Positions 1 to 64,000 of a stretch of 64,000 nucleotides of DNA are shown here, in pieces. The stretch is from Oscillospiraceae bacterium (GTDB lineage Bacteria; Bacillota; Clostridia; Oscillospirales; Acutalibacteraceae). The DNA lies in contig CADCLS010000004.1 of assembly GCA_902802375.1 (NCBI GenBank), positions 35,378 to 99,377 of the forward strand. Reading direction: 5' to 3'. The position numbers and the translations under genes were made by a program. Every line of letters starts with the position of its first letter. The stretch's first letter is position 1. The notes below the pieces were generated by a model. That model was not told where the DNA came from. It saw only the letters and a list, made by a program, of their open reading frames with translations, and did not search any database.

Positions 1-811
1 AAATATACGGATAATCAAAGTTTTCACGATAGTGTATGCCTATCATTCTGCCCATCCCTATTGCCATATCGGAATAAGCAGAAAAATCAAGATATATCTG
101 AAGCGAAAATGCCAATACGCCCACCCAAAGAGATAAAGCGGGCGCGGTGCTTAGAGTTTTTGTATCAAGCAGACTATCCGCAACACTGCCGCAAGCATTG
201 GCTAAAATAGCCTTTTTAGCAAGGCCAAAGCTGAAACGCCATACGCCGTCCGAAACATCTTCATAACTTGCCCTGCGGCTTAAAAGTTCAGGATATACAT
301 CCTTATAACGGACTATCGGACCTGCTATACACTGATGAAACATACTGACATACAAAAGAAGCATAGAAAAGCTTTTTTGTGCCGATATATCTTTTCTGTA
401 AACATCCGCAACATAGGACACAAGCTGGAATGTATAAAAAGAAATGCCTATAGGCAGTACAAAAGACGGCACGCTCTGCGGAAAACCTACGAGCAGTTTA
501 AGGTTTGTAAGGAAGAATGTTCCGTACTTGAAAACGCCTAAAAGCCCGAGGTTTACTGCGCAGGCTGAAAACAAATAAAACTTTGCTTTTTTTGAGCGAG
601 GAGCGCATTTGTCTATTCTCAGCGCCAAAAAATAATCTGCAGCCGTCATAAAGATTAGCAACAAAACATAAACCGGCTCACCCCATGCATAGAAAATCAG
701 CGAAAATACAAGCATAGTTATATTTTTCGCTTTAATGTTCGGAACAAGCCGATAAACTATTAAATTAAGGGGCAAAAATAAATATAAGAAAAAAAGGCTT
801 GAAAATACCAC
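1..811 (-). CDS. MBOAT family O-acyltransferase, partial (AlgI/DltB-like)
   Basis: Multi-pass membrane O-acyltransferase that would transfer acyl groups (often acetyl) onto extracellular polysaccharide or cell-wall polymer. Only the first 270 or so residues are present; the C-terminal half, which carries the catalytic histidine in this family, lies beyond the window edge. The start is taken as a GTG at 811, preceded by an AAGGGGG ribosome binding site. Visible family signatures are the hydrophobic N-terminus, DYFLALRID near residue 60, FKYGTFF near 95, LPIGISFYTFQ near 120 and HQCIAGPIVRY near 150. The family call is secure. The substrate is not, because the partner genes (such as an SGNH or DltD/AlgJ-like protein) would be off the left edge. 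Confidence 0.9.
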   Translation of the reverse strand, partial: MVFSSLFFLYLFLPLNLIVYRLVPNIKAKNITMLVFSLIFYAWGEPVYVLLLIFMTAADYFLALRIDKCAPRSKKAKFYLFSACAVNLGLLGVFKYGTFFLTNLKLLVGFPQSVPSFVLPIGISFYTFQLVSYVADVYRKDISAQKSFSMLLLYVSMFHQCIAGPIVRYKDVYPELLSRRASYEDVSDGVWRFSFGLAKKAILANACGSVADSLLDTKTLSTAPALSLWVGVLAFSLQIYLDFSAYSDMAIGMGRMIGIHYRENFDYPYI

Positions 812-830
812 CGTCGCACCCCCTTAAAAC

Positions 831-865
831 AATAATAAGTGCGGCAATATGCCGCACTTATTATT
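831..865 (-). terminator. Rho-independent terminator after apeA
   Basis: A perfect inverted repeat with 16-bp arms (AATAATAAGTGCGGCA and its complement) and a 3-base loop. It lies between the apeA stop and the start of the MBOAT gene. On the minus strand it is followed by GTTTT. The AT-rich ends supply the T tract in either direction, but the gene layout makes the minus-strand role the relevant one. Confidence 0.8.
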
Positions 866-921
866 GTATATTAAAAAAAGTTAATGTCAACACATAAATA
901 GTTACAAAATTGCAACTGTGA

Positions 922-2310
922 TTATTTCATAAACTCATACATAGCTCTGTTACACATATATACATCGAGCTTTGCGGTGACCTCAAAAGGTGCGTGCATA
1001 GAAAGCACCGGAACGCCTAAATCAACAACATCTACGCCGAGATTTGCTATATACATAGCAACTGTGCCGCCGCCGCCTACATCTACCCTGCCAAGCTCGC
1101 CTGTTTGCCAGATAATTCCGGCTTTATCAAGCAGAGCGCGTATTTTTGCAACATACTCTGCCGACGCGTCACTCGTGCCGTACTTACCGCGTGAACCGGT
1201 GTACTTTGTGACCACAACGCCGTGATTTAAGAAGCTTGCATTACGCTTTTCCATAACATCTTGAAATGTCGGGTCCATACCGGCGTTTACATCTGCCGAA
1301 AGACAGCTCGAATGGCGTAGTGCTACCGTTTCATCAGAACCGTCATTAAGACAAATATCGTGAACTACATATGAAAGGAATTTAGAATTAAGCCCGGTAT
1401 TACCGTCCGAACCTATCTCTTCTTTGTCAGCAAGAATTGCAACAGCAGTCTTTTCGGGTGCCTTAACATCCAGCACTGCCATAAGCTCACTGTAAGCGCA
1501 AACGCGGTCGTCCTGACCGTAAGCGCCTACAAGCGACCTATCAAATCCTATATCGGTAGCTTTCGCTGCCGGTACCATTTCAAGCTCTGCAGATAAGAAA
1601 TCCTCTTCGGTAATGCCGTATTTTTCGTTTAACAGCTTCAAAATATTAAGCTTTACAAGTTCACTGCCCTCGTCATCTTTGAACGGACGGCTGCCTATCA
1701 TCACATTAAGCTCTTCACCGCGGATTCCGTCAGACAAAGTGCGCTTGCTCTGCTCTGATGCAAGATGCGGAAGAAGGTCGTTTACCACAAACTGCGGCTC
1801 GCCGGGATTTTCACCTATTGAAACGGTGACAACACTGCCGTCCTTCTTAGCAAAAACGCCGTGAAGCGCCAGCGGCACCGTAGGCCACTGATACTTTCTT
1901 ATTCCACCGTAATAGTGGGTTTTGAAAAGCGCAAACTCAACATCCTCATAAAGCGGATTAGGTTTAAGGTCCAGGCGCGGAGAATCAATATGCGCCGCGG
2001 TTATATTAATGCCGCACTCAGCCTTCTTTTCGCCGAATACGACAAAAGCTACCGACTTGCCGCGATTATTGAAGTAAACCTTATCGCCCGGCTTATACTC
2101 TTTTTCGCGCGTAAACGGCTTAAAACCCTTTCGTTCGGCAAGAACTATTGCTGCCGCAGTTGCCTCGCGCTCGGTTTTGGCAAGGTTCAAAAACTCTTTG
2201 TATCCCTCGCAAAAATCATACGCTTGCTTTACGGTTTCATCATCAGACCTCAAATAGCCGTTTTTATTTTCATAAAAAAGCTCTTCTTTGATTTTTTTGT
2301 AATCACTCAT
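922..2310 (-). CDS. apeA: M18 family zinc aminopeptidase
   Basis: Cytoplasmic metallo-aminopeptidase of family M18 (aspartyl-aminopeptidase type), which removes N-terminal residues from peptides. The 462-residue length matches the ApeA subfamily of Clostridia. Recognisable metal-site regions are AAHIDSPRLD around residues 105-114 (first zinc histidine and aspartate), DKEEIGSDGNTG in the middle, GTSDASAEY, and SMHAPFE near the C-terminus with the last zinc histidine. Last gene of the DUF951-prfA-ywlC-coaE-apeA operon; its start overlaps the end of coaE by 8 bases, which suggests translational coupling. The apeA/apeB distinction is made by length and memory of the family, so the symbol is less certain than the family. 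Confidence 0.9.
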   Translation of the reverse strand: MSDYKKIKEELFYENKNGYLRSDDETVKQAYDFCEGYKEFLNLAKTEREATAAAIVLAERKGFKPFTREKEYKPGDKVYFNNRGKSVAFVVFGEKKAECGINITAAHIDSPRLDLKPNPLYEDVEFALFKTHYYGGIRKYQWPTVPLALHGVFAKKDGSVVTVSIGENPGEPQFVVNDLLPHLASEQSKRTLSDGIRGEELNVMIGSRPFKDDEGSELVKLNILKLLNEKYGITEEDFLSAELEMVPAAKATDIGFDRSLVGAYGQDDRVCAYSELMAVLDVKAPEKTAVAILADKEEIGSDGNTGLNSKFLSYVVHDICLNDGSDETVALRHSSCLSADVNAGMDPTFQDVMEKRNASFLNHGVVVTKYTGSRGKYGTSDASAEYVAKIRALLDKAGIIWQTGELGRVDVGGGGTVAMYIANLGVDVVDLGVPVLSMHAPFEVTAKLDVYMCNRAMYEFMK

Positions 2311-2896
2311 AATTCTTTCCTCCGATTATATCTTCTAAGTATATTTTAACCTTTTTTTCAAAACTGTCAATATCACCGTCGTTAACAAATACCGTATTGA
2401 CTCTGTCTGTGTAAAACTTATCCGGCTTCCCGGCTGATATACGCATATCCGCCGCTGTATTTTCAAGACCGTCACGCTCGATAATTCTTTTCTTTCGCAA
2501 TTTTGTAGGCGACAATACCGCGACGGTTGAATTGCAAATTTTATCCATACCGCTTTCAAAAAGCGTGGGTGCGTCCAAAAGCACGAAATCGCCGGTTATT
2601 TTACCATTAACTATTTCGCGTATATAAGGCAATATAGTCTTATTAAGCAGTTCTGTTTTTTCTTTGCTTGAAAATGCCAGCAAAGCAAGCTTTTTACGGT
2701 CAAGCTCACCGTTTCCTGCCAGTATCTCTTTTCCGAATACGGCAGTTAACGCTTCTAACCCCGGTTTGCCCTTTTTAACCGCTTCGCGAGCTGATATATC
2801 ACAATCAATAACATTAAAGCCAAAAGCTGCGGCACACGCCGAAAAAATGCTTTTCCCGGCGCCCGTAGGTCCGGTCAATCCTAAAACATAGCTCAT
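2303..2896 (-). CDS. coaE: Dephospho-CoA kinase
   Basis: Catalyses the last step of coenzyme A synthesis, ATP-dependent phosphorylation of dephospho-CoA on the 3'-hydroxyl of the ribose. The P-loop GPTGAGKS sits at residues 9-16 and is followed by VIDCD, the conserved acidic substrate-site segment of CoaE; LLDAPTLFESG is the typical (L)xPLLFE-like region. Length 197 residues is normal. It overlaps ywlC upstream by 4 bases (ATGA type) and apeA downstream by 8 bases, so it is an internal gene of a tight operon. Confidence 0.93.
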   Translation of the reverse strand: MSYVLGLTGPTGAGKSIFSACAAAFGFNVIDCDISAREAVKKGKPGLEALTAVFGKEILAGNGELDRKKLALLAFSSKEKTELLNKTILPYIREIVNGKITGDFVLLDAPTLFESGMDKICNSTVAVLSPTKLRKKRIIERDGLENTAADMRISAGKPDKFYTDRVNTVFVNDGDIDSFEKKVKIYLEDIIGGKNYE

Positions 2897-3915
2897 AGCT
2901 TTATCACCTTAAATCCTGCCGCGCGAATAAGGCGGTTGTAAACCGCAAGCCCCATACCTTTTTTATCAGGAGCGTGAACATAAACGGAATGTACACCGAG
3001 CGTATCAACCTGCCTTAGTGCTGAAAATAAGTTTTTAGCAAGAATATACGGATTATCTTTTTTGCCGTATACTATCTTTGTAGCATTTATTTTATTTGCT
3101 TCATCGCTAAAGCATACTGCTGCACAATTCTCTTTAGAGTTTACAAAAGATACATAGTTATCGCTTTCGCCCTCAACTAAAAATGTCTCTGTTTTCGGTG
3201 CATAATGCTTATAAAGCATACCCGGCGAAGCCACCGGCATATCCTTTTGAGGCTCTCGTAAAACCGCACTGTCTATAACCAAATCCGGCAAAAGCTCTGA
3301 AAGCTCCTCAGCCGTTACCGCACCCGGTCGCAAAAGCCTTGGCGGACTTGAAAAAAGCGCCACCACGGTAGACTCAACGCCTACCGTGCAGTCCTCTCCG
3401 CAGACTATCGCGTCAACCCTTCCGTCAAGGTCGGCAATTACATGTTCGGCGGTTGTGGGACTGGGTGAGCCTGAAATATTAGCGCTTGGTGCCGCAAGAG
3501 GAAGTCCGCTTGAAGCAATTATATCGCGTGCCGCTTTTGAAGACGGCATACGAACCGCTACTGTATCAAGCCCTGCCGATACGCTTTTCGCTATCGTTTC
3601 TTTTCTTTTTAGCACCATAGTAAGTGGCCCCGGCCAAAATCTTCGGGCAAGCTTTTTTGCCACTTCCGGAATATCGTCCGCAACGCTTTCAAGCTCTTTA
3701 ATATCACTTATATGAACTATTAACGGATTATTTTGCGGTCTGCCTTTAGCGGCAAAAACCTTCTTTATAGCCTCGTCATCAAGAGCGCTTGCGGCAAGCC
3801 CGTAAACCGTTTCGGTAGGTATCGCAACAATTCCGCCGCGCCTTAATATCTCGCCTGCTCTGGCAACACCTTGCGCCCAATCACCCGAAATTATATCGAT
3901 TTTTTCGGTATTCAT
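2893..3915 (-). CDS. ywlC: L-threonylcarbamoyladenylate synthase (Sua5/YwlC)
   Basis: Makes threonylcarbamoyl-AMP from threonine, bicarbonate and ATP, the first step of t6A37 modification of ANN-decoding tRNAs. The YrdC-type catalytic domain fills about residues 12-200, with the signatures [29 protein letters not shown] and [12 protein letters not shown]. The C-terminal 130 residues form the extra Sua5 domain, so this is the long YwlC/Sua5 form rather than the short TsaC. It overlaps prfA by 4 bases and coaE by 4 bases. Pairing with prfA is common in Firmicutes. Confidence 0.93.
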
Positions 3916-4991
3916 AAGGCGTTCTCCTGCGATTTGAGGGCTTCTGTTCGATAATATGTTGTAAGAGCATCAACTATTTCATCAATATTTCCGTTCATTA
4001 TGCTGTCAAGCTTATAAAGGGTAAGCCCTATGCGGTGGTCGGTAACGCGCCCCTGAGGGAAATTATATGTCCTTATCCTTTCACTCCTGTCGCCCGTACC
4101 CACCTGAGCGCGACGGTCGCTTGCAACGGCGGCGTCAGCCTTTGCTTTTTCGGCGTCGAAAAGCCTTGCACGAAGCACTTTAAGAGCCTTATCCTTGTTT
4201 TTGAACTGACTGCGCTCATCCTGGCACTCAACCACCGTACCTGTAGGAATGTGTGTGACTCTTATGGCGGAAGAGGTTTTATTGATATGCTGACCGCCGG
4301 CACCCGACGAGCGAAATGTATCTATTTTAAGGTCGGCAGGATTAAGCTCAAATTCAACCTCATCCGCTTCGGGAAGCACAGCAACGGTAACGGTAGAAGT
4401 GTGAACTCTGCCCTGCGTTTCGGTATCAGGCACGCGCTGAACGCGGTGAACACCGCTTTCGTACTTAAAGCGCGAATATGCACCGGCACCCTCAATCATA
4501 AAGCTTATTTCCTTATATCCGCCAAGCTCGGTTTCGTTTGCGTTTGTGACCTCAACCGCAAAATGATGACTTTCCGCATACATCGTATACATCCTGAAAA
4601 GACTGCCTGCAAAAAGCGCCGCCTCTTCGCCGCCTGCTCCGCCTCGGATTTCTATTATTACATTTTTATCGTCGTTTGGGTCTTTGGGCAAAAGCAAAAG
4701 CTTTAATTCTTCCGAGGACGAAGCAACGGTTGCCTTTGATTTTTTAAGCTCCTCTTCTGCAAGCTCCCTGAAATCCTTGTCAATTCCCGAAGACGAGAGT
4801 ATTTCTTCCGCCTCCTTTAAGGCGTTTTGAGCCGCAGTATATTCGCGGTATTTTTCTACAATCGGGGAAAGCTCACTGTGCTCTTTTATAAGGCGTGTAA
4901 ACTGTTCGTTATCCGATATAACTTCGGGACGGGTAAGCTCGACCGATATTTGTTCAAAGCGGTTTTCTACCGCTGATAGTTGTTCAAACAT
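3912..4991 (-). CDS. prfA: Peptide chain release factor 1
   Basis: Class I release factor that reads UAA and UAG and triggers hydrolysis of peptidyl-tRNA. The GGQ motif is present in [16 protein letters not shown], as are the preceding [16 protein letters not shown] segment and the decoding-domain region around [13 protein letters not shown]. Length 359 residues is standard. The start codon overlaps the DUF951 stop by one base (TAATG), a clear sign of coupled translation. Second gene of a five-gene minus-strand operon. Confidence 0.97.
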
Positions 4992-5179
4992 TATTTTTCT
5001 CCGTTATCCAGTATCTTTTTTATTGCCTTTTCAGCAGACCTGCGAGGTATCATAACCTCTCTGCCGCAGCCTGTGCATACGAGTTTGAAATCCATACCTA
5101 TACGGGATATTCTGAAAGTGTCGCTTCCGCAAGGGTGCTTCTTTTTCATTTTAACGATATTGCCAACACCAATTTCCAT
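4991..5179 (-). CDS. DUF951 family small protein
   Basis: A 62-residue basic protein matching the DUF951 family, which is found widely in Firmicutes and has no established role known to me. The visible pattern [34 protein letters not shown] contains one Cys in HPCG and a CTGC pair, a possible small metal or nucleic-acid binding fold. It has a strong ribosome binding site (GGAGGGA) and is the promoter-proximal gene of the operon, joined to prfA by TAATG. Confidence 0.85.
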
Positions 5180-5205
5180 ATATTCTCCCTCCGCACTTCA
5201 TTCTA

Positions 5206-5234
5206 ATTATATAACATATTTTTCCTCTTGGCAA
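5206..5234 (-). promoter_or_regulatory. Promoter of the DUF951-prfA operon
   Basis: On the minus strand TTGCCA (5234-5229) and TATAAT (5211-5206) are separated by 17 bases, and the DUF951 start follows about 27 bases downstream. It is divergent from the lysine riboswitch promoter. Confidence 0.65.
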
Positions 5235-5276
5235 GCATTGTTCCCGAAAAATAGTCTGTCTTCACGCAAAAAACGG

Positions 5277-5305
5277 TTGACAAAGTATACTTTATGTGCA
5301 ATAAT
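5277..5305 (+). promoter_or_regulatory. Promoter of the lysine riboswitch/ABC operon
   Basis: TTGACA at 5277-5282 and AATAAT at 5300-5305 with a 17-base spacer. The riboswitch begins about 20 bases downstream. Confidence 0.75.
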
Positions 5306-5327
5306 AGTGAAAACTGAAATCGCTTTT

Positions 5328-5490
5328 GATAGAGGTGCGGCGTTTATCAGTAGTATGTTGCTTAAAAGGCATCGGCAATATGCGAAAGGAACCGCCGCCG
5401 AAGGAAAGTCAGGTTTTGCCTTAAAACCTCTTTTCTGGGCCGTAAGGGAAACACTCTGCGGACTGTCGCGTTCATTCGCGGAGGGCTATC
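5328..5490 (+). promoter_or_regulatory. Lysine riboswitch (L-box) aptamer
   Basis: The leader carries the conserved lysine aptamer blocks in order: GATAGAGGTGC, AGTAG, AAAGGCA, GAAAGGAACC, CGCCGAAGG, GGGCCG, AAGGGAAAC, CTGCGGACTGTC and GGAGGGCTATC. P1 is formed by GATAG (5328-5332) and CTATC (5486-5490). It is followed by an intrinsic terminator, so lysine binding is expected to stop transcription of the downstream ABC transporter operon. This is the main evidence that the transporter carries lysine. Confidence 0.96.
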
Positions 5491-5508
5491 GCGTGTGTTT
5501 GTGTGTTT

Positions 5509-5546
5509 AACGCCTGTGATACTCTCGCTATCACAGGCGTTTTATT
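5509..5546 (+). terminator. Riboswitch expression-platform terminator
   Basis: A 13-bp perfect stem (AACGCCTGTGATA, loop CTCTCGC, complement ending 5541) followed by TTTATTT. The P1 3' strand TATCGCG (5487-5493) can pair with TGTGATA (5515-5521) of the terminator 5' arm, giving a plausible antiterminator when lysine is absent. Confidence 0.88.
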
Positions 5547-5567
5547 TGAAAAAGGAGAATGACTGAA

Positions 5568-6410
5568 ATGAAAAGAATTATTACTGTAATTGCAGTGCTC
5601 GCACTGGTACTTGGCCTGTCGGCGTGCGGAAGTAAGGTTGACCCTGCAAAGGACCTTGAAAATGCAAAGTCTGCCGGCGTGCTTAAGGTTGGTATGGAAT
5701 GCGCATACGCACCTTTTAACTGGACACAGACTGACGATAAAGACGGCGCCGTAAAAATTGCAAATGCCGAAGGCTATGCTAACGGTTACGATGTTCAGGT
5801 CGCAAAGACTATTGCTGATAAAATCGGCGTAAAGCTTGAAGTTTATGCATACGAATGGGATGCGCTTATTCCTGCAGTTGAATCAGGTAAGCTTGATTGT
5901 ATCATAGCCGGTATGAGTCCGACAGAAGACAGAAAGCAGACCATAGATTTCTCTTCAAATTACTACATTTCAAACCTTGTAATTATTGTTAAGAAAGACA
6001 GTCCGTTTGCTTCGGCTAAGTCTCTTGCAGATTTCACAGGCGCTAAAATCAACGCACAGGACGGCACATTCCACATAGAAGCTGCAAAGCAGATTAAGGA
6101 TGTTGTAACCGCACCTATGAAAGACTTTACAACGCTTTATACCGCCGTTACCGCCGGTACTATTGACGGTTATATTGCCGAAGAGCCGACAGCTTTCCAG
6201 GTATGCGGAAATAATGCGGACCTTGCCTATGTTGCACTTGTCAATAATGACACAGGCTTTAAGTGTGCCGAGGGCGATACCGCTATCGCCGTAGGTTTGC
6301 GCAAAGGTTCTTCTCTTAATGCGGATGTTTCCGCCGCAATAGACGGTATTTCGGTTGAAGAACGCACTGAAATTATGAAGAAAATGGTAGAAATTGCTCC
6401 TGCCGAATAA
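5568..6410 (+). CDS. Amino-acid ABC transporter substrate-binding lipoprotein (probably lysine)
   Basis: Extracellular solute-binding lipoprotein of the polar amino-acid family (SBP family 3). An ATG at 5559 sits only one base after the GGAG box, so the ATG at 5568 is preferred; it gives a normal 10-base spacing and a 280-residue protein. The signal peptide ends in the lipobox LSAC. Family motifs include GVLKVGMECAYAPFNW, the GYDVQVAKTIADKIG segment, WDALIPAVESGKLDCIIAGMS and the late DGYIAEEP. First gene of a three-gene ABC operon under a lysine riboswitch. Confidence 0.93.
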   Translation: MKRIITVIAVLALVLGLSACGSKVDPAKDLENAKSAGVLKVGMECAYAPFNWTQTDDKDGAVKIANAEGYANGYDVQVAKTIADKIGVKLEVYAYEWDALIPAVESGKLDCIIAGMSPTEDRKQTIDFSSNYYISNLVIIVKKDSPFASAKSLADFTGAKINAQDGTFHIEAAKQIKDVVTAPMKDFTTLYTAVTAGTIDGYIAEEPTAFQVCGNNADLAYVALVNNDTGFKCAEGDTAIAVGLRKGSSLNADVSAAIDGISVEERTEIMKKMVEIAPAE

Positions 6411-6429
6411 TAATTGAGGTTTTTATAGA

Positions 6430-7206
6430 ATGTCACTTTTTTCTGATATTGCGGTCGTATGGTCAAAATACGGCACGCAAATTCTAAGCGGTATCGGCAA
6501 CACAGTATTAATTTCGATAATCGGTACGCTTATAGGTCTTGTAATAGGTCTGTTTAACGGCGTTATCCGTACAATGCCTACTGCTAAAAATCCTCTTGCC
6601 AGAGGTGCTATGAAGATAGTAAACTGGATAATCAATGCCTATGTCGAGGTGTTCAGAGGAACGCCTATGATGGTACAAGCGATGATTATTTACTGGGGTT
6701 ACGCATATATGAACGGCGGCGATTCACTGCCGCTTATCCCTGCAGGTATAGCAATAGTATCAATTAACACCGGTGCGTATATTACCGAGATTGTCAGAGG
6801 CGGTATAATATCGATTGACCGCGGTCAGTTCGAGGGCGCTATGAGCATAGGTATGACGCATTTTAGCACTATGATACATATCATAATCCCACAGGTTATG
6901 CGCAATATTCTGCCGAGTGTATCAAACGAGTTTGTTGTGAACATAAAAGATACTTCGGTGCTTAATGTTATCGGTGTTACCGAGCTTTATTTCTATGCCG
7001 CGTCAGCCGCTAAAAACAGTTATAAGATTTTTGCAAGCTATCTTATCGCGTGCGCTATTTATTTCTGCCTCACATTTACCGTAACTCGCATTTTGCGTTT
7101 TATTGAAAAGAAGATAGAGGGCAAGGCAAATTATACCGTTTTCGGTTCTCAAAGCGACTCTACTGCTGAAATTCATCTGAACAAGGAGGAGACCGCGAAT
7201 GTCTGA
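6430..7206 (+). CDS. Amino-acid ABC transporter permease
   Basis: Integral membrane subunit of the HisM/GlnP-type family. The N-terminal hydrophobic block [16 protein letters not shown], the conserved [19 protein letters not shown] segment and the EAA-loop-like stretch [35 protein letters not shown] that contacts the ATPase are visible. It lies 19 bases after the binding protein and overlaps the ATPase gene by 8 bases. Substrate specificity, probably lysine, is inferred from the riboswitch. Confidence 0.94.
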
Positions 7207-7936
7207 AAGCGTTATAGAAATAAAACACCTCAAAAAGACCTTTGGTGAAAATATCGTGCTTAAGGATATTGATTTTTCAATATCCAAGGGAGAGACAGTG
7301 AGTGTTATCGGCTCTTCCGGTTCGGGAAAGAGCACAATGCTTCGTTGCGTAAATCTGCTCGAAACTCCTACAGGCGGAGAGATACTTTTTCACGGCAAGA
7401 ACATTCAAACCGAGCTTGATATATCCGAATACAGAGCAAAGGTCGGAATGGTTTTCCAGTCTTTTAATCTTTTTGATAATCTTAATGTTCTCGGGAACTG
7501 TATGATAGGGCAGACATCGGTTCTCGGCAGAGATAAAAAGACTGCAGAAGCTAAAGCTATGGAATACCTTGACAAGGTAGGTATGACACCTTATATCAAC
7601 GCAAAGCCCCGTCAGCTCTCCGGCGGACAAAAGCAGAGAGTGGCCATAGCGCGCGCTCTTGCTATGGACCCGGAGGTTATACTTTTCGATGAGCCTACAA
7701 GCGCGCTTGACCCGGAAATGGTCGGCGAAGTGCTGACGGTTATGAAAAGGCTTTCCGAATCTGGTATGACTATGATAGTGGTAACCCACGAAATGGCATT
7801 TGCCCGTGATGTGAGCGACCGAGTGATTTTTATGAACGACGGTTATATTTGCGAGCAGGGAACGCCTGAAGATGTATTCGGCGCGCCAAAGCGCGAGGAA
7901 ACTAAAAGCTTCCTTTCAAGATTTCTTAATCAGTGA
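7199..7936 (+). CDS. Amino-acid ABC transporter ATP-binding protein
   Basis: ATPase subunit of the polar amino-acid uptake system. Walker A is GSSGSGKST near residue 38, the signature motif is [15 protein letters not shown], and Walker B is [14 protein letters not shown] with the following H-loop VTHEM. The length, 245 residues, is standard for GlnQ/HisP-type ATPases. It overlaps the permease gene by 8 bases and is followed directly by a strong terminator, so the operon is complete with three genes. Confidence 0.95.
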
Positions 7937-7937
7937 A

Positions 7938-7963
7938 AAAAGCAGGGCGTCCGCCCTGCTTTT
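7938..7963 (+). terminator. Terminator of the lysine ABC operon
   Basis: A 12-bp arm AAAAGCAGGGCG and its exact complement around a two-base loop, ending in TTTT. It begins just after the ATPase stop codon. Confidence 0.88.
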
Positions 7964-8019
7964 AAGATATGAATATTAGGCTTACACTCGACAAGAACAA
8001 AATTTAGGAGAAAATACAA

Positions 8020-8787
8020 ATGAGAATGGTAATAAAAGTGGGAACATCCACGCTTACCTATAAAACCGGAAAGCTTAACATCAGAGCTTTCGAACGGCTC
8101 ACAACCGTTATATCAGGGCTTAAAAATTCGGGTATGGAGGTGATTTTGGTATCGTCCGGCGCAATAGGTATGGGCGTAGGAAAGTTAGGCTTATTATCCC
8201 GTCCGGAGGATATACCCACGAAGCAGGCGGCGGCGGCAGTAGGTCAAAGCGAGCTTATGTATATGTACGATAAATATTTCGGAGAATATCATCATACGGC
8301 GGCTCAGATGCTTATAACTGCCAACGATTTTGAAGACAGTGAAAAGCATTTGAATTTAACCAACACTCTCGCCCGGCTTTTAGAGCTTGGGGCTTTGCCG
8401 GTTGTAAACGAAAACGATACAGTATCTACCGCAGAGCTTAGCATCGGAGATAATGATACGCTTTCCGCGCTTGTTGCGATTGACGCTAAGGCTGATATTC
8501 TTGTACTTGTATCAGATATAGGGGGACTTTATACCGCGGACCCTCACAAGGATAAAAACGCCGAGCTTATATCGGTTGTTGATAATGTTGATGATGTGCT
8601 CAGCTTAGGTGAGGGTACGGTTTCGGTACTGGGTACCGGAGGAATGGCCACAAAGCTTCAGGCGGCCAAGCTCGTTACCGAAAAAGGAATAGATATGATA
8701 ATCGTAAACGGAGCAAAACCCGAAGTGCTCTACGATATAGCCGAAGGAAAAAATGTCGGCACAAAGTTTGTAGGAAAGAAGAAATAA
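8020..8787 (+). CDS. proB: Glutamate 5-kinase, short form
   Basis: Phosphorylates glutamate to gamma-glutamyl phosphate, the first step of proline synthesis. The amino-acid kinase fold is marked by VIKVGTSTL near the start, VSSGAIGMGVGKL, QAAAAVGQSELMYMY, and NENDTVST followed by IGDNDTLSA. At 255 residues it lacks the C-terminal PUA domain of the longer enterobacterial enzyme, a form common in Firmicutes. It is preceded by a TAGGAG ribosome binding site and is separated by one base from proA. Confidence 0.95.
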   Translation: MRMVIKVGTSTLTYKTGKLNIRAFERLTTVISGLKNSGMEVILVSSGAIGMGVGKLGLLSRPEDIPTKQAAAAVGQSELMYMYDKYFGEYHHTAAQMLITANDFEDSEKHLNLTNTLARLLELGALPVVNENDTVSTAELSIGDNDTLSALVAIDAKADILVLVSDIGGLYTADPHKDKNAELISVVDNVDDVLSLGEGTVSVLGTGGMATKLQAAKLVTEKGIDMIIVNGAKPEVLYDIAEGKNVGTKFVGKKK

Positions 8788-8788
8788 A

Positions 8789-10045
8789 ATGACCACGCTT
8801 GATGTACTGAAATCAGCAAAAAAATGCGCCGACGGTGCGCTTATGCTTTCAAATGAGCAAAAGAGCAGAGCAATAGAGCTTATGGCGCAAAAAATCGAGG
8901 AGGCAAAAGAAAAAATACTTGCCGCAAACAGAATTGACCTCGATATGGCTAAAGATAAACTGTCGGCTTCGATGCTTGATAGGTTAGCGCTAAACAAGGA
9001 ACGCATTTTCGGTATGACCGCCGGTATGCGCGAGGTGGCGAAGCTTCCCGACCCGATAGGTGAAGTGGAAAGCAAGATAAAAAGACCTAACGGACTTGAG
9101 ATTAAAAAAGTATGTTGTCCGATAGGCGTGCTTGCGGTAATTTACGAAAGCAGACCTAATGTAACGAGCGACGCGGCAGTTCTTTGCTTCAAGTCATCTA
9201 ATGTGTGCGTATTAAAACCGGGCAGCGATAGTTTCCGCACGGCAAAAGAAATCGTCAGCGCCCTGCGCGCAGGGCTAAAGCTTGCCGGAATTGACGAAAA
9301 TTTTATAAATCTTGTACCCGACCCGTCAAGAGAAGCGGCGGCAGAGCTTATGAAAGCGAAAGGTCTTATTGACGCTCTTATTCCTCGAGGTGGCGCCGGC
9401 CTTATACGCGCGTGTGTGCAAAATTCAACGGTACCCTGCATAGAAACCGGTACCGGAATATGCCACATATATGTTGAAAAAACCGCTGATACGGATATGG
9501 CGCTTAATATTATAGAGAATGCCAAAACCTCAAGGCCGTCTGTATGTAACGCCGCGGAGGTTTGCATTGTTGACAGAGAAATAGCAAAAGACTTTTTGCC
9601 AAAGCTCAAAAAACGGCTTTATGATGACCGAAAAACCGCAGGCAAAACAGCAGTTGAGCTTCGCCTTGATAGTGAAAGCGCAAAAATTATAGACGGAAAA
9701 GCCGCCGAAAACGGCGATTTTGATACCGAATTTTTGGATTATATAATGGCGGTAAAAATTGTAGGCGGCATAGATGAGGCAATAGCTCATATTGCCGAGC
9801 ATTCAACACATCACAGCGAGGCAATAATAACAAACAATAAAGAAATAGCCGATAAATTCTGCCTGAGCGTAGACAGCGCGGCGGTATATGTAAATGCTTC
9901 GACACGGTTTACAGACGGCGGCGAGTTCGGGCTCGGCTGCGAAATGGGCATTTCCACCCAAAAGCTTCACGCCAGAGGCCCTATGGGACTTAAAGAGCTT
10001 ACAAGTTATAAGTATATAATAAACGGTGACGGACAGATAAGGTAG
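8789..10045 (+). CDS. proA: Gamma-glutamyl phosphate reductase
   Basis: Reduces gamma-glutamyl phosphate to glutamate semialdehyde with NADPH. It belongs to the aldehyde dehydrogenase superfamily; the catalytic cysteine lies in the segment ending RPSVCNAAE (about residues 250-257), and the family signature VYESRPNVTSDAAVLCFKSSN is visible earlier. The C-terminal GEFGLGCEMGISTQKLHARGPMGL is typical of ProA. At 418 residues it is full length. Second gene of proBAC. Confidence 0.96.
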   Translation: MTTLDVLKSAKKCADGALMLSNEQKSRAIELMAQKIEEAKEKILAANRIDLDMAKDKLSASMLDRLALNKERIFGMTAGMREVAKLPDPIGEVESKIKRPNGLEIKKVCCPIGVLAVIYESRPNVTSDAAVLCFKSSNVCVLKPGSDSFRTAKEIVSALRAGLKLAGIDENFINLVPDPSREAAAELMKAKGLIDALIPRGGAGLIRACVQNSTVPCIETGTGICHIYVEKTADTDMALNIIENAKTSRPSVCNAAEVCIVDREIAKDFLPKLKKRLYDDRKTAGKTAVELRLDSESAKIIDGKAAENGDFDTEFLDYIMAVKIVGGIDEAIAHIAEHSTHHSEAIITNNKEIADKFCLSVDSAAVYVNASTRFTDGGEFGLGCEMGISTQKLHARGPMGLKELTSYKYIINGDGQIR

Positions 10046-10052
10046 GTAGATT

Positions 10053-10850
10053 ATGAGTAAGATAGGATTTATAGGGACCGGCGTTATGGGCAGTGCGCTC
10101 GCCCGTGCCGTGAGCAAAAACGAAAAGGATATAATGCTTTCTAATGTACCAAGTGCGGCGGCTAAAGTATTAGCAGAAGAACTTGGCGCACATTCTGCAG
10201 AAAATAAAACAATCGCCGAAAGCTGTGAGTATATCGTACTTGCCGTAAAGCCGCAGGTAATTTTCAGCGTGCTCGAGGAAATTGCGCCGGTGCTTAAAAG
10301 CCGTAAAGATGATTTTGTTTTAATCAGTATCGCCGCAGGTGTAACGATTAATTCCGTTAAATCGGCGGTGGGAATTGATTTCCCCGTAATACGCCTTATG
10401 CCAAACACCCCGGTATCGGTAGAAAAGGGCGTTATCCTTTGCGCCTTTGACGGTGTGAAAGAAAAACAGAAAGAGGAATTTTTCCGTATGTTTTCTTCGG
10501 CAGGGCTATGCGACGAAATCGCAGAGGATAAAATTGACGCCGCCGGTGCGCTTACCGGTTGCGGTCCGGCTTTTGCGTACATAATGATGCAGGCTCTCGC
10601 CGACGGCGCCGTAGCCTGTGGAATAGATAGAAAAACAGCAACGGTCTATGCTGAAAAAACCGTCGCCGGAGCCGCTGAGCTGGCACTTTTATCAGGCGAA
10701 CACCTTGAAAAACTGAAAGACGCAGTATGCAGTCCTGCAGGAAGCACCATTGAGGGCGTAAACATTCTTGAAAACCGAAGTGTACGCGCGGCATTCGCCG
10801 ATGCAGTCAAAGCGTCATATAAAAGAAATAAAGAATTAGGAAAAAAATAA
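10053..10850 (+). CDS. proC: Pyrroline-5-carboxylate reductase
   Basis: Reduces pyrroline-5-carboxylate to proline. The N-terminal Rossmann motif is IGFIGTGVMGSALA; the signature near the C-terminus is ALTGCGPAFAYIMMQALADGAV followed by AVCSPAGSTIEGVNILE. Length 265 residues is normal. It starts seven bases after the proA stop, so all three proline biosynthesis genes form one operon closed by a terminator at 10854. Confidence 0.96.
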   Translation: MSKIGFIGTGVMGSALARAVSKNEKDIMLSNVPSAAAKVLAEELGAHSAENKTIAESCEYIVLAVKPQVIFSVLEEIAPVLKSRKDDFVLISIAAGVTINSVKSAVGIDFPVIRLMPNTPVSVEKGVILCAFDGVKEKQKEEFFRMFSSAGLCDEIAEDKIDAAGALTGCGPAFAYIMMQALADGAVACGIDRKTATVYAEKTVAGAAELALLSGEHLEKLKDAVCSPAGSTIEGVNILENRSVRAAFADAVKASYKRNKELGKK

Positions 10851-10853
10851 CCG

Positions 10854-10883
10854 CAAGCGGCAAGGTTAAACCCTTGCCGCTTG
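10854..10883. terminator. Bidirectional terminator between proC and the CDF exporter
   Basis: A 12-bp stem CAAGCGGCAAGG with a perfect complement at 10872-10883 and a 6-base loop. It lies between two convergent genes (stops at 10850 and 10891) and can serve both. Confidence 0.8.
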
Positions 10884-10890
10884 TTATTAT

Positions 10891-12072
10891 CTATACATAA
10901 CTCATATCATAAGTTATTACGCATTCGTAAGTTTTATTTTTCTCTTTAGCAAGCTTTTTGATTTTTTCATCAAGCTCTCTTTCGGTAAACGGCACCGAAT
11001 TCGGTATCACAACATCGAAAATAAGGTTTGTACGCTCATCAGACGGCGGCGTCATACGAAAATCGTGAAGCGATAAATCAGGGTGAATTGATTTTATTAT
11101 CTCAATCATTTCCCTCTTTGCGGTCATAACCGATTCATCGTTTACATTTACGGGGTCCATATGAATTACGAGGTTTATTCCGCACTTCTCCCCTACTACC
11201 TTTTCGCAAATATCAATTTGCTCATGGCATTTTACTATGTCGGTATCCTGCGGCACCTCAACATGAACTGAAGCAAACTGTCTGCCGGGACCGTAATTAT
11301 GCACTATCAAATCGTGTACACCCAAAAAACCGTCAAAGGACATTATCCCTCGCTCGATTTCATTTATAAGCTCTATTTCCGGCGGCTTGCCTAAAAGCTC
11401 GCCTATCGTCTGCTTAATCGTGCCAATACCCGACCAAAGTATAAAGCCCGCAACGCCGACTGAAACTATGGCGTCAAGGTTAAACGGCATTTTTATATTC
11501 ATAGAGACAACCGCGCAAATGAGGATTGCAAGGGTTGAAACACAGTCATTAAGACTGTCCTGAGCCGTCGCCGCCAAGGCGGAGGAGTCTATCTTTTTTG
11601 CAAGTTTTGCATTAAACAGAAACATCCAGAGCTTAAGCAGTATTGAAAAGCCAAGTATACCAAGCGACAGGTATGAAAACCTGGGCGCGGTATCCCCCGA
11701 TATAATCGCTTTTACAGCGCTTATCAAAAGCTCGGCGCCGACTATAAGTATAAAAAACGATACGGTGAAGGCAGATAGATATTCCATCCTGCCGTGACCG
11801 AAAGGATGGTCGGAGTCCGCCGGTTTACTCGATAGCCTGAAGCCTATCATGGATATCAAGGAAGAACCCATATCTGAAAGGTTATTAAGCCCGTCGGCTA
11901 CTATAGACATACTGCCGGCAAGCAGTCCCGCGGTGATTTTTACGACGCATAAAAACAAATTACAGACAATACCTGTAATACTGCCGAGATTACCGTAAGA
12001 TATACGCACCTTTTGAGATTTTGTATTCTCATAATCCTTTACAAAAAGCTTTATAAGCAGATTTGTCATCAA
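10891..12072 (-). CDS. Cation diffusion facilitator family transporter
   Basis: Membrane cation/proton antiporter (CDF family), usually exporting Zn, Mn or Fe. Six transmembrane helices are expected. The diagnostic metal-site region ADGLNNLSDMGSS in helix II is followed by DHPFGHGRMEYLSAF, and a cytoplasmic C-terminal domain with DLIVHNYGPG and VHVEVP follows, typical of FieF/YiiP-like exporters. The N-terminus begins with two Met codons and overlaps ddl by 4 bases. It is the last gene of the hydrolase-murF-ddl operon. The metal cannot be told from the sequence alone. Confidence 0.93.
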   Translation of the reverse strand: MMTNLLIKLFVKDYENTKSQKVRISYGNLGSITGIVCNLFLCVVKITAGLLAGSMSIVADGLNNLSDMGSSLISMIGFRLSSKPADSDHPFGHGRMEYLSAFTVSFFILIVGAELLISAVKAIISGDTAPRFSYLSLGILGFSILLKLWMFLFNAKLAKKIDSSALAATAQDSLNDCVSTLAILICAVVSMNIKMPFNLDAIVSVGVAGFILWSGIGTIKQTIGELLGKPPEIELINEIERGIMSFDGFLGVHDLIVHNYGPGRQFASVHVEVPQDTDIVKCHEQIDICEKVVGEKCGINLVIHMDPVNVNDESVMTAKREMIEIIKSIHPDLSLHDFRMTPPSDERTNLIFDVVIPNSVPFTERELDEKIKKLAKEKNKTYECVITYDMSYV

Positions 12073-13259
12073 AACTTACTTCCCTTACTCCCCTTGCTTC
12101 CGAAAGAAACGCCGGAAAGTATATTTGTATCTATCGTGAATTTAAGGTTTTCTCTTTTGCGCTCACGGCGAAAAGCTGTATCTACCAGCTTATCTATCAT
12201 ATCTGAGTATTTAAGACCCGTTGCCTCCCAAAGATAGAACGCGAGTGAACCGGGAATTGTGTTTATCTCGTTTGCAAAAACTTCTTTTGTTTCGTTATCC
12301 AAAAGATAGTCTATACGCACTACTCCCGAGGCGCCAATAGCCTTGAATATTTTGCAGGATATATCGCGGATTTTTTCGCTCAGCTCTTCGGGTATATCCG
12401 CCGGTATTTTTCTGCCGAGAGACGCCATACCTTTACTTGCCTCGCTCTTAGAGCCACCCTCGTATTTATCCTTGTAAGAAAGAATTTCATCACTCATTAT
12501 CGGCTCTTCGCAAACAGAGGCGGTGCATTCATCACGGTCACCTAAAACCGAGCAGTTTATTTCTCTGAGGTTATTAACTGCGCGCTCAGCTAAAATATTA
12601 TCCGCAAAGCTTGCGGCAAGGCGAATGGCCTCATCAAGCTCAGCGTCTGACTTAACCTTACTGATACCAACGCTTGAGCCTAAATTTACAGGCTTGATAA
12701 TCATAGGAAAGCTTATATTTTCTTTAATTTTTTCAGTAATACCCGTGCTGTCGGTCATATACTCTCGCGAAGTAAAGCGCACACAGTCAAGAGTAGGCAG
12801 TCCTGCACTTTTAAGCACATCCTTAAACACCGCTTTATCCATACCGACAGCTGCGGAAATAATATCACAACCGATATAGGGAAGACCCAAAAATTCAAGG
12901 TAGCCTGCCATTGTGCCGTCCTCACAATTAGTGCCGTGCACTATCGGGAATGCCAGGTCGATTTTAGTATCAACAACCTTCCTGAACGCTTTTTTATTCA
13001 TCGGGTGCATAAACACACCGTCTTTAGCTTTAACAAATGTAACTTCCTCGCTTGAAGCGATAAGCCTATCAATATCCCTGAAGCTTTCAATATCAAGCAT
13101 TTCCTTTGAAGTGAACATTGAGCCGCCCTTTGTTACATAAACGGGTGTCACTTCATACTTTTCACGGTTTATCGCGCGCATTGCCTGCACCGCCGAAATA
13201 ATGGAAACCTCGTGTTCTACCGAACGGCAACCGAAAAATACAGCAATATTAATTTTCAT
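12069..13259 (-). CDS. ddl: D-alanine--D-alanine ligase
   Basis: Joins two D-alanines for the peptidoglycan stem. ATP-grasp family: the N-terminus NIAVFFGCRSVEHEVSIIS, the substrate region SFPMIIKPVNLGSSVGISK, SGVVRIDYLLDNE and the metal-binding NEINTIPGSLAFYLWEATG are all present. At 396 residues it is at the long, VanA-like end of the family. The extreme C-terminus, GSKGSKGSKF, is a short low-complexity tail absent from most homologues I know. It sits immediately downstream of murF, whose substrate is its product. Confidence 0.95.
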   Translation of the reverse strand: MKINIAVFFGCRSVEHEVSIISAVQAMRAINREKYEVTPVYVTKGGSMFTSKEMLDIESFRDIDRLIASSEEVTFVKAKDGVFMHPMNKKAFRKVVDTKIDLAFPIVHGTNCEDGTMAGYLEFLGLPYIGCDIISAAVGMDKAVFKDVLKSAGLPTLDCVRFTSREYMTDSTGITEKIKENISFPMIIKPVNLGSSVGISKVKSDAELDEAIRLAASFADNILAERAVNNLREINCSVLGDRDECTASVCEEPIMSDEILSYKDKYEGGSKSEASKGMASLGRKIPADIPEELSEKIRDISCKIFKAIGASGVVRIDYLLDNETKEVFANEINTIPGSLAFYLWEATGLKYSDMIDKLVDTAFRRERKRENLKFTIDTNILSGVSFGSKGSKGSKF

Positions 13260-13268
13260 ACCAAAACC

Positions 13269-14843
13269 TCAATTCAAATAGTTATCGGGAAGGTCGTTTT
13301 CGAGAAGTACCACGCTGTTTTTATCGCACAACGGCGCATATACCCCCATAGCCTCTTTGAAACTTGAAACGACATAAAGATTATCCTTATTAAAATCGGT
13401 AGTTCTTATCGCATCAGCCATAGGAACAGAGCGATTTTTTCCTACGAGTATTATTATATCACAGTATTTTGCCGCTTCAAGACCTAAAGCATAATTGCAG
13501 TCATATTCACGGTCGCCAAGCTCAATAAGACCGGGGGTTATTATTACTTTTTTCATACCCTCAAACGAGCCGAGAACGCGTACTGCTTCAAGACAGCCTT
13601 CGGGGTTTGAATTATACGCGTCATCAATGAGCAACGAGCCGTTTTTGAAGGGTTTAAGCTCAAGTCTATGCTCTGTAGCCTCAAGCCTCCCTACGGCGCA
13701 TTTTATATCATCAGCACTAACGCCTAAGATATGTGCGAGCGCTGCCGACGCCAAAATATCCGATACGCTATGCTTGCCTAAAAGCTTTGTAGTGACCGTA
13801 ACAGTATCACCGCCGAGGTGCAAATCAAAGGTTGAGCCGGCAGGCGAATAGCGGATATTATCGGCAAAATACTCTGTTCCCTCACCGAAAAACACTGCTT
13901 TTTCACATTTATCTTTACGAGCTGATATGCCCTCACTATCGATATTAGCAAGGCAAATACCGCCTTTTTTTATTACGGCGTTATATAATTCAAACTTAGT
14001 ACCGAAAACATTATCTACCGACTTAAATGTATCAAGGTGCTGTTCACCGACAGAGGTGATTATTCCGAAATCAGGGTTTACAATATCGCATATTTCTTTT
14101 ATATCTCCCGTTTTCTTAGCGCCCATTTCACAAATAAATATCTGTGTTTGCGGTTTTAGGTGTTCGCGGACGGTACGCACAACACCAAACGGAGTATTAA
14201 AGCTCTGCGGTGTGCAGACAGTATTGAATTTTTCACTCAAAATACGGTTGAGTATAAACTTAGTCGTAGTCTTACCGTAACTGCCGGTAATGCCTATTAT
14301 CTTCAAATTATTGTATGATTTGAGTATGCGCTTGGCGTCATTTATATAATGCCTGCCTATTAAGTTTTCCAGAGGTGAGTTTATTAGCTTTGTCAGTACC
14401 AAAAGTACCGGGGTGAGTGAAGATAACATAAAGCTTAGAAGAGTTGCCACCCTGCCTATATTATTTCTCCGGAATATAGCATATAGGCTAAAAAGAACAA
14501 CAAGAATAATTATCGCCGTGCAGTAAAGCCTTTTCACTCTGCTTGTAAAAACAAGCGGTTTTATCGATTTAGTCTTTTGCCTTATGGCAAGAAATACCCG
14601 TAACGCAAGCACAAAAAAAGCGGCTATTGCGGCAATAAAATACCGTTCTTTTAAGTATAACACCGAGAGTATGCAATATAAAAACGCTTCGGCACAAAGA
14701 CTTACTGTAAATGAGCTTTTAACCCAGCCGAAATACCTCGATATAAAATAAGAGTTTTGCTGTAACATCTGGTATTGTAAATACAGCGAAAACACTGCCG
14801 AAATACTTAAAAAAGCCAAACTCAGGCTTATAAAAATATCCAT
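13269..14843 (-). CDS. murF: MurF-like Mur ligase with membrane N-terminus
   Basis: Probably UDP-MurNAc-tripeptide--D-Ala-D-Ala ligase, which adds the dipeptide made by the adjacent ddl. The Mur ligase core starts with the P-loop IGITGSYGKTTTKF at about residues 183-196, followed by FICEMGAKKTGDI, a central domain and DDAYNSNPEG near residue 415. The usual MurF N-terminal UDP-substrate domain is replaced by about 160 residues with several hydrophobic segments (roughly 1-24, 45-63, 68-86, 108-124 and 133-152). It is nine bases from ddl. Another Mur-ligase-fold activity cannot be excluded. Confidence 0.85.
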   Translation of the reverse strand: MDIFISLSLAFLSISAVFSLYLQYQMLQQNSYFISRYFGWVKSSFTVSLCAEAFLYCILSVLYLKERYFIAAIAAFFVLALRVFLAIRQKTKSIKPLVFTSRVKRLYCTAIIILVVLFSLYAIFRRNNIGRVATLLSFMLSSLTPVLLVLTKLINSPLENLIGRHYINDAKRILKSYNNLKIIGITGSYGKTTTKFILNRILSEKFNTVCTPQSFNTPFGVVRTVREHLKPQTQIFICEMGAKKTGDIKEICDIVNPDFGIITSVGEQHLDTFKSVDNVFGTKFELYNAVIKKGGICLANIDSEGISARKDKCEKAVFFGEGTEYFADNIRYSPAGSTFDLHLGGDTVTVTTKLLGKHSVSDILASAALAHILGVSADDIKCAVGRLEATEHRLELKPFKNGSLLIDDAYNSNPEGCLEAVRVLGSFEGMKKVIITPGLIELGDREYDCNYALGLEAAKYCDIIILVGKNRSVPMADAIRTTDFNKDNLYVVSSFKEAMGVYAPLCDKNSVVLLENDLPDNYLN

Positions 14844-14852
14844 AAAACCCTC

Positions 14853-15620
14853 CTATTTTATAAAGGCTCGAAGAATTGCCAACGCCTCATAAGGCTTCTC
14901 ACAAAATGAAAAATGTCCCGTTCCTTTTATTACACAAAGACCGCTATCGGAAATTCTCTCTTTGATTAACTCTGCACTTGAAAGCGGCGTATCGGTATCG
15001 TTTTCTCCCCAGATAAGCAGTGTCGGACATTTTATATTGCCTAAAATATCTCTAAGGTCGGTATTTACGAGGGATACAAGCGTCTGCCTTAGCACCGGCG
15101 GCGCGGCATTATAATCCGCCGAACCATAGTGCTTACGCGCTTTATCAAGTAAACTACCACTGAAATTTTTAATAATCGGCAAGCTAAGCATTTTCTTTAT
15201 ACGCTTAAAGTTTTTTGCTCTGCGCTTTTGCTTTGGCGTTTTTTCTGCCACTATGCCGGCAGAGTCTAAAAGCACAATCTTAGAGGGGTTAATTCTACCG
15301 TTCCCTGAAAGCGAGAGTATAACTCTTCCTCCGTGTGAATGACCTATAAACACCGCTTTTTCAGCGTCAACACCGGCAAATGACAAAAACTCAAGCACGA
15401 AATCACAATAGTCATCTATACTCCACGCTTCAGCCATAGTTTCACTGCCGCCACAACCGGGGAAATTTACAGCGTAAAATTTGCAACGGTCCGAAAGACC
15501 GCGGATAATACCTTTATAAACATCAAAGGACGAGCCCCAACCGTGTAGCAACACTACCGGTATATCACCCTCGCCCGAGATTAAATATTCAGTTTTAAGA
15601 CCGCAGATTTGCGTTTCCAT
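14853..15620 (-). CDS. Alpha/beta hydrolase
   Basis: Cytoplasmic alpha/beta-hydrolase-fold enzyme of unknown substrate. The oxyanion segment VLLHGWGSSFDVY is at about residues 23-35, the nucleophile elbow IGHSHGG near 93-99 (serine in GHSHG), a likely acid in LLIWGENDTDTP and the catalytic histidine in GTGHFSFCEKP. It lies nine bases upstream of murF and is the first gene of the operon, divergent from lexA. A cell-wall link is suggested only by position. Confidence 0.88.
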   Translation of the reverse strand: METQICGLKTEYLISGEGDIPVVLLHGWGSSFDVYKGIIRGLSDRCKFYAVNFPGCGGSETMAEAWSIDDYCDFVLEFLSFAGVDAEKAVFIGHSHGGRVILSLSGNGRINPSKIVLLDSAGIVAEKTPKQKRRAKNFKRIKKMLSLPIIKNFSGSLLDKARKHYGSADYNAAPPVLRQTLVSLVNTDLRDILGNIKCPTLLIWGENDTDTPLSSAELIKERISDSGLCVIKGTGHFSFCEKPYEALAILRAFIK

Positions 15621-15708
15621 AAAACCGCCCTTTCACTACAATACAGTATATCATTTTATATTATAACAGATTAGTTGCGAAAAAAGAAGTGTTTTTTCAA
15701 AATAGTTC

Positions 15709-15737
15709 TTGAAAAGCGGTTAAATGAGTGTTATAAT
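15709..15737 (+). promoter_or_regulatory. lexA promoter
   Basis: TTGAAA at 15709-15714 and a perfect TATAAT at 15732-15737, spacer 17 bases. The predicted start site falls at or in the LexA box that follows. Confidence 0.85.
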
Positions 15738-15742
15738 ACCAT

Positions 15743-15756
15743 CGAACAGATATTCG
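15743..15756. promoter_or_regulatory. Putative LexA (SOS) box
   Basis: CGAACAGATATTCG matches the Gram-positive SOS consensus CGAACATATGTTCG at 12 of 14 positions by eye. It starts five bases after the -10 box of the lexA promoter and before the lexA start codon, the expected position for autorepression. Confidence 0.75.
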
Positions 15757-15770
15757 CCAGAGGTGACATT

Positions 15771-16358
15771 ATGGATAGAATACCTTTAAGTGTTAATCAG
15801 GAAAAAGTTTATAAATTCCTTGTAAAGAGGCTCCAAAACGGCTTGCCGCCGACAGTAAGAGAGATTTGCGAAGCAACGGGGCTTCGTTCTACATCTTCGG
15901 TCCACGCAATACTTAACTTCCTTGAAGAAAACGGTTACATTGTGCGTGATGCTAAGTTTTCACGCGCCATACGGCTTAACAATGATTTCGATTCGTCTAT
16001 GGTGCCTCTTGTAGGCAAAATCACTGCAGGTCAGCCGATTTTAGCGGTAGAGCAAATTGAGGATTATATTCCTTATCCTACGAGTGACGCAGAGGGGCTT
16101 TTTGCCCTTAAGGTTGTAGGTCTTAGTATGAAAAACGCCGGTATTCTTGACGGAGACATTGTTTTTGCCGATAAAAATGCACCCTGCAAAAACGGAGATA
16201 TTGTAATTGGTATGGATGGTGACAGCGCCACCGTAAAACGACTTCTAATCAAAGACGGAAAAGTGATTTTTATGCCTGAAAATCCCGATTTTTCGCCAAT
16301 ATATCCGAAAGAGCCCAAGGTGTTAGGCAGAGTTATCGGCTCATTCAGGAAGTACTGA
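15771..16358 (+). CDS. lexA: LexA repressor
   Basis: SOS repressor that cleaves itself when stimulated by RecA filaments. The start is set at the ATG at 15771, after an AGAGGTG ribosome binding site; an upstream in-frame ATG at 15675 lies before the promoter and is rejected. The winged-helix DNA-binding domain occupies residues 1-65 ([20 protein letters not shown]). The cleavage site is Ala86-Gly87 in ITAGQPI, and the catalytic dyad is Ser119 in GLSM and Lys156 in TVKR. Co-transcribed with rnhA and queT. Confidence 0.97.
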
Positions 16359-16360
16359 TT

Positions 16361-16819
16361 ATGCTGAAATATATAGAGATTTTTACTGACGGTGCGTGTT
16401 CCGGCAATCCGGGTCCGGGTGGTTGGGGCGCGATACTCAGGTACGGCAATCACGAAAAGGAAATATCCGGCGGTGAAGAAAACACCACCAATAACAGAAT
16501 GGAACTGACGGCGGCAATTAAAGCGCTTTCCGCGCTTAAGGAGCCTTGCAAAGTACGGCTGACTACCGACTCAAAGTATGTGTGCGACGGTATGAACTTA
16601 GGCCGGGCGCGCGAGTGGCGTAAAAACGGTTGGAAAAAATCCGATAAAAAACCGGCGCTCAATATTGAGCTTTGGGAAGAGCTTTTAAGGCTTGACGATA
16701 TGCATGATATAACATTCGTCTGGGTGCGGGGACATAACGGGCACAAAGAAAACGAGCGATGCGATAAGCTTGCCGTGGAATATTATAAAAACCTTAAGGG
16801 GAACAAAGATGAGCAGTAA
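16361..16819 (+). CDS. rnhA: Ribonuclease HI
   Basis: Degrades RNA in RNA-DNA hybrids. The catalytic carboxylates are Asp10 in [16 protein letters not shown], Glu48 in NNRMELTA, Asp70 in TTDSKYV and the C-terminal Asp in NERCDKLA. At 152 residues it is a standard single-domain RNase HI. It lies two bases after the lexA stop, and its 3' end overlaps queT by 11 bases. Confidence 0.97.
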
Positions 16820-17321
16820 AAAAGCAAGATTTTTAGTTTTCAGTGCGATTATCGCGGCGCTTTATGCAGTGTTTACATACGCTGCGGCTTTTTTTAATTT
16901 GGCTTATGGACCTATACAGTTCCGTTTTTCTGAGGCCCTTAATGTATTGTGCTTATTTACACCTGCAGCAATACCGGGGCTTACCGTTGGCTGTCTTATA
17001 GCAAATATTTTTTCATTCAACCCCATAGACCTTGTTATGGGTACTTCCGCGACGCTTATAGCGGCAGTGACAATGTATCTTTTCAGAAACATAAAAATCT
17101 TCAAATATCCGCTTCTGGCTATGCTTATGCCGGTTATTGCGAACGGTCTAATCGTTGGTGCGGAAATCGCCATTTTCTTTACTGAGGGTGGAGCTTCATT
17201 TACGGGTTTTTTGGTCGCGGCAGCAGAAGTAGCTTTAGGCGAGCTTGCAGTTATGCTGACGCTCGGCACGGCGCTTTATTATCTACTGCTTAAAAACCCG
17301 AAAATACTTAACCTGAAATAA
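16809..17321 (+). CDS. queT: QueT family transporter (ECF S component)
   Basis: Predicted substrate-binding membrane subunit for uptake of a queuosine precursor through the energy-coupling factor transporter. The start is set at the ATG at 16809 after AAGGGGA; this gives a 170-residue protein with about five to six membrane helices. The segment [35 protein letters not shown] is characteristic of QueT. No preQ1 riboswitch is present, since the gene is read from the lexA-rnhA transcript. No ECF module is present in the window. Confidence 0.9.
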
Positions 17322-17329
17322 ATTATTCT

Positions 17330-17354
17330 GCCGACTATACAGTCGGCTTTTTTA
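17330..17354 (+). terminator. Terminator of lexA-rnhA-queT
   Basis: A 7-bp stem GCCGACT with loop ATAC, followed by TTTTTTT. It lies between the queT stop and the alaS promoter. Confidence 0.85.
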
Positions 17355-17364
17355 TGCCTTTTGA

Positions 17365-17393
17365 TTGACAAAAATCTGTGTATGATATATAAT
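17365..17393 (+). promoter_or_regulatory. alaS promoter
   Basis: Consensus TTGACA (17365-17370) and TATAAT (17388-17393) with a 17-base spacer. The leader to the alaS start is only about 30 bases, too short for a T-box. Confidence 0.88.
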
Positions 17394-17430
17394 ATTTTGG
17401 TATTATATAGTATATTAAGGAAGTAGAACT

Positions 17431-20052
17431 ATGCAGTGGACATCACTTAACGATTTGAGAGAAAAGTACCTAAGCTTTTTTGAGTCTAAGGGGCATTTGA
17501 GGCTTGATAGCTTCCCGTTGGTTCCAAAGGGCGATAAATCGCTTTTACTTATAAACTCGGGTATGGCGCCGATGAAAAAGTATTTTACAGGTGAGGTTAC
17601 TCCTCCCCGTAACCGTGTTACCACCTGCCAAAAGTGTATCAGAACGCCTGACCTTGAAAGAGTAGGTCACACCGCGCGCCACGGCACATATTTTGAAATG
17701 CTCGGCAATTTCTCTTTCGGCGACTATTTTAAGCACGAGGCAATAAAGTGGGCTTGGGAATTCTTAACCGAAGTACTGGAAATACCGAGCGACTTACTTT
17801 GGCCGTCAGTTTATGAAGAGGATGACGAGGCTTATGCTATATGGCGCGACGAAATAGGCGTTCGCGAGGACCATATAGTAAGACTCGGCAAAGAGGATAA
17901 TTTCTGGGAGCACGGAACAGGACCATGCGGTCCTTGCAGTGAGATATATTTTGACCGCGGTGAAAAGTACGGTTGCGGCAAGGATACCTGCCGCCCGGGT
18001 TGTGACTGCGACAGATATATGGAAATATGGAACAATGTTTTTTCGCAGTTTAACAATATGGGTGACGGCACTTATACCGAGCTTGAACACAAAAACATTG
18101 ATACCGGTATGGGTCTTGAGCGCCTTGCCTGCATTATGCAGGGGGTAGACAATATGTTTGAGGTGGACAGTATTAAAAACACCTTAAACGAGGTATGCCG
18201 TATATCGGGCAAAGAGTACGGTAAAGACGCCAGCACAGATATTTCTATCCGTGCTATAACCGACCACGCAAGAGCCGCCACATTTATGATAAGCGACGGT
18301 ATAATCCCTTCAAACGAGGGGCGCGGATATGTGCTTAGAAGACTTCTAAGGCGTGCGGCAAGGCACGGGAGACTACTCGGTGTAAACCGTCCTTTTCTGT
18401 GCGAGCTTGCGGACTCTGTAATTAAAGAAAACAAAGCGGGATATCCCGAAATATTCGAAAAACAGGAAATAATCAAAAAGGTTATAGGGAGTGAAGAAGA
18501 AAGCTTCTCAAAGACTATTGACCAGGGACTCAGCATACTTAGCGGTCTTATGAAGTCCGGCGGCGAGCTTTCGGGGGAAGACGCCTTTAAGCTTTATGAT
18601 ACCTACGGTTTCCCTCTCGACCTTACAAAAGATATACTTTCCGAAAGCGGTATGACGGTTGATGAAGCCGGTTTTAATGAGCTTATGCTTCGCCAGCGTG
18701 AGCTTGCGCGTTCAGCGCGTAAGTCTGAGGACTCTGAAAGCTGGAAAAGCAACGATTTAAGTTTTGAGGGCATAGAAAAAACCGTATTTGAAGGTTACAC
18801 AAAAGATGTCTGCGAAGCAACCGTGCTTGATATTGTCGTTCACGGTGAACATACCGGCAGTGCGGAAAATGAAAATGCGATAATAGTCCTTGATACAACC
18901 GTTTTTTACGCCGAAAGCGGCGGTCAGGTTGCAGACACGGGCGAAATAAAAGCCGACGGTGCAGTCTTAACGGTTTTGGATGTGAAAAAGAATTCTTCCG
19001 GTATTTTTATGCACTCAGGTAATGTAAACGGCAAAATTTCGGTAGGCGATAAGGTTTGTGCCGAAATTGATGTTTCACGCAGAAATAAAATTCGTGCAAA
19101 TCACACAGGCGCACATCTTTTGCAGGCGGCTCTTCGCGAGGTTTTAGGCAATCATGTTGAGCAAGCGGGTCAGCTTGTAAACGATAAGGAACTCCGCTTT
19201 GACTTTACTCATTTTTCTGCTTTAACCTCCGAAGAGATAGAAAGAACTGAAGCAAGAGTCAATGAAATAATTCTTTCGGGAATTGAGGTTAAAAGCCGTG
19301 AAATGCCCATTGAAGAAGCTAAAAAGCTCGGCGCTATGGCACTTTTCGGCGAAAAGTACGGCAGTGTTGTTCGCGTTGTGTCGGCAGGTGATTTTTCGGT
19401 TGAGTTCTGCGGCGGCACCCATGTTGATAATGCGGCGAAAATCGGTCTTTTCAAAATCAGCAGCGAAAGCGGAATTGCGGCAGGCGTTCGCCGCATAACA
19501 GCGGTTACCGGCGCCGGATTCCTAAAGCTTTTTGGCACCTATGAAGAGATGATTAAATCCACTGCCGAAGCTCTTAAATGCTCGTTTGGCGATATTGCTC
19601 AAAAGGCAGAAGCAGCGGCGGCGGCTATTAAAGAAAGCCAGAAGCAAATTGAAACACTCTCAGCTAAAATTGCCGCCGGAAAAGCAAACTCAATTTTAGA
19701 TAACGCGGCAAATATTGAAGGTATCCGTGTTGCAACGGCTGTGTTTGAGGGCGCTACCGGCGATGAGCTTCGTAAAATGGCGGATAGTCTTAAGGATAAG
19801 AATAACGATATAGTTTTAGTTCTTGCCTCCAAAGGTGACGGAAAAATCACATTCCTCGCGTCAGCAGGCAAAAAGGCGGTAGAAAGCGGCGTGCACGCCG
19901 GAAATCTTGTAAGATGTGTTGCAGAGATTACCGGGGGTAAAGGCGGCGGCAAACCCGATATGGCTATGGCAGGCGGTAAGGATGTGTCTAAGATTAACGA
20001 AGCGCTCGAAAGTGTCACAAGCGCAGTTGAAACTATGATAAGGAAGAGTTAA
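17431..20052 (+). CDS. alaS: Alanyl-tRNA synthetase
   Basis: Class II synthetase that charges tRNA-Ala. At 873 residues it has all parts: the catalytic core (FFESKGH near the N-terminus, GLERLACIMQG), the editing domain with the zinc ligands in NHTGAHLLQ and CGGTHVDN, and the C-terminal C-Ala domain with the glycine-rich GGKGGGKPDMAMAGG. It is transcribed from its own promoter and followed, two bases on, by a HIT protein. Confidence 0.98.
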   Translation: MQWTSLNDLREKYLSFFESKGHLRLDSFPLVPKGDKSLLLINSGMAPMKKYFTGEVTPPRNRVTTCQKCIRTPDLERVGHTARHGTYFEMLGNFSFGDYFKHEAIKWAWEFLTEVLEIPSDLLWPSVYEEDDEAYAIWRDEIGVREDHIVRLGKEDNFWEHGTGPCGPCSEIYFDRGEKYGCGKDTCRPGCDCDRYMEIWNNVFSQFNNMGDGTYTELEHKNIDTGMGLERLACIMQGVDNMFEVDSIKNTLNEVCRISGKEYGKDASTDISIRAITDHARAATFMISDGIIPSNEGRGYVLRRLLRRAARHGRLLGVNRPFLCELADSVIKENKAGYPEIFEKQEIIKKVIGSEEESFSKTIDQGLSILSGLMKSGGELSGEDAFKLYDTYGFPLDLTKDILSESGMTVDEAGFNELMLRQRELARSARKSEDSESWKSNDLSFEGIEKTVFEGYTKDVCEATVLDIVVHGEHTGSAENENAIIVLDTTVFYAESGGQVADTGEIKADGAVLTVLDVKKNSSGIFMHSGNVNGKISVGDKVCAEIDVSRRNKIRANHTGAHLLQAALREVLGNHVEQAGQLVNDKELRFDFTHFSALTSEEIERTEARVNEIILSGIEVKSREMPIEEAKKLGAMALFGEKYGSVVRVVSAGDFSVEFCGGTHVDNAAKIGLFKISSESGIAAGVRRITAVTGAGFLKLFGTYEEMIKSTAEALKCSFGDIAQKAEAAAAAIKESQKQIETLSAKIAAGKANSILDNAANIEGIRVATAVFEGATGDELRKMADSLKDKNNDIVLVLASKGDGKITFLASAGKKAVESGVHAGNLVRCVAEITGGKGGGKPDMAMAGGKDVSKINEALESVTSAVETMIRKS

Positions 20053-20053
20053 T

Positions 20054-20395
20054 ATGGACGATTGTTTGTTTTGTAAAATAATAAAAGGCGAAATACCAAG
20101 CACTAAGGTCTATGAGGACGATTTCGTTTACGCCTTCCTCGATATTGCGCCGCAAGCACCGTTTCACGCGGTTATAGTACCTAAAGCGCATATAGCTTCC
20201 GCGGCGGAAATTGACGAAAACAACAGTGTATATGTTTCCAAAATATATGAGGCAGTTGCAAAAATCGCAAAAAAAGAAAACCTCGAAAAGGGATTTCGAG
20301 TAGTTACAAACTGCGGTGAGGACGGCGGTCAGACCGTAGGTCACCTTCATTTTCACCTGCTTGCACGCAGATATTTGCAGTGGCCTCCGGGCTGA
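20054..20395 (+). CDS. HIT family protein (HINT-like)
   Basis: Histidine-triad nucleotide-binding protein of 113 residues, a likely purine nucleoside phosphoramidase. The triad is HLHFHLLAR near the C-terminus; CLFCKIIKGEIPSTKVYEDD at the N-terminus is the usual HINT start, with a possible zinc pair CxxC. It lies directly after alaS in the same direction. Hint enzymes can act on aminoacyl-adenylates, so the position next to a synthetase is suggestive, but this is inference. Confidence 0.95.
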   Translation: MDDCLFCKIIKGEIPSTKVYEDDFVYAFLDIAPQAPFHAVIVPKAHIASAAEIDENNSVYVSKIYEAVAKIAKKENLEKGFRVVTNCGEDGGQTVGHLHFHLLARRYLQWPPG

Positions 20396-20430
20396 TTATA
20401 TTGTACAAATAATTCTAAGGAGATTTTGTT

Positions 20431-20970
20431 ATGTCTGAGTTTTACAAAATGAAAATTGCAGGTCTTGAGCGTAAGCTTGAAAAGTTTTCGGTAAGCGATA
20501 AGCTTGATATTGCCGCATTTATTATATTCGGTGATGTTGAGCTTACCGTTGCAGGTGTAGCCGAGCTTCTCAAAAAGGTTCCGGACTTTGATATAATTCT
20601 CACACCTGAAGCAAAGTCCATACCTATAGCTTACGAGGCGGCGCGGCAGTCAGGCAAGCCGTACATTGTGGCTCGTAAAGGTATTAAGGTTTATATGCGC
20701 AATCCGCTTGATGTGTCTGTTACTTCTATCACAACTCAGCACGAGCAGCATTTGTATCTCGGAGAAACCGAAGTAAACCTTATTAAAGGCAAGCGTGTTT
20801 TGATAGTAGATGATGTTATAAGCACCGGTGAGTCGCTCGAAGCGGTAAGAAAGCTTGTAAATGAGGCAGGCGGCATTGAGGCGGCGTCTGCGGCATTCTT
20901 AGCCGAAGGCGATGCGGCAGACCGTGACGATATTATTTTCCTGGAAAAGCTTCCGCTTTTCTTTAAGTGA
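20431..20970 (+). CDS. Phosphoribosyltransferase family protein (Apt-like)
   Basis: Type I phosphoribosyltransferase fold, about 179 residues. The PRPP-binding motif is RVLIVDDVISTGESL at roughly residues 127-141, and the upstream TPEAKSIPIAYEAAR and YIVARKGIK segments match adenine/xanthine phosphoribosyltransferases. It lacks enough diagnostic residues for me to assign the base. It lies in the alaS-HIT-PRT-PAP2 run with short gaps and has an AAGGAG ribosome binding site. Confidence 0.88.
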   Translation: MSEFYKMKIAGLERKLEKFSVSDKLDIAAFIIFGDVELTVAGVAELLKKVPDFDIILTPEAKSIPIAYEAARQSGKPYIVARKGIKVYMRNPLDVSVTSITTQHEQHLYLGETEVNLIKGKRVLIVDDVISTGESLEAVRKLVNEAGGIEAASAAFLAEGDAADRDDIIFLEKLPLFFK

Positions 20971-20976
20971 TGCGCT

Positions 20977-21531
20977 ATGACGGACTTTGAACTTAGAATA
21001 CTTGACTTTATAGCCGATAAAATCGCCAACCCGTTTTTCGATAAAGCTATGCCCATAATATCAATGTTCGGCGATCACGGCATTTTTTGGATGGCACTTA
21101 CGGTAATACTGCTTATTCCGAAAAAGACCCGTAAACTCGGCTTTTCTATGGCTTTAGCTCTTGCTATGGGCTTTATCTGCGGAAATTTAGTTATCAAGAA
21201 CATAGTAGCAAGAATACGGCCTTATGAATACCGCCCTGAAATCAATCTTTTAGTCAGCAAGCTTAAAGATTTTTCATTTCCGTCGGGCCATTCGCTCGCT
21301 TCCTTTGAGGCGGCAACCTGTATATTCATACGGTACAAAAAATGGGGTGTTGCGGCACTTGCTCTCGCTGTACTTATTGCCTTTTCAAGGCTTTATCTTT
21401 TTGTTCACTTCCCGAGCGATGTGCTTGTAGGTACTGTAATGGGTATAATATTTGCGATAATCGCAAGTTTAATCGTTAACAGAATTTATAAGAATAAAGA
21501 TACGCTAAACAACAAAAACCTGATAGATTAG
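20977..21531 (+). CDS. PAP2 family membrane phosphatase
   Basis: Integral membrane phosphatase of the PAP2 superfamily, possibly an undecaprenyl-pyrophosphate or lipid phosphatase. The three signature motifs are KNIVARIRPYE, PSGHSLASFEA and SRLYLFVHFPSDVLVG, with catalytic His in the second and third. About five to six hydrophobic helices in 184 residues. It starts six bases after the phosphoribosyltransferase. Its lipid substrate cannot be told from the sequence. Confidence 0.93.
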   Translation: MTDFELRILDFIADKIANPFFDKAMPIISMFGDHGIFWMALTVILLIPKKTRKLGFSMALALAMGFICGNLVIKNIVARIRPYEYRPEINLLVSKLKDFSFPSGHSLASFEAATCIFIRYKKWGVAALALAVLIAFSRLYLFVHFPSDVLVGTVMGIIFAIIASLIVNRIYKNKDTLNNKNLID

Positions 21532-21546
21532 TTATGGGGGATAATC

Positions 21547-22926
21547 TTGAAAAATAGGACTAAAAGGCAAGCGGCCATAATAAAGCGCAGAATATTCCTG
21601 AGTGTGGTATCTGTGGTTTTAATAGCGGCGGTAATAGCCGTTGTTATGACCGTTTCCGCTATAATTAAATCAGTAAGTGCTAAGGGCAATCAGAAGAATA
21701 ACAATGCCTCAAATACCGAAAGCATATCGGATGATGTTAGCAGTACGGTATCCGAGCCTGCAAAAAGCGGCACGCCGGTAACCGTCACCGTAATAAACAC
21801 CGGCGATATTATTCTTCACGACCGTATTTTCAAAGACGCACAACTTAGCGACGGCTCGTTTGATTTTTCTGATTTTTTCAAGGTTGCGGACAAGCGCTTT
21901 AAGGCGGCGGATTATGCTGTTGCTAATCTCGAAGTCACCCTCGCCGGCCCGCGCGACGGCGCACCTTATTCGGGATATTCAGGCTATCCTGCCTTTAACT
22001 CACCCGATACGCTTTTAGATACCATAAAAAGCGCCGGTATAAATATGCTGCTTACTGCTAACAACCACAGCTATGATACCAGACTTGCAGGTCTTACAAG
22101 AACTGTGGCAAAGGTTAAAGAATACGGTTTTGATTTTATAGGCACTAAAGAGACTGAAAGCGACCACACCTTTATCGTTAAAGATATAGGCGGTATTAAA
22201 ATAGGTATGACCTGCTTTACCTATGAAACAAAAAGTGCGGCGGACGGAAGGAAAACGCTTAACGGCAATGTGCTTGCAACCGAAGCACAAAATCTCATAA
22301 ACTCTTTTGATTATGACGAAATTAACAAGTTTTACACTACTGCCGAACAAATTGTTAAAGATATGAAGGCCGGGGGCGCTGACGCCGTTGTATTTTATAT
22401 GCACTGGGGCGAAGAATATCAGAGAAGCCCTAACACTTGGCAAAAAAGTATCGCTCAAAAGCTTTGCAATATGGGCGTAGATGTAATAGTTGGCGGTCAT
22501 CCGCATGTTTTACAGCCGGTATCGCTACTACACGCAGAGGGTAGCGGCAAAACCACAGTTTGTGCCTATTCGCTTGGCAACGCTATCTCAAATCAGCGAA
22601 GAGAACTCCTTAAAACTCTCTGTCCTACAGGACATAGCGAAGACGGTGCACTATTCACCTATACATTCACAAAATCTGCTGACGGTGTAACCACCCTTAC
22701 AGCGGTAGATTTGGTACCTACTTGGCTAGATAAATACAAAGTCAACGGCAAGTATAGATATACCATGTATCCGCTTGACGACAAGAGTACTATAAACAGT
22801 TACGGCCTTTCTTCCGCGACTGTAGCTCAACTTAATGCTTCCTATGCGCGTTCAAAGCAAATTGTTGCAAGCGAGCTTACCGAATGCCAAAAAGCCCTCG
22901 GATGTGAAGTTAGATTTAAGGACTGA
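21547..22926 (+). CDS. CapA-like metallophosphatase-fold protein
   Basis: Membrane-anchored extracellular protein of the CapA/PgsA family (calcineurin-like fold associated with poly-gamma-glutamate capsule). The start is a TTG at 21547 with GGGGGAT upstream. A basic N-terminus and one transmembrane helix (about residues 14-38) are followed by a Ser-rich linker and the catalytic domain: NTGDIILHDR, NLEVTLAG, LLTANNHSYD, YMHWGEEYQ and VGGHPHVLQP. No capBC genes are near, so a capsule role is not supported. It is the last gene before tRNA-Gly. Confidence 0.9.
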   Translation: MKNRTKRQAAIIKRRIFLSVVSVVLIAAVIAVVMTVSAIIKSVSAKGNQKNNNASNTESISDDVSSTVSEPAKSGTPVTVTVINTGDIILHDRIFKDAQLSDGSFDFSDFFKVADKRFKAADYAVANLEVTLAGPRDGAPYSGYSGYPAFNSPDTLLDTIKSAGINMLLTANNHSYDTRLAGLTRTVAKVKEYGFDFIGTKETESDHTFIVKDIGGIKIGMTCFTYETKSAADGRKTLNGNVLATEAQNLINSFDYDEINKFYTTAEQIVKDMKAGGADAVVFYMHWGEEYQRSPNTWQKSIAQKLCNMGVDVIVGGHPHVLQPVSLLHAEGSGKTTVCAYSLGNAISNQRRELLKTLCPTGHSEDGALFTYTFTKSADGVTTLTAVDLVPTWLDKYKVNGKYRYTMYPLDDKSTINSYGLSSATVAQLNASYARSKQIVASELTECQKALGCEVRFKD

Positions 22927-22940
22927 AAACGATACTTCCC

Positions 22941-22969
22941 TTGACTATAAATATATTTAATGATATAAT
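22941..22969 (+). promoter_or_regulatory. Promoter of tRNA-Gly
   Basis: TTGACT at 22941-22946 and TATAAT at 22964-22969 with a 17-base spacer. Confidence 0.85.
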
Positions 22970-22985
22970 GTAATAGCCTTAGATT

Positions 22986-23005
22986 GACGGCGTAATAACG
23001 CCGTC
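22986..23005 (+). promoter_or_regulatory. Hairpin in the tRNA-Gly 5' leader
   Basis: GACGGCG, a 6-base loop TAATAA and CGCCGTC form a perfect 7-bp stem between the promoter and the mature tRNA 5' end. There is no T tract, so it is more likely a processing or leader structure than a terminator. Confidence 0.45.
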
Positions 23006-23010
23006 TGAAT

Positions 23011-23084
23011 GCGGACATAGTTTATCGGTAGAACACTAGCTTCCCAAGCTTGTAAGGCGGGTTCGACTCCCGTTGTCCGCTCCA
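23011..23084 (+). tRNA. tRNA-Gly (anticodon CCC)
   Basis: A 74-base cloverleaf with encoded CCA. The acceptor stem is GCGGACA/TGTCCGC, the T arm GGCGGGTTCGACTCCCGTT contains the TTCGA loop, and the D arm contains GGTAGAAC. The anticodon loop TTCCCAA gives anticodon CCC, reading GGG. The anticodon stem (CTAGC/GCTTG) contains one U:U mismatch. It has its own promoter and a leader hairpin. Confidence 0.95.
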
Positions 23085-23131
23085 GTCGAGAGCCTCGACA
23101 CGCAGACGCGTTGTTGGGGTTCTGCTTTTTT
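23085..23131 (+). terminator. Probable terminator after tRNA-Gly
   Basis: A short hairpin GTCGAG/CTCGAC directly after the CCA end is followed by a weak 5-bp stem GCAGA/TCTGC and TTTTTT. The T run supports termination, but the second stem is weak. Confidence 0.5.
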
Positions 23132-23163
23132 ATAGTCTCTTACTCGCGTTTCAAATTTGCAAA

Positions 23164-23202
23164 AAAACGGTTTCCCATATTTTAACCATAGGAAACCGTT
23201 TT
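23164..23202. terminator. Bidirectional terminator 3' of the XRE gene
   Basis: AAAACGGTTTCC (23164-23175) and its exact complement (23191-23202) with a 15-base loop, A/T tracts on both sides. It abuts the XRE stop codon and can also catch transcription from the tRNA. Confidence 0.8.
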
Positions 23203-23406
23203 TTATTTGTCTTTTTTATACTCGGCAATATCACTTAAATCACATTCTAAAATATCACATAATATATTAAGCGTATGCGTGCTGACATTACCGTTTTTTC
23301 GAAGCCTATCTAACTGACCCGTGCTGATATTGTATTTTTTAATAAGCGCGTATTGCGAAATGTTTTTTTGCTTCATTGTATCCCATAATTTATCATACAC
23401 TATCAT
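23203..23406 (-). CDS. Small XRE/Cro-type transcriptional regulator
   Basis: A 67-residue single-domain helix-turn-helix protein. The HTH region is ISQYALIKKYNISTGQLDRLRKNGNVSTHTLNILCDIL, the pattern of phage Cro/CI-like repressors of the HTH_26 kind. It is transcribed away from the two zinc-ribbon membrane protein genes, and two similar palindromes lie in the shared intergenic region, so it is likely their repressor. No other domain is present to sense a signal. Confidence 0.88.
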   Translation of the reverse strand: MIVYDKLWDTMKQKNISQYALIKKYNISTGQLDRLRKNGNVSTHTLNILCDILECDLSDIAEYKKDK

Positions 23407-23456
23407 TCTTTCACCCTCTTATTATATTTTAAGTGTTTTCCGATTGCTGACAATTA

Positions 23457-23501
23457 CCCATAATAGGGCAATATTTTTCTTGACTATTGCCCATAAATGG
23501 G
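23457..23501. promoter_or_regulatory. Paired palindromes, candidate XRE operators
   Basis: CCCATAATAGGG at 23457-23468 and CCCATAAATGGG at 23490-23501, 33 bases centre to centre (about three helical turns). Flanking bases are also alike (TTACCC and TTGCCC on the left, GGGCAA and GGGCTA on the right). The second lies inside the spacer of the plus-strand promoter, so binding would block RNA polymerase. Confidence 0.6.
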
Positions 23502-23508
23502 CTATAAT
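23480..23508 (+). promoter_or_regulatory. Promoter of the zinc-ribbon gene pair
   Basis: TTGACT (23480-23485) and TATAAT (23503-23508), spacer 17 bases. The spacer contains the palindrome CCCATAAATGGG. Confidence 0.82.
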
Positions 23509-23548
23509 GTTTTTTGCGGTATATCTGCGTAAAAAAGGGGGTGAAAAT

Positions 23549-24118
23549 ATGAGAAAATGCTCACAATGTGGCGCACAGTTTTCCGATAATGCGGTTTTTT
23601 GTACAGCATGTGGAAACCATCTTAATACTAATGCTGAACAAAGCATAAACAACGAAATGCAAAACTCAGTATTGCCGAAACAAAGCCTGACCGGACCCTA
23701 CCAGACTCAACCCTTCGCACCTGCTACCACAAGCGATAACAGGAAAATTTATAGCATTTTAGCGTACATTTCCTTCTTTTGGTTGTTTGGTTTGCTTGCA
23801 AAACCGGAAAAGTTTGATAGCAGAGTACGATTCAATGTGGGGCAAGGTATAATGGCAACTATTACCAGCGCCGCATGCTCGATTATTGCAGCTATACTTA
23901 CGGCGATTAATAATACTGTTTTTCGTACCGAAATATCTTATTTTGGTTATTCGACCGGCAATTATACCACCTCTGCATTAGGCAGTGCGTTAAACACCTT
24001 GGTTTGGATTGCTGTATTTGGCATCACCGTTTTTTATATGGTGTATGGTATTGTTAAAGTAAGTAAGAACAACGATTCGTATTTGCCTGTTATTGGCAAA
24101 CTCGCATTTTATAAGTAA
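23549..24118 (+). CDS. Zinc-ribbon membrane protein (DUF4870-like)
   Basis: The start is set at the ATG at 23549 after AGGGGGTG; upstream in-frame ATGs precede the promoter. The N-terminus is a zinc ribbon with Cys pairs CSQCG and CTACG. A polar linker of about 45 residues follows, then a hydrophobic domain resembling DUF4870/Tic20-like proteins: SILAYISFFWLFGLL, a KPEKFDSRVRFNVGQG loop, and two to three further helices. 189 residues. Function unknown. Twelve bases upstream of a second zinc-ribbon membrane protein and probably under the divergent XRE repressor. Confidence 0.8.
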   Translation: MRKCSQCGAQFSDNAVFCTACGNHLNTNAEQSINNEMQNSVLPKQSLTGPYQTQPFAPATTSDNRKIYSILAYISFFWLFGLLAKPEKFDSRVRFNVGQGIMATITSAACSIIAAILTAINNTVFRTEISYFGYSTGNYTTSALGSALNTLVWIAVFGITVFYMVYGIVKVSKNNDSYLPVIGKLAFYK

Positions 24119-24130
24119 AGGGGAATTATT

Positions 24131-25090
24131 ATGTTTTGTTCGAAATGCGGATTCAAAAACAAAGAGGGAACGGCTTTTTGCCAACAGTGCGGCAACGATT
24201 TGCGTGCCACAGAAGCACACTTTCAGGGCGCACAGTCCTCATTTCAACCATCTAACACAACTTTTAGAAAACCAACTGTGAGGTCATCTAATCACGCACT
24301 TAATACCGTTAAGGGAATAGTAGCTTCTCCGTTGTTTATCACATCAATAATTTTGTTCAGCGCCACCCTGTTTTTTGATTTTATAAGCTTAATTGCCGGC
24401 AAATATGGGGTTTTCGGATTTATAGACTCTATAGCGGATAAATTTGGTTTAGGCTATGAAATAAATGAGTTATTGTCTACGGTACGGGGATTTTCTTCGG
24501 TAATGTCCTTTTTCAAGATGATACCAACAATTATCATTGCCGTAGGATTGTGGATGATTTTTTCCACCGCAATCAACCGCAATTCTGACGGTATGAAGAC
24601 CTCAGGTTTTACGATGATAAAGGTTATAAACATAATCCGGTTAGTTTACATATGCGTATGGTTGGGCGTTGTTGAAATTATTTTTATAATTGCTATGATA
24701 CAATCATCAAAAAGCTATTCAACATTAGCCGGTATAAGTGATACGACAAGCAGTATTGCAAGTGTGGGAATAGGTGTTCTGTTGTTATTGGACCTTCTAA
24801 TAATTGCAGGTTTTGTAATTGCCATACTTTATTACGCAAAAATTATTAGCAGTATAAACACGGTAAAAAGAACAATTAATTCAGGAAACGCAGACGATAA
24901 GGTATCGCGTTATGTTGCGGTCATTACATTCATTTTATCAGGATTTACCCTCCTTTCCGTTTTCTTTTCAAGTGGCGCATTAAGTGTTCTTAGTACATTG
25001 TGTTCAGCAGCTTCAACAGTATGTTTTGGCATTTTGATTTTCAAATATAGAGATGCTATGCGCTCTCAACTTAACAATTCTAATCAATAA
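24131..25090 (+). CDS. Zinc-ribbon multi-pass membrane protein, function unknown
   Basis: 319 residues. The N-terminal zinc ribbon MFCSKCGFKNKEGTAFCQQCGND is followed by a linker and about five to six hydrophobic segments (near residues 70-90, 130-150, 170-195, 215-240, 265-280 and 285-305). I do not recognise the membrane domain. It follows the previous zinc-ribbon gene by 12 bases with an AAAGGGG ribosome binding site, so the two likely act together. A strong terminator follows. Confidence 0.75.
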   Translation: MFCSKCGFKNKEGTAFCQQCGNDLRATEAHFQGAQSSFQPSNTTFRKPTVRSSNHALNTVKGIVASPLFITSIILFSATLFFDFISLIAGKYGVFGFIDSIADKFGLGYEINELLSTVRGFSSVMSFFKMIPTIIIAVGLWMIFSTAINRNSDGMKTSGFTMIKVINIIRLVYICVWLGVVEIIFIIAMIQSSKSYSTLAGISDTTSSIASVGIGVLLLLDLLIIAGFVIAILYYAKIISSINTVKRTINSGNADDKVSRYVAVITFILSGFTLLSVFFSSGALSVLSTLCSAASTVCFGILIFKYRDAMRSQLNNSNQ

Positions 25091-25132
25091 TTAGGTTAAT
25101 ACCCGATTCTGTCTTCGGGATTAATACCCCCA

Positions 25133-25167
25133 AAAGGACTGTGCGACTTTTAGTTACACAGTCCTTT
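25133..25167 (+). terminator. Terminator of the zinc-ribbon operon
   Basis: AAAGGACTGTG and its exact complement (25157-25167) around a 13-base loop, followed by GTTT. It is the only strong hairpin downstream of the second zinc-ribbon gene. Confidence 0.75.
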
Positions 25168-25207
25168 GTTTAGGCATAGCAAATTCGGCTCTCGCCGGAT
25201 TATAAAA

Positions 25208-25231
25208 AACCGGTCGGAAAACCGACCGGTT
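25208..25231 (-). terminator. Terminator of the pgi/P-loop operon
   Basis: A 10-bp arm AACCGGTCGG with an AAAA loop (TTTT on the minus strand) and perfect complement, followed on the minus strand by TTTTTATA. It lies 22 bases after the stop of the P-loop protein. Confidence 0.88.
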
Positions 25232-25253
25232 AAATGCTTCTAATATATGTAAT

Positions 25254-25661
25254 TTATATCTTTTCTGCTGCTTCGAAAACCTTTGCCGGAAGCTCGCTTT
25301 CGTCGCAGGAAACGGTGAATACAAATTCTACATCTTCAATATTTTTAAGTCTATGAAGGAAGTCTGCCAACTCATCATAATTTCTTGAGCCGATACGAAG
25401 TGTGGCATCACCGAAAATATGAGTTACATCGTGGTTGCCAGCTTTAACGCCGGCAAGCAGTCCATAATATTCGCCATAGCCTGAAATCCCGCAAGCGTCA
25501 GCGTCTATAAGACGCGCCTTATGAGTAACGGAAAATGTAAGGGTATCGCCTTTTTCAACGCAAACAACATTACCGAGACTCTCATTTGCCGCCGCATTTA
25601 CGAGGTCTACGAGCTTTTTGGTTTTACCCGAACCTTTTTTGCCGATTATAAGTTTAATCAT
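25254..25661 (-). CDS. Small P-loop ATP-binding protein, function unknown
   Basis: 135 residues beginning with a Walker A motif, IIGKKGSGKTKKL (residues 4-16), and little else that is diagnostic; VEFVFTVSCDESELP near the end could be a Walker-B-like strand. Similar short P-loop proteins occur in Clostridia, sometimes annotated loosely as PilT-like; there is no evidence for a pilus here. It lies 42 bases downstream of pgi and upstream of a strong terminator. Confidence 0.7.
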   Translation of the reverse strand: MIKLIIGKKGSGKTKKLVDLVNAAANESLGNVVCVEKGDTLTFSVTHKARLIDADACGISGYGEYYGLLAGVKAGNHDVTHIFGDATLRIGSRNYDELADFLHRLKNIEDVEFVFTVSCDESELPAKVFEAAEKI

Positions 25662-25703
25662 TTATAACAACTCCTTTATATTATACCGCAAAGCGGTTAT
25701 TGC

Positions 25704-27044
25704 TTACTTTGAGAGCCTTGCCTCAAGCTCCGCTTTCATATCCTCATATCCCGGCTTGCCGAGAAGCGCGAACATATTTTTTTTATAACTCTCAACGCCC
25801 GGTTGGTCAAACGGATTAACGCCTAACATATAGCCGGATATTGCGCAAGCTTTTTCGAAGAAATAAATAAGTCTGCCGAGGTTTTCTTCGTCAGCCTTAT
25901 CGACCGTTATAACGAGATTGGGAACGCCACCGTCAGTATGCGCGAGCACTGTACCCTCAAACGCCTTAGTATTTACATAAGACATTGGTTTTCCGGCAAG
26001 GAAATTAAGCCCGTCACCGTTATTCTTTTCTTCCTCGATTATAACATCATTTCCGTTGTCGGTTATATTAACAACCGTCTCAAACATAATGCGCGAGCCG
26101 TCCTGAACAAACTGGCCCATTGAGTGAAGGTCGGTTGAAAAAATGACAGATGCCGGGAAAAGGCCCTTATTATCCTTACCCTCGCTCTCACCGAAGAGTT
26201 GCTTAAACCACTCAGACATCATAGTAAATCTCGGCTCATAGGATACAAGCAATTCAACCGACTTGCCCTTGCGGTAAAAAGCGTTTCTTATCGCCGCATA
26301 TTTATAGCACGGATTTTTCTCAATATCGTCTATATTATAATCCTCTCGCGCTTTTCTTGCACCGAGCATCAGTTTATCAATATCACAGCCTGCGGCGGCT
26401 ATCGGGAGAAGACCCACAGCGGTGAGAACTGAAAATCTGCCGCCGACATCATCGGGAACTACAAAGCACTCATAACCCTTTTCATCCGCGAGAGCCTTAA
26501 GCGTGCCTCTTGCTTTATCAGTTGTGCAGTAAATGCGCTGAGCCGCCCCGGCTTCACCGTAGCGTTCCTCAAGCATTTTTCTAAGCACTCTGAATGCTAC
26601 TGCCGGCTCCGTAGTAGTGCCGGACTTTGAAATAATATTAAGAGATACGCGCTTATTCTCGCAAATCTTCAAAATATCACTCAGTGCTGAGCCGCTTATA
26701 CTGTTGCCGGTGAAATAAACCTCCGGCACACCATCACGAAGCCTGTTATAATTCTGGCCCTTTAAGAACTCTATTGCGGCACGGGCGCCCAGATAAGAGC
26801 CGCCTATACCTATAACAAGCAAAACATCAGTATCGCTTTTTATTTTTTCCGCCGCAAGCTTTATGCGTTCAAATTCCTCTTTATCATAGTTTTCGGGTAA
26901 ATCTACCCAACCGAGAAAGTCATTGCCAAGCCCGGACTTCTCCTCAACCGCCTTATGTGCGGCCGAAACCTGTGCTTTAAGACCCAAAATATCGTTTTCT
27001 CTTAAAAAGCTTTTAGCATAATCGCTACTGAATGTAAGTCCCAA
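25704..27044 (-). CDS. pgi: Glucose-6-phosphate isomerase
   Basis: Interconverts glucose-6-phosphate and fructose-6-phosphate. The start is a TTG at 27044 with GGAGGCG upstream. Recognisable parts are [35 protein letters not shown] (phosphate-binding loop), the [17 protein letters not shown] signature and the C-terminal [16 protein letters not shown] with the catalytic lysine region. 446 residues is the Firmicute length. It lies about 90 bases after the carboxypeptidase gene in the same direction. Confidence 0.97.
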
Positions 27045-27134
27045 TTTTTGCGCCTCCGAAATCTTTGTACTTTTATTTTACATTATCTGCCGTTCTTTTT
27101 CAAGGGTAAATATAAATATTTAATAAAAATAGTC

Positions 27135-28355
27135 TCAAGGTGTGAGAAGACCGCTTATCATAAACCTGAACGCCGTAAGGAAATTCATCTTTTTAATACT
27201 TTCAGCAGCCACAATATCTATTGTACCTATAAGATTGTCACCCGAATAGACCTCTATCTCGCCTATCGTTTCTCCCTTTTCAACGGGTGCGGATACGGAT
27301 TTCGGCAAATTTACCGTTTGTTTTATCTCTGCACGCTCGCTTTTTTTAAGCAGTAAGCTGAATCCCTCACCGGCGGAAAGCGGCAGTTCGTTCTGCACGC
27401 CGCCATTTACTTTGATTTTAGTATCCTCGTTGAAGTCAGGTTCGATTTTGGTGACAGAATAATTGGAAAATCCGTAATCGAGCAGTTTTTTTGCGCCCTC
27501 AAATCTTGCAGGCGAGGTCTCTCCCCCCATTATTACCGCCACGAGCTCCATACCGTCCCTCGCGGCAGAGGCGGCAAGGCAGTATCCGGCGTTCGAGGTA
27601 GTTCCTGTTTTAAGTCCTGTTGTACCTTCATAAAACCGCACAAGCTTATTGGTATTTACCAGTTCGCTTTTGCCGTCTCTAAGAGAGTCCATCCAAACAG
27701 TAGAATATTTCTTTATAAGCGGGTGACGCAGCAGCTCTGCCGACATAAGCGCCACATCGTGCGCGGTGCTTATGTGTCCCTCGGCGTCAAGACCGGTAGC
27801 GTTTTTGAATACTGTGTTTGTCATACCGATAGCCTTTGCTTTCTCGTTCATCATACTCACAAATCCCTCTTCGCTTCCTGCGACCTTTTCGGCAAGAGCT
27901 ACTGTGGCATCGTTTGCGGAAGCTATGACCGTAGCTTTAAGCAGGTCATCAACCGTCATACTCTCACCGGGTTTAAGCCATATCTGGGAGCCGCCCATAC
28001 TTGCGGCGTGGTCGCTCGCACTCACAACATCTTCTGTGGTAAAATCTCCGCGGTCTATTGCCTCCATAATAAGGATAAGAGACATAATTTTTGTGATTGA
28101 TGCCGGCGGCAATTTTTCGTCTGAGTTAGAATCATACAGTATTGTGAGCGTATCAGGCTCTAAAAGAATTGCAGAGCGCGCCTTTATATCAAGCACGGTT
28201 CCTACCGGCGCCTCAACATTGTCCGAGGCTATCGGCACTGCTATATCCGATATATCACACTCACTTGATACGGTTTTTGCCGATACAAACACATTTATAG
28301 ATAAGAAAACCGCCATACAAAGGATTAAACTAAGTGTTGTCTTAAAAATTCTCAT
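27135..28355 (-). CDS. D-alanyl-D-alanine carboxypeptidase (PBP5/DacA type, S11)
   Basis: Exported enzyme that trims the terminal D-Ala from peptidoglycan stems. The signal peptide spans residues 1-26. Active-site motifs are SITK (Ser86-Lys89), SAN (146-148) and KTG in GLKTGTTSNAGY. A C-terminal PBP5-C beta domain follows, with a hydrophobic tail (FLTAFRFMISGLL) that could anchor it to the membrane. Its ribosome binding site lies in the 3' arm of a hairpin (28363-28393). A second S11 enzyme is encoded at 52155. Confidence 0.93.
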   Translation of the reverse strand: MRIFKTTLSLILCMAVFLSINVFVSAKTVSSECDISDIAVPIASDNVEAPVGTVLDIKARSAILLEPDTLTILYDSNSDEKLPPASITKIMSLILIMEAIDRGDFTTEDVVSASDHAASMGGSQIWLKPGESMTVDDLLKATVIASANDATVALAEKVAGSEEGFVSMMNEKAKAIGMTNTVFKNATGLDAEGHISTAHDVALMSAELLRHPLIKKYSTVWMDSLRDGKSELVNTNKLVRFYEGTTGLKTGTTSNAGYCLAASAARDGMELVAVIMGGETSPARFEGAKKLLDYGFSNYSVTKIEPDFNEDTKIKVNGGVQNELPLSAGEGFSLLLKKSERAEIKQTVNLPKSVSAPVEKGETIGEIEVYSGDNLIGTIDIVAAESIKKMNFLTAFRFMISGLLTP

Positions 28356-28362
28356 AAAAATT

Positions 28363-28393
28363 CCCCTCTCGCATAATACTTATGCGTGAGGGG
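28363..28393 (-). promoter_or_regulatory. Hairpin overlapping the carboxypeptidase ribosome binding site
   Basis: CCCCTC-T-CGCATA and its complement form a 12-bp stem with one T:T mismatch and a 5-base loop. On the minus strand the 3' arm is GAGAGGGG, which is also the Shine-Dalgarno of the S11 gene, and it is followed by AATTTTT. It could act as a terminator of thiN or as a translational lock. Confidence 0.55.
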
Positions 28394-28402
28394 ATAAAAA
28401 CA

Positions 28403-29005
28403 TCACAAATCGTAAATAATCAAGAGCGTGCCGTTATCAACGGAAATTTCAGCCGTTTCACCGATAAACGAGTTGCTGACACCTAAAGGGAAAAAGGAAT
28501 CAAGTTCTGCATTTTCAAGGCAATATGACAATCCTCTTATTCTAACACCCTTAGCTCTTCCGCCAAAAGCAAAAACCGAACATCTGCCCTTCCCATTCAG
28601 CCTAATGCTGTCGTTTGTTATACAAACTGCCGCTTGAGAGTCACCGAAAAGATATGCCCTGCCGCCCATTTTGGAGACGGAATAACATATCTGCAAATTG
28701 GCAACAGTATGGTCTATTTTACCACCGAAAGCGCCGTAAATCAAAAACTCTCTGAATCCCTTTCTGGCTGCCCAGTCTATTGAATAACCAACATCAGTTT
28801 TGTCTTTTCTTACGGGAAGCTTTATTACCTCGCCTTCAGGCACAAAGCCGAGCGAGTCAAAATCTCCTATAATTACATCAGGTTTAATATTAAACCTTCC
28901 GAGTGTTAAAACGCCCTTATCTGCAGCAATTATAAAATCGTTCTGCCCCGGAAATAAAATAAGTTTATCTACCGGCAGAGCGCCGAAAATGAAACATTTT
29001 TTCAT
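28403..29005 (-). CDS. thiN: Thiamine diphosphokinase
   Basis: Converts thiamine to thiamine pyrophosphate with ATP. The conserved acidic motifs are IIGDFDSLG near residues 45-53, RKDKTDVGYSIDWA near 66-79 and GAFGGKIDHTVANL near 91-104; the C-terminal domain with FFPLGVSNSFIGETAEISV matches the TPK thiamin-binding domain. 200 residues is normal. It overlaps thiT by 4 bases, so salvaged thiamine is activated by the co-transcribed enzyme, all under the TPP riboswitch. Confidence 0.95.
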   Translation of the reverse strand: MKKCFIFGALPVDKLILFPGQNDFIIAADKGVLTLGRFNIKPDVIIGDFDSLGFVPEGEVIKLPVRKDKTDVGYSIDWAARKGFREFLIYGAFGGKIDHTVANLQICYSVSKMGGRAYLFGDSQAAVCITNDSIRLNGKGRCSVFAFGGRAKGVRIRGLSYCLENAELDSFFPLGVSNSFIGETAEISVDNGTLLIIYDL

Positions 29006-29583
29006 AAAGATTTAATTCTATCAAAAACACCGGTTTTTGACAGAATAAAGATAACAACACAGGTTATCACAAGCTCAGGCAACATATAAAATCCGTTGTA
29101 GCAGATTGAATAGAGTATTGGTCTGCCCACAAAAGTTTTCCCGAAAAAGTCGAACTGTTCAAAATTAGCAAAAATTATATATCCCGAAGCAAAATGACTC
29201 AAAAACCTCAATACCATTGCAAGTACTGCGCCGCACACCTGTGACCAGGTGTTTTTTGAACCGAATATTCCGGCTATGCCGAGAACGGTATATGCAACTA
29301 TATAATCAAGTGCTATACATCCTGCAAGTTGCTTTCCGGAAAGTCCCCATCCCAAAAGTCCATCGGATGCTATTCCAAAAATAAGCTGAATAAGCGAATA
29401 ACCAAAAGCTCCGCCAAAGCCCCAACCGATTCCGAACATTATAGAAACAACGATTATCGGAAGCATTGAAATCAGTGTAACCGAACCACCCAAAGGCATT
29501 TGTATTACTTTTATCATACTCAGCACCGTTGCAAGAGCCACCATGATTGCAGTAACTGTAAGTTTCTTCAATTGTTTGTTCAT
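29002..29583 (-). CDS. thiT: Thiamine ECF transporter S component
   Basis: Membrane-embedded thiamine-binding subunit of the group II ECF transporter. The start is set at the ATG at 29583, preceded by GGGGG, because the in-frame upstream region is inside the riboswitch expression platform. The product is 193 residues with about six helices; VALATVLSMIKVIQMPLGGSVTLISMLPIIVVS matches the ThiT N-terminus and the AxxxA motif region. The shared ECF ATPases and T component are not in the window. Confidence 0.93.
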   Translation of the reverse strand: MNKQLKKLTVTAIMVALATVLSMIKVIQMPLGGSVTLISMLPIIVVSIMFGIGWGFGGAFGYSLIQLIFGIASDGLLGWGLSGKQLAGCIALDYIVAYTVLGIAGIFGSKNTWSQVCGAVLAMVLRFLSHFASGYIIFANFEQFDFFGKTFVGRPILYSICYNGFYMLPELVITCVVIFILSKTGVFDRIKSL

Positions 29584-29599
29584 TTTAATTCCCCCAATA

Positions 29600-29633
29600 A
29601 AAAGCAAAAGACGCAATCCGTTTCGGACTGCGT
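29600..29633 (-). terminator. TPP riboswitch expression-platform terminator
   Basis: On the minus strand ACGCAGTCC, loop GAAAC and GGATTGCGT form a 9-bp stem with one G:U pair, followed by CTTTTGCTTTTT. It lies between the aptamer and the thiT ribosome binding site. Confidence 0.82.
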
Positions 29634-29648
29634 AAAGAGACAAAATAT

Positions 29649-29741
29649 TTCCCTCCGTCGGCATTATCCGAATCAGGTTACAGGTCAGCACCATAGCTTT
29701 AAGCGGGCGCCCTCTCAGCCGAAGTTTCATTCAGCTCCCTT
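29649..29741 (-). promoter_or_regulatory. TPP riboswitch (THI box)
   Basis: Read on the minus strand, the leader contains GGGAGC, GGCTGAGAGGG, GCTGACCTGTAACCTGATTCGG in two pieces, ATAATGCCGACGGAGGGAA, the conserved TPP aptamer blocks. A promoter lies just upstream and a terminator just downstream, so TPP should end transcription before thiT-thiN. Confidence 0.96.
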
Positions 29742-29749
29742 TGCGGTTT

Positions 29750-29777
29750 ATTATAGCACTTATTTTTGCGTTGTCAA
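29750..29777 (-). promoter_or_regulatory. Promoter of thiT-thiN
   Basis: Minus-strand TTGACA (29777-29772) and TATAAT (29755-29750), spacer 16 bases, starting transcription at the 5' edge of the TPP aptamer. Confidence 0.82.
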
Positions 29778-29788
29778 GGAAAAAATGC

Positions 29789-29817
29789 TTGACAACGGTT
29801 TTACGCTATGATAGAAT
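29789..29817 (+). promoter_or_regulatory. Promoter of rplU-prp-rpmA
   Basis: TTGACA (29789-29794) and TAGAAT (29812-29817) with a 17-base spacer. Its -35 box is part of an inverted repeat (TTGTCAAG...CTTGACAA) shared with the divergent thiT promoter. Confidence 0.82.
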
Positions 29818-29820
29818 AAT

Positions 29821-29905
29821 CAAGCCGCATATTGCGGGCTTTTAAGTTGCGCTTAAAATTTAAGTGCGCGCCCGAGGTAGCGAGACTGTTAAATATCAGG
29901 TAGGT
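29821..29905 (+). promoter_or_regulatory. Probable ribosomal protein L21 leader
   Basis: The 90-base leader of rplU contains a short hairpin around GCCGCATATTGCGGGC and a purine-rich core GCGCGCCCGAGGTAGCGAGACTG split around position 29875, then CAGGTAGGTG at the ribosome binding site. Its position and the AGGTAGCGAGAC core are like the Firmicute L21 leader family; a covariance search would decide. Confidence 0.55.
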
Positions 29906-29913
29906 GTAAAGAA

Positions 29914-30219
29914 ATGTACGCAATTATCGAGACCGGCGGAAAGCAGTACCGCGTTCAGAGTGGTGACATTATATATGTTGAGAAGCTTAACGCCGAGGTT
30001 GACGAAGAAGTCACCTTTGACAAGGTCGTTGCTGTAAGCAACAGGACTCTTAAAGTCGGCAAGCCTTATGTTAAGGACGCTTTTGTAAAAGGCACAGTTC
30101 TTAAAAACGGTAAGGGCAAGAAGGTAACAGTATTTACCTATAAGCCGAAGAAGAGCAGCTCACGCAAAATGGGACACAGGCAGCCGTACTCAAAAGTACA
30201 GATTGGTGAAATCGGTTAA
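29914..30219 (+). CDS. rplU: 50S ribosomal protein L21
   Basis: Large-subunit protein that binds 23S rRNA. The 101-residue sequence has the L21 start [18 protein letters not shown], the central [15 protein letters not shown], and the C-terminal KRKSSSRK-like motif (here [22 protein letters not shown]). The ribosome binding site is AGGTAGGTG. First gene of the rplU-prp-rpmA operon. Confidence 0.98.
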
Positions 30220-30224
30220 GACTG

Positions 30225-30542
30225 ATGACCAAAGCAGTGTTTTGGAGTAAAAACGGCACCGTTTGCGGTTTTAGAATTGAAGGCCACAGTACTTTTGACG
30301 AGGCGGATGATGAAGGCAGAGCCGTTTGCGCGGCAGTATCGAGCGCCGCATATATGGCGGCAAACACTATAACCGAGGTTATTGGCGACAGTGCTGATAC
30401 TAAGGTGAGTGACGGCGATATGTATGTAAATGTAATTTCCCCCTCAAAAAGCACTCAGTTAGTGCTTGAAGGGCTGAAGCTTCATCTGAGTGAGCTTTCA
30501 AAACAATACAGCAAGCGACTTGAGATAATTTCGGAGGTGTAG
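30225..30542 (+). CDS. prp: Ribosomal-processing cysteine protease Prp
   Basis: Cysteine protease that removes the N-terminal extension of L27 in Firmicutes. The catalytic His and Cys are in GFRIEGHSTFDE and GRAVCAAVSSAAYMAANTITEV. 105 residues, the usual length. It lies between rplU and rpmA, five bases and three bases away, the conserved order for this system. Confidence 0.95.
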   Translation: MTKAVFWSKNGTVCGFRIEGHSTFDEADDEGRAVCAAVSSAAYMAANTITEVIGDSADTKVSDGDMYVNVISPSKSTQLVLEGLKLHLSELSKQYSKRLEIISEV

Positions 30543-30545
30543 AAA

Positions 30546-30830
30546 ATGTTAAAAATCAATATCGGGCTTTTCGCTCATAAAAAAGGTATGGGTTCGACTA
30601 AGAACGGTCGTGACAGCGAAGCAAAACGCCTTGGCGTTAAGCGAGCAGACGGTCAGTTTGTTTTGGCAGGCAACATTCTTGTTCGCCAGAGAGGCACCCA
30701 TATTCACGCAGGCAATAATGTAGGCCGCGGTTCGGACGATACTTTGTTCGCTCTTATTGACGGTAAGGTTAAATTTGAGCGTTTAGGCAAGGATCGCAAA
30801 CAAGTAAGTATCTACGCAGTAGAACAGTAA
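30546..30830 (+). CDS. rpmA: 50S ribosomal protein L27 with Prp-cleaved extension
   Basis: L27 sits near the peptidyl transferase centre. The N-terminal extension [10 protein letters not shown] precedes [20 protein letters not shown]; the LFA end is the motif cut by Prp, encoded just upstream. The rest is a normal L27 with [21 protein letters not shown] split by its conserved residues. 94 residues. Followed by a strong terminator. Confidence 0.98.
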
Positions 30831-30833
30831 TTC

Positions 30834-30860
30834 AAAGCCGGGCGAAATTCGCCCGGCTTT
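30834..30860 (+). terminator. Terminator of the rplU operon
   Basis: AAAGCCGGGCGAA, one base, then the perfect complement TTCGCCCGGCTTT, a 13-bp stem ending in TTTATT. It lies just after the rpmA stop. Confidence 0.85.
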
Positions 30861-30875
30861 ATTGCAGGTGATAAA

Positions 30876-31250
30876 ATGAGAGAATGTCATGTTTGTTTAT
30901 ATATGTGTGATGATGATGCCGAGCTTTGCCCTTTGTGTGGAGCAGAGCTTAAAGAAAAAGAAACCGAGCAAACAGATGATGTCAGTGAGCTTGAGCCGAT
31001 AACGAATCCTGTTTTAGCGGCGAGTGCTGACAGCCCGGTTACCGCAGAAATTTTTACCGATATTTTAAGTGAAAACGGTATCGCATACAGTATAGACGAA
31101 AAGGGTGATTTTCTGCACTCCGGTTTTGGCGGCGGTTTTTTTGCAGTAGATATTTATGTGGACGAGAAAAATCTCGACATAGCAAAAGAGCTTTACAAAA
31201 ATCTTACGGAGAATCAACTTCAATTTGAAGATTTTGACGGAGAAGAATAA
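30876..31250 (+). CDS. Zinc-ribbon protein with DUF2007-like domain
   Basis: 124 residues. The N-terminus has two Cys pairs (CHVC and CPLC) forming a zinc ribbon. After an acidic linker, residues 45-115 (TAEIFTDILSENGIAYSID... FAVDIYVDEKNLDIAKELYKNL) resemble the DUF2007/putative signal-transducing family. Its stop codon overlaps the obgE start (TAATG), so it is translated with obgE. No function is known to me. Confidence 0.8.
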   Translation: MRECHVCLYMCDDDAELCPLCGAELKEKETEQTDDVSELEPITNPVLAASADSPVTAEIFTDILSENGIAYSIDEKGDFLHSGFGGGFFAVDIYVDEKNLDIAKELYKNLTENQLQFEDFDGEE

Positions 31251-32524
31251 TGTTTGTTGATATAGCAAAAATTCATCTTAAAGCAGGAAACGGCGGTGAC
31301 GGTGCAGTATCATTTCACCGTGAAAAATATGTTGCCGCAGGCGGACCTGACGGCGGCGACGGCGGAAAAGGCGGCGATATAATATTTGTCGCCGATAAAA
31401 ACCTTTCGACTCTCGCTGATTTCAGATACAAGCGCAAATACATTGCCGAAAGCGGAGAGAAAGGCAAGGCAGGCAGAGGCTCAGGCAAGAAAGCGCCGGA
31501 CCTCATAGTTCGCGTACCCGAAGGCACGCTTATTAAGGATGCCGAAACGGGAAGAATTATCGCCGATATTTCGGACAGCACGCCTACAGTAATAGCAAAA
31601 GGCGGAAACGGCGGTTGGGGCAACACCCATTTTGCCACTGCAACAAGGCAGGTACCGCGTTTTGCGAAAAGGGGCGCCGAGGGCGAAGAGCTTGATGTGA
31701 CACTTGAGCTAAAGCTTCTTGCCGATGTAGGTCTGATAGGCTTTCCGAATGTCGGTAAGTCGACGCTTATTTCGGTTGTAAGTGAGGCTAAGCCTAAAAT
31801 TGCAAACTTTCATTTTACCACACTCACCCCGGTTTTAGGCGTTGTGAGAATGGGCGAAGGCTCATCCTTTGTAATGGCGGATATACCGGGTCTTATTGAG
31901 GGCGCCAGTGAAGGCATAGGTCTCGGCCACGAATTTCTCCGTCATGTTGAACGGTGCAGGCTTTTAATTCATGTGATTGATGTATCCGGCAGTGAAGGCA
32001 GAGACCCGATAGAGGATTTTGAAAAAATCAATCACGAGCTTTCGGTTTACAGCGAAGAACTCAGCGGTCGTCCGCAAATAATTGCGGCTAATAAGTGCGA
32101 TTTGTGTGACGATGAGCAGATAAATAGAATAAGAGTATATTTCGAGGATAAAGGCTATCCGTTTTTCCCAATTATGGCGGCAATCGGGGAAGGCACAGCG
32201 CCGCTTATAAACTTTGTCGCCTCCGAGCTTCAAAAGCTGCCTCCCGTAAAGAGATTTGAAGCTGAGCCTAAGCCTATGAAAGATTATTCCAAACCTAAAA
32301 CACGCACATTTAATATTCGTATTTGCGATGGCGTTTATATTGTGGAAAATGCGCCCTGGCTATTAGATATTATGAACGATATAAACCCTGAGGACTATGA
32401 ATCGCTTCAATATTTTGAGAGAGTCCTACGCTCATCAGGTATTATTGACGCGCTGAAAAACAGCGGCATACACGAAGGCGATACCGTAAGTGTTTACGAT
32501 GTGGAGTTTAATTATGTCGAATAA
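31250..32524 (+). CDS. obgE: GTPase Obg/CgtA
   Basis: Essential ribosome-associated GTPase linked to 50S assembly and stress control. The glycine-rich Obg fold occupies about residues 1-157 (KAGNGGDGAVSFHREKY, GGPDGGDGGKGGDIIF), the G domain follows with GFPNVGKST, DIPGLIEGAS, and NKCD, and a C-terminal OCT domain fills about residues 350-424. Start codon overlaps the preceding gene by one base. mrnC starts before the obgE stop. Confidence 0.97.
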   Translation: MFVDIAKIHLKAGNGGDGAVSFHREKYVAAGGPDGGDGGKGGDIIFVADKNLSTLADFRYKRKYIAESGEKGKAGRGSGKKAPDLIVRVPEGTLIKDAETGRIIADISDSTPTVIAKGGNGGWGNTHFATATRQVPRFAKRGAEGEELDVTLELKLLADVGLIGFPNVGKSTLISVVSEAKPKIANFHFTTLTPVLGVVRMGEGSSFVMADIPGLIEGASEGIGLGHEFLRHVERCRLLIHVIDVSGSEGRDPIEDFEKINHELSVYSEELSGRPQIIAANKCDLCDDEQINRIRVYFEDKGYPFFPIMAAIGEGTAPLINFVASELQKLPPVKRFEAEPKPMKDYSKPKTRTFNIRICDGVYIVENAPWLLDIMNDINPEDYESLQYFERVLRSSGIIDALKNSGIHEGDTVSVYDVEFNYVE

Positions 32525-32885
32525 TATAAAACTTTTAAGCCCCTCAGTGCTTTCTTTTGTCGGTGACGCTGTGTATTCGCTTCTTGTCAGAACTTATCTC
32601 TCAGATAAAAGCAGACCTTCAGGCGAGCTTCATAATATGGCGGTAGAATTTGTAAAAGCACCGGCACAAGCGGCGGCATTCAATAAAATAGAGTCATATT
32701 TAACCGAAGAGGAATTGTCTGTTTTCCGCAGAGGCAGAAACTTTCACACTTCAAACACACCTAAATCCTCAAGCGGTCACGATTATCACATAGCTACCGG
32801 AATCGAATGCTTATTCGGGTTTTTACACCTTTCAGGCCGGACACAACGCATAAATGAGCTTTTCTCCATAATCATAAAAAATTGA
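32514..32885 (+). CDS. mrnC: Mini-ribonuclease III
   Basis: RNase-III-like enzyme lacking a dsRNA-binding domain; it matures 23S rRNA in Firmicutes. The start is set at the ATG at 32514, overlapping obgE by 11 bases; an upstream ATG at 32490 would extend further into obgE and is less likely. Signatures are SFVGDAVYSLLVRTYL (catalytic Asp), AVEFVKAPAQAAAF and RRGRNFHTSNTPKSSSGHDYHIATGIECLFGFL. 123 residues. Closed by a terminator. Confidence 0.94.
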   Translation: MSNNIKLLSPSVLSFVGDAVYSLLVRTYLSDKSRPSGELHNMAVEFVKAPAQAAAFNKIESYLTEEELSVFRRGRNFHTSNTPKSSSGHDYHIATGIECLFGFLHLSGRTQRINELFSIIIKN

Positions 32886-32887
32886 AA

Positions 32888-32926
32888 AAAATACCTGTTG
32901 CCCACTTGAAAGGCGACAGGTATTTT
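32888..32926 (+). terminator. Terminator of obgE-mrnC, containing the next promoter
   Basis: AAAATACCTGTTGCC (32888-32902) pairs with GGCGACAGGTATTTT (32912-32926), 15 bp with one T:G pair, with a 9-base loop. The loop holds the first part of the -35 box of the following gene. Confidence 0.8.
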
Positions 32927-32934
32927 GTTATAAT
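32906..32934 (+). promoter_or_regulatory. Promoter of the DUF1846 gene
   Basis: TTGAAA (32906-32911) and TATAAT (32929-32934), spacer 17 bases. The -35 box lies in the loop and the spacer is the 3' arm of the preceding terminator. Confidence 0.8.
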
Positions 32935-32959
32935 AGACTTTATTATTGGAGGGGATTTT

Positions 32960-34444
32960 ATGAAAAAGGTGGGTTTTGATAACAAGAAATACATACAGCT
33001 TCAATCTCAGAATATAAGAGATAGAATTGCTATGTTCGGGGACAAGCTTTATATGGAGTTTGGCGGAAAGTTGTTTGACGATTATCACGCTTCGAGAGTG
33101 CTTCCAGGCTTTGCGCCCGATTCAAAGGTGCGAATGCTTTTAGAGCTTAAGGATGAGGCTGAAATCGTAATTGTCATAAATGCTGATGCGATTGAGAAAA
33201 ACAAACGCCGCGGCGACCTCGGCATTACATATGACCTTGAAACTCTTAGGCTTATTGACGCTTTTCGCGGTATAGGGCTATATGTCGGCAGTGTGGTGAT
33301 AACTCGCTTTACCGGTCAACCGCTTGCCATTGCCTTTGAAAACAGACTTAAAAACTTAGGCATTAAATCATACCGTCATTACCCGATAGCAGATTACCCC
33401 TCAAACATCCCCTTTATAACCAGTGAAGAAGGCTTCGGAAAGAACGATTATGTCGAGACTGAGCGCAAGCTTATAGTAGTAACCGCCCCGGGTCCCGGAA
33501 GCGGAAAAATGGCGACCTGTCTTTCGCAGCTTTACCACGAATACAAGCGCGGAATTAAAGCAGGTTATGCCAAGTTTGAGACCTTCCCGATTTGGAACAT
33601 ACCGCTTAAACACCCGGTAAATGTGGCTTATGAAGCGGCAACCGCAGATCTTAACGATGTAAATATGATAGACCCGTTCCACCTTGAAGCGTACGGTAAA
33701 ACCACAGTCAATTATAACCGTGACATTGAGATTTTCCCTGTGCTCAACTCAATTATGGAAAAAATTATGGGTACTTCTCCTTATAAGAGTCCTACCGATA
33801 TGGGCGTTAATATGGCAGGCTTTGCCATTTGTGACGATGAGGCGGTAAAAGCCGCGGCAAACGGCGAAATCATCCGCAGATACTATACCGCTATGTGTAA
33901 TGTAAGGCAGGGGCTGAGCGACCAGGCAGAGGTCACCAAAATCGAGCTTCTTATGAATCAGCTTCATTTGACCGTTGATGACAGACCGGTAGTGGCGGCG
34001 GCGCTTGAAAAGTCGGAACAGACAGGTGCACCTGCTACCGCGATAGAACTGCCTGACGGCAGAATTATCACCGGCAAAACCTCTTCGCTTCTCGGTGCTT
34101 CATCGTCTATGCTGCTGAACGCACTAAAAGAGCTTGTAGGCATTCCCGATGATATAGAGCTTCTTTCGCCTACTATAATTGAGCCGATACAGAAGATGAA
34201 AACCGGGGTGCTTGGAAATCACAATCCGAGACTGCACATTGACGAAGTGCTTATTGCCCTTTCTATCTGCGCCGCAACTAACGGCACGGCAAAAAAAGCT
34301 CTTGACGGGCTCCAGATGTTAAACGGCACAGAGGCGCACTCAACGGTTATACTTTCACGTGTTGACGAGCAGACCTTCAAAAAGCTCGGTGTGAATCTCA
34401 CCTGTGAACCTAAATATCAAACTAAAAAACTATATCACGCATAA
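32960..34444 (+). CDS. DUF1846 family protein
   Basis: A 494-residue cytoplasmic protein of the DUF1846 family, conserved in Firmicutes and without an agreed function. The start is set at the ATG at 32960, after TTGGAGGGG. Visible conserved segments are VGFDNKKYIQLQSQNIRDRI, VVTAPGPGSGKMATCLSQLYHEY (a P-loop-like glycine-rich stretch), FPIWNIPLKHPVNVAYEAAT and SSLLGASSSMLLNALKELVGI. Transcribed alone from a promoter nested in the upstream terminator. Confidence 0.9.
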   Translation: MKKVGFDNKKYIQLQSQNIRDRIAMFGDKLYMEFGGKLFDDYHASRVLPGFAPDSKVRMLLELKDEAEIVIVINADAIEKNKRRGDLGITYDLETLRLIDAFRGIGLYVGSVVITRFTGQPLAIAFENRLKNLGIKSYRHYPIADYPSNIPFITSEEGFGKNDYVETERKLIVVTAPGPGSGKMATCLSQLYHEYKRGIKAGYAKFETFPIWNIPLKHPVNVAYEAATADLNDVNMIDPFHLEAYGKTTVNYNRDIEIFPVLNSIMEKIMGTSPYKSPTDMGVNMAGFAICDDEAVKAAANGEIIRRYYTAMCNVRQGLSDQAEVTKIELLMNQLHLTVDDRPVVAAALEKSEQTGAPATAIELPDGRIITGKTSSLLGASSSMLLNALKELVGIPDDIELLSPTIIEPIQKMKTGVLGNHNPRLHIDEVLIALSICAATNGTAKKALDGLQMLNGTEAHSTVILSRVDEQTFKKLGVNLTCEPKYQTKKLYHA

Positions 34445-34453
34445 TTTTATATT

Positions 34454-34480
34454 GTGGGCGACGGTGTTCGCCCGCTTTTT
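34454..34480 (+). terminator. Terminator after the DUF1846 gene
   Basis: GTGGGCGA and TCGCCCGC form an 8-bp stem with one T:G pair and a 6-base loop, followed by TTTTT. Confidence 0.72.
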
Positions 34481-34500
34481 ACGGAAAGAGGTCATTTTAA

Positions 34501-35682
34501 TTGGGTGCATACGGCTATTTACTTGCTATTGCATTAATACTTATTTTTACAAAACTATTCGGAATTGTCTCCAAAAAGGTGCATATGCCACAGGTTGTAG
34601 GCGCGCTGATTGCCGGCGTGCTTTTAGGACCGAGTGGATTAAGGCTTTTGACCGAGTCGGATTTTTTGCTTAAAACCTCCGAAATCGGCGTTATTATGCT
34701 TATGTTCACCGCAGGTATAGATACCGATATATCCGAGCTTAAAAAAACCGGCGGCGCGGCGCTTGTTATTGCAATTTCAGGTGTTTTTGTTCCTATTCTC
34801 GGCTGCGGCGGCACTTACTTCCTTTTTTTCGGAAACGGTTTTGATTTTCATAATTTTTTGTGTTCAGCTTTTGTAGGCGTTGTGTTTGCCGCAACCAGCG
34901 TTAGTATTACGGTTGAAACGCTAACCGAAATGGGAAAAATCAAGTCCAATGTAGGCGCCACACTGCTTGCCGCCGCAATTATTGACGATATAATCGGTAT
35001 TGTTGTATTAAGCGTGCTTACCGGTATCAGTGATAAAAGCGTAAATCCGCTTTTTGTAACGCTCAAAATCCTGCTGTTTTTCGTGTTTACCGCCGTTGTA
35101 GGCTTTATTGTTTATCATATTTTCAAGAGAATTGCCATTCATCACGCGCATAACAGAAGAATTGCCGTTTGGGCGTTGGCATTTTGCCTTATAATGTCCT
35201 ACTGCGCCGAAAGATTTTTCGGAGTTGCGGATATAACCGGCGCTTATTTTGCCGGCGTAATCCTTTGCAACCTTACAAATATGCGGCAGTATGTTGCAAA
35301 AAAAATAACGGTCGCCTCTTATCTCTTCTTCTCCCCGATTTTCTTTGCCGGCATAGGGCTTAGAACCGACCTATCAGGTATTACACCTAAAATTATGCTT
35401 TTTGCGGCAGTACTTCTTATTATGGCGGTGATAACCAAAATTATCGGTTGCGGCGCCGCCGCAAGACTATTCAAAATGTCGAATAAAGACTCTATCAGGG
35501 TAGGCATCGGTATGGTGGCGCGTGGAGAGGTTGCGCTTATGGTAGCGCAAAAAGGCATAAACGCTGGATATATAAAGGCGGAAATACTGCCGGCAATAGT
35601 TCTTTGCATAATACTTGCCGCGCTTATAACACCTATACTTCTTAAGCTTGCATACAAAGAAAAGCAGGCGCATAATGGATAG
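34501..35682 (+). CDS. Cation:proton antiporter (CPA2/Kef-like)
   Basis: Monovalent cation/proton antiporter of the CPA2 family. The start is a TTG at 34501 with AAAGAGG upstream. About 12 membrane segments in 393 residues; characteristic pieces are KKVHMPQVVGALIAGVLLGPSGL near the N-terminus, the ion-site helix AAIIDDIIGIVVLSVL (adjacent acidic residues), and VGIGMVARGEVALMVAQKG near residue 345. There is no C-terminal TrkA-N regulatory domain, unlike KefB/C. Ion specificity is unknown. Confidence 0.92.
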   Translation: MGAYGYLLAIALILIFTKLFGIVSKKVHMPQVVGALIAGVLLGPSGLRLLTESDFLLKTSEIGVIMLMFTAGIDTDISELKKTGGAALVIAISGVFVPILGCGGTYFLFFGNGFDFHNFLCSAFVGVVFAATSVSITVETLTEMGKIKSNVGATLLAAAIIDDIIGIVVLSVLTGISDKSVNPLFVTLKILLFFVFTAVVGFIVYHIFKRIAIHHAHNRRIAVWALAFCLIMSYCAERFFGVADITGAYFAGVILCNLTNMRQYVAKKITVASYLFFSPIFFAGIGLRTDLSGITPKIMLFAAVLLIMAVITKIIGCGAAARLFKMSNKDSIRVGIGMVARGEVALMVAQKGINAGYIKAEILPAIVLCIILAALITPILLKLAYKEKQAHNG

Positions 35683-36148
35683 CAAAAGAAAACGCATACG
35701 CCTTGCAAATTATGACTATTCGAGCTGTGGTTTATATTTTATAACGATTTGCACCAAAGATAGAAAATGTATATTATCAAGAATAGTAGGGCAAGATGCC
35801 TACATCTTGCCTAAAGTAGAACTTACGGATATTGGAAAAACCGTTGAGAAACACATAAAACTAATACCCGGTATTGATAGCTATGTGATTATGCCAAATC
35901 ATATCCATTTAATTATAATAAAATCAAAATCCAAGGACGGCAAGATGTGGGCATCTTGCCCTACAAGTATTTCGTGTGATATCAGGAGTTTTAAGACAGT
36001 TATAACGAAGAACGTCGGTGTTTCTGTTTTTCAGCCTCGTTTTTTTGACCACATCATAAGAAATGAGCAGGACTACATCGCACATTTAGAGTATATAGAC
36101 GAAAACCCGCAAAAGTGGGTTGAAGGCAAAGATGAATATATAGATTAA
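35675..36148 (+). CDS. REP-associated tyrosine transposase (RAYT, Y1 family)
   Basis: Single-strand-specific Y1 transposase relative that acts on REP palindromes rather than moving an IS. The start is set at the ATG at 35675, giving 157 residues and an 8-base overlap with the antiporter gene. The HUH motif is HIH at residues 76-78 (VIMPNHIHLIII) and the catalytic tyrosine is probably Tyr134 in IIRNEQDYIAHLEY. N-terminal NYDYSSCGLYFITICTKDR is typical. Two inverted copies of a 26-base REP-like palindrome lie in frame inside the gene. A terminator follows directly. Confidence 0.9.
   Translation: MDSKRKRIRLANYDYSSCGLYFITICTKDRKCILSRIVGQDAYILPKVELTDIGKTVEKHIKLIPGIDSYVIMPNHIHLIIIKSKSKDGKMWASCPTSISCDIRSFKTVITKNVGVSVFQPRFFDHIIRNEQDYIAHLEYIDENPQKWVEGKDEYID
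35786..35811 (+). repeat. REP-like palindrome, copy 1 (inside the RAYT gene)
   Basis: GTAG, G, then GGCAAGATG, a 4-base loop CCTA and CATCTTGCC. The 9-bp stem is perfect. It is read in frame as VGQDAYILP of the RAYT. The second copy at 35939 is in opposite orientation and differs at one base. Confidence 0.8.
35939..35964 (-). repeat. REP-like palindrome, copy 2 (inside the RAYT gene)
   Basis: The reverse complement matches copy 1 at 25 of 26 positions (one loop base differs). GGCAAGATG at 35939-35947 pairs with CATCTTGCC at 35952-35960, followed by CTAC. It is read in frame as GKMWASCPT of the RAYT. Confidence 0.8.
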
Positions 36149-36172
36149 AGACGAGGTTGCCCTCGTCTTTTT
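36147..36172 (+). terminator. Terminator of the RAYT gene
   Basis: AAAGACGAGG, loop TTGC, and CCTCGTCTTT, a perfect 10-bp stem that starts in the RAYT stop codon, followed by TT. It may also terminate the convergent coat-protein gene. Confidence 0.82.
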
Positions 36173-36174
36173 AA

Positions 36175-36624
36175 TTAGCTATACATATTGTTAACTTTCA
36201 TATAATCATATATGCTTTTGCCGTGATTTTGTTCCTGTGCCTGAATTGCGTTTATAGCTTTTCTTGCGTTTTCATCGGAAAACTCAAACACACAAGTATC
36301 GTAAAGGTGCGAAGCGTGCTTTTCGGCAGTAAGCAAATCTGAACACAAGAAGCTGTCATTCTGCTTGTCGTCAGTGTTCTCATTTCCGTAGGTGGCAGTA
36401 AATGTCGGCTGACTACCTGAGCTTTGCGGTTGCTCTACTGTTCCCTGCTCCATTTTCTCAAAAATCTGCAAATGCTGCTGCTCTGCCTGTGATAGATTGC
36501 TGAAAAGATTTTTAAGCTGTGGGTCGCGTGCTGAATCGGAAGCATTTTTGTACTTCTTTATGCAAAGCTTTTCCGCATCCTTCATATCTTTAAGGAGTGT
36601 TTGTTCTTTTTGTGTTAATGTCAT
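36175..36624 (-). CDS. CotF-like spore coat protein (ferritin-like)
   Basis: 149-residue mostly helical protein resembling CotF-family spore coat proteins of Clostridia. The start is set at the ATG at 36624; a GTG at 36633 overlaps the GAGGTGA ribosome binding site. It consists of two helical hairpins (residues about 5-60 and 90-145) joined by a Gln/Ser-rich linker; Glu and His pairs in SQAEQQHLQIFEKM and QAQEQNHGKSIYDYM suggest a ferritin-like fold. It is the main sign in the window that the organism sporulates. Expression is probably from a sporulation sigma factor, but I could not identify a promoter. Confidence 0.72.
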   Translation of the reverse strand: MTLTQKEQTLLKDMKDAEKLCIKKYKNASDSARDPQLKNLFSNLSQAEQQHLQIFEKMEQGTVEQPQSSGSQPTFTATYGNENTDDKQNDSFLCSDLLTAEKHASHLYDTCVFEFSDENARKAINAIQAQEQNHGKSIYDYMKVNNMYS

Positions 36625-36677
36625 TTTTATCACCTCGTGGATAGTATTGACATTAACACATTATTTATACAGTTTTT

Positions 36678-38243
36678 TTAGAAATTGTCGCCATCCGCAT
36701 CAATAAATTCGCTTTCGTCTGCGGTGATTTCTTCTCCCGTATTTTCTTCAGTTGTGATTTGGTCCGTTTCCGGCTCGGATATATCGGAAACATCTATTTC
36801 ATCAAAACTGCCGGTTTCAGTTCCTAAAAGCTCGTCAATCTCAAGATAATCTTCATCCTGAGCATTATTAGTCTTTTTTGTTGCCCTAATAATCAGCAAA
36901 ACCAAAAGTATAACCACAAGGATTACAGCGACAAACAAAAGCAGAAGTACGGTTTTTGCCTGAAGACTTAAAGCATTAAACCTGCCAATAAGGTTTTGGG
37001 ACTGCTCCTCGGACACATCAGCCTGCTCTGCCTGCTTTGCAATAAACATAGGCTCACGCTGAATGGTGTTATCAGCGGCGTCAAGTCTGTAATAATCATT
37101 TTTTCCGCCGAAATAACAGTTGAATACATAAAAATCCGTTACTTCCTCATCGGCATATTTATAGCACTTAACACTCTTACCGCCAAGCTCATATTCGCCC
37201 GGAACAAAATGCGTATCTACATTTATATTTTGTTCAAAAGGCTCGATTATATAAAGTCTGTTGCCGGATTTTAAGCAGTCAAGCCGCTTGAATTCGCCGT
37301 TTTCGTCAGAGGTGAAAAACCCTCCGTTTTTTCCTTCGGCATCAACGGCAAAGTAAAGCTGATATTTCCCCGACTTATCATTTAATATTTCTATTTTTGA
37401 GCCTTTACGCTCAACAGATGACCTCTCAAATCCCTCTATCTCACCAATATCTTGAAGCTCAGTTTTAAGAAAGTAATCTGCACCGTCTACAACTATGAGA
37501 GTCGGGTTGTTTTCTCGCTCCTCTTTTTCTGCGGCGGCGGTTTCTTCAACTGTCATCCGTTTTACTGTAACGGTATACACTTTCTTAGCGCCCGAAGCGG
37601 CGGTAACAGTTAAAGCAAACTTATTCTCGCCCTCTTTAAGATTAAATGTGCCGGCACCCGTAACATTAGAATCCCCTGCGGCGGCATTTGCCTTAATTGT
37701 GATTTTCTCGGTCTGATTTTTAACCGATGCGGTATAGCTTGTAGTTCCCTGCTTAAACGCCGGACTAAGCTTACCCTCGCTTAGATTTATAGACCCTAGA
37801 TTTGCGTTCGATGAAGGCTGAGGTGTGGTAACTGTAACCGAAGCGCCGGCAGAGGCTGTACCTTTATCTTCGTTCAATCCTGAAAAGGATGACAACTTAC
37901 AAGAAATAGAGCCTGAACCCGCCGCTATAGCTTTAAATGTTATTGTTATTGTATCTGCCTTTTTAGCATTAAAACTCCGCGAGACATTAACATTTTCTCC
38001 ACTGGCTGCCGTATCGCCGCTACTTGATATATATTGCAAAACAGAAGTATTATACTTTATACTTCCTGTTATACTCATCATAGTATCATACCCAGCAGAA
38101 TACACAATTGTAACCTTGACTTGTTCGCCAACATTAACACTTTTCTTATTAAATGATATTGTGGCGCTATCTGCAAAAGCAGAAAAGCTCAAGGCACCGC
38201 ACAGTATAATCACTGAAATAATAACACAAATTGTTCTTTTCAT
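36678..38243 (-). CDS. Membrane-anchored cohesin/cadherin-like surface protein
   Basis: 521 residues. A signal peptide ends at SAFA (residue 24). Residues about 26-140 resemble a cohesin domain (SVNVGEQVKVTIVYSA, SIKYNTSVLQYISSSG, ITITFKAIAAGSGSISCKL). Residues about 147-230 are a cadherin-like beta-sandwich domain of the PF12733 kind (INLSEGKLSPAFKQGTTSYT... KKVYTVTVKR). An unrecognised extracellular region follows, then one transmembrane helix near 430-453 and an acidic cytoplasmic tail of about 68 residues. It is 17 bases downstream of a gene for a dockerin-bearing glucosaminidase and probably tethers it. Binding is inferred from the domain pairing. Confidence 0.8.
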   Translation of the reverse strand: MKRTICVIISVIILCGALSFSAFADSATISFNKKSVNVGEQVKVTIVYSAGYDTMMSITGSIKYNTSVLQYISSSGDTAASGENVNVSRSFNAKKADTITITFKAIAAGSGSISCKLSSFSGLNEDKGTASAGASVTVTTPQPSSNANLGSINLSEGKLSPAFKQGTTSYTASVKNQTEKITIKANAAAGDSNVTGAGTFNLKEGENKFALTVTAASGAKKVYTVTVKRMTVEETAAAEKEERENNPTLIVVDGADYFLKTELQDIGEIEGFERSSVERKGSKIEILNDKSGKYQLYFAVDAEGKNGGFFTSDENGEFKRLDCLKSGNRLYIIEPFEQNINVDTHFVPGEYELGGKSVKCYKYADEEVTDFYVFNCYFGGKNDYYRLDAADNTIQREPMFIAKQAEQADVSEEQSQNLIGRFNALSLQAKTVLLLLFVAVILVVILLVLLIIRATKKTNNAQDEDYLEIDELLGTETGSFDEIDVSDISEPETDQITTEENTGEEITADESEFIDADGDNF

Positions 38244-38260
38244 AAAATACCCCCATATAC

Positions 38261-39751
38261 TTATAGCGTTCTTAACCCTAACAAAAAGGCAGTCATAATT
38301 GCCAAATCTTTTCCGTTAACTGTGTTATCTCCACTTACATCCGCCGCTTCCAGTTTTTCACTGTCTAATTTTCTTAATCCCAGGAGATAAGCTTTTAGTA
38401 TTGCCAAGTCCCTACCATTTACCTCGCTGTCCCCACTGATATCGCCTTTCCTTTTACCCGTTGTAACCGCTGGTGGCTCAGGTGTAACCTGAGAGGCGGT
38501 ATAGTCCGCCATAGTAGGTGCGGCGCAAACGCTTGCAGGCATACTGCTGTATACCGGTATTTTGAAAGTGAGCGCGCCGTCTTTTTTTTCAATATAAGCA
38601 GGTCTTGCAAAATATGCTTTTGTGCACTGGTCATAAAGAGCTGAAGCATATTGATGATTGCCGCTTCCGAACACATTAAAATCCATATAGTAATATGTAT
38701 CCTGACCCGTTCCGACATATCCTGAACCGTACTTTACGGCGCCGCCTACAATAGCCTTCTCAGGTGAATTCCAGCCGTTTTCTTTTGCGTATTGAAGACC
38801 GTTCTTTATAATATTATCACCGTATGCACCGTAGTTAAAATAATTATAATATTCTTCATAGCCTTCATATTTGCCGCTTATAATATCGCTTTTTCCATTA
38901 ACACCCTGCTCAGTGATGATAGTAGTCGCAATAATATACGGGCTTACCTTCGACTGTTTTGCCGCTTTCATAATTATATTTACATAATCATCAGTATCAA
39001 GGAAAGTACCTTTTACAATAGTTCTGACACCTGCTTCGTTTTGAGTGGCAGCATCGTACGACTGTTCCATAAAAGTAAAAATATTAGGATATGATGCTTT
39101 TGCCGCAGTCACCGTCAGTCCGTTTCTCGGGTCCATAAAGAAAGCTATGGCTTTACGAGAGGCGAAGGTCCACCTTGTCTCTCTTGTGTCAACATCGCCA
39201 GCCTTGACGGCTTTTGACCTTGGGTCACGCCACTCAAGACCGTAGGTAAGCTCAACCCATTTTTTAGTTTTCGTCATATCCTTAGCGTTATATTCAAGGT
39301 TTATTGCATTATCAAGGCTCATATTTACGGGGTCTGCCTTAAACACCCAATTAGGATATGCGTTATGTATGGTTTTAAGTGCTTGACGGTAGCTTTCAGG
39401 AAAATTCAAAAGGTTTTTTTCAAAATCTGCATCATACGGTGCAGGTGTTGTTTCCTCAACATATTTACCGTAAACATATCCGGTTTGGCTACCGTAGGTC
39501 ACATTATACCAAGTAGTGCCGCTACCCTTGACCGCTTCGTTTCCTATTACTTTGCCGATTATTGTTACAATAGCACCGGCATTGAAAATATTAATTGTTT
39601 CAGAATCAACTGTTGTGGGCTTGTTTCGCATTTTAACACTGTCTGCCGTTATTCTGCCTTGTTTGGTTTCCGCAAATGTTTTAGGCACAAAAACCGACAA
39701 AAAAAGAAGAGTTATGCACAAAATGATACTTAAAAGTTTCTTTTTCTGCAT
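38261..39751 (-). CDS. Secreted SH3/glucosaminidase with C-terminal dockerin
   Basis: 496 residues from the ATG at 39751, which has AGAGGTGGAG upstream. After the signal peptide (to about residue 28) come a bacterial SH3-like domain (about 30-100, ADSVKMRNKP and GSQTGYVYGKYV), then a GH73-type N-acetylglucosaminidase domain (about 110-400); the likely catalytic Glu is in IATTIITEQGVNGKS, followed by the NYFNYGA part. Residues 436-496 form a type I dockerin with two F-hand repeats, DISGDSEVNGRDLAILKAYL and DVSGDNTVNGKDLAIMTAFL. It should cut peptidoglycan glycan strands. First gene of a two-gene operon with the cohesin protein. Confidence 0.87.
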   Translation of the reverse strand: MQKKKLLSIILCITLLFLSVFVPKTFAETKQGRITADSVKMRNKPTTVDSETINIFNAGAIVTIIGKVIGNEAVKGSGTTWYNVTYGSQTGYVYGKYVEETTPAPYDADFEKNLLNFPESYRQALKTIHNAYPNWVFKADPVNMSLDNAINLEYNAKDMTKTKKWVELTYGLEWRDPRSKAVKAGDVDTRETRWTFASRKAIAFFMDPRNGLTVTAAKASYPNIFTFMEQSYDAATQNEAGVRTIVKGTFLDTDDYVNIIMKAAKQSKVSPYIIATTIITEQGVNGKSDIISGKYEGYEEYYNYFNYGAYGDNIIKNGLQYAKENGWNSPEKAIVGGAVKYGSGYVGTGQDTYYYMDFNVFGSGNHQYASALYDQCTKAYFARPAYIEKKDGALTFKIPVYSSMPASVCAAPTMADYTASQVTPEPPAVTTGKRKGDISGDSEVNGRDLAILKAYLLGLRKLDSEKLEAADVSGDNTVNGKDLAIMTAFLLGLRTL

Positions 39752-39784
39752 CAATCTCCACCTCTTTTTGATAAATATACAATT

Positions 39785-39813
39785 ATTATATATTTTCACA
39801 GGTATTATGTCAA
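39785..39813 (-). promoter_or_regulatory. Promoter of the dockerin/cohesin operon
   Basis: Minus-strand TTGACA (39813-39808) and TATAAT (39790-39785) with a 17-base spacer, about 34 bases before the start codon. A consensus vegetative promoter. Confidence 0.85.
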
Positions 39814-39826
39814 CCGCCAAAAATTG

Positions 39827-41011
39827 TTACAGTCTTCTTGCCTCAAGGTAAAAACGCTTGTCAAGGGCGTGTCCCATAGAAAAAGTCTTTCTCGGCAGGC
39901 AACCGTCTTTTATAACAGCGCGGAAAAGCTCTTCCTTTTTCATTCCGTCAAATATAAATCCGAGCGTACTGTCGGCACTTCGGGCAATTCTTTCGGTAGA
40001 CTCTATGCCGTGAATATAGTCGATTTTAATGCCTGATTTTTTTGTATCAAGGAAATCCTGCAAAGCGGCTACCGGCAAAGTATAATCGGAATTGATTTTA
40101 ATCTCTCTTTCTCCACCCGAAAATATGCACTTGAACTTGTGCGTATATTTTCCGCCTTTTTCGGCACTGTAACTTAGAAATTCATTTATAACACTATCGG
40201 CGTTTACCCCGAAAAGCACCCTGTAAATCGGCTCAAAATTTATAGCAGGTGAGTGGATATTAACGATTTCCACAAGGGCATATCTATCCTGCTCTCTTCC
40301 GCTTTTCTCATAAATACTTTTGGCCGCGGCAAGAGAATGGTTGCCGTCGCCAACACAGAAAAGAAGATTCCCATTCTTTTTTTCTATATCAAAAAGAAGC
40401 TTTGATACCGTATCGGCGGTTTCCCCTTGAACCTTGTAGCCTGACACACTTCCGGCATTACCGAAAAGATTAAAATCATAAAGCTTTTCAAGTGTTTTTT
40501 CTTCAAGAAAATTCATAACGCTGTTTTCTTTATCGTCAAATAGTAGCATTATATGCGGCAACTCAAGCGCCGCACCGCGTCTTATTTGGGCGCGCGGAGG
40601 TATTCTTTCAAGAACAGTCTTTTCGGTTGAACGGATTTTACCGACACCGCCCACAGTATATGTATACTCTTTAAGGTCTATTTTCCCTATAATTCCCGTG
40701 CGGACAATACCGTCAGACTGCACGCGCCGAGTATATATAAAGCTATCCTTAACCTCACGAAAGACGCCGTCATTAAGATATTTACGCATATTAGCGTTAA
40801 TGCGGTTTATATATTCGGTATTATCATCTTTAAGGTATATTTCGGGCAAAATAAGGTCAAGAGCCGAAGGGTATCCGTTGGTATATTCTTTTGCCGACTC
40901 CCAGTATTCAGGCTCGCTTGTGAACTGGTCGCAAGCGATAACCGCAAATCTATCTTCATTTTCTTTAGGCAAAAGTATATCCGCCGTAGTAAAGCATAAT
41001 TCCTTTTTCAT
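39827..41011 (-). CDS. DUF1015 family protein
   Basis: 394-residue protein of the DUF1015 family, found next to serine-pathway genes in some Clostridia but with no firm function known to me. The start is set at the ATG at 41011, just after the lipoprotein stop; no good ribosome binding site is visible, so it may depend on coupling. Conserved pieces are FAVIACDQFTSEPEYW, FCVGDGNHSLAAAKSIYEK (a characteristic GDGNHS motif) and PVAALQDFLD. Last gene of the long nusA-operon run. Confidence 0.87.
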   Translation of the reverse strand: MKKELCFTTADILLPKENEDRFAVIACDQFTSEPEYWESAKEYTNGYPSALDLILPEIYLKDDNTEYINRINANMRKYLNDGVFREVKDSFIYTRRVQSDGIVRTGIIGKIDLKEYTYTVGGVGKIRSTEKTVLERIPPRAQIRRGAALELPHIMLLFDDKENSVMNFLEEKTLEKLYDFNLFGNAGSVSGYKVQGETADTVSKLLFDIEKKNGNLLFCVGDGNHSLAAAKSIYEKSGREQDRYALVEIVNIHSPAINFEPIYRVLFGVNADSVINEFLSYSAEKGGKYTHKFKCIFSGGEREIKINSDYTLPVAALQDFLDTKKSGIKIDYIHGIESTERIARSADSTLGFIFDGMKKEELFRAVIKDGCLPRKTFSMGHALDKRFYLEARRL

Positions 41012-41012
41012 A

Positions 41013-41738
41013 TCAGTAAAGCGAAAATTCAACTCCCGTAACACAGTCGTTCTCAACATTTATATAAACTCTTATCTTACTGCGTTTATCCTTAGCGGTA
41101 AGGAAATAATCAAGATAATAGTTATTATCATCAACGGCATAAAAATGTGAAGGCTCGCCTAAGCATTCTACAACATCGGTAATTGCCGATTCATTACTTA
41201 CACCGTTCACCCAAAACTGACCGTAAACAGACTCGGAATTATAAAGAAAGTTTTCAGGTATCGAAAACTTAACTATCGGGCAGGAAATAAGCGTTTTTAT
41301 TGAGCTTGCTTTGTTATAGAATACCGCAACAATCTGCTTTCCGTAAGAATCTACAAAGCTTACCTTTGCGGACTTGCCTGCCATAATTTTGGAATCGAGC
41401 TTTATTTTATCGTTCTCCATAAACTTAAAGCCGGCCTTTACCATATCCTTATAGCTTGACGGCATTTCTATCGCGCTTCCCGAATATGCGATTTTATACT
41501 GAAAATCCTTACCGAGATAAACACCGGAATAATTTTCCTCATCGTAAAGGCTTATGTCGAAATAAGTCGGCATAATCTCGTCATCAGATTTGATTTCAGG
41601 TATCTTTACATTTGCCTTTTTCGTGCTGACAGGGCCGCCGGACACGGAAGTGCCGTAATCCTTATCAAATATAGAGCACCCTGAAAGACTGAAAATAATA
41701 GCAAGTGTTAAAATTAAAGCTATGCTTCGTTTTTTCAT
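41013..41738 (-). CDS. Putative lipoprotein, function unknown
   Basis: 241 residues with a signal peptide and lipobox LSGC (Cys21), so it is probably attached to the outer face of the membrane. The rest is a soluble domain with no family I recognise. It contains two regions like the repeated units of small bacterial lipoproteins (about 55-145 and 150-240), but this is not clear. It lies ten bases after ribF and one base before DUF1015. Its role in a ribF-linked operon is unexplained. Confidence 0.78.
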   Translation of the reverse strand: MKKRSIALILTLAIIFSLSGCSIFDKDYGTSVSGGPVSTKKANVKIPEIKSDDEIMPTYFDISLYDEENYSGVYLGKDFQYKIAYSGSAIEMPSSYKDMVKAGFKFMENDKIKLDSKIMAGKSAKVSFVDSYGKQIVAVFYNKASSIKTLISCPIVKFSIPENFLYNSESVYGQFWVNGVSNESAITDVVECLGEPSHFYAVDDNNYYLDYFLTAKDKRSKIRVYINVENDCVTGVEFSLY

Positions 41739-41748
41739 TTCTCTCTCC

Positions 41749-42597
41749 TTATATCTCTACACCGAGTACCGATTTAATATCCGATTTAACCGCATTTATA
41801 AGAGACTCAGCTGTGGAAAACTTCTCTTCTTCTCTTATAAATTCCATAAATTTAAGCGTAACAATTTTACCGTAAATATCTGCACTGAAATTCTTTATAT
41901 ATGTTTCGCAACCGACAAAATCGGTTTTATAAGTAGGTCTTACGCCTATGTTAGTTATACTGTCATACTCTTTACCGTCTATTATTACTCTGCTTTTATA
42001 AACACCGAATTTAGGTTTTACAAGTACATCCGGGAATTGTTGGTTTATTGTTGGAAAACCGAGCGTTTTACCTCGCGCGTCTCCATGAAGCACCTCAGAC
42101 GAAAACCCAAATCCGCCGAATATCTGCTCATTTGCGCCCTTAACATCTCCGCTTGCTACCATACCGCGAAGCGAGCTTGACGATATAGGCTCACATTCTC
42201 CCACTCTATCAGCACACCTGAAGTCTATACCGTTTTTTTCGCACAACTCGCTTAAAAGCTTTGTATCACCTTTGGCTCCCGCGCCAAATCTGTAATTAAA
42301 TCCGCAGGCGAATAGTGCAGGGTTATACTTTTCTTTAAGCATTTCAAAAAAGCTTTCTGCCGGCATATCAAATATTCTGTTAAAATCAAGAGTGAATATT
42401 TCGCTGACGCCAAGCGCTTTAAGGCCGGTCTCTTTATCGCGTGGTGTCATTAAAAGCTCTCGACTTCCGCCGAAAAAGGCTTTCGGGGGTATATCGAAGG
42501 TGACCGCAACCGTATAAAAGCCTTGTGTTTTACCAAGCACTGCGCGATGACCCTTATGTAATCCGTCAAATGTGCCTAAGGCAATTGCGGTTTTCAT
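41749..42597 (-). CDS. ribF: Bifunctional riboflavin kinase/FAD synthetase
   Basis: Makes FMN and then FAD from riboflavin. The N-terminal FAD synthetase (nucleotidyltransferase) domain begins ALGTFDGLHKGHRAVL; the C-terminal riboflavin kinase domain has GKTLGFPTINQ and the TNIGVRPTY motif. 282 residues, slightly shorter than many (about 305). It follows truB by two bases, the usual truB-ribF order. Confidence 0.96.
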   Translation of the reverse strand: MKTAIALGTFDGLHKGHRAVLGKTQGFYTVAVTFDIPPKAFFGGSRELLMTPRDKETGLKALGVSEIFTLDFNRIFDMPAESFFEMLKEKYNPALFACGFNYRFGAGAKGDTKLLSELCEKNGIDFRCADRVGECEPISSSSLRGMVASGDVKGANEQIFGGFGFSSEVLHGDARGKTLGFPTINQQFPDVLVKPKFGVYKSRVIIDGKEYDSITNIGVRPTYKTDFVGCETYIKNFSADIYGKIVTLKFMEFIREEEKFSTAESLINAVKSDIKSVLGVEI

Positions 42598-42599
42598 GA

Positions 42600-43496
42600 T
42601 TATTCCCCTTTCAAATCATTTATAAGGCATTTGAATTTCAGCTCTTTTTTATCGCTAACCGCTTCGGCAAGACCTAAAAACTCATCTTCAAGATACACTC
42701 TCACAATCTCACCTTCAGAGAATTTTGAATTTTTAAGCCGTTCAAATGAGAGACTGCCACCGTTTGAAAAACGAAATGCCTGAGCGCGCGTCACGGTCGC
42801 CTTATTAAAATAAGCAACAGCATTTTCCGCAGGTAAAATATACTCCGATATATTCTCTTCTGTAAGATTTTCAAGCTCCGCACATTCGTCGATACAAAAA
42901 CCGGCGGTTTTTGTGCGCACAAGTGAAGTAAGCACAGCTCCCGTGCCGAGCTTTTCACCTATATCACGCACAAGCGAACGGATGTATGTGCCTTTTGACA
43001 CATTAAAATCTGCCGTAAATTCGGCGCTCTTGTTAATTCCGCTTTGCCTTGCGGCGCTGAATACGGTAATTCGTCTCGGTGGAACATCTATTTCTTTCCC
43101 CTGCCTTGCAAGGCTATAAAGTCGCACTCCGTCTTTTTTTACAGCGCTGAACATCGGCGGTATCTGCATACTCTCGCCTAAGAAAGATTTGAGCACACTA
43201 TCAACTTCGCACTCTGTTACCAAGACCTTTTTCTCGCTTAAAACTTTCCCCGTTATATCGAGGGTATCTGTGGTGATTCCGAGCCGTATTTTTGCGGTAT
43301 AGCTTTTATCGGCACAAATAAGATAATCGCTGAGCTTAGCGGCTCTGCCTATAAGCACCGGTAAAACGCCGGTAGCCATAGGGTCAAGCGTGCCTGTATG
43401 CCCTATATGGCGCTCGCCGGTAAGCCTTTTTATCCTGCTTACCACGCCGAATGATGTAATCCCCGACGGCTTATTTATCAGCAGAAGCCCACACAT
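42600..43496 (-). CDS. truB: tRNA pseudouridine(55) synthase
   Basis: Forms pseudouridine at position 55 of tRNAs. The catalytic aspartate is Asp38 in GHTGTLDPMATGVLP; the start GLLLINKPSGITSFGVV matches TruB, and SKGTYIRSLVRDIGEKLG is the typical later motif. 298 residues including the C-terminal PUA-like tail. It overlaps the end of nrnA by 26 bases. Confidence 0.97.
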   Translation of the reverse strand: MCGLLLINKPSGITSFGVVSRIKRLTGERHIGHTGTLDPMATGVLPVLIGRAAKLSDYLICADKSYTAKIRLGITTDTLDITGKVLSEKKVLVTECEVDSVLKSFLGESMQIPPMFSAVKKDGVRLYSLARQGKEIDVPPRRITVFSAARQSGINKSAEFTADFNVSKGTYIRSLVRDIGEKLGTGAVLTSLVRTKTAGFCIDECAELENLTEENISEYILPAENAVAYFNKATVTRAQAFRFSNGGSLSFERLKNSKFSEGEIVRVYLEDEFLGLAEAVSDKKELKFKCLINDLKGE

Positions 43497-44466
43497 TTGT
43501 TTTCTCCATATTGGTCTTTACGGCTGAAAGGATTTTTTCCTTAACCATATCGAGCGTTCCGGAAATCGTAACGCCAGCCGCGCCCTTATGGCCGCCGCCT
43601 CCAAGACTTCTGCAAATTTCCGACGCGTCAAGCGGCTCAAAAGTACGAAGGGAAATCTTGAATTCTTCTTTCCCTGTTTGCTTAATTGTGACGCCTGCCA
43701 GCACGCCTTCAACACTTCTTGAAATAATGGCTATACCTTCAAGGTCCGGCCCTGAACAGCCTGTTTTTTCCTGCATTTCTTCCGTTACGGTAAGAAGTAT
43801 ACATTTATCGTCAAAATGATATTCCGCGGTATCAAGCACCATTCTTTCAAGCTGTAAAAGCTTCTTTGATTTGGTATCAAACATAAGGCGGTTAATATCC
43901 GCAGCGTCGATATTATAATCAAAAAGCTCAGCCGTAATCAAATGAGTTTTCGCGGTTACATTCGAAAATTTGAAGCAACCTGTATCGGTAGCAATGCCGG
44001 TGTAAAGCGCCTTAGCTGTAACATCGTTTATATTTACTTTAAGCTTGACTAAAAGCTCATACATTATTTCGCACGCCGCGGAAGCTTTACTGTCAAGCAG
44101 TAATTTTTCGGCATAACGCGTATTAGAAATATGATGGTCAATACAAAGCTTAACCTTTCCCGCAAAGCTGTCTTTAAGAGCGCCGAGCAGTTTTTCATCC
44201 GCCACATCCACCGCAATAACGGTTGCTTTTTCACTCTTTATATGGTCAGTCTTTACCGCAAAATATGAATACTTTGCCGGTATTAAATCAGGACATAAAA
44301 TCTCGGCAGACTTCCCGATTTCTTTAAGACCGTAATAAAGCGCATAAGCCGAACCTAAAGTGTCCCCGTCGGGCGACGCGTGGGTAAGTATTATATAATC
44401 GTCATTCCTTTTGAGAAATCTCGCCGCCGCGCCGAGCGTTATATCTTTACAAGTTTTTTCACTCAT
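43471..44466 (-). CDS. nrnA: DHH-family oligoribonuclease/pAp phosphatase (NrnA)
   Basis: Degrades short oligoribonucleotides (nanoRNA) and dephosphorylates 3',5'-pAp. DHH domain: THASPDGDTLGSAYALY, AVDVADE, and CIDHHISNTRYAE with the family DHH. The DHHA1 domain ends with the GGGGHKGAAGVTIS motif. 331 residues. In the conserved rbfA-nrnA-truB order of Firmicutes. Confidence 0.95.
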   Translation of the reverse strand: MSEKTCKDITLGAAARFLKRNDDYIILTHASPDGDTLGSAYALYYGLKEIGKSAEILCPDLIPAKYSYFAVKTDHIKSEKATVIAVDVADEKLLGALKDSFAGKVKLCIDHHISNTRYAEKLLLDSKASAACEIMYELLVKLKVNINDVTAKALYTGIATDTGCFKFSNVTAKTHLITAELFDYNIDAADINRLMFDTKSKKLLQLERMVLDTAEYHFDDKCILLTVTEEMQEKTGCSGPDLEGIAIISRSVEGVLAGVTIKQTGKEEFKISLRTFEPLDASEICRSLGGGGHKGAAGVTISGTLDMVKEKILSAVKTNMEKTNVWASADK

Positions 44467-44468
44467 TT

Positions 44469-44837
44469 TTACACCTCGTCGCCGGCATTTTCTTTTTCAT
44501 CAAAAGATTTGATTATCGAAATAATTTCACTGCTTTTGATTATGGAATTATCGGCTACAAATCTGAGCTCAGGTACCTTGCGAAGCTTCATACGCGCACC
44601 CAGCTCCCGCCTTATAAAGCCGGCGGCACTCTTATTGAGCACTTTTACCGATTCTTTAGTTGCCTCTTCACCCTCAATAGCGCTTACATACACCGTAGCA
44701 TAAGACATATCACCCGAAACATCGAGTTTTACAATGCTTATGAGTTTACTCACCCTCGGGTCTTTAACCTCGCGTAATAGTTCGCTTAAAGTAATTTTTA
44801 TATCCGAGGTGATACGGTTTATTTTATATCCTGCCAT
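44469..44837 (-). CDS. rbfA: Ribosome-binding factor A
   Basis: Cold-shock ribosome maturation factor that binds the 30S subunit near 16S helix 1. 122 residues, with the KH-type pattern KITLSELLREVKDPRVSKLISIVKLDVSGDMSYATVYVS (here split by conserved residues) and RRELGARMKLRKVPELRFVADNSI. It overlaps infB by one base and nrnA follows by two bases. Confidence 0.96.
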   Translation of the reverse strand: MAGYKINRITSDIKITLSELLREVKDPRVSKLISIVKLDVSGDMSYATVYVSAIEGEEATKESVKVLNKSAAGFIRRELGARMKLRKVPELRFVADNSIIKSSEIISIIKSFDEKENAGDEV

Positions 44838-47347
44838 CAGTCTTTGTATTCCTCCATAATGAACGCTTCAAACTGGTCTCCAAGCTTAATATCGGCAAAT
44901 TTCTCGAGTCCTATACCACATTCGTAACCTTGAGCGACTTCCTTTACATCATCCTTAAACCTGCGGAGTGAAGCGATTGAATCCTCGGCGATAACTATAC
45001 CGTCACGAATAACTCTTATCTGGCAGGCGCGGGTAACCTTTCCGTTTGTTACATAACAACCTGCAATAGTGCCGACATTTGAAATCTTATAGGTATCTCT
45101 AACTTCGACTGTGCCGAGAATGCTCTCGCGGAATTTAGGTGCAAGCATACCCTTCATTGCCGCTTCAATTTCCTCTATGCAGTCATAAATCACGCGGTAT
45201 GTGCGAATGTCTACACCGTCACGCTCAGCCGCCGCTTTAGCAACTGCGTCCGGTCGTACATTAAAGCCTACTATAATTGCACCTGAGGTTTGCGCGAGCA
45301 TTACATCGGATTCATTAATAGCGCCCACACCGCCGTGAATTGCAGTAACCTTGACTTCCTCGTTCGAAAGCTTTTCGAGACTGCTCTTTACCGCCTCAAC
45401 GCTGCCTTGAACATCGGCTTTAATTATAACATTAAGCTGCTTTAAGTCGCCCTCGCCGATATGGCTGAACAGATTATCAAGAGTAACCTTTTCTTTTGAG
45501 TCAAACAGTTCCTTCTTTGCCTTATCCTTGCGCTGTTCGACAAGCTCACGGGCAAGGCGCTCATCCGATACGGCGTCAAAGCTGTCACCCGCGGCAGGCG
45601 TTTCCGCAAGACCGGTTATCTCTACCGGTACGGAAGGACCGGCGGTTTTTACAGGTTTGCCGTTTTCATCGGTCATCATTCTTACTCTTCCAACAGATGT
45701 ACCGGCGACTATAATATCACCTGAGTTAAGGGTACCGTTTTGAACAAGCAAAGTAGCAACCGGACCTCTGCCCTTATCAAGACGCGCTTCAATAACAACG
45801 CCCTTTGCCTTACGGTCAGGATTAGCTTTAAGCTCGAGCATTTCGGAGACAAGCAGTACATTTTCGAGAAGCTTATCAATACCCTCGTGGGTCTTAGCCG
45901 AAACAGGAACGCAAATCACATCGCCGCCCCACTCTTCCGGCACTAATGAATGCTCGGTGAGCTGCTGTAAAATACGGTCAGGGTTAGCATCCGGCTTATC
46001 CATTTTGTTTATTGCGACTATTATCTGAACATTTGCGGCTTTTGCGTGGTTTATCGCCTCTATGGTCTGTGGCATTATGCCGTCGTCCGCCGCAACTACG
46101 AGAATTGCAATATCGGTAGCCATAGCACCGCGCTGGCGCATAGCGGTGAACGCCGCATGACCGGGAGTATCAAGGAATGTTATATCCTCACCGTTACATT
46201 TAACGCGGTATGCGCCGATATGCTGAGTAATACCGCCTGCCTCCGTATCGGTAACGGCAGTGTTACGAATAGCGTCAAGAAGAGATGTTTTACCGTGGTC
46301 AACATGCCCCATAACTACTACAACCGGACTTCTGGGTTTAAGGTCTTCCGCTTTGTCCTCGGTAATATCCATAATCTGTTCTTCTATGGTCACAAATACC
46401 GCTTTTTGGATTTTAGCGCCCATTTCGGTTACTACTATCTCTGCGGTGTCATAATCTATAACCTGATTAACACTCGCCATCATACCGAGCTTCATAAGTT
46501 CTTTAATAACTTCAGCGGCGGTTTTCTTAAGCGCCGCGGCAAGCTCACCGACAGTTATCTCATCGCCTACGGTAACGGTTATCGGGGTTTTCTTAATTCT
46601 TTCAAGCTGCATACGCCTGAGTTTATCCGCCTCAGTCTCGCGCTTTGCGCCCTGCGGACGGCGGTAATCCTGTGATTTCTGCTTGATTTTCTGCTTTCTC
46701 GTGAAATTATCACGCATTGTATTTGCCGGCGCGATAGTTTCATATTTCTCATTATATTTATCTATGTTTACATTTGAAACACGGGTATCAACATGCCTTA
46801 GCTGTGCGGGACCGCGGTTCGGTGCTACGCCCGGCTTCTTCTCTTTTTTAGGAGGTGCCACAAGAGGACCGTCATAAGGCTTTTCTTCCGGCTTGGGTTT
46901 TTCCGTTTTATTATCATTCTTATTATCCGTGGTTTTCTTAGCCGCCTTTTGCTCATTTTCCTCTTTTTTCTTCTTAGGCGTCTCGGCTTTCTTTTCAGTC
47001 TTCTCCTCTTTTTCTGCCGGCTGCTGTGCCTTCTTTTCAGCCTCGGCAGCCGCCTTCAACTGTTCAAGAATTGCCATTTGTTCGGCAAGCTTTTTATCTC
47101 TCGCCTCGGCGCGAAGCTTTTTTGCCGCCTCGCGGCTTGCTTCACCCGTAGCAAAATACTCCTTAAAATCCTTAACCGAGTTATTCTTGGTTATTACATC
47201 AAACAAAAGCGCAATTTCGGCTTCAATGAGCACCGCACCTGACTTTTTTTCTTCGCCCGTCAAATCCTTTACTAAAGAGATAACTTCCTTTGAAGCCATA
47301 CCGAAGTCTTTTGCAAATTCACTTACTTTATATTTATTCGTCATCAA
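44837..47347 (-). CDS. infB: Translation initiation factor IF-2
   Basis: GTPase that brings initiator tRNA to the 30S subunit. 836 residues: an N-terminal IF2_N segment, a lysine/alanine/proline-rich linker (about 90-190), a second IF2_N-like segment, and the GTPase core with [26 protein letters not shown] and [12 protein letters not shown], then domains II-IV. The start shows two Met codons (47347 and 47344); either is possible. It overlaps ylxQ by 4 bases. Confidence 0.97.
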
Positions 47348-47673
47348 ATTTCCTCCCTACCAGATGTCAGATATGAAACAATCGGTTCGTTAAAAGAATT
47401 GTTTGTTACCACTACTGCCGAGCATTTTCTGCCAACACTCTTAGTCAGCTTTTCACTGCTCATAAATTTAAGTTCAAAAGCTCTGACACCGAATTTATCA
47501 CAATGAAATAAAATTTCCTTACGGCTTTTTGCCGAAATGTCTGTGGCAAAAAAGACGCCCTTTGCCTGCGATTTTTTAATTGCCGATACGCACTCTTTAA
47601 CGCCAAACGCCAGCGCACCGGACTTTGCCGCAAACCCTAAAAGAGCGATAACCTTATCAGTCAAGGTCTTCAC
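47344..47673 (-). CDS. ylxQ: L7Ae-family ribosomal/kink-turn binding protein YlxQ
   Basis: 109-residue L7Ae/L30e/S12e/Gadd45-family protein that may bind RNA kink-turns. Recognisable features are [36 protein letters not shown] and the CDKFGV segment. It overlaps ylxR by 17 bases and infB by 4 bases, the standard place in the nusA-infB operon. Confidence 0.9.
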
Positions 47674-47926
47674 ACCCTTTTTTAAGGCTCTCGTACACTG
47701 CTTTTTCTACCGGGGCTTCGAGCGCACGGCTGAGCGCACCTATTTTTTCTGCTTTTTCAATACAGGCTTTATCTTTGCAAATGTATGCGCCTCTGCCGTT
47801 AAGTTTACCCCCGGCAGAAGCCACTATCTCGCCCTCAGGGGTTTTTACAACCCTTATAAGCTCGATTTTAGGTTTCATCTGCCTGCAGGCAACGCACATT
47901 CTCATAGGTATTTTTTTTGCCAACAA
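47657..47926 (-). CDS. rnpM: YlxR/RnpM RNA-binding protein
   Basis: 89-residue protein of the DUF448/YlxR family; the homologue in Bacillus subtilis has been reported to bind RNase P RNA. The start is a TTG at 47926 with AAGGAGAG six bases upstream; an internal ATG (residue 8) is a weaker alternative. Signature MCVACRQMKPKIELIRVVKTPEG and GRGAYICKDKACIEKA. It lies 34 bases after nusA and overlaps ylxQ. Confidence 0.9.
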   Translation of the reverse strand: MLAKKIPMRMCVACRQMKPKIELIRVVKTPEGEIVASAGGKLNGRGAYICKDKACIEKAEKIGALSRALEAPVEKAVYESLKKGCEDLD

Positions 47927-47960
47927 AATCTCTCCTTAGACTTTAATTCTCGGAAATACT

Positions 47961-49046
47961 TTATTCGCCGAAAAATCCGCTTTCGGGATGAATATCTATT
48001 TTCCAACCGGTCAGATTAGCGGCAAGACGAACATTTTGTCCCTTATTGCCGATAGCAAGCGAAAGCTGTGCTTCGGGAACGCTTACCTTGCAGCGCTTCT
48101 CATCCGCGTCAAGTATCTCAACCGACACAACCTTTGCCGGCGACAACGCACCGCCTACAAACTCAACCGGATCGTCACTGTATTTGATAATATCGATTTT
48201 CTCACCGGCAAGCTCTTCAACTATGTTATTTACTCTGGCGCCTTTAGGACCGATACAAGCACCGATAGGGTCTATCTCCGGATTTTCGGAATAGACTGCT
48301 ATCTTTGTTCTCGAGCCTGCCTGACGGGCTATACCCTTAATTTCAATTGTTCCGTCGAAAATTTCGGGAACTTCTGTTTCAAAAAGTCTCTTAACAAGAC
48401 CGGGATGTGTACGGGAAAGCATAACGCGCGGACCGCGCTCGGTCTCTTTGACATTTACTACATACACCTTAATGTGGTCGCCCTCGTGAAGCTGCTCATC
48501 GGGCACCTGCTCAATTTTTGGCAAAGTCGCTTCGTTATGACCGATAGTGAGTATTGCGTTACCGGTCTTTGGATCTATGCGCTCAATAAGAGCAGTTACA
48601 AGCTCGCGGTTCTTGCTCTGGAAATCCGCAAGAAGCTGATCCTTTTCTGCCGCACGAACGCCCTGACGGAAGTTGTTCTTTGAATTCTGCGCTACTATTC
48701 TGCCGAATTTCTTTGGGTCTATTTTTATTTTTATAAACCCTTCTTTAAGAGACTTCGGATCTATTTTCTTCGCTTCCTCCTCAGAAATCTGAGTATATGC
48801 ATTTTCAACCTCTGCTACAATTTCCTTTTTGGCAAAAACCTCAAAGGTCTCGTTTTCGGTGTCAATATCGCAAAAAACAATATCGTTGCCGCCATAATCC
48901 TTACGGCAGGCGACGGTTATTGCCTCGGCAATTTTTTCCGCTATATACTCACGCGGTATTCCGCGCTCCTGTTCCATAACGCGAAGCGCCTCAAAAAACT
49001 CCTTCATATCCTTCTTTTCTTTTGCTGTGATTTTTGATTTAGCCAT
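47961..49046 (-). CDS. nusA: Transcription termination/antitermination factor NusA
   Basis: Binds RNA polymerase and modulates pausing and termination. 361 residues, the short Firmicute form without the two C-terminal acidic repeats of E. coli NusA. It has the N-terminal RNA-polymerase-binding domain, an S1 domain (about 140-200) and two KH domains with RTKIAVYSENPEIDPIGACIGPKGARVN (split) and LSLAIGNKGQNVRLAANLTGW. It follows rimP by 22 bases. Confidence 0.97.
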   Translation of the reverse strand: MAKSKITAKEKKDMKEFFEALRVMEQERGIPREYIAEKIAEAITVACRKDYGGNDIVFCDIDTENETFEVFAKKEIVAEVENAYTQISEEEAKKIDPKSLKEGFIKIKIDPKKFGRIVAQNSKNNFRQGVRAAEKDQLLADFQSKNRELVTALIERIDPKTGNAILTIGHNEATLPKIEQVPDEQLHEGDHIKVYVVNVKETERGPRVMLSRTHPGLVKRLFETEVPEIFDGTIEIKGIARQAGSRTKIAVYSENPEIDPIGACIGPKGARVNNIVEELAGEKIDIIKYSDDPVEFVGGALSPAKVVSVEILDADEKRCKVSVPEAQLSLAIGNKGQNVRLAANLTGWKIDIHPESGFFGE

Positions 49047-49068
49047 TTTTCTTAATACCTCCGAAATA

Positions 49069-49521
49069 TCATTCCTGATAGTTAATATATGCTTTTGCTA
49101 TATCTGACCGATTAAATGAGATTTCTCCCTCGTCGGTCAGCAGTGACATATTTTTGCCGTCCGCTTTAAGCGTTCCTACAAACTCTTTTTTACCTGATAT
49201 GGCGCTGTAAAGCTTTACTGTTACTTCCTGTCCTTTTGCATACCCGAAATGCCAATCTCTCGTAAGCTCGCGCTCTATACCCGGCGAGCAAACCTCTAAA
49301 TAGTACTGCTTATCTATCGGGTCCGCCTCGTCAATTACAGGGTCTATCGCGTGGGATACATCAACGCAATCGTCAATGGAAACGCCGCCGGGCTTATCAA
49401 TATATACCCTAAGATAATACGACGCGCCTTCTTTTACGAATCGGACATCCCAAAGAGTTATACCGAGAGAAAGAACGGTAGGCTCTATGAGATTATAAAC
49501 CACATCTGCTATTTTAGCCAT
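49069..49521 (-). CDS. rimP: Ribosome maturation factor RimP
   Basis: 30S assembly factor. 150 residues, with the pattern LGITLWDVRFVKEGASYYLRVYIDKPGGVSIDDCVDVSHAIDPVIDE (here split by conserved residues) and YYLEVCSPGIERELT. It is the first gene of the rimP-nusA-rnpM-ylxQ-infB-rbfA-nrnA-truB-ribF run; its own promoter and a leader hairpin lie just upstream. Confidence 0.96.
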   Translation of the reverse strand: MAKIADVVYNLIEPTVLSLGITLWDVRFVKEGASYYLRVYIDKPGGVSIDDCVDVSHAIDPVIDEADPIDKQYYLEVCSPGIERELTRDWHFGYAKGQEVTVKLYSAISGKKEFVGTLKADGKNMSLLTDEGEISFNRSDIAKAYINYQE

Positions 49522-49544
49522 TATTTATCACCACATTAACAAAA

Positions 49545-49566
49545 GTGAGTGGGAAAACCCACTCAC
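49545..49566 (-). terminator. Terminator-like hairpin in the rimP leader
   Basis: On the minus strand GTGAGTGGG, TTTT and CCCACTCAC form a perfect 9-bp stem followed by TTTTGTT. It lies downstream of the rimP promoter and upstream of the rimP start, so it can end read-through from the pseudokinase gene and also attenuate the rimP operon itself. Confidence 0.75.
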
Positions 49567-49588
49567 CTTTCTTTCAAACTACTATAGT

Positions 49589-49616
49589 ATTATAACACAC
49601 ATTATAATAAAATCAA
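49589..49616 (-). promoter_or_regulatory. Promoter of the rimP-nusA-infB operon
   Basis: Minus-strand TTGATT (49616-49611) and TATAAT (49594-49589) with a 16-base spacer, between the pseudokinase stop and the leader hairpin. Confidence 0.72.
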
Positions 49617-49624
49617 GTATTTTT

Positions 49625-51328
49625 TTAATTATCCTCATCCGAAGAATCTTCGCCCTTATAAGAGTTTACGAAAACTCGCACATGAACCTCGGAGTTTATA
49701 AGCTCTCCTCGCGCAGGATCCTGCCTTAGCACTATACCCGGCTTCGAGTCAGAATCGTACTCATCAATAATCTCAATATTGTTATAAAGCAGACCGATTT
49801 TAAGAAGCTCGATTTTAGCTTCATTAGCGGTAAGCCCTGAAACATCAGGCATTTTAATCTCTTTCGGTCCTAAGCTGATGGTAATTTCAAGCACGCTGTC
49901 ATGTTCCGCGCCTTCTCCCGGCGTAATAGACTGCGCGCATATCTGACCTCTTAAAAAACTCTCGGAGTATTCTTTACCTTTGAGTACGATTTTTACATGC
50001 CTGCACTCATCAGAATCGATGATTTCGGAATAATACTTGCCTCTTAGGTCAGGAACATTATATAGCTTTTTAGATTCAAGCGCAGCGGAATCAACATCGC
50101 CGATAGAAGCCGTACTCGGTATCGACGGCATAGAATTATTGTTTAATTCTTCGTTTTTCTTAAATATTTGGTCCCTAAATACCGTAAGTGCCAGCACAAG
50201 CGCCGCCACCAAAAACAACGCCGCCGTAATGCCTGCAGCTATCGCGGCATACTTAACTGACGAACTTTTTTTATCCTCAGGCTTTTCTGAAACAGAGGAA
50301 ACATCCTTGCTTTTTGAGCTTACAGAAGCATTTGTATTTTTCTGCGCTTTGCGGACATTTTCTTTTGTTTCACCGTAAATAAGCTCGTTTTTAAGAGTTT
50401 CAATATCAGGAGTTCTACCCGACGGTTCAATCTGCAAACCGTTAGCGAGAGATACTAACACCTGCCTCGGAAGCTCATCGGCAAAATGGGAGGGTATTGT
50501 AAGAGAGTCTTTCTCAGTTCTATCCTTTGCGGACGGCGGAACAGTACCTATAAGCACTGTAAAAAGTGTTGCGCATAAACTGTAAACATCGGTATATTCT
50601 CCGATACTTTCAGCTGTATACTGCTCATACGCCGAATAGCCGTCAAAAAGCATGGGAGATAACAAAACCCCGTCCTGACACTTTACACTTTTCACGCTGT
50701 TTATCGGAACGGAAATGAGACGAAGCTTTCCGTCTCTGCAAACCATTATCGTTTCCGGAGATATTCCGCCGTGGATTATTCCCATATCGTGCAGGGCCTT
50801 AATTGTATCTATAAGCGGTAAAAACAGCGGGCGCACCTGCTCCCAGCGAAGATGACCGCCGTTTCGGGTCAAAAACTTTTTAAGTGTTATTCCCGATACT
50901 GTCTCGCCTATCGCATAGGCAGTGGCGTTTTCCTCAAATACCGAGTACACAGACGGCAGACTCAAAAGCGGAAAGCCCACAAACTTCCTGCTCACCTCAA
51001 TAAACTCCATAAGTCCCTCATTATAGGCAAACTGAGCCTCGCGAGACACATATACGGTCTTATCGGGATTTCTCACCGCTATGCCTGACGGAAAATATTC
51101 CTTTATGCTTACAGTTTTATTCTCAACGGTATCATAACCTAAATAAATAGTGCTGAAAGAATCGGAATATAGCGTTCTGCCGACAAAATATCTATCCCTA
51201 ATCATAAATTTCACCGGGAGCTTATCGGGTGCGTTGTTTTTATCCGCGTCATATCCGCACACGCTGCAAACGCGCTGACCCCCGTTATCTTTCATACATC
51301 CCGGACAAAGTCTATCTGTATTTGGCAT
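49625..51328 (-). CDS. PASTA-domain pseudokinase with N-terminal zinc ribbon
   Basis: 567-residue membrane protein. A zinc ribbon (Cys8, Cys11, Cys21, Cys24) precedes a Ser/Thr-kinase-like domain (about 45-315). The ATP-site lysine may be kept (Lys76 in VSIKEYFP), but the glycine loop is degenerate (YSDSFSTIYLG), the HRD loop reads HGG (186-188) with the catalytic Asn as Thr, and DFG is missing (LRLISVP). After a Ser/Lys-rich linker and one transmembrane helix (about 358-382) come two PASTA domains. It likely senses cell wall without phosphorylating. It follows the metallophosphoesterase by 17 bases. The other signature of this kinase class, KEYFPSG, is intact. Confidence 0.85.
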   Translation of the reverse strand: MPNTDRLCPGCMKDNGGQRVCSVCGYDADKNNAPDKLPVKFMIRDRYFVGRTLYSDSFSTIYLGYDTVENKTVSIKEYFPSGIAVRNPDKTVYVSREAQFAYNEGLMEFIEVSRKFVGFPLLSLPSVYSVFEENATAYAIGETVSGITLKKFLTRNGGHLRWEQVRPLFLPLIDTIKALHDMGIIHGGISPETIMVCRDGKLRLISVPINSVKSVKCQDGVLLSPMLFDGYSAYEQYTAESIGEYTDVYSLCATLFTVLIGTVPPSAKDRTEKDSLTIPSHFADELPRQVLVSLANGLQIEPSGRTPDIETLKNELIYGETKENVRKAQKNTNASVSSKSKDVSSVSEKPEDKKSSSVKYAAIAAGITAALFLVAALVLALTVFRDQIFKKNEELNNNSMPSIPSTASIGDVDSAALESKKLYNVPDLRGKYYSEIIDSDECRHVKIVLKGKEYSESFLRGQICAQSITPGEGAEHDSVLEITISLGPKEIKMPDVSGLTANEAKIELLKIGLLYNNIEIIDEYDSDSKPGIVLRQDPARGELINSEVHVRVFVNSYKGEDSSDEDN

Positions 51329-51345
51329 AAAATACCTCCAAAGCT

Positions 51346-52062
51346 TTATGTAATCATTATACTACCGGTGTCAAGTATTTCCTCTTTTCTCGGCACTGCC
51401 AAGAGCTTTTTGAAAACGCATGTATATCTTTCTGTAATAACCCTATCTTCATGAAGCGAGCCGAAATACCAGTGCTTAAACTCGCACGAGCGTCCTATTT
51501 CCTCAAAATATCCGTTTATTTTGTTAGTGTTATCATTTTCGCCGCGGCGCAAAAGAATTGAGCTTTTAACAAGTGAGGGCGGTTCATGAGTTATAAAATA
51601 ATCAACCTTAAGACCGGCTTCATCAAGCACTCGCGCGCCGTCCGCCATTTCAAGAGGAGTAGGCTCCTCTGAGCGCCACCAATTGCCTGCCGATACTCGC
51701 ATATCCTTATCCGTGCTTTCTCCGCCGCCGAATGTGAAAAAGGTATTACCTTCGATTTTGAATATCTGACCGCGGCAAAGATGCAATAAATTACCCTTAA
51801 TGCGGTGAACCGTGCCACCATGCCACACAGTAGACCTCGCACGGTAAATGCGGTCAAGATTATCGTGAGTGCCATCAATAAAAGCGGTTACGAATTTACG
51901 ATTTGCAAGATAATTTATTACTTGCTTCTCCTGCTTATCGCCGGAAAATATATAGCCGAAATCTCCGCAAACTATAAGCACATCGCCGGCCTTTAGTTTT
52001 CTAAACTCTTTATCGTAAAGCCGACTTAAATCGCCGTGCATATCTCCGGTAATATATACCAC
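51346..52062 (-). CDS. Calcineurin-like metallophosphoesterase
   Basis: 238 residues from a GTG at 52062, chosen because the Shine-Dalgarno-like GGCGGTGA ends five bases upstream; a GTG at 52071 lies within that sequence. Metal-site motifs are YITGDMHGD, IVCGDFG, GTHDN (normally GNH/GTHE), and ITHEPPS, with a final GxH equivalent in WYFGSLHED. Likely cytoplasmic and possibly a protein phosphatase or nucleotidase. It shares an operon with the PASTA pseudokinase. Substrate unknown. Confidence 0.88.
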   Translation of the reverse strand: MVYITGDMHGDLSRLYDKEFRKLKAGDVLIVCGDFGYIFSGDKQEKQVINYLANRKFVTAFIDGTHDNLDRIYRARSTVWHGGTVHRIKGNLLHLCRGQIFKIEGNTFFTFGGGESTDKDMRVSAGNWWRSEEPTPLEMADGARVLDEAGLKVDYFITHEPPSLVKSSILLRRGENDNTNKINGYFEEIGRSCEFKHWYFGSLHEDRVITERYTCVFKKLLAVPRKEEILDTGSIMIT

Positions 52063-52154
52063 CCGTATCACCGCCTTTTTTCCTCTTTATTTTTCAGAAA
52101 ATATGTTGTATAATAATTTCAGTTATATTTTAACACACATTGAGGTAAATTTCT

Positions 52155-53492
52155 ATGCCTAAAAAGATTTTTTCAATATTTTTAACAATTTGTTTAATTA
52201 TTATGCCGATTTTGGGTGTGTCAGCTTACGAGCCTACCGGCGTAGAGCTAACAGCTAAAAGCGCTATGCTTGTATCCCTCGACACGGGCGAAGTGCTTTA
52301 TGAGAAGGCACCGGAAGAGAGAGTATACCCTGCTTCTATCACTAAAATAATGGTAGTAACTCTAATGCTCGAAAGTCCGAAGTTTGACCAAAACGCCAAA
52401 ATTGCTATGACCGATGAGGCGCAAAAGCTCATACTCGGCACAGGTAGTGTTTGTTCAAATCTGAAAGTCGGCGAAGAGATAAGCCAGCTTGATTTGCTTT
52501 ATTATGTTATTATGTCCTCTTGCGGTGACTGCGCATATCTCGCGGCCCTCACCTACGGTGATACGGTTGAGAATTTCGTAAATATGATGAACGAGAAAGC
52601 GCGCGAATTAGGTCTTACCGGTACGCATTACCAAAACCCGGTAGGTCTTCACGACAGTGAAAATTATACCACCGCCAAGGACACTTATATACTTGCAAGC
52701 TACGCTCTTAAAAACGAAATATTCAAGACCGCCTGCGAATCCACAAGATACACTGTGCCGGCTACAAATATGCATGCGGCGCGCAAGCTTTCGACCACAA
52801 ACTTTTTGCAGGATAGCTCTACTAACTACTACTATATGTATGCAAAGGGCGTTAAGACAGGCTTTACCACCGAAGCCGGAAGATGTCTTGTAAGCACCGC
52901 TTCGTATAACGGATACAACTATATGTGCATTTTATTCGGCTGTCTTGATGACAAGGCAAAACGGCACGAATTTATAGAAAGCAAAGAGCTTTACCGATGG
53001 GCTTTCAACAATTTTTCGTTCAAGCATATAGCAAATACAGATAATCCTGTTTGCGAAATACCCGTAAAGCTTTCGCTTAAAACCGATTTCGTATCGCTTT
53101 TTGTGGAGAAGAGCTTTATATCGGTATTACCTACTGACGCGGACGATTCCACAATTACAATTAAGCCGAACTATGAGAATAAAAGCGTTAAAGCACCAAT
53201 AAAACGCGGTCAGGTGCTCGGCACAGCCGATATAATATATGCGAACAATGTTATCGGCACAGTAAACCTTGTATCACACGAAGACATAGAACGCAACTTT
53301 TTTCTTATGGTATTTGACGGGCTTAAAAACTTTTTAACTTCAAAATATATGAAGGTTGTATATATAGTAATAGCTTTGCTGATTATTCTTTTTATTTGGC
53401 GTGTTTGGAAATTAAACCGTGGGCGTAAAACAAAAAGCGGCAGAAAAATAAAATATATACCGTATGAAAAAAGCAGCAAAGGAAAACATTGA
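52155..53492 (+). CDS. D-alanyl-D-alanine carboxypeptidase (S11), variant active site
   Basis: Exported 445-residue S11 peptidase that trims peptidoglycan stems. The signal peptide is residues 1-24. SITK (Ser61-Lys64) and KTG in GVKTGFTTEAGRC are intact, but the middle SxN motif reads SCG (122-124, MSSCGDCAY), with Gly where Asn is usual. A beta domain follows, with one C-terminal transmembrane helix (about 397-416) and a short basic tail. It is followed after eight bases by a HAD hydrolase. It is the second S11 gene of the window and divergent from the metallophosphoesterase. Confidence 0.9.
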   Translation: MPKKIFSIFLTICLIIMPILGVSAYEPTGVELTAKSAMLVSLDTGEVLYEKAPEERVYPASITKIMVVTLMLESPKFDQNAKIAMTDEAQKLILGTGSVCSNLKVGEEISQLDLLYYVIMSSCGDCAYLAALTYGDTVENFVNMMNEKARELGLTGTHYQNPVGLHDSENYTTAKDTYILASYALKNEIFKTACESTRYTVPATNMHAARKLSTTNFLQDSSTNYYYMYAKGVKTGFTTEAGRCLVSTASYNGYNYMCILFGCLDDKAKRHEFIESKELYRWAFNNFSFKHIANTDNPVCEIPVKLSLKTDFVSLFVEKSFISVLPTDADDSTITIKPNYENKSVKAPIKRGQVLGTADIIYANNVIGTVNLVSHEDIERNFFLMVFDGLKNFLTSKYMKVVYIVIALLIILFIWRVWKLNRGRKTKSGRKIKYIPYEKSSKGKH

Positions 53493-53500
53493 GGTAATTT

Positions 53501-54217
53501 ATGAGCGAAAATATTAAAGCGGTGCTGTTTGACCTTGACGGAACACTGCTTCCAATGGACCAAGATAAATTTACAAACGGATATTTTAAGCTTCTTATAA
53601 GAAAGCTTGTCCCCTACGGCTACGAACCTGAAAGCCTTATAAACTCTATATGGCACGGCACGAAAGCTATGGTTAAAAATGACGGCTCAAAAACTAACGA
53701 GGAAGCCTTTTGGGAAGATTTCTCAAGTATTTACGGCAAAGAAAAGGCTGAGCGTGACAAGACACTTTTCGAGGAGTTTTATGATATAGACTTTAAGTCT
53801 GCAAAAGATACCTGCGGTTACACACCTCTTGCAAAGGCAGCCGTAAACCTGCTTAAAGAGAAAAATAAGCGAGTAATACTCGCAACAAATCCGATTTTCC
53901 CGAAGACGGCTACTAAAACGCGCACCGAATGGGCAGGACTGTCGCTTCGTGATTTCGAACTTTATACTACATACGAAAATATGAGCTTTTGCAAGCCGAA
54001 CCCGGATTATTACCGGGAAATCCTCAGACGGGCAAATCTCAAACCGCAAGAATGCTTAATGGTAGGCAACGATGTAGATGAAGATATGATAGCGAAAAAT
54101 TTGGGCATTAATGTTTTTCTGCTTACGGACTGTATGATAAATAAGTCGAACAAGGACATAAGTGTATACAAACATGGCAATTTCAACGAATTAATTGAAT
54201 ATCTTAAAACGATATAG
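53501..54217 (+). CDS. HAD family hydrolase
   Basis: Haloacid-dehalogenase-like phosphatase of 238 residues. Motif I is LFDLDGTLLPMD near residues 10-21, motif II VILATNP, motif III a Lys in CKPNPDYY, and motif IV MVGNDVDEDMIAKNLG. The substrate is unknown. It starts eight bases after the carboxypeptidase gene and ends at a bidirectional terminator shared with uvrB. Confidence 0.93.
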   Translation: MSENIKAVLFDLDGTLLPMDQDKFTNGYFKLLIRKLVPYGYEPESLINSIWHGTKAMVKNDGSKTNEEAFWEDFSSIYGKEKAERDKTLFEEFYDIDFKSAKDTCGYTPLAKAAVNLLKEKNKRVILATNPIFPKTATKTRTEWAGLSLRDFELYTTYENMSFCKPNPDYYREILRRANLKPQECLMVGNDVDEDMIAKNLGINVFLLTDCMINKSNKDISVYKHGNFNELIEYLKTI

Positions 54218-54221
54218 TAAA

Positions 54222-54247
54222 CGGGCTGAGCTAAATTGCTCAGCCCG
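54222..54247. terminator. Bidirectional terminator between the HAD gene and uvrB
   Basis: CGGGCTGAGC, loop TAAATT and the exact complement GCTCAGCCCG, 10 bp, between convergent stops at 54217 and 54253. A TTTT follows a few bases later on the plus strand. Confidence 0.82.
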
Positions 54248-54252
54248 ATGTT

Positions 54253-56211
54253 TTATTTACTTCCCCTTAGTTTATTTATCCTATCTCTGAGATACGCCGC
54301 GTGCTCAAATTCGAGAATTTTTGCCGCCTGCTGCATTTCACTTGTTAGCCGTTTAATAAGCGCCTGCTTTTCTGCACGCGAAAGCTTATTATCCGGCTTT
54401 TCCGCGTCAGCCTTTTGACCTATTTCAATTATATCTCTTACATCTTTAATAATCGTCTTAGGCGTTATGCCGTGAGCTTCATTATACCTCTGCTGAATTT
54501 CTCTGCGGCGGTTAGTCTCGGTAATGGCATATTCCATTGAGGGTGTTACGCTGTCCGCGTACATAATGACACTGCCTTCGGCATTTCTTGCCGCCCTGCC
54601 TACAGTTTGAATAAGCGAGGTGGCACTGCGTAAAAAGCCCTCTTTATCGGCGTCAAGAATTGCGACAAGTGACACTTCCGGTATATCGAGCCCTTCCCTT
54701 AGCAGGTTAATACCTACAAGCACATCAAACTTGCCAAGTCTTAAATCGCGGATTATTTCCATACGCTCTATTGTATCAATATCATAGTGCATATATCGCA
54801 CCTTAATATCAAGATTATCGAGATATTCCGTTAGGTCCTCCGCCATTTTTTTGGTGAGTGTAGTTACCAGTACTCTCTCTTTTCTCGCCGAACGGATATT
54901 TATTTCGGAAACCAAATCGTCTATCTGCCCGTCACTCGGTTTTACTGTTATAAGTGGGTCTAAAAGACCGGTAGGACGAATTACCTGCTCTACAATCTGC
55001 GCCGCGTGCTCGCGCTCAAAATCGCCGGGTGTTGCCGATACGAACACAGCCTGATTTATGTGACTGTAAAACTCGTTAAAATTAAGAGGTCTGTTATCGT
55101 ATGCCGACGGGAGACGAAAACCGTATTCAATAAGGTTATCCTTCCTGCCCTTGTCGCCGCCGTACATACCGCGCACCTGCGGCAGCGTTACATGGGATTC
55201 ATCCACAAAAAGCAAAAAATCATCCGGGAAATAGTCAAGAAGCGTAAACGGCGTAGAGCCGGGTGCTCGGCGTGAAAGCACGCGGGAATAGTTTTCTACT
55301 CCCTTGCAAACGCCTATTTCTCTCAGCATTTCAATATCATATTCCGTGCGCTGACGAATACGCTGAGCTTCGATAAGCTTGCCGCAGTTTGTAAAAAACT
55401 CAACACGCTCTTCCATTTCCTGTTTGATTTCACTGAGCGCATCTTCAAGCTTATCGCGCGGCACTATATAGTGGGAAGCCGGGTAAATTGCGGTATGAAT
55501 TAAAAACTGCTTTACTTCACCCGTCACTACATTTATTTCGCTTATTCTTTCAATTTCATCACCGAAAAACTCTATGCGTACGGCGTTTTCATAAGAGTAT
55601 GCCGGGTATACTTCTACTGTATCTCCCCTCACACGGAATTTGTTGCGAACGAAATTTATATCGTTTCTCTCATACTGCAAATCAACAAGCTTTCTTATAA
55701 GCTCATCCCGGCTTTTGTTGCTTCCTGTTCGCAGGGATATTACCATACTTCTGTAATCAATAGGGTTGCCGAGAGAATATATGCAGGAAACCGAGGCCAC
55801 GATTATAACATCACGCCGTTCGGATAAAGCACAGGTGGCACTGTGTCTAAGCTTATCTATTTCATCGTTTATGGCGGAATCCTTTTCAATATAGGTATCA
55901 GTCCCCGGAATATACGCTTCCGGCTGATAGTAGTCGTAGTAGGAAACAAAGTATTCAACTGCGTTTTCGGGGAAGAATTCACGGAACTCAGTGCAAAGTT
56001 GCGCGGCGAGTGTTTTGTTGTGAGCAAGAACCAGCGTCGGGCGGTTTACCCGCTCGATAATATTTGCCATTGTAAAGGTCTTTCCCGAACCCGTAACACC
56101 TAAGAGAACCTGCTCTTTATCGCCGTTTTCGATGCCTTTTACCAATTTGTCAATCGCCTCGGGCTGGTCGCCCGTCGGCTTATAATTTGAGTGTAAAACA
56201 AACTTGTCCAC
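54253..56211 (-). CDS. uvrB: Excinuclease ABC subunit B
   Basis: DNA-damage recognition helicase of nucleotide excision repair. The start is a GTG at 56211. 652 residues with the Walker A GVTGSGKT (38-45), the beta-hairpin region [21 protein letters not shown] (split), helicase motifs [23 protein letters not shown] and QTVGRAARN, and a C-terminal UVR domain for UvrC contact. No SOS box was seen upstream. Its 5' end and promoter are duplicated at 61667-62130. Confidence 0.97.
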
Positions 56212-56439
56212 AAAATACTCTCTTTCTCACTATGCTTGATTTTCGCCAAGTGATTCGTGTCGTGTAATTTTTTATGCTAAAATCATGCCAAAAACCTGCC
56301 CAAAATGCCATTACACGAATTTAGGTCACAAATTTTTGTTTTTGGGCACCGCATACCTATATAAACTTAGGTAAAATAGAATAACACAAAATAAACTTAG
56401 ATAAGGTTATTATACAACAAATCATTCAGTAAGTAAACA
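55936..56439. repeat. Direct repeat A: uvrB 5' end plus promoter region
   Basis: This segment matches 61667-62130 in the same orientation, about 5.7 kb apart. In the 5' coding part there are roughly 30 differences in about 240 bases by eye, mostly silent. From about codon 20 of uvrB upstream the two copies are nearly identical, apart from a 41-base stretch present only here (starting near 56259) and about four single differences. The repeats bracket the TetR/MMPL module. Confidence 0.85.
56409..56437 (-). promoter_or_regulatory. uvrB promoter
   Basis: Minus-strand TTTACT (56437-56432) and TATAAT (56414-56409), spacer 17 bases. The region 56212-56408 is the long leader of uvrB; it holds an inverted repeat around ATTCGTGT/ACACGAAT but no gene. 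Confidence 0.65.
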
Positions 56440-56526
56440 GTAACAGATAAATTTATAACTGTTATAAGCCTGTAAAATATGCTTTTGATTTTTTAAACAA
56501 TTATTTCTTTTTATTTGGTTTTATGG

Positions 56527-56532
56527 TATAAT
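56527..56532 (+). promoter_or_regulatory. -10 box of the TetR gene
   Basis: A TATAAT hexamer about 90 bases before the TetR start codon. The -35 region (TTTCTT at 56504) is poor, so the promoter may need an activator or be weak. Confidence 0.45.
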
Positions 56533-56542
56533 ATTCACAGAC

Positions 56543-56576
56543 AGCCGATAAAAGTATCGGCTCAATGCCTTGGCAT
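56543..56576 (+). promoter_or_regulatory. Two leader hairpins of the TetR gene
   Basis: AGCCGATA, loop AAAG, TATCGGCT (56543-56562) is a perfect 8-bp stem; ATGCC, TT, GGCAT (56565-56576) follows and is trailed by TTTTG. Both lie in the 5' leader. No known riboswitch is recognised. Confidence 0.45.
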
Positions 56577-56623
56577 TTTGAAAAATCTGAAATTTACACA
56601 AACCACAATCGGAGTTAATAATT

Positions 56624-57184
56624 ATGGCAAATTTTACGGAAAAAGCGATAAAAGAAACTTTTATTGAGTTGTTGGAGGAGCATCCGCTTTCACAGATAAC
56701 AATAAAAGATATTGTTAAAAAGTGTGGCATAAATCGCAACACTTTTTATTATCACTATGACGGTATGCCTGCCCTAATAGCGGAAATCATCGAAGAAGAA
56801 TCAAAATCCATTATAGATAAATACCCCTCCGTTTCCTCTATTGTTGAATGTTTCGATGCAATGGTTGAATTTACCACTCACAAAAAACGCCCGATTATGC
56901 ATATCTTTCGTTCGGTAAACAGAGAGGTCTTTGAGAAAAACCTAATGGCCGTAAGCGATTATTTTGTTTGCAACTATGTAAATACGGCGCTTAACGATAT
57001 TCCGATTAGTGAATCAGATAAAAGGACGATTATAACCTATTATAAAAGTGTTTGTTTCGGTCTTGTGATGGAGTGGCTTAACTGTGAAATGAGCGCGGAT
57101 TTTGCAAATGAAATACGCCGGATTTTTCTTCTTAAAAAAGACTTTGCCGAGGAGATTGCGGCTCTTTTGCAGGGACAAGTTTAA
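56624..57184 (+). CDS. TetR/AcrR family regulator
   Basis: 186 residues. The N-terminal helix-turn-helix is IKETFIELLEEHPLSQITIKDIVKKCGINRNTFYYHYDGM (split by conserved residues), the usual TetR pattern. The C-terminal ligand domain resembles TetR proteins next to MMPL exporters. It is transcribed in the same direction as the MMPL gene, 124 bases upstream with a terminator between them, and probably represses it. Part of the module inserted between the uvrB repeats. Confidence 0.92.
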   Translation: MANFTEKAIKETFIELLEEHPLSQITIKDIVKKCGINRNTFYYHYDGMPALIAEIIEEESKSIIDKYPSVSSIVECFDAMVEFTTHKKRPIMHIFRSVNREVFEKNLMAVSDYFVCNYVNTALNDIPISESDKRTIITYYKSVCFGLVMEWLNCEMSADFANEIRRIFLLKKDFAEEIAALLQGQV

Positions 57185-57204
57185 TTATAGAATATCAGTC
57201 ATTT

Positions 57205-57244
57205 TTATGCTCGTGTCTAAAAAGCAGACGCGAGCATAATTTTA
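57205..57244 (+). terminator. Terminator after the TetR gene
   Basis: TTATGCTCGTGTCT (57205-57218) pairs with AGACGCGAGCATAA (57226-57239), 14 bp with one T:G pair and a 7-base loop, followed by TTTTAT. Confidence 0.82.
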
Positions 57245-57308
57245 TCTATATTTATTTTCGAGTACTGCTATATAATATCATATATAAACTAAATTAGGAG
57301 GATATGTA

Positions 57309-59402
57309 ATGCAGTTTTCAAAGACGGTAGTAAAATTCCGCATTCCCATACTGATATTAACAGTTATTTTAATGATACCCTCTGTTATCGGTATGGTTGC
57401 CACACGCGTCAATTATGATATGCTGAACTACCTTCCGGGCGATATGGAAACGGTAGTAGGGCAAAAAGAGTTGTTAAAAGATTTTAACAAGGGTGCATTT
57501 TCGTTTATTATTCTTGAAGAGATGCCTGAAAAGGATGTTGCGAAGCTAAAAGAGAAGATTGCCGAAGTTGAGCATGTAGATACAGTGCTTTGGTATAATT
57601 CTTTCGCAGATTTATCGGTTCCTATGGAAATTCTTCCTGACGAATTTTATTCGGCATTCAATACGGAAAACTCCACTATGATGGCGGTGTTTTTCGATAC
57701 GGGAACATCTGACGATTTAACTATGAAAGCTGTACAGCAAATCAGGTCTATCTGTGGAAGACAGTGCTATGTTTCGGGTATGACTGCGCTTGTAGTCGAT
57801 CTAAAAGACCTTTGCGAAAAAGAAGAGCCGATTTATGTGGCTCTTGCGGTTATACTTGCTTGTATTGCTATGTTTGCATTGCTTGACGGATGGCTTGTTC
57901 CGATTGTCTTTCTTACCTCTATCGGCGCTATGATTCTTCTGAATCTCGGCACGAACTATTTTTTAGGCGAAATATCCTACATAACTAAAGCTCTTTCCGC
58001 CGTTTTGCAACTTGCCGTTACAATGGACTATTCTATTTTCTTATGGCACAGTTACAATGAACAACGGGAAATTTTTTCGGACAATAAAGAAGCTATGTCA
58101 GTCGCAATTAAAAAAACTCTCACAAGCGTTGTCGGCAGTTCGATAACCACCATTGCCGGATTTATTGCCCTTTGCTTTATGAGTTTTACGCTCGGTAAAG
58201 ATTTGGGAATTGTTATGGCAAAGGGAGTAATTTTTGGGGTTATCGGTTGCGTTACCGTTCTGCCCTCTTTAATCCTTGTACTCGACAAACCGCTTCAAAA
58301 AACAAAGCACCGTTCAATTATCCCTAATATGAGCAAATTTGCAAAGAAAATTGTAACTGTGTTTCCTGTTTTTCTTATTATCTTCGCCATAATGATTTTC
58401 CCGGCATATTACGGTTATAACAAGGCGAACAACGAAGTTTACTATGATCTGGGCGAATGTCTACCGGACGAGATGAATTATGTTATTTCAAATTCAAAGC
58501 TTAGTGAGGATTTCGGAATTGCCTCAACCCATATGATTTTAACGAATTCTAAGCTTTCTTCAAAATCCGTCAGAGATATGATGGCGGAAATGGAAAATGT
58601 AGACGGCGTAAAATATGTGCTCGGGCTTGAATCGGTTATAGGTTCTCGCGTACCAGAAGAAATATTGCCGGAAAGAATTAAATCCATACTTAAAAGCGAC
58701 CGCTATGAACTGCTGCTTATAAACTCCGAATACAAACCGGCAAGCGACGAAGCAAATGAACAAATAACAAAGCTGAACTCTATTGTAAAGAGCTATGACA
58801 AGGGTGGAATGGTAATAGGTGAAGCTCCTTGTATGAAAGATATGATTGAAACAACAGACCGCGATTTTAGAGTAGTTACCGTAGTTTCGATAATTGCAAT
58901 CTTTGTGATTATTCTGCTTGTTGAAAAATCGATTTCACTGCCGTTTATCTTAATTGCCGTAATTGAATTCGGTATTTTTATAAATTTAGGTATTCCTCAT
59001 TATACAGGTCAGAGTATGGCTTTTATTACTCCGATTTGTATAAGTACCATACAACTCGGCGCAACCGTTGACTATGCCATTTTAATGACCACCAGATACA
59101 AGTCCGAGCGGATTGCCGGAAATGATAAAAATACTGCTGTTTGGACAGCGCTTTACACATCGATTCCGTCCATAATTGTTTCCGGAATGGGACTTTTTGC
59201 CTCCACATTCGGTGTTGCGCTTTATTCGGATATTGAAATTATAAGCTCAATGTGTATGTTAATGGCAAGAGGCGCTCTAATAAGTATGTTGCTTGTTATA
59301 TTGATACTGCCGGCTATGTTTATGCTTTTTGATAAAATCATTTGCAAAACAACACTTGGTATGACAAGAATAAACACTAATAGCAGAATTGAGGTTAAAT
59401 AA
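57309..59402 (+). CDS. MMPL/RND family transporter
   Basis: 697 residues with two repeats, each of one helix, a large extracellular domain and about five helices: residues about 10-345 and 350-690. The conserved proton-relay segments are LAVTMDYSIFLWHSYNEQRE in the first half and LGATVDYAILMTTRYKSERI in the second, as in MmpL exporters and Clostridial YdgH-like proteins. It has a GGAGG ribosome binding site and is followed two bases later by an LxxG-repeat protein. The substrate (lipid, drug or surface component) is unknown. Confidence 0.93.
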   Translation: MQFSKTVVKFRIPILILTVILMIPSVIGMVATRVNYDMLNYLPGDMETVVGQKELLKDFNKGAFSFIILEEMPEKDVAKLKEKIAEVEHVDTVLWYNSFADLSVPMEILPDEFYSAFNTENSTMMAVFFDTGTSDDLTMKAVQQIRSICGRQCYVSGMTALVVDLKDLCEKEEPIYVALAVILACIAMFALLDGWLVPIVFLTSIGAMILLNLGTNYFLGEISYITKALSAVLQLAVTMDYSIFLWHSYNEQREIFSDNKEAMSVAIKKTLTSVVGSSITTIAGFIALCFMSFTLGKDLGIVMAKGVIFGVIGCVTVLPSLILVLDKPLQKTKHRSIIPNMSKFAKKIVTVFPVFLIIFAIMIFPAYYGYNKANNEVYYDLGECLPDEMNYVISNSKLSEDFGIASTHMILTNSKLSSKSVRDMMAEMENVDGVKYVLGLESVIGSRVPEEILPERIKSILKSDRYELLLINSEYKPASDEANEQITKLNSIVKSYDKGGMVIGEAPCMKDMIETTDRDFRVVTVVSIIAIFVIILLVEKSISLPFILIAVIEFGIFINLGIPHYTGQSMAFITPICISTIQLGATVDYAILMTTRYKSERIAGNDKNTAVWTALYTSIPSIIVSGMGLFASTFGVALYSDIEIISSMCMLMARGALISMLLVILILPAMFMLFDKIICKTTLGMTRINTNSRIEVK

Positions 59403-59403
59403 T

Positions 59404-61446
59404 ATGAAGAATACATCAATTAGGATCACAAGCATTATATTAAGCGTTATATTACTGATAGGCACAGCAGGAATCACACTTGCATTGGACTCGGATAAAG
59501 ATGAAACGCCAATACAAACCGTATCCGAAAAATCCAATCAGACAGTATCCGAAAATATCAGCAAGGATGAAACCGTATATGTTCTCGCAGGGGCGGACGG
59601 TTCGGTTAAAAAAATCATTGTAAGCGATTGGATAAAAAACACTACTGCAAACAGCAAGCTTTCTGACAAGAGCGAGCTTACCAATATCAAGAATGTTAAA
59701 GGCGACGAAAAATACACCCTTAACAGCGAAAACAATACTGTTTGGGACACACAGGGAAATGACATTTATTATCAGGGTAATATTGAAAAAGAACTGCCGG
59801 TAGGACTTACGGTATCCTATAAACTTGACGGAAAACCTGTTTCCCCAAAAGATATCGCAGGTAAAAGCGGAAAAGTCACCATCAGATTCGATTACGATAA
59901 CCGCCAATATGAAACCGTAACAATTGACGGGAAAGCAGAAAAAATATATGTTCCTTTTGCAATGCTCACGGGCATGCTTCTTAACAATGATATTTTCAGC
60001 AATGTAGAGGTTTCCAACGGCAAATTGATAAACGACGGCAACCGCACCGCCGTAATAGGCATTGCTCTGCCGGGTCTTCAAAGTAATCTTGATATAACAA
60101 AAGATATAATTAACATACCCGACTATGTTGAAATAACGGCAGATGTTAAAAATTTCAAATTAGGTATGACAGTTACAGTTGCTACAAACGAGCTGTTTAA
60201 CCAAATCGATTCTTCAAAGCTAAACAGTGTAGAAAGCCTTGCCGGTTCTGTAAACGAATTGACCGCCGGTATGCAGAAGCTTATAAACGGTTCTTCCGAA
60301 CTTTACGGCGGACTTACAACACTGCTCACTAAATCCAAAGAACTTGTTACCGGCATTGAGAAAATAGCCTCAGGTGCCAAGGAGTTAAATGGCGCAACTG
60401 CTAAAATCGACGAAGGTGTAGGTGAACTTGACGGCTACATTTCGGATTTATCGGACGGACTCAATGAACTTAAAAAACATAACACAGAACTGAACGGCGG
60501 TGCTGAACAGGTTTTTGACACCTTACTTGCCACCGCATCCGCGCAGCTTAACGCCGCAGGTATAGCTGTTCCGGCATTAACGATTGATAACTATGCCGAA
60601 ACGCTGAATGGAGTTATATCTTCACTTGACAAAACCGAAGTTTACAACAAGGCGCTTGCACAGGTTACCGCAGCTGTTAACGCCAACCGCGGCATTATTG
60701 AAAATCAGGTGAAGGCGGCAGTTCGTGAACAGGTTGCCGCAGAGTTAATTCCTATTGCAACAAACGGTCAAATGACGAAAGAAACTTATGACGCGGCAGT
60801 TGCGGCAAATATGATACCCAAAGAACAGAAAGCACAAATTGAGGGCGCAATTGATGCACAAATGCAGACCGATTCCGTAAAATCAATTATTTCTAATCAG
60901 CTTGAACTTCAGATAAATAAAATAATCTCGGAAAAAATGGCTTCAGACGAAGTGCAAGCACAATTAACCGCCGCTGCGGAGGGCGCTAAATCGGTTATCT
61001 CGCTTAAAGCATCGCTCGACAGTTACAACACTTTCTATCTCGGACTGCTGACATACACAAACGGCGTCGCATCTGCGGCAGACGGTGCAAACAGTATTTC
61101 GGAGGGTATGGCTACGCTTAAAGGCGGCACATCACAGCTGAAAGACGGCATGGCAGAACTCTATGCCGGCATACTGCAAATGAAAAACGGAGCGCCTGCT
61201 TTAACAGATGGTGTAGGAAAGCTGAAAGACGGCGCAATGCAGCTGTCAGACGGTCTTAAAAAATTCAACAACGAAGGAATAAGCAAAATAGCAAACCTTA
61301 TAAACGGCGACGCGAAAAAACTCGTTACAAGAATTAAAGCTTCCGCAGATGTTTCAAAAAAATACCGCAATTTCTCAGGAATCAGCGATAACACAGACGG
61401 TCAGGTAAAGTTTATCTACCGTACAGACGAAATATCTGATAAGTGA
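59404..61446 (+). CDS. LxxG heptad-repeat exported protein (partner of MMPL)
   Basis: 680 residues from the ATG at 59404. An N-terminal hydrophobic segment (about 7-28) serves as signal or anchor. Residues about 75-260 form a beta-rich domain, and two blocks of LxxG-type heptads follow (about 280-365, such as LINGSSELYGGL and IASGAKELNGA, and about 560-640, such as TSQLKDGMAELYAGI), separated by an Ala/Gln-rich helical region. This resembles YhgE/Pip-like surface proteins coupled to MMPL transporters. No C-terminal membrane helix is present. A terminator follows. Confidence 0.83.
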   Translation: MKNTSIRITSIILSVILLIGTAGITLALDSDKDETPIQTVSEKSNQTVSENISKDETVYVLAGADGSVKKIIVSDWIKNTTANSKLSDKSELTNIKNVKGDEKYTLNSENNTVWDTQGNDIYYQGNIEKELPVGLTVSYKLDGKPVSPKDIAGKSGKVTIRFDYDNRQYETVTIDGKAEKIYVPFAMLTGMLLNNDIFSNVEVSNGKLINDGNRTAVIGIALPGLQSNLDITKDIINIPDYVEITADVKNFKLGMTVTVATNELFNQIDSSKLNSVESLAGSVNELTAGMQKLINGSSELYGGLTTLLTKSKELVTGIEKIASGAKELNGATAKIDEGVGELDGYISDLSDGLNELKKHNTELNGGAEQVFDTLLATASAQLNAAGIAVPALTIDNYAETLNGVISSLDKTEVYNKALAQVTAAVNANRGIIENQVKAAVREQVAAELIPIATNGQMTKETYDAAVAANMIPKEQKAQIEGAIDAQMQTDSVKSIISNQLELQINKIISEKMASDEVQAQLTAAAEGAKSVISLKASLDSYNTFYLGLLTYTNGVASAADGANSISEGMATLKGGTSQLKDGMAELYAGILQMKNGAPALTDGVGKLKDGAMQLSDGLKKFNNEGISKIANLINGDAKKLVTRIKASADVSKKYRNFSGISDNTDGQVKFIYRTDEISDK

Positions 61447-61471
61447 TATTTACATACATAAGTATAAAAGT

Positions 61472-61503
61472 GTGTGGAACCAAAATCGGTTCCGCACATT
61501 TTT
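61472..61503 (+). terminator. Terminator of the MMPL operon
   Basis: GTGTGGAACC, loop AAAATC and GGTTCCGCAC, 10 bp with one T:G pair, followed by ATTTTTT. Confidence 0.85.
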
Positions 61504-61539
61504 TCATCAAATACTATCGGCAATATTCAATATAAAAAC

Positions 61540-61583
61540 GACCTGAACTCGTGTTACACGAATTCAGGTCACATTATTTTTTG
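61540..61583 (+). other. Terminator-like hairpin sharing sequence with the uvrB leader
   Basis: GACCTGAACTCGTG, TTA, CACGAATTCAGGTC, a 14-bp stem with one mismatch, followed by ACATTATTTTTT. The 3' arm with its tail (ACACGAATTCAGGTCACA) recurs with one or two changes near 56314 and 61994 in the two uvrB leaders. The rest of 61447-61627 holds no gene. Confidence 0.6.
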
Positions 61584-61627
61584 GCTTTTCTAGTGTTATG
61601 ATATGTTATTTAGTGTTATTAAGTTCC

Positions 61628-61942
61628 CTAAAACCGCATAAAATGGGCATTTTTAAGACATAAGATGTGGTAGGAAACAAAGTATTCAACCGCATTCTCA
61701 GGGAAGAATTTTCTGAACTCAGTGCAAAGTTGCGCGGCAAGTGTTTTATTGTGCGCAAGCACCAATGTCGGGCGGTTGACACGCTCGATGATGTTCGCCA
61801 TTGTAAAGGTCTTACCCGAACCGGTAACGCCCAATAGAACTTGCTCCCTGTCGCCGTTTTCGAGACCTTTTACTAATTTATCAATAGCCTCCGGCTGGTC
61901 GCCCGTCGGCTTATAATTTGAGTGTAAAACAAACTTGTCCAC
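61628..61942 (-). pseudogene. uvrB: uvrB 5' fragment (duplicate)
   Basis: From a GTG at 61942, 92 residues match the UvrB N-terminus, including Walker A (GVTGSGKT) and [13 protein letters not shown]. Homology ends at FVSY (uvrB residue 91), and twelve unrelated residues precede the stop. The full-length copy lies at 54253-56211. The promoter and leader are kept upstream (to 62130), so it may still be transcribed. A product of this size would lack most of the enzyme. Confidence 0.9.
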
Positions 61943-62130
61943 AAAATACTCTCTTTCTCACTATGCTTGATTTTCGCCAAGTGATTCGTGTAAAATGCCA
62001 TTACACGAATTTTGGTCACAAATTTTTGTTTTTTGGGCACCGCATACCTATATAAACTTATGTAAAATAGAATAACACAAAATAAACTTAGATAAGGTTA
62101 TTATACAACAAATCATTCAATAAGTAAACA
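61667..62130. repeat. Direct repeat B: uvrB 5' fragment plus promoter region
   Basis: Second copy of 55936-56439. It retains the -10 (62105-62100) and -35 (62128-62123) boxes of the uvrB promoter. It lacks 41 bases found in copy A, leaving a compact perfect inverted repeat ATTCGTGTA/TACACGAAT in the leader near 61985-62010. Confidence 0.85.
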
Positions 62131-62158
62131 AAGGAACAGATTATTTTTCTGTTCCTTT
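62130..62158 (-). terminator. Terminator of an unidentified minus-strand gene remnant
   Basis: AAAGGAACAGA and its perfect complement TCTGTTCCTTT around a 7-base loop, with TTTAC next on the minus strand. It follows the stop codon at 62166 by seven bases. Confidence 0.75.
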
Positions 62159-62165
62159 GTAAGCC

Positions 62166-62385
62166 TCATGCTATTAAACCTTCAAACGCTTCCGGAATAT
62201 TAAAATCCGAGCAATCAAATAACTTTTCTTTTTCGGAATAATTTTGAGGTTTGTGTGGTAATACTTCTTGGATATATTCTTGCAGTTCTTTGACACCATC
62301 AGCAATCAGTTCTTGATTATCGATATAATTATCTGCTGTTAGCAAGGTAATAAGAACAATACCGACAGGCTTTAAAGCAGATATG
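62166..62385 (-). pseudogene. 3' end of an unidentified gene
   Basis: About 70 residues of open frame ending SDFNIPEAFEGLIA, followed by its own terminator. The segment TLLTADNYIDNQELIADGVKELQEYI looks like real coding sequence rather than antisense of rhaD, which begins at about 62383. I do not recognise the protein. Its 5' part has been replaced by the truncated rhaD. Confidence 0.55.
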
Positions 62386-63009
62386 CTTATCGGTAAAATA
62401 TTTATAGTAACAGGTACGGGCAAATATTTTAAAAATGTAGAATTTGACCCTGAAAATAATCTCGGTATCATAAAAATAGCAAAGGACGGTACAACCGCAG
62501 AGCTTTTGTGGGGATACTCAGACGGCGGCAAGTTTACAAGCGAACTTCCGGCTCATCTTATGAGCCATATGGCAAGGCTTAAAGTAAACCCTGAAAACAG
62601 AGTTATACTTCACTGCCATCCTACATATACGCTTGCTATGAACTATGTTCACGAACTTGACGAGAAGAAATTTACCCATACTCTTTGGGAAACCTGCACA
62701 GAGTGTATGGTAGTATTCCCCGACGGTGTCGGAGTTCTTCCTTGGATGCTTTGCGGAACAAATGAGATAGGCGAAGCAACCGCTAAAAAGATGGAAGAAT
62801 TCAGACTTGTTGTTTGGGGACTTCACGGCTTATACGGTGCCGGTAAGGATATAGACGAAGCGTTCGGGCTTGTTGAAACGGTAGAAAAAGCGGCACAACT
62901 TTATATGATTTCAGCCCACTTGCCGAGAATTAACACTATAACCGATGACCAGCTTCGTGAAATTGCCGAAGGCTTCGGTGTAAATTACAAAAAGGATTTT
63001 CTGAACTGA
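62383..63009 (+). pseudogene. rhaD: Rhamnulose-1-phosphate aldolase, N-terminally truncated
   Basis: Class II aldolase that splits rhamnulose-1-phosphate to DHAP and lactaldehyde. 208 residues remain of a usual length near 275. Metal and substrate-site motifs are kept: IVTGTGKYF, VILHCHPTYTLAM and VVWGLHGLYGAG. The first 65-85 residues are missing; the ATG at 62383 is simply the first available, without a clear ribosome binding site. The missing N-terminus makes activity doubtful. Confidence 0.82.
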
Positions 63010-63038
63010 ATCGGCAGTTTTCATTTTCCACCTCGATA

Positions 63039-63076
63039 GAGCGCCCGGGGCAGCATATAAGGCTGTCCGGGCGCTC
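63039..63076 (+). terminator. Hairpin after rhaD
   Basis: GAGCGCCCGG and CCGGGCGCTC form a perfect 10-bp stem, extended inside by CAGC/GCTG. The T tract is poor (GTCTTGTCT), so termination is not certain. Confidence 0.55.
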
Positions 63077-63097
63077 GTCTTGTCTGTGACAAAGAGA

Positions 63098-63118
63098 ACC
63101 CCCTGTTCTACAGGGGGT
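63098..63118 (+). other. Possible IS200-type left-end hairpin
   Basis: ACCCCCTG, loop TTCTA, CAGGGGGT is a perfect 8-bp stem about 110 bases upstream of the IS200-like reading frame, where a subterminal hairpin recognised by Y1 transposases is expected. Confidence 0.55.
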
Positions 63119-63226
63119 AAAAAAATAGCTTTTAGCGGCGAGTGGAGTAGACAAGAAAAAAAGCTACTTGGTATAGTAGAAGTGGTTTGCCGACCACACA
63201 ACTAAAATATCAAGGAGGTCTTAATC

Positions 63227-63423
63227 GTAAAAGAAAAAGACATAAATAGTTTAGACCATACAAGCTGGAGATGTCAATACCATATTGTGTTCGCTCCCAA
63301 GTATCGTAGACAGGTAATATACCGAGAAAAATCATAGAGGCGGAATTATGCCCAGACCATGTGCATATGTTGGTAAGCATACCGCCAAAATATAGTGTAT
63401 CACAAATAATGGGATACAACAAC
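63227..63423 (+). pseudogene. tnpA: IS200-type transposase remnant (Y1, tnpA)
   Basis: After AAGGAGGT comes a frame reading KDINSLDHTSWRCQYHIVFAPKYRRQVIY, an unmistakable IS200 TnpA N-terminus, but the initiator codon is not an ATG. The frame stops at TAG after YREKS, and the protein continues in another frame as IIEAELCPDHVHMLVSIPP with the HUH motif HVH. About 18-20 residues and a frame are lost at this junction, and everything after SQIMGY, including the catalytic tyrosine, is missing. It cannot be active. Confidence 0.88.
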
Positions 63424-63430
63424 AGAAAAT

Positions 63431-63727
63431 ATGGATTTATTTGCAAGACGAATGTCTGCAATTAAATTGAATGGCTTTGCAAAAGAAATCGGCATACCTA
63501 ATTCGGTAACATTTTTGCAAGGATATGGTGTTAAAAGTGTTGAAGAATTAAACATATTTGAACGCTGGCAGAAAGCAGAGCCATATAAAAGTTTGGCTGC
63601 ACCAATCGGCGTTATGTCCTGCGGAAAACCTTTTAGCTTAGATATACACGAAAAAGCGCATGGTCCTCATGGTTTAGTTGCCGGAACGACTGGTTCTGGA
63701 AAAAGTGAACTTCTTCAAACCTGGATA
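63431..63727 (+). pseudogene. essC: Fragment of EssC, type VII secretion ATPase
   Basis: About 99 residues matching the FtsK/SpoIIIE domain of EssC: LFARRMSAIKLNGFAKEIG, then AAPIGVMSCGKPF, then HEKAHGPHGLVAGTTGSGKSE with the Walker A. Homology starts directly after the IS200 remnant and ends at LLQTWI, after which the frame runs into antisense rhamnosidase sequence. Full EssC is around 1,300-1,500 residues, so this is a small internal piece. It implies that a type VII secretion locus existed in the strain or in a donor. Confidence 0.85.
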
Positions 63728-63912
63728 TCATATTATATGCCAAATCAGCATAACCATAATCGGCAAGAACTCTAAAGATTATTTTACCACCGAGAACTCC
63801 TACCTTCATAAATCCATTATTCTCACGAATTAATTTTACCAGATTTTCGACTGCTTTCAGTTTTTCTTCAGATTCAAAAATATTATAATCGCAGATTGTA
63901 AAATGAAGTTGC
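63727..63912 (-). pseudogene. Fragment of an alpha-L-rhamnosidase-like glycosidase
   Basis: About 60 residues on the minus strand: SEEKLKAVENLVKLIRENNG, then FMKVGVLGGKIIFRVLADYGYADLAYNMI, which resembles the catalytic (alpha/alpha)6 barrel of GH78 alpha-L-rhamnosidases (G-x-L-G and YADLAY). Both ends are cut. It joins the EssC piece at about 63727. With the rhaD remnant this suggests a lost rhamnose-utilisation locus. Confidence 0.6.
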
Positions 63913-64000
63913 ACGCGGCACAGTTGTGCTTTATCGAGGCAATGTCACGCGTTATAAAGCAACTACCGGTTATGAAGTGTATCTTGAACACCGACAGGAA
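63902..64000 (+). pseudogene. Unrecognised coding fragment at the window edge
   Basis: The frame starting AATGAAGTT at 63902 reads through to 64000 as NEVARGTVVLYRGNVTRY followed by KATTGYEVYLEHRQE. The composition looks coding. It may be the start of a longer gene continuing off the window or another fragment. I cannot name it. Confidence 0.4.

Follow-up and report, generated by a model that had tools for sequence, protein, structure and literature searches.

A conserved cohesin-dockerin gene pair that appears to couple a SagB-like glucosaminidase to a membrane anchor in an Oscillospiraceae bacterium and its relatives

Cohesins and dockerins have been studied as the clasp of the cellulosome, and finding them is used as a sign of one. 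In Clostridium perfringens, secreted glycosidases are known to be joined to each other by cohesin and dockerin modules (see also the available excerpt of PMC12997984). The nonSLH-anchoring scaffoldins, which have one cohesin and a C-terminal transmembrane (TM) helix, are discussed together with cellulosomes, and the accessible part of the survey calls their partners unclear (PMC11557425). In Ruminococcus albus, a dockerin-bearing GH73 enzyme is listed once per strain (Table 3, as we interpret its columns), and the excerpted text describes the species as cohesin-deficient (PMC4081043). A different design is the SagB-SpdC peptidoglycan release complex of Staphylococcus aureus, in which SpdC, according to the available portion of PMC12272431, belongs to the CAAX protease family and is integral to the membrane. 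Among the matches listed in a search of the cohesin/dockerin literature, which gave titles and the starts of abstracts and covered few subscription papers, we recognised no paper on the pair described here.

We analysed a stretch of 64,000 nucleotides, hereafter the window, and focused on two adjacent minus-strand genes, P-A and P-B. We propose, with a probability of roughly 0.7, that their products form a dedicated cohesin-dockerin tether by which a wall enzyme that cuts glycan is kept at the membrane, a job like that of SagB-SpdC with a different build. The features of the locus are as follows.

39785..39813, minus strand: promoter-like site upstream of P-A, sigma-70-type, 12/12 consensus, 17-base spacer
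38261..39751, minus strand: P-A, predicted secreted SH3 / GH73 glucosaminidase / dockerin protein, 496 aa; most likely start is the ATG at 39751
39671..39751, minus strand: P-A signal peptide, residues 1-27, read from the sequence; cleavage probably after TFA
39455..39640, minus strand: P-A SH3_3 domain, residues 38-99 (Pfam 30.0 bits, cut-off 27)
38636..39181, minus strand: P-A SagB-like GH73 catalytic region, residues 191-372 (NCBIfam SagB; solved homologues 4pi7 and 6u0o_B)
38909..38911, minus strand: P-A Glu281, presumed catalytic acid (alignment to 4pi7/4pi8)
38279..38449, minus strand: P-A dockerin of type I, residues 435-491, with two calcium-loop repeats that are nearly symmetric
36678..38243, minus strand: P-B, cohesin / cadherin-like / membrane-proximal domain / TM / acidic tail protein, 521 aa
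38172..38243, minus strand: P-B signal peptide, residues 1-24, read from the sequence
37884..38162, minus strand: P-B cohesin domain (PF00963), from Pfam and a family profile
37557..37769, minus strand: P-B cadherin-like beta-sandwich (PF12733), residues 159-229 (37.3 bits, cut-off 24.2)
37032..37538, minus strand: P-B membrane-proximal domain (MPD), residues ~236-404, from conservation among relatives and alignment
36879..36959, minus strand: P-B TM helix, residues ~429-455, from a hydropathy peak in the second half and alignment; a single helix by eye
36681..36878, minus strand: P-B acidic cytoplasmic tail of 66 residues, with 24 acidic residues against 2 basic ones and no conservation of sequence

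An earlier sequence-only reading had described the two genes and their domains, and the SH3_3, SagB-like GH73, Dockerin_1, PF00963 and PF12733 matches, together with the TM hydropathy, agreed with it. P-A looks like a wall-cutting enzyme, and peptidoglycan cleavage is predicted. Its catalytic region aligned with solved autolysin glucosaminidases, including 4pi7 (Autolysin E), and Glu281 aligned with the Glu that is Ala in 4pi8 as compared with 4pi7. This position is a Glu in 50 of the 51 aligned proteins, the window's P-A included. Of the solved chains, 6u0o_B matched the P-A profile best (E 6e-22; chain label "LYZ2 domain-containing protein"), and we take this chain to be the SagB of the SagB-SpdC structure. 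NCBIfam SagB matched residues 191-372 at 70 bits, far under this exception model's own cut-off of 425, and the Pfam Glucosaminidase model was absent from the P-A hits at E<=1. We assign P-A as a GH73, SagB-like glucosaminidase by its homology to solved GH73-type enzymes and its catalytic Glu. The C-terminal dockerin was borne out at 50.1 bits to Pfam Dockerin_1 (PF00404; cut-off 22.9), and its two calcium-loop repeats are those of type I.

The cohesin claimed for the N-terminal domain of P-B also held. As an isolated domain it scored 31.1 bits to PF00963 (cut-off 24.1), and in a six-frame genome search it scored 28 bits, again over the cut-off; it was absent from the hmmscan output for full-length P-B. 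A profile of the 30-member P-B cohesin family matched solved cohesins (3l8q at E 5.4e-10, the NagJ cohesins [2jh2] and others), and 28 of the 30 members matched PF00963 at E<=0.01, with two missing. The P-B cohesin thus appears to resemble the Pfam model only modestly. The MPD is a conserved extracellular domain of ~165 residues, and it was absent from the earlier description. It had no PDB sequence match at E<=10, and no Pfam family was matched by more than one of 29 members at E<=0.1; it appears to have no convincing counterpart in Pfam or among PDB sequences.

The sequence-only reading had suggested that the cytoplasmic tail reports wall status. P-B could be a sensor, with docking of the enzyme or of its glycan product relayed to the cytoplasm through the acidic tail, and indeed acidic residues outnumber basic ones in the tails of 42 of the 52 P-B proteins with a TM helix, and the MPD is conserved enough for a ligand domain. 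The tail itself argues otherwise: its median pairwise identity is 17%, its length runs from 4 residues upward so that some proteins are almost tailless, 10 of the 52 show no acidic excess, and a Pfam scan of the window's P-B tail found no signalling domain. We conclude that tail reporting is not supported and that a sensor is highly improbable.

The two genes are 17 bases apart. We found 18 promoter-like sites between 36300 and 40000, as against 8.7 expected, and the only 12/12 match was the one upstream of P-A; there was no minus-strand match within the gap or just before P-B. Because an 11/12 match lies inside P-A (39000-38973, minus strand), P-B may have a separate transcription start. The gap stands as first described, and so may the single promoter.

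Side-by-side occurrence of homologues had been set beforehand as a test of the pairing. Within the genus, a dockerin gene lies directly upstream of P-B on the same strand in 30 of 32 loci; at the same-genus locus G021 a contig edge leaves the dockerin end only, and start codons were picked by rule, so gap lengths are approximate. Of the 17 MPD loci in an order-wide sample that could be assessed, 16 have a GH73-dockerin gene immediately upstream (same genus, 3 of 4; other genera, 13 of 13; the contig-cut loci G161, G109 and G241 omitted), and the dockerins of all 16 enzymes were confirmed with Pfam. Outside the order, all four MPD genomes have a dockerin gene directly upstream, of GH73 type in three. 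In the distant genome G662, the upstream product is instead a SpoIID-family (PF08486) SH3-dockerin protein, with a different fold from GH73 but presumably the same target. The profiles that located domains in the order-wide, outside-order and distance analyses were built from this pair's own protein family. P-B occurs without an adjoining dockerin gene in G008, in G002 and in one of two copies in G394. Same-genus P-A homologues without a dockerin bear another anchor, SLH in G002 and choline-binding repeats in G035, where P-B is absent. A candidate dockerin on the G002 enzyme was rejected, as it did not match a profile built without G002 and Pfam gave three SLH repeats. No third gene is conserved with the pair, as judged by eye from the differing flanking genes at 12 compared loci. 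We conclude that the pair is shared by several families and also occurs outside the order.

We compared domain distances between the partners. Across the 32 same-genus genomes, dockerin and cohesin distances showed a modest partial correlation of 0.30, with a permutation p of 0.001 that still includes phylogeny. The dockerin gave -0.03 with the enzyme domain of its own protein, and 0.09 and 0.08 with the remaining domains of P-B. Ten domain pairs were compared, and higher values came from domains that are not presumed to touch (cadherin-MPD 0.59, GH73-cadherin 0.39). Over 44 genomes, the dockerin-cohesin value was 0.23, slightly greater than dockerin-MPD (0.18) and dockerin-cadherin (0.17); five of the 49 P-B genomes had a domain missing or a protein incomplete and were omitted (G002, G008, G015, G021 and G273). 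Within the genus, then, dockerin divergence tracks the cohesin better than its own enzyme domain, to a modest degree.

P-A had been called the only dockerin partner in sight, which is wrong for the window's genome: the genome searches found 10 dockerins and 5 cohesins over Pfam cut-offs, and a closed two-protein system in this organism was rejected on these counts. Such numbers, and the 21-37 matches in five same-genus relatives, would fit P-B as a general surface anchor, like the single-cohesin scaffoldin ScaE, for many dockerin proteins, with the glucosaminidase as one cargo of several. However, the window dockerin forms its own class, carrying VNGRD/VNGKD where the genome's other dockerins have VNNKD at what we presume, from our numbering, to be the recognition positions; these are mostly near-symmetric between the two repeats and variable between species. 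A second single-cohesin protein with a C-terminal TM helix (by eye), at C10, could partner the VNNKD set, and in genomes where the pair stands alone there is no other cargo over the cut-off. We therefore consider a general anchor unlikely, and the genome's other cohesins and dockerins could still cross-react with the pair. Among eight of the nine other dockerin hits (C6:14473 was left out, and C12:39078 was covered over part of its length), we found LRR_5, Transglut_core, one cohesin-dockerin protein or no enzyme-naming domain, and no plant-polysaccharide enzyme. The pair itself has neither such an enzyme nor a carbohydrate-binding module by Pfam, and P-B has one cohesin rather than the several of a cellulosomal scaffoldin.

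In 11 of 47 pair-bearing genomes, this pair is the sole detected cohesin and dockerin (Pfam, E<=0.01), and six of the 11 are at least 90% complete (G049, G215, G001, G013, G159 and G177). The earlier proposal of a minimal tethered system for an autolysin thus survives as a dedicated pair, given the cohesin profiles, the adjacency and these genomes, and fails as a system alone in its own genome. In G013 the enzyme has no catalytic Glu and, as judged by eye, no SH3; the role of the pair there must therefore be something other than simple hydrolysis by P-A. In G033, where P-B escapes the Pfam cohesin model, the genome has two cohesins away from the pair, and a further dockerin that passes only when the scores of frame neighbours are added up. 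A single cohesin and a single dockerin can also be the only ones of a genome where the cargo is another protein (G050) or where the two sit on separate contigs (G059).

Known cohesin-dockerin systems mostly serve digestion, and several relatives originate, according to their records, from rumen, reticulum or horse faeces. The pair could accordingly serve feeding or attack, as a minimal cellulosome analogue whose surface-tethered enzyme digests the peptidoglycan of other gut bacteria. We think this improbable: the best solved match of P-A is what we take to be an own-wall enzyme, the pair is retained in the 1.2-1.3 Mb genomes G215 and G013 with no other detected dockerin, and a stalk of just two domains from cohesin to membrane may well be too short, at the domain sizes we assume, to span a thick wall.

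Taken together, the domain content, the order of the genes, the conserved pairing, the sole-pair genomes, dockerin-cohesin covariation and conserved Glu lead us to favor the dedicated tether. P-A would be exported and freed from its signal peptide, and its dockerin would dock onto the single cohesin of P-B, itself membrane-anchored through one TM helix. The stalk of cadherin-like domain and MPD would position the enzyme near the external face of the membrane, where GH73 activity could trim or release glycan strands leaving the synthases. P-A and P-B would then do the job of SagB with SpdC in Staphylococcus by means of unrelated tether parts. A broader and more tentative idea, which we hold at less than even odds, is that cohesins and dockerins have a housekeeping job of their own in Bacillota. 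In this view their docking is a coupling, dependent on calcium and exchangeable, in which an MPD anchor sets glycan-strand cutters (GH73, or SpoIID-family in another class) beside the membrane, independent of cellulosomes and possibly older than them.

A conserved lone pair thus appears to couple a membrane anchor with an own-wall enzyme in a gut bacterium and its relatives, and it would warn against inferring cellulosomes from the co-presence of cohesin and dockerin. The family would give a naturally diversified one-to-one set for specificity studies, and would offer a second design of membrane-bound peptidoglycan release complex. It would also supply a partner and a job for the single-cohesin TM proteins that the survey, in its accessible part, leaves partnerless (PMC11557425).

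As in C. perfringens, cohesin and dockerin would act here outside classical cellulosomes, and the P-B cohesin is similar in profile to the NagJ cohesin 2jh2; unlike the glycosidase pairs in the available excerpt of PMC12997984, P-B would tether a wall enzyme to the membrane. P-A is a GH73 with a dockerin, like the R. albus enzyme, but its gene adjoins a cohesin gene, and the excerpted text of PMC4081043 mentions no cohesin neighbour. P-B resembles the nonSLH-anchoring scaffoldins, as the accessible part of PMC11557425 presents them, in its single cohesin and its C-terminal TM helix, but its likely partner, a wall enzyme, adjoins it, and its stalk consists of a cadherin-like domain and the MPD. 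P-B had no Pfam match to a CAAX-protease family of the SpdC type at E<=1. Like SagB-SpdC in the available portion of PMC12272431, the pair would combine a SagB-family GH73 glucosaminidase, with 6u0o_B as its best solved match, and a membrane partner; SpdC is of the CAAX type, whereas P-B has one TM helix by eye and appears to bind its enzyme through cohesin and dockerin.

We focused on two adjacent minus-strand genes in the window, which lies within contig 4 of a genome of 1.68 Mb (24 contigs, 99.86% complete). The first encodes a secreted SH3, GH73 glucosaminidase and dockerin protein (P-A). The second (P-B) encodes, in order, a signal peptide, a cohesin, a cadherin-like domain, a membrane-proximal domain (MPD), a transmembrane (TM) helix and an acidic tail. 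Domains and coordinates confirm that a gene for a dockerin-bearing wall enzyme is paired with one for a cohesin membrane protein, as the sequence-only reading had observed:

39751..38261, minus: P-A, 496 aa
N-terminal, minus: P-A signal peptide
Residues 38-99, minus: P-A SH3_3 (Pfam scan)
Residues 191-372, minus: P-A SagB-like GH73 region (domain-model scan)
Residues 435-491, C-terminal, minus: P-A type I dockerin (Pfam scan)
38243..36678, minus: P-B, 521 aa, starting 17 bases past the end of P-A
Residues 159-229, minus: P-B cadherin-like domain
Residues about 236-404, minus: P-B MPD

A promoter-motif search found a perfect consensus promoter directly upstream of P-A and an 11/12 match within the P-A gene (39000-38973), and no match in the intergenic gap. 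Immediately downstream of the pair lies a Coat F domain protein gene (36178-36633, minus). The protein-coding stretch at 35651-36148 (plus) has no Pfam match at 1e-3; by eye its product resembles a REP-associated transposase.

A Pfam scan of full-length P-B returned no cohesin. Scanned alone, the domain scored 31.1 bits against a cut-off of 24.1, and it scored 28 bits in the genome search. PF00963 was matched by 28 of 30 P-B family members at E<=0.01, and the family's cohesin profile found solved cohesins with E values down to 5.4e-10. Because of these matches, we take the full-length result to be a false negative, and the cohesin assignment of the P-B N-terminal domain held up against the profiles.

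P-A aligned with the solved chains 4pi7 (named Autolysin E), 6fxo (Bifunctional autolysin), 6fxp and 6u0o_B. The last was the best match of the P-A profile (E 6e-22); its PDB label is 'LYZ2 domain-containing protein', and we take it to be SagB of the Staphylococcus aureus SagB-SpdC structure. Glu281 of P-A aligned with a position where 4pi7 has Glu but 4pi8 has Ala. Of 51 aligned proteins, 50 have Glu there. The remaining one, a dockerin glucosaminidase homologue in genome G013 (L113), lacks the catalytic Glu and, judged by eye, an SH3 domain; it may be a former enzyme that has become a structural protein. No second protein in the window genome matched the enzyme region of P-A at E<=0.001, and the three other matches at that threshold were all dockerins.

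The pair was well conserved. P-B was present in 32 of 36 same-genus genomes (E<=0.001). At 30 of these 32 loci the gene immediately upstream, in the same orientation, encodes a dockerin; the count includes G021, where the contig breaks off and retains just the dockerin end of that gene. Gaps were 2-59 bases in 29 loci and 177 in one, lengths that depend on our choice of start codons. The exceptions were G002 (L116), where SLH repeats replace the dockerin of the glucosaminidase, and G008, where the gene upstream of P-B is, by eye, the DUF1015 neighbour. G035 (L174) has an enzyme with choline-binding repeats replacing the dockerin and is without P-B; neither enzyme nor P-B was found in G014 (64% complete), G017 (79%) or G029. 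Across the order, the MPD profile matched 20 of 394 sampled genomes, window genome counted. With 3 of the 20 loci besides the window's left out as cut by contig ends, a GH73-dockerin gene lay directly upstream at 16 of 17 (4 same-genus; 13 from other genera, all positive). The negative locus, the first of two G394 copies, has the window's own gene context (ribF- and truB-like genes). A phylum-wide MPD search matched 6 of 398 genomes, two already known and four new; three of the new ones, all members of a single family from a different order within the class, carry GH73-cadherin-dockerin genes upstream (own profiles). In G662, from another class, a 688-residue SpoIID-SH3-dockerin protein is encoded upstream of a cohesin-MPD-TM gene:

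L188:4107-7871 (plus given for L188) and L189:3-563: SpoIID-SH3-dockerin gene, then cohesin-MPD gene(s)

This protein is another kind of wall-enzyme cargo, and a second cohesin-MPD gene apparently runs across the ends of this genome's single contig. Flanking genes differed among 12 pair loci compared, so the pair itself looks like the unit. The prediction that homologues would lie side by side was thus borne out within the genus and the order.

We compared ten pairs of domains by partial correlations among five domain distance matrices, with relatedness only partly controlled. Within the genus (32 genomes), the dockerin's best partner was the cohesin (partial r 0.30, p 0.001), versus -0.03 for the enzyme domain that P-A itself carries. 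In 44 genomes, the dockerin values were 0.23 with cohesin, 0.18 with MPD, 0.17 with the cadherin-like domain and 0.04 with GH73. Within the genus, pairs without presumed contact reached 0.59 for cadherin with MPD, which share one protein, and 0.39 for GH73 with cadherin. The dockerin-cohesin co-variation suggests, short of proof, that P-A and P-B bind.

P-A had been described as the only dockerin partner in sight, which fails for the window genome because it encodes 5 cohesins and 10 dockerins over Pfam cut-offs. One group of dockerins has a VNNKDLTR-type motif and is borne by LRR_5, transglutaminase-like or uncharacterised proteins:

C4:7249, C12 (three), C8, C14: VNNKD dockerin set (L077, L078, L080, L082 and L083 cover it and the C10 cohesin)
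C10:11398-12321: second single-cohesin protein, C-terminal TM by eye

The P-A motif (VNGRDLAI/VNGKDLAI) is of another class, so judged by motif, separate cohesin-dockerin specificities are likely within this genome. No plant-polysaccharide enzyme was found among the VNNKD-set proteins scanned. Two MAG contigs (L121, L122) carry extra glucosaminidase copies with VNNKD-class dockerins and no adjoining P-B seen; therefore, the enzyme also joined the larger dockerin set. The pair held the genome's one dockerin and one cohesin (Pfam, E<=0.01) in 11 of 47 pair-bearing genomes (window, 30 same-genus, G049, G051 and 14 of 17 from another Pfam-scanned set): G001, G003, G010, G013, G015, G022, G049, G159, G177, G215 and G319. 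The cohesin is under the curated cut-off in G015, G049 and G159; at E<=1, G001, G010 and G015 show 2-4 extra weak dockerin fragments, none over cut-off; and the G319 enzyme protein has a second cohesin-like stretch (own profile). In the remaining 36, more modules were found or one pair module escapes Pfam. Two controls ran contrary: G050 has one dockerin and one cohesin that adjoin each other but with other cargo, and in G059 the single dockerin and the single cohesin lie on separate contigs.

At the loci read, MPD anchors with a dockerin gene alongside always neighboured a glycan-cutting enzyme family. Cohesin-cadherin-cadherin-TM proteins without MPD (G050, and twice in G027; L171, L175, L176) neighbour dockerin proteins with Ig-like, SH3, LRR_5 or GLUG repeats. 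These three cases give only a hint that the MPD goes with a wall-enzyme role.

Taken together, the earlier interpretation is partly supported. Pair conservation and the cohesin profiles strengthen its core, a membrane-tethered cohesin-dockerin system for an autolysin-type enzyme; the sole partner did not stand in the window genome, and the signalling tail gained no support. P-B would keep P-A close to the membrane, where its GH73 activity would work on glycan close to its synthesis site. We consider this tethering likely (probability about 0.7). That P-A acts on nascent strands is a more tentative suggestion, drawn by analogy; SagB-SpdC is described as releasing nascent peptidoglycan in the available part of PMC12272431. 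The cytoplasmic tail had been proposed to report wall status; because its median identity is 17% and it is very short in some proteins, signalling is unlikely.

In the cohesin/dockerin literature, we recognised no paper on this pair among the matches listed, and the accessible portions of PMC5814915 and PMC5748583 hold nothing decisive on it. Excerpts of other papers list one dockerin GH73 per R. albus strain (PMC4081043 Table 3; columns inferred from tabs), mention pairwise interactions between dockerin/cohesin enzymes (PMC12997984), and list proteins that have one cohesin and no known function, along with single-cohesin TM proteins whose partners are unclear (PMC11557425). By membership the pair is neither a cellulosome nor SagB-SpdC, and we interpret it as a cohesin-dockerin system in a new form.
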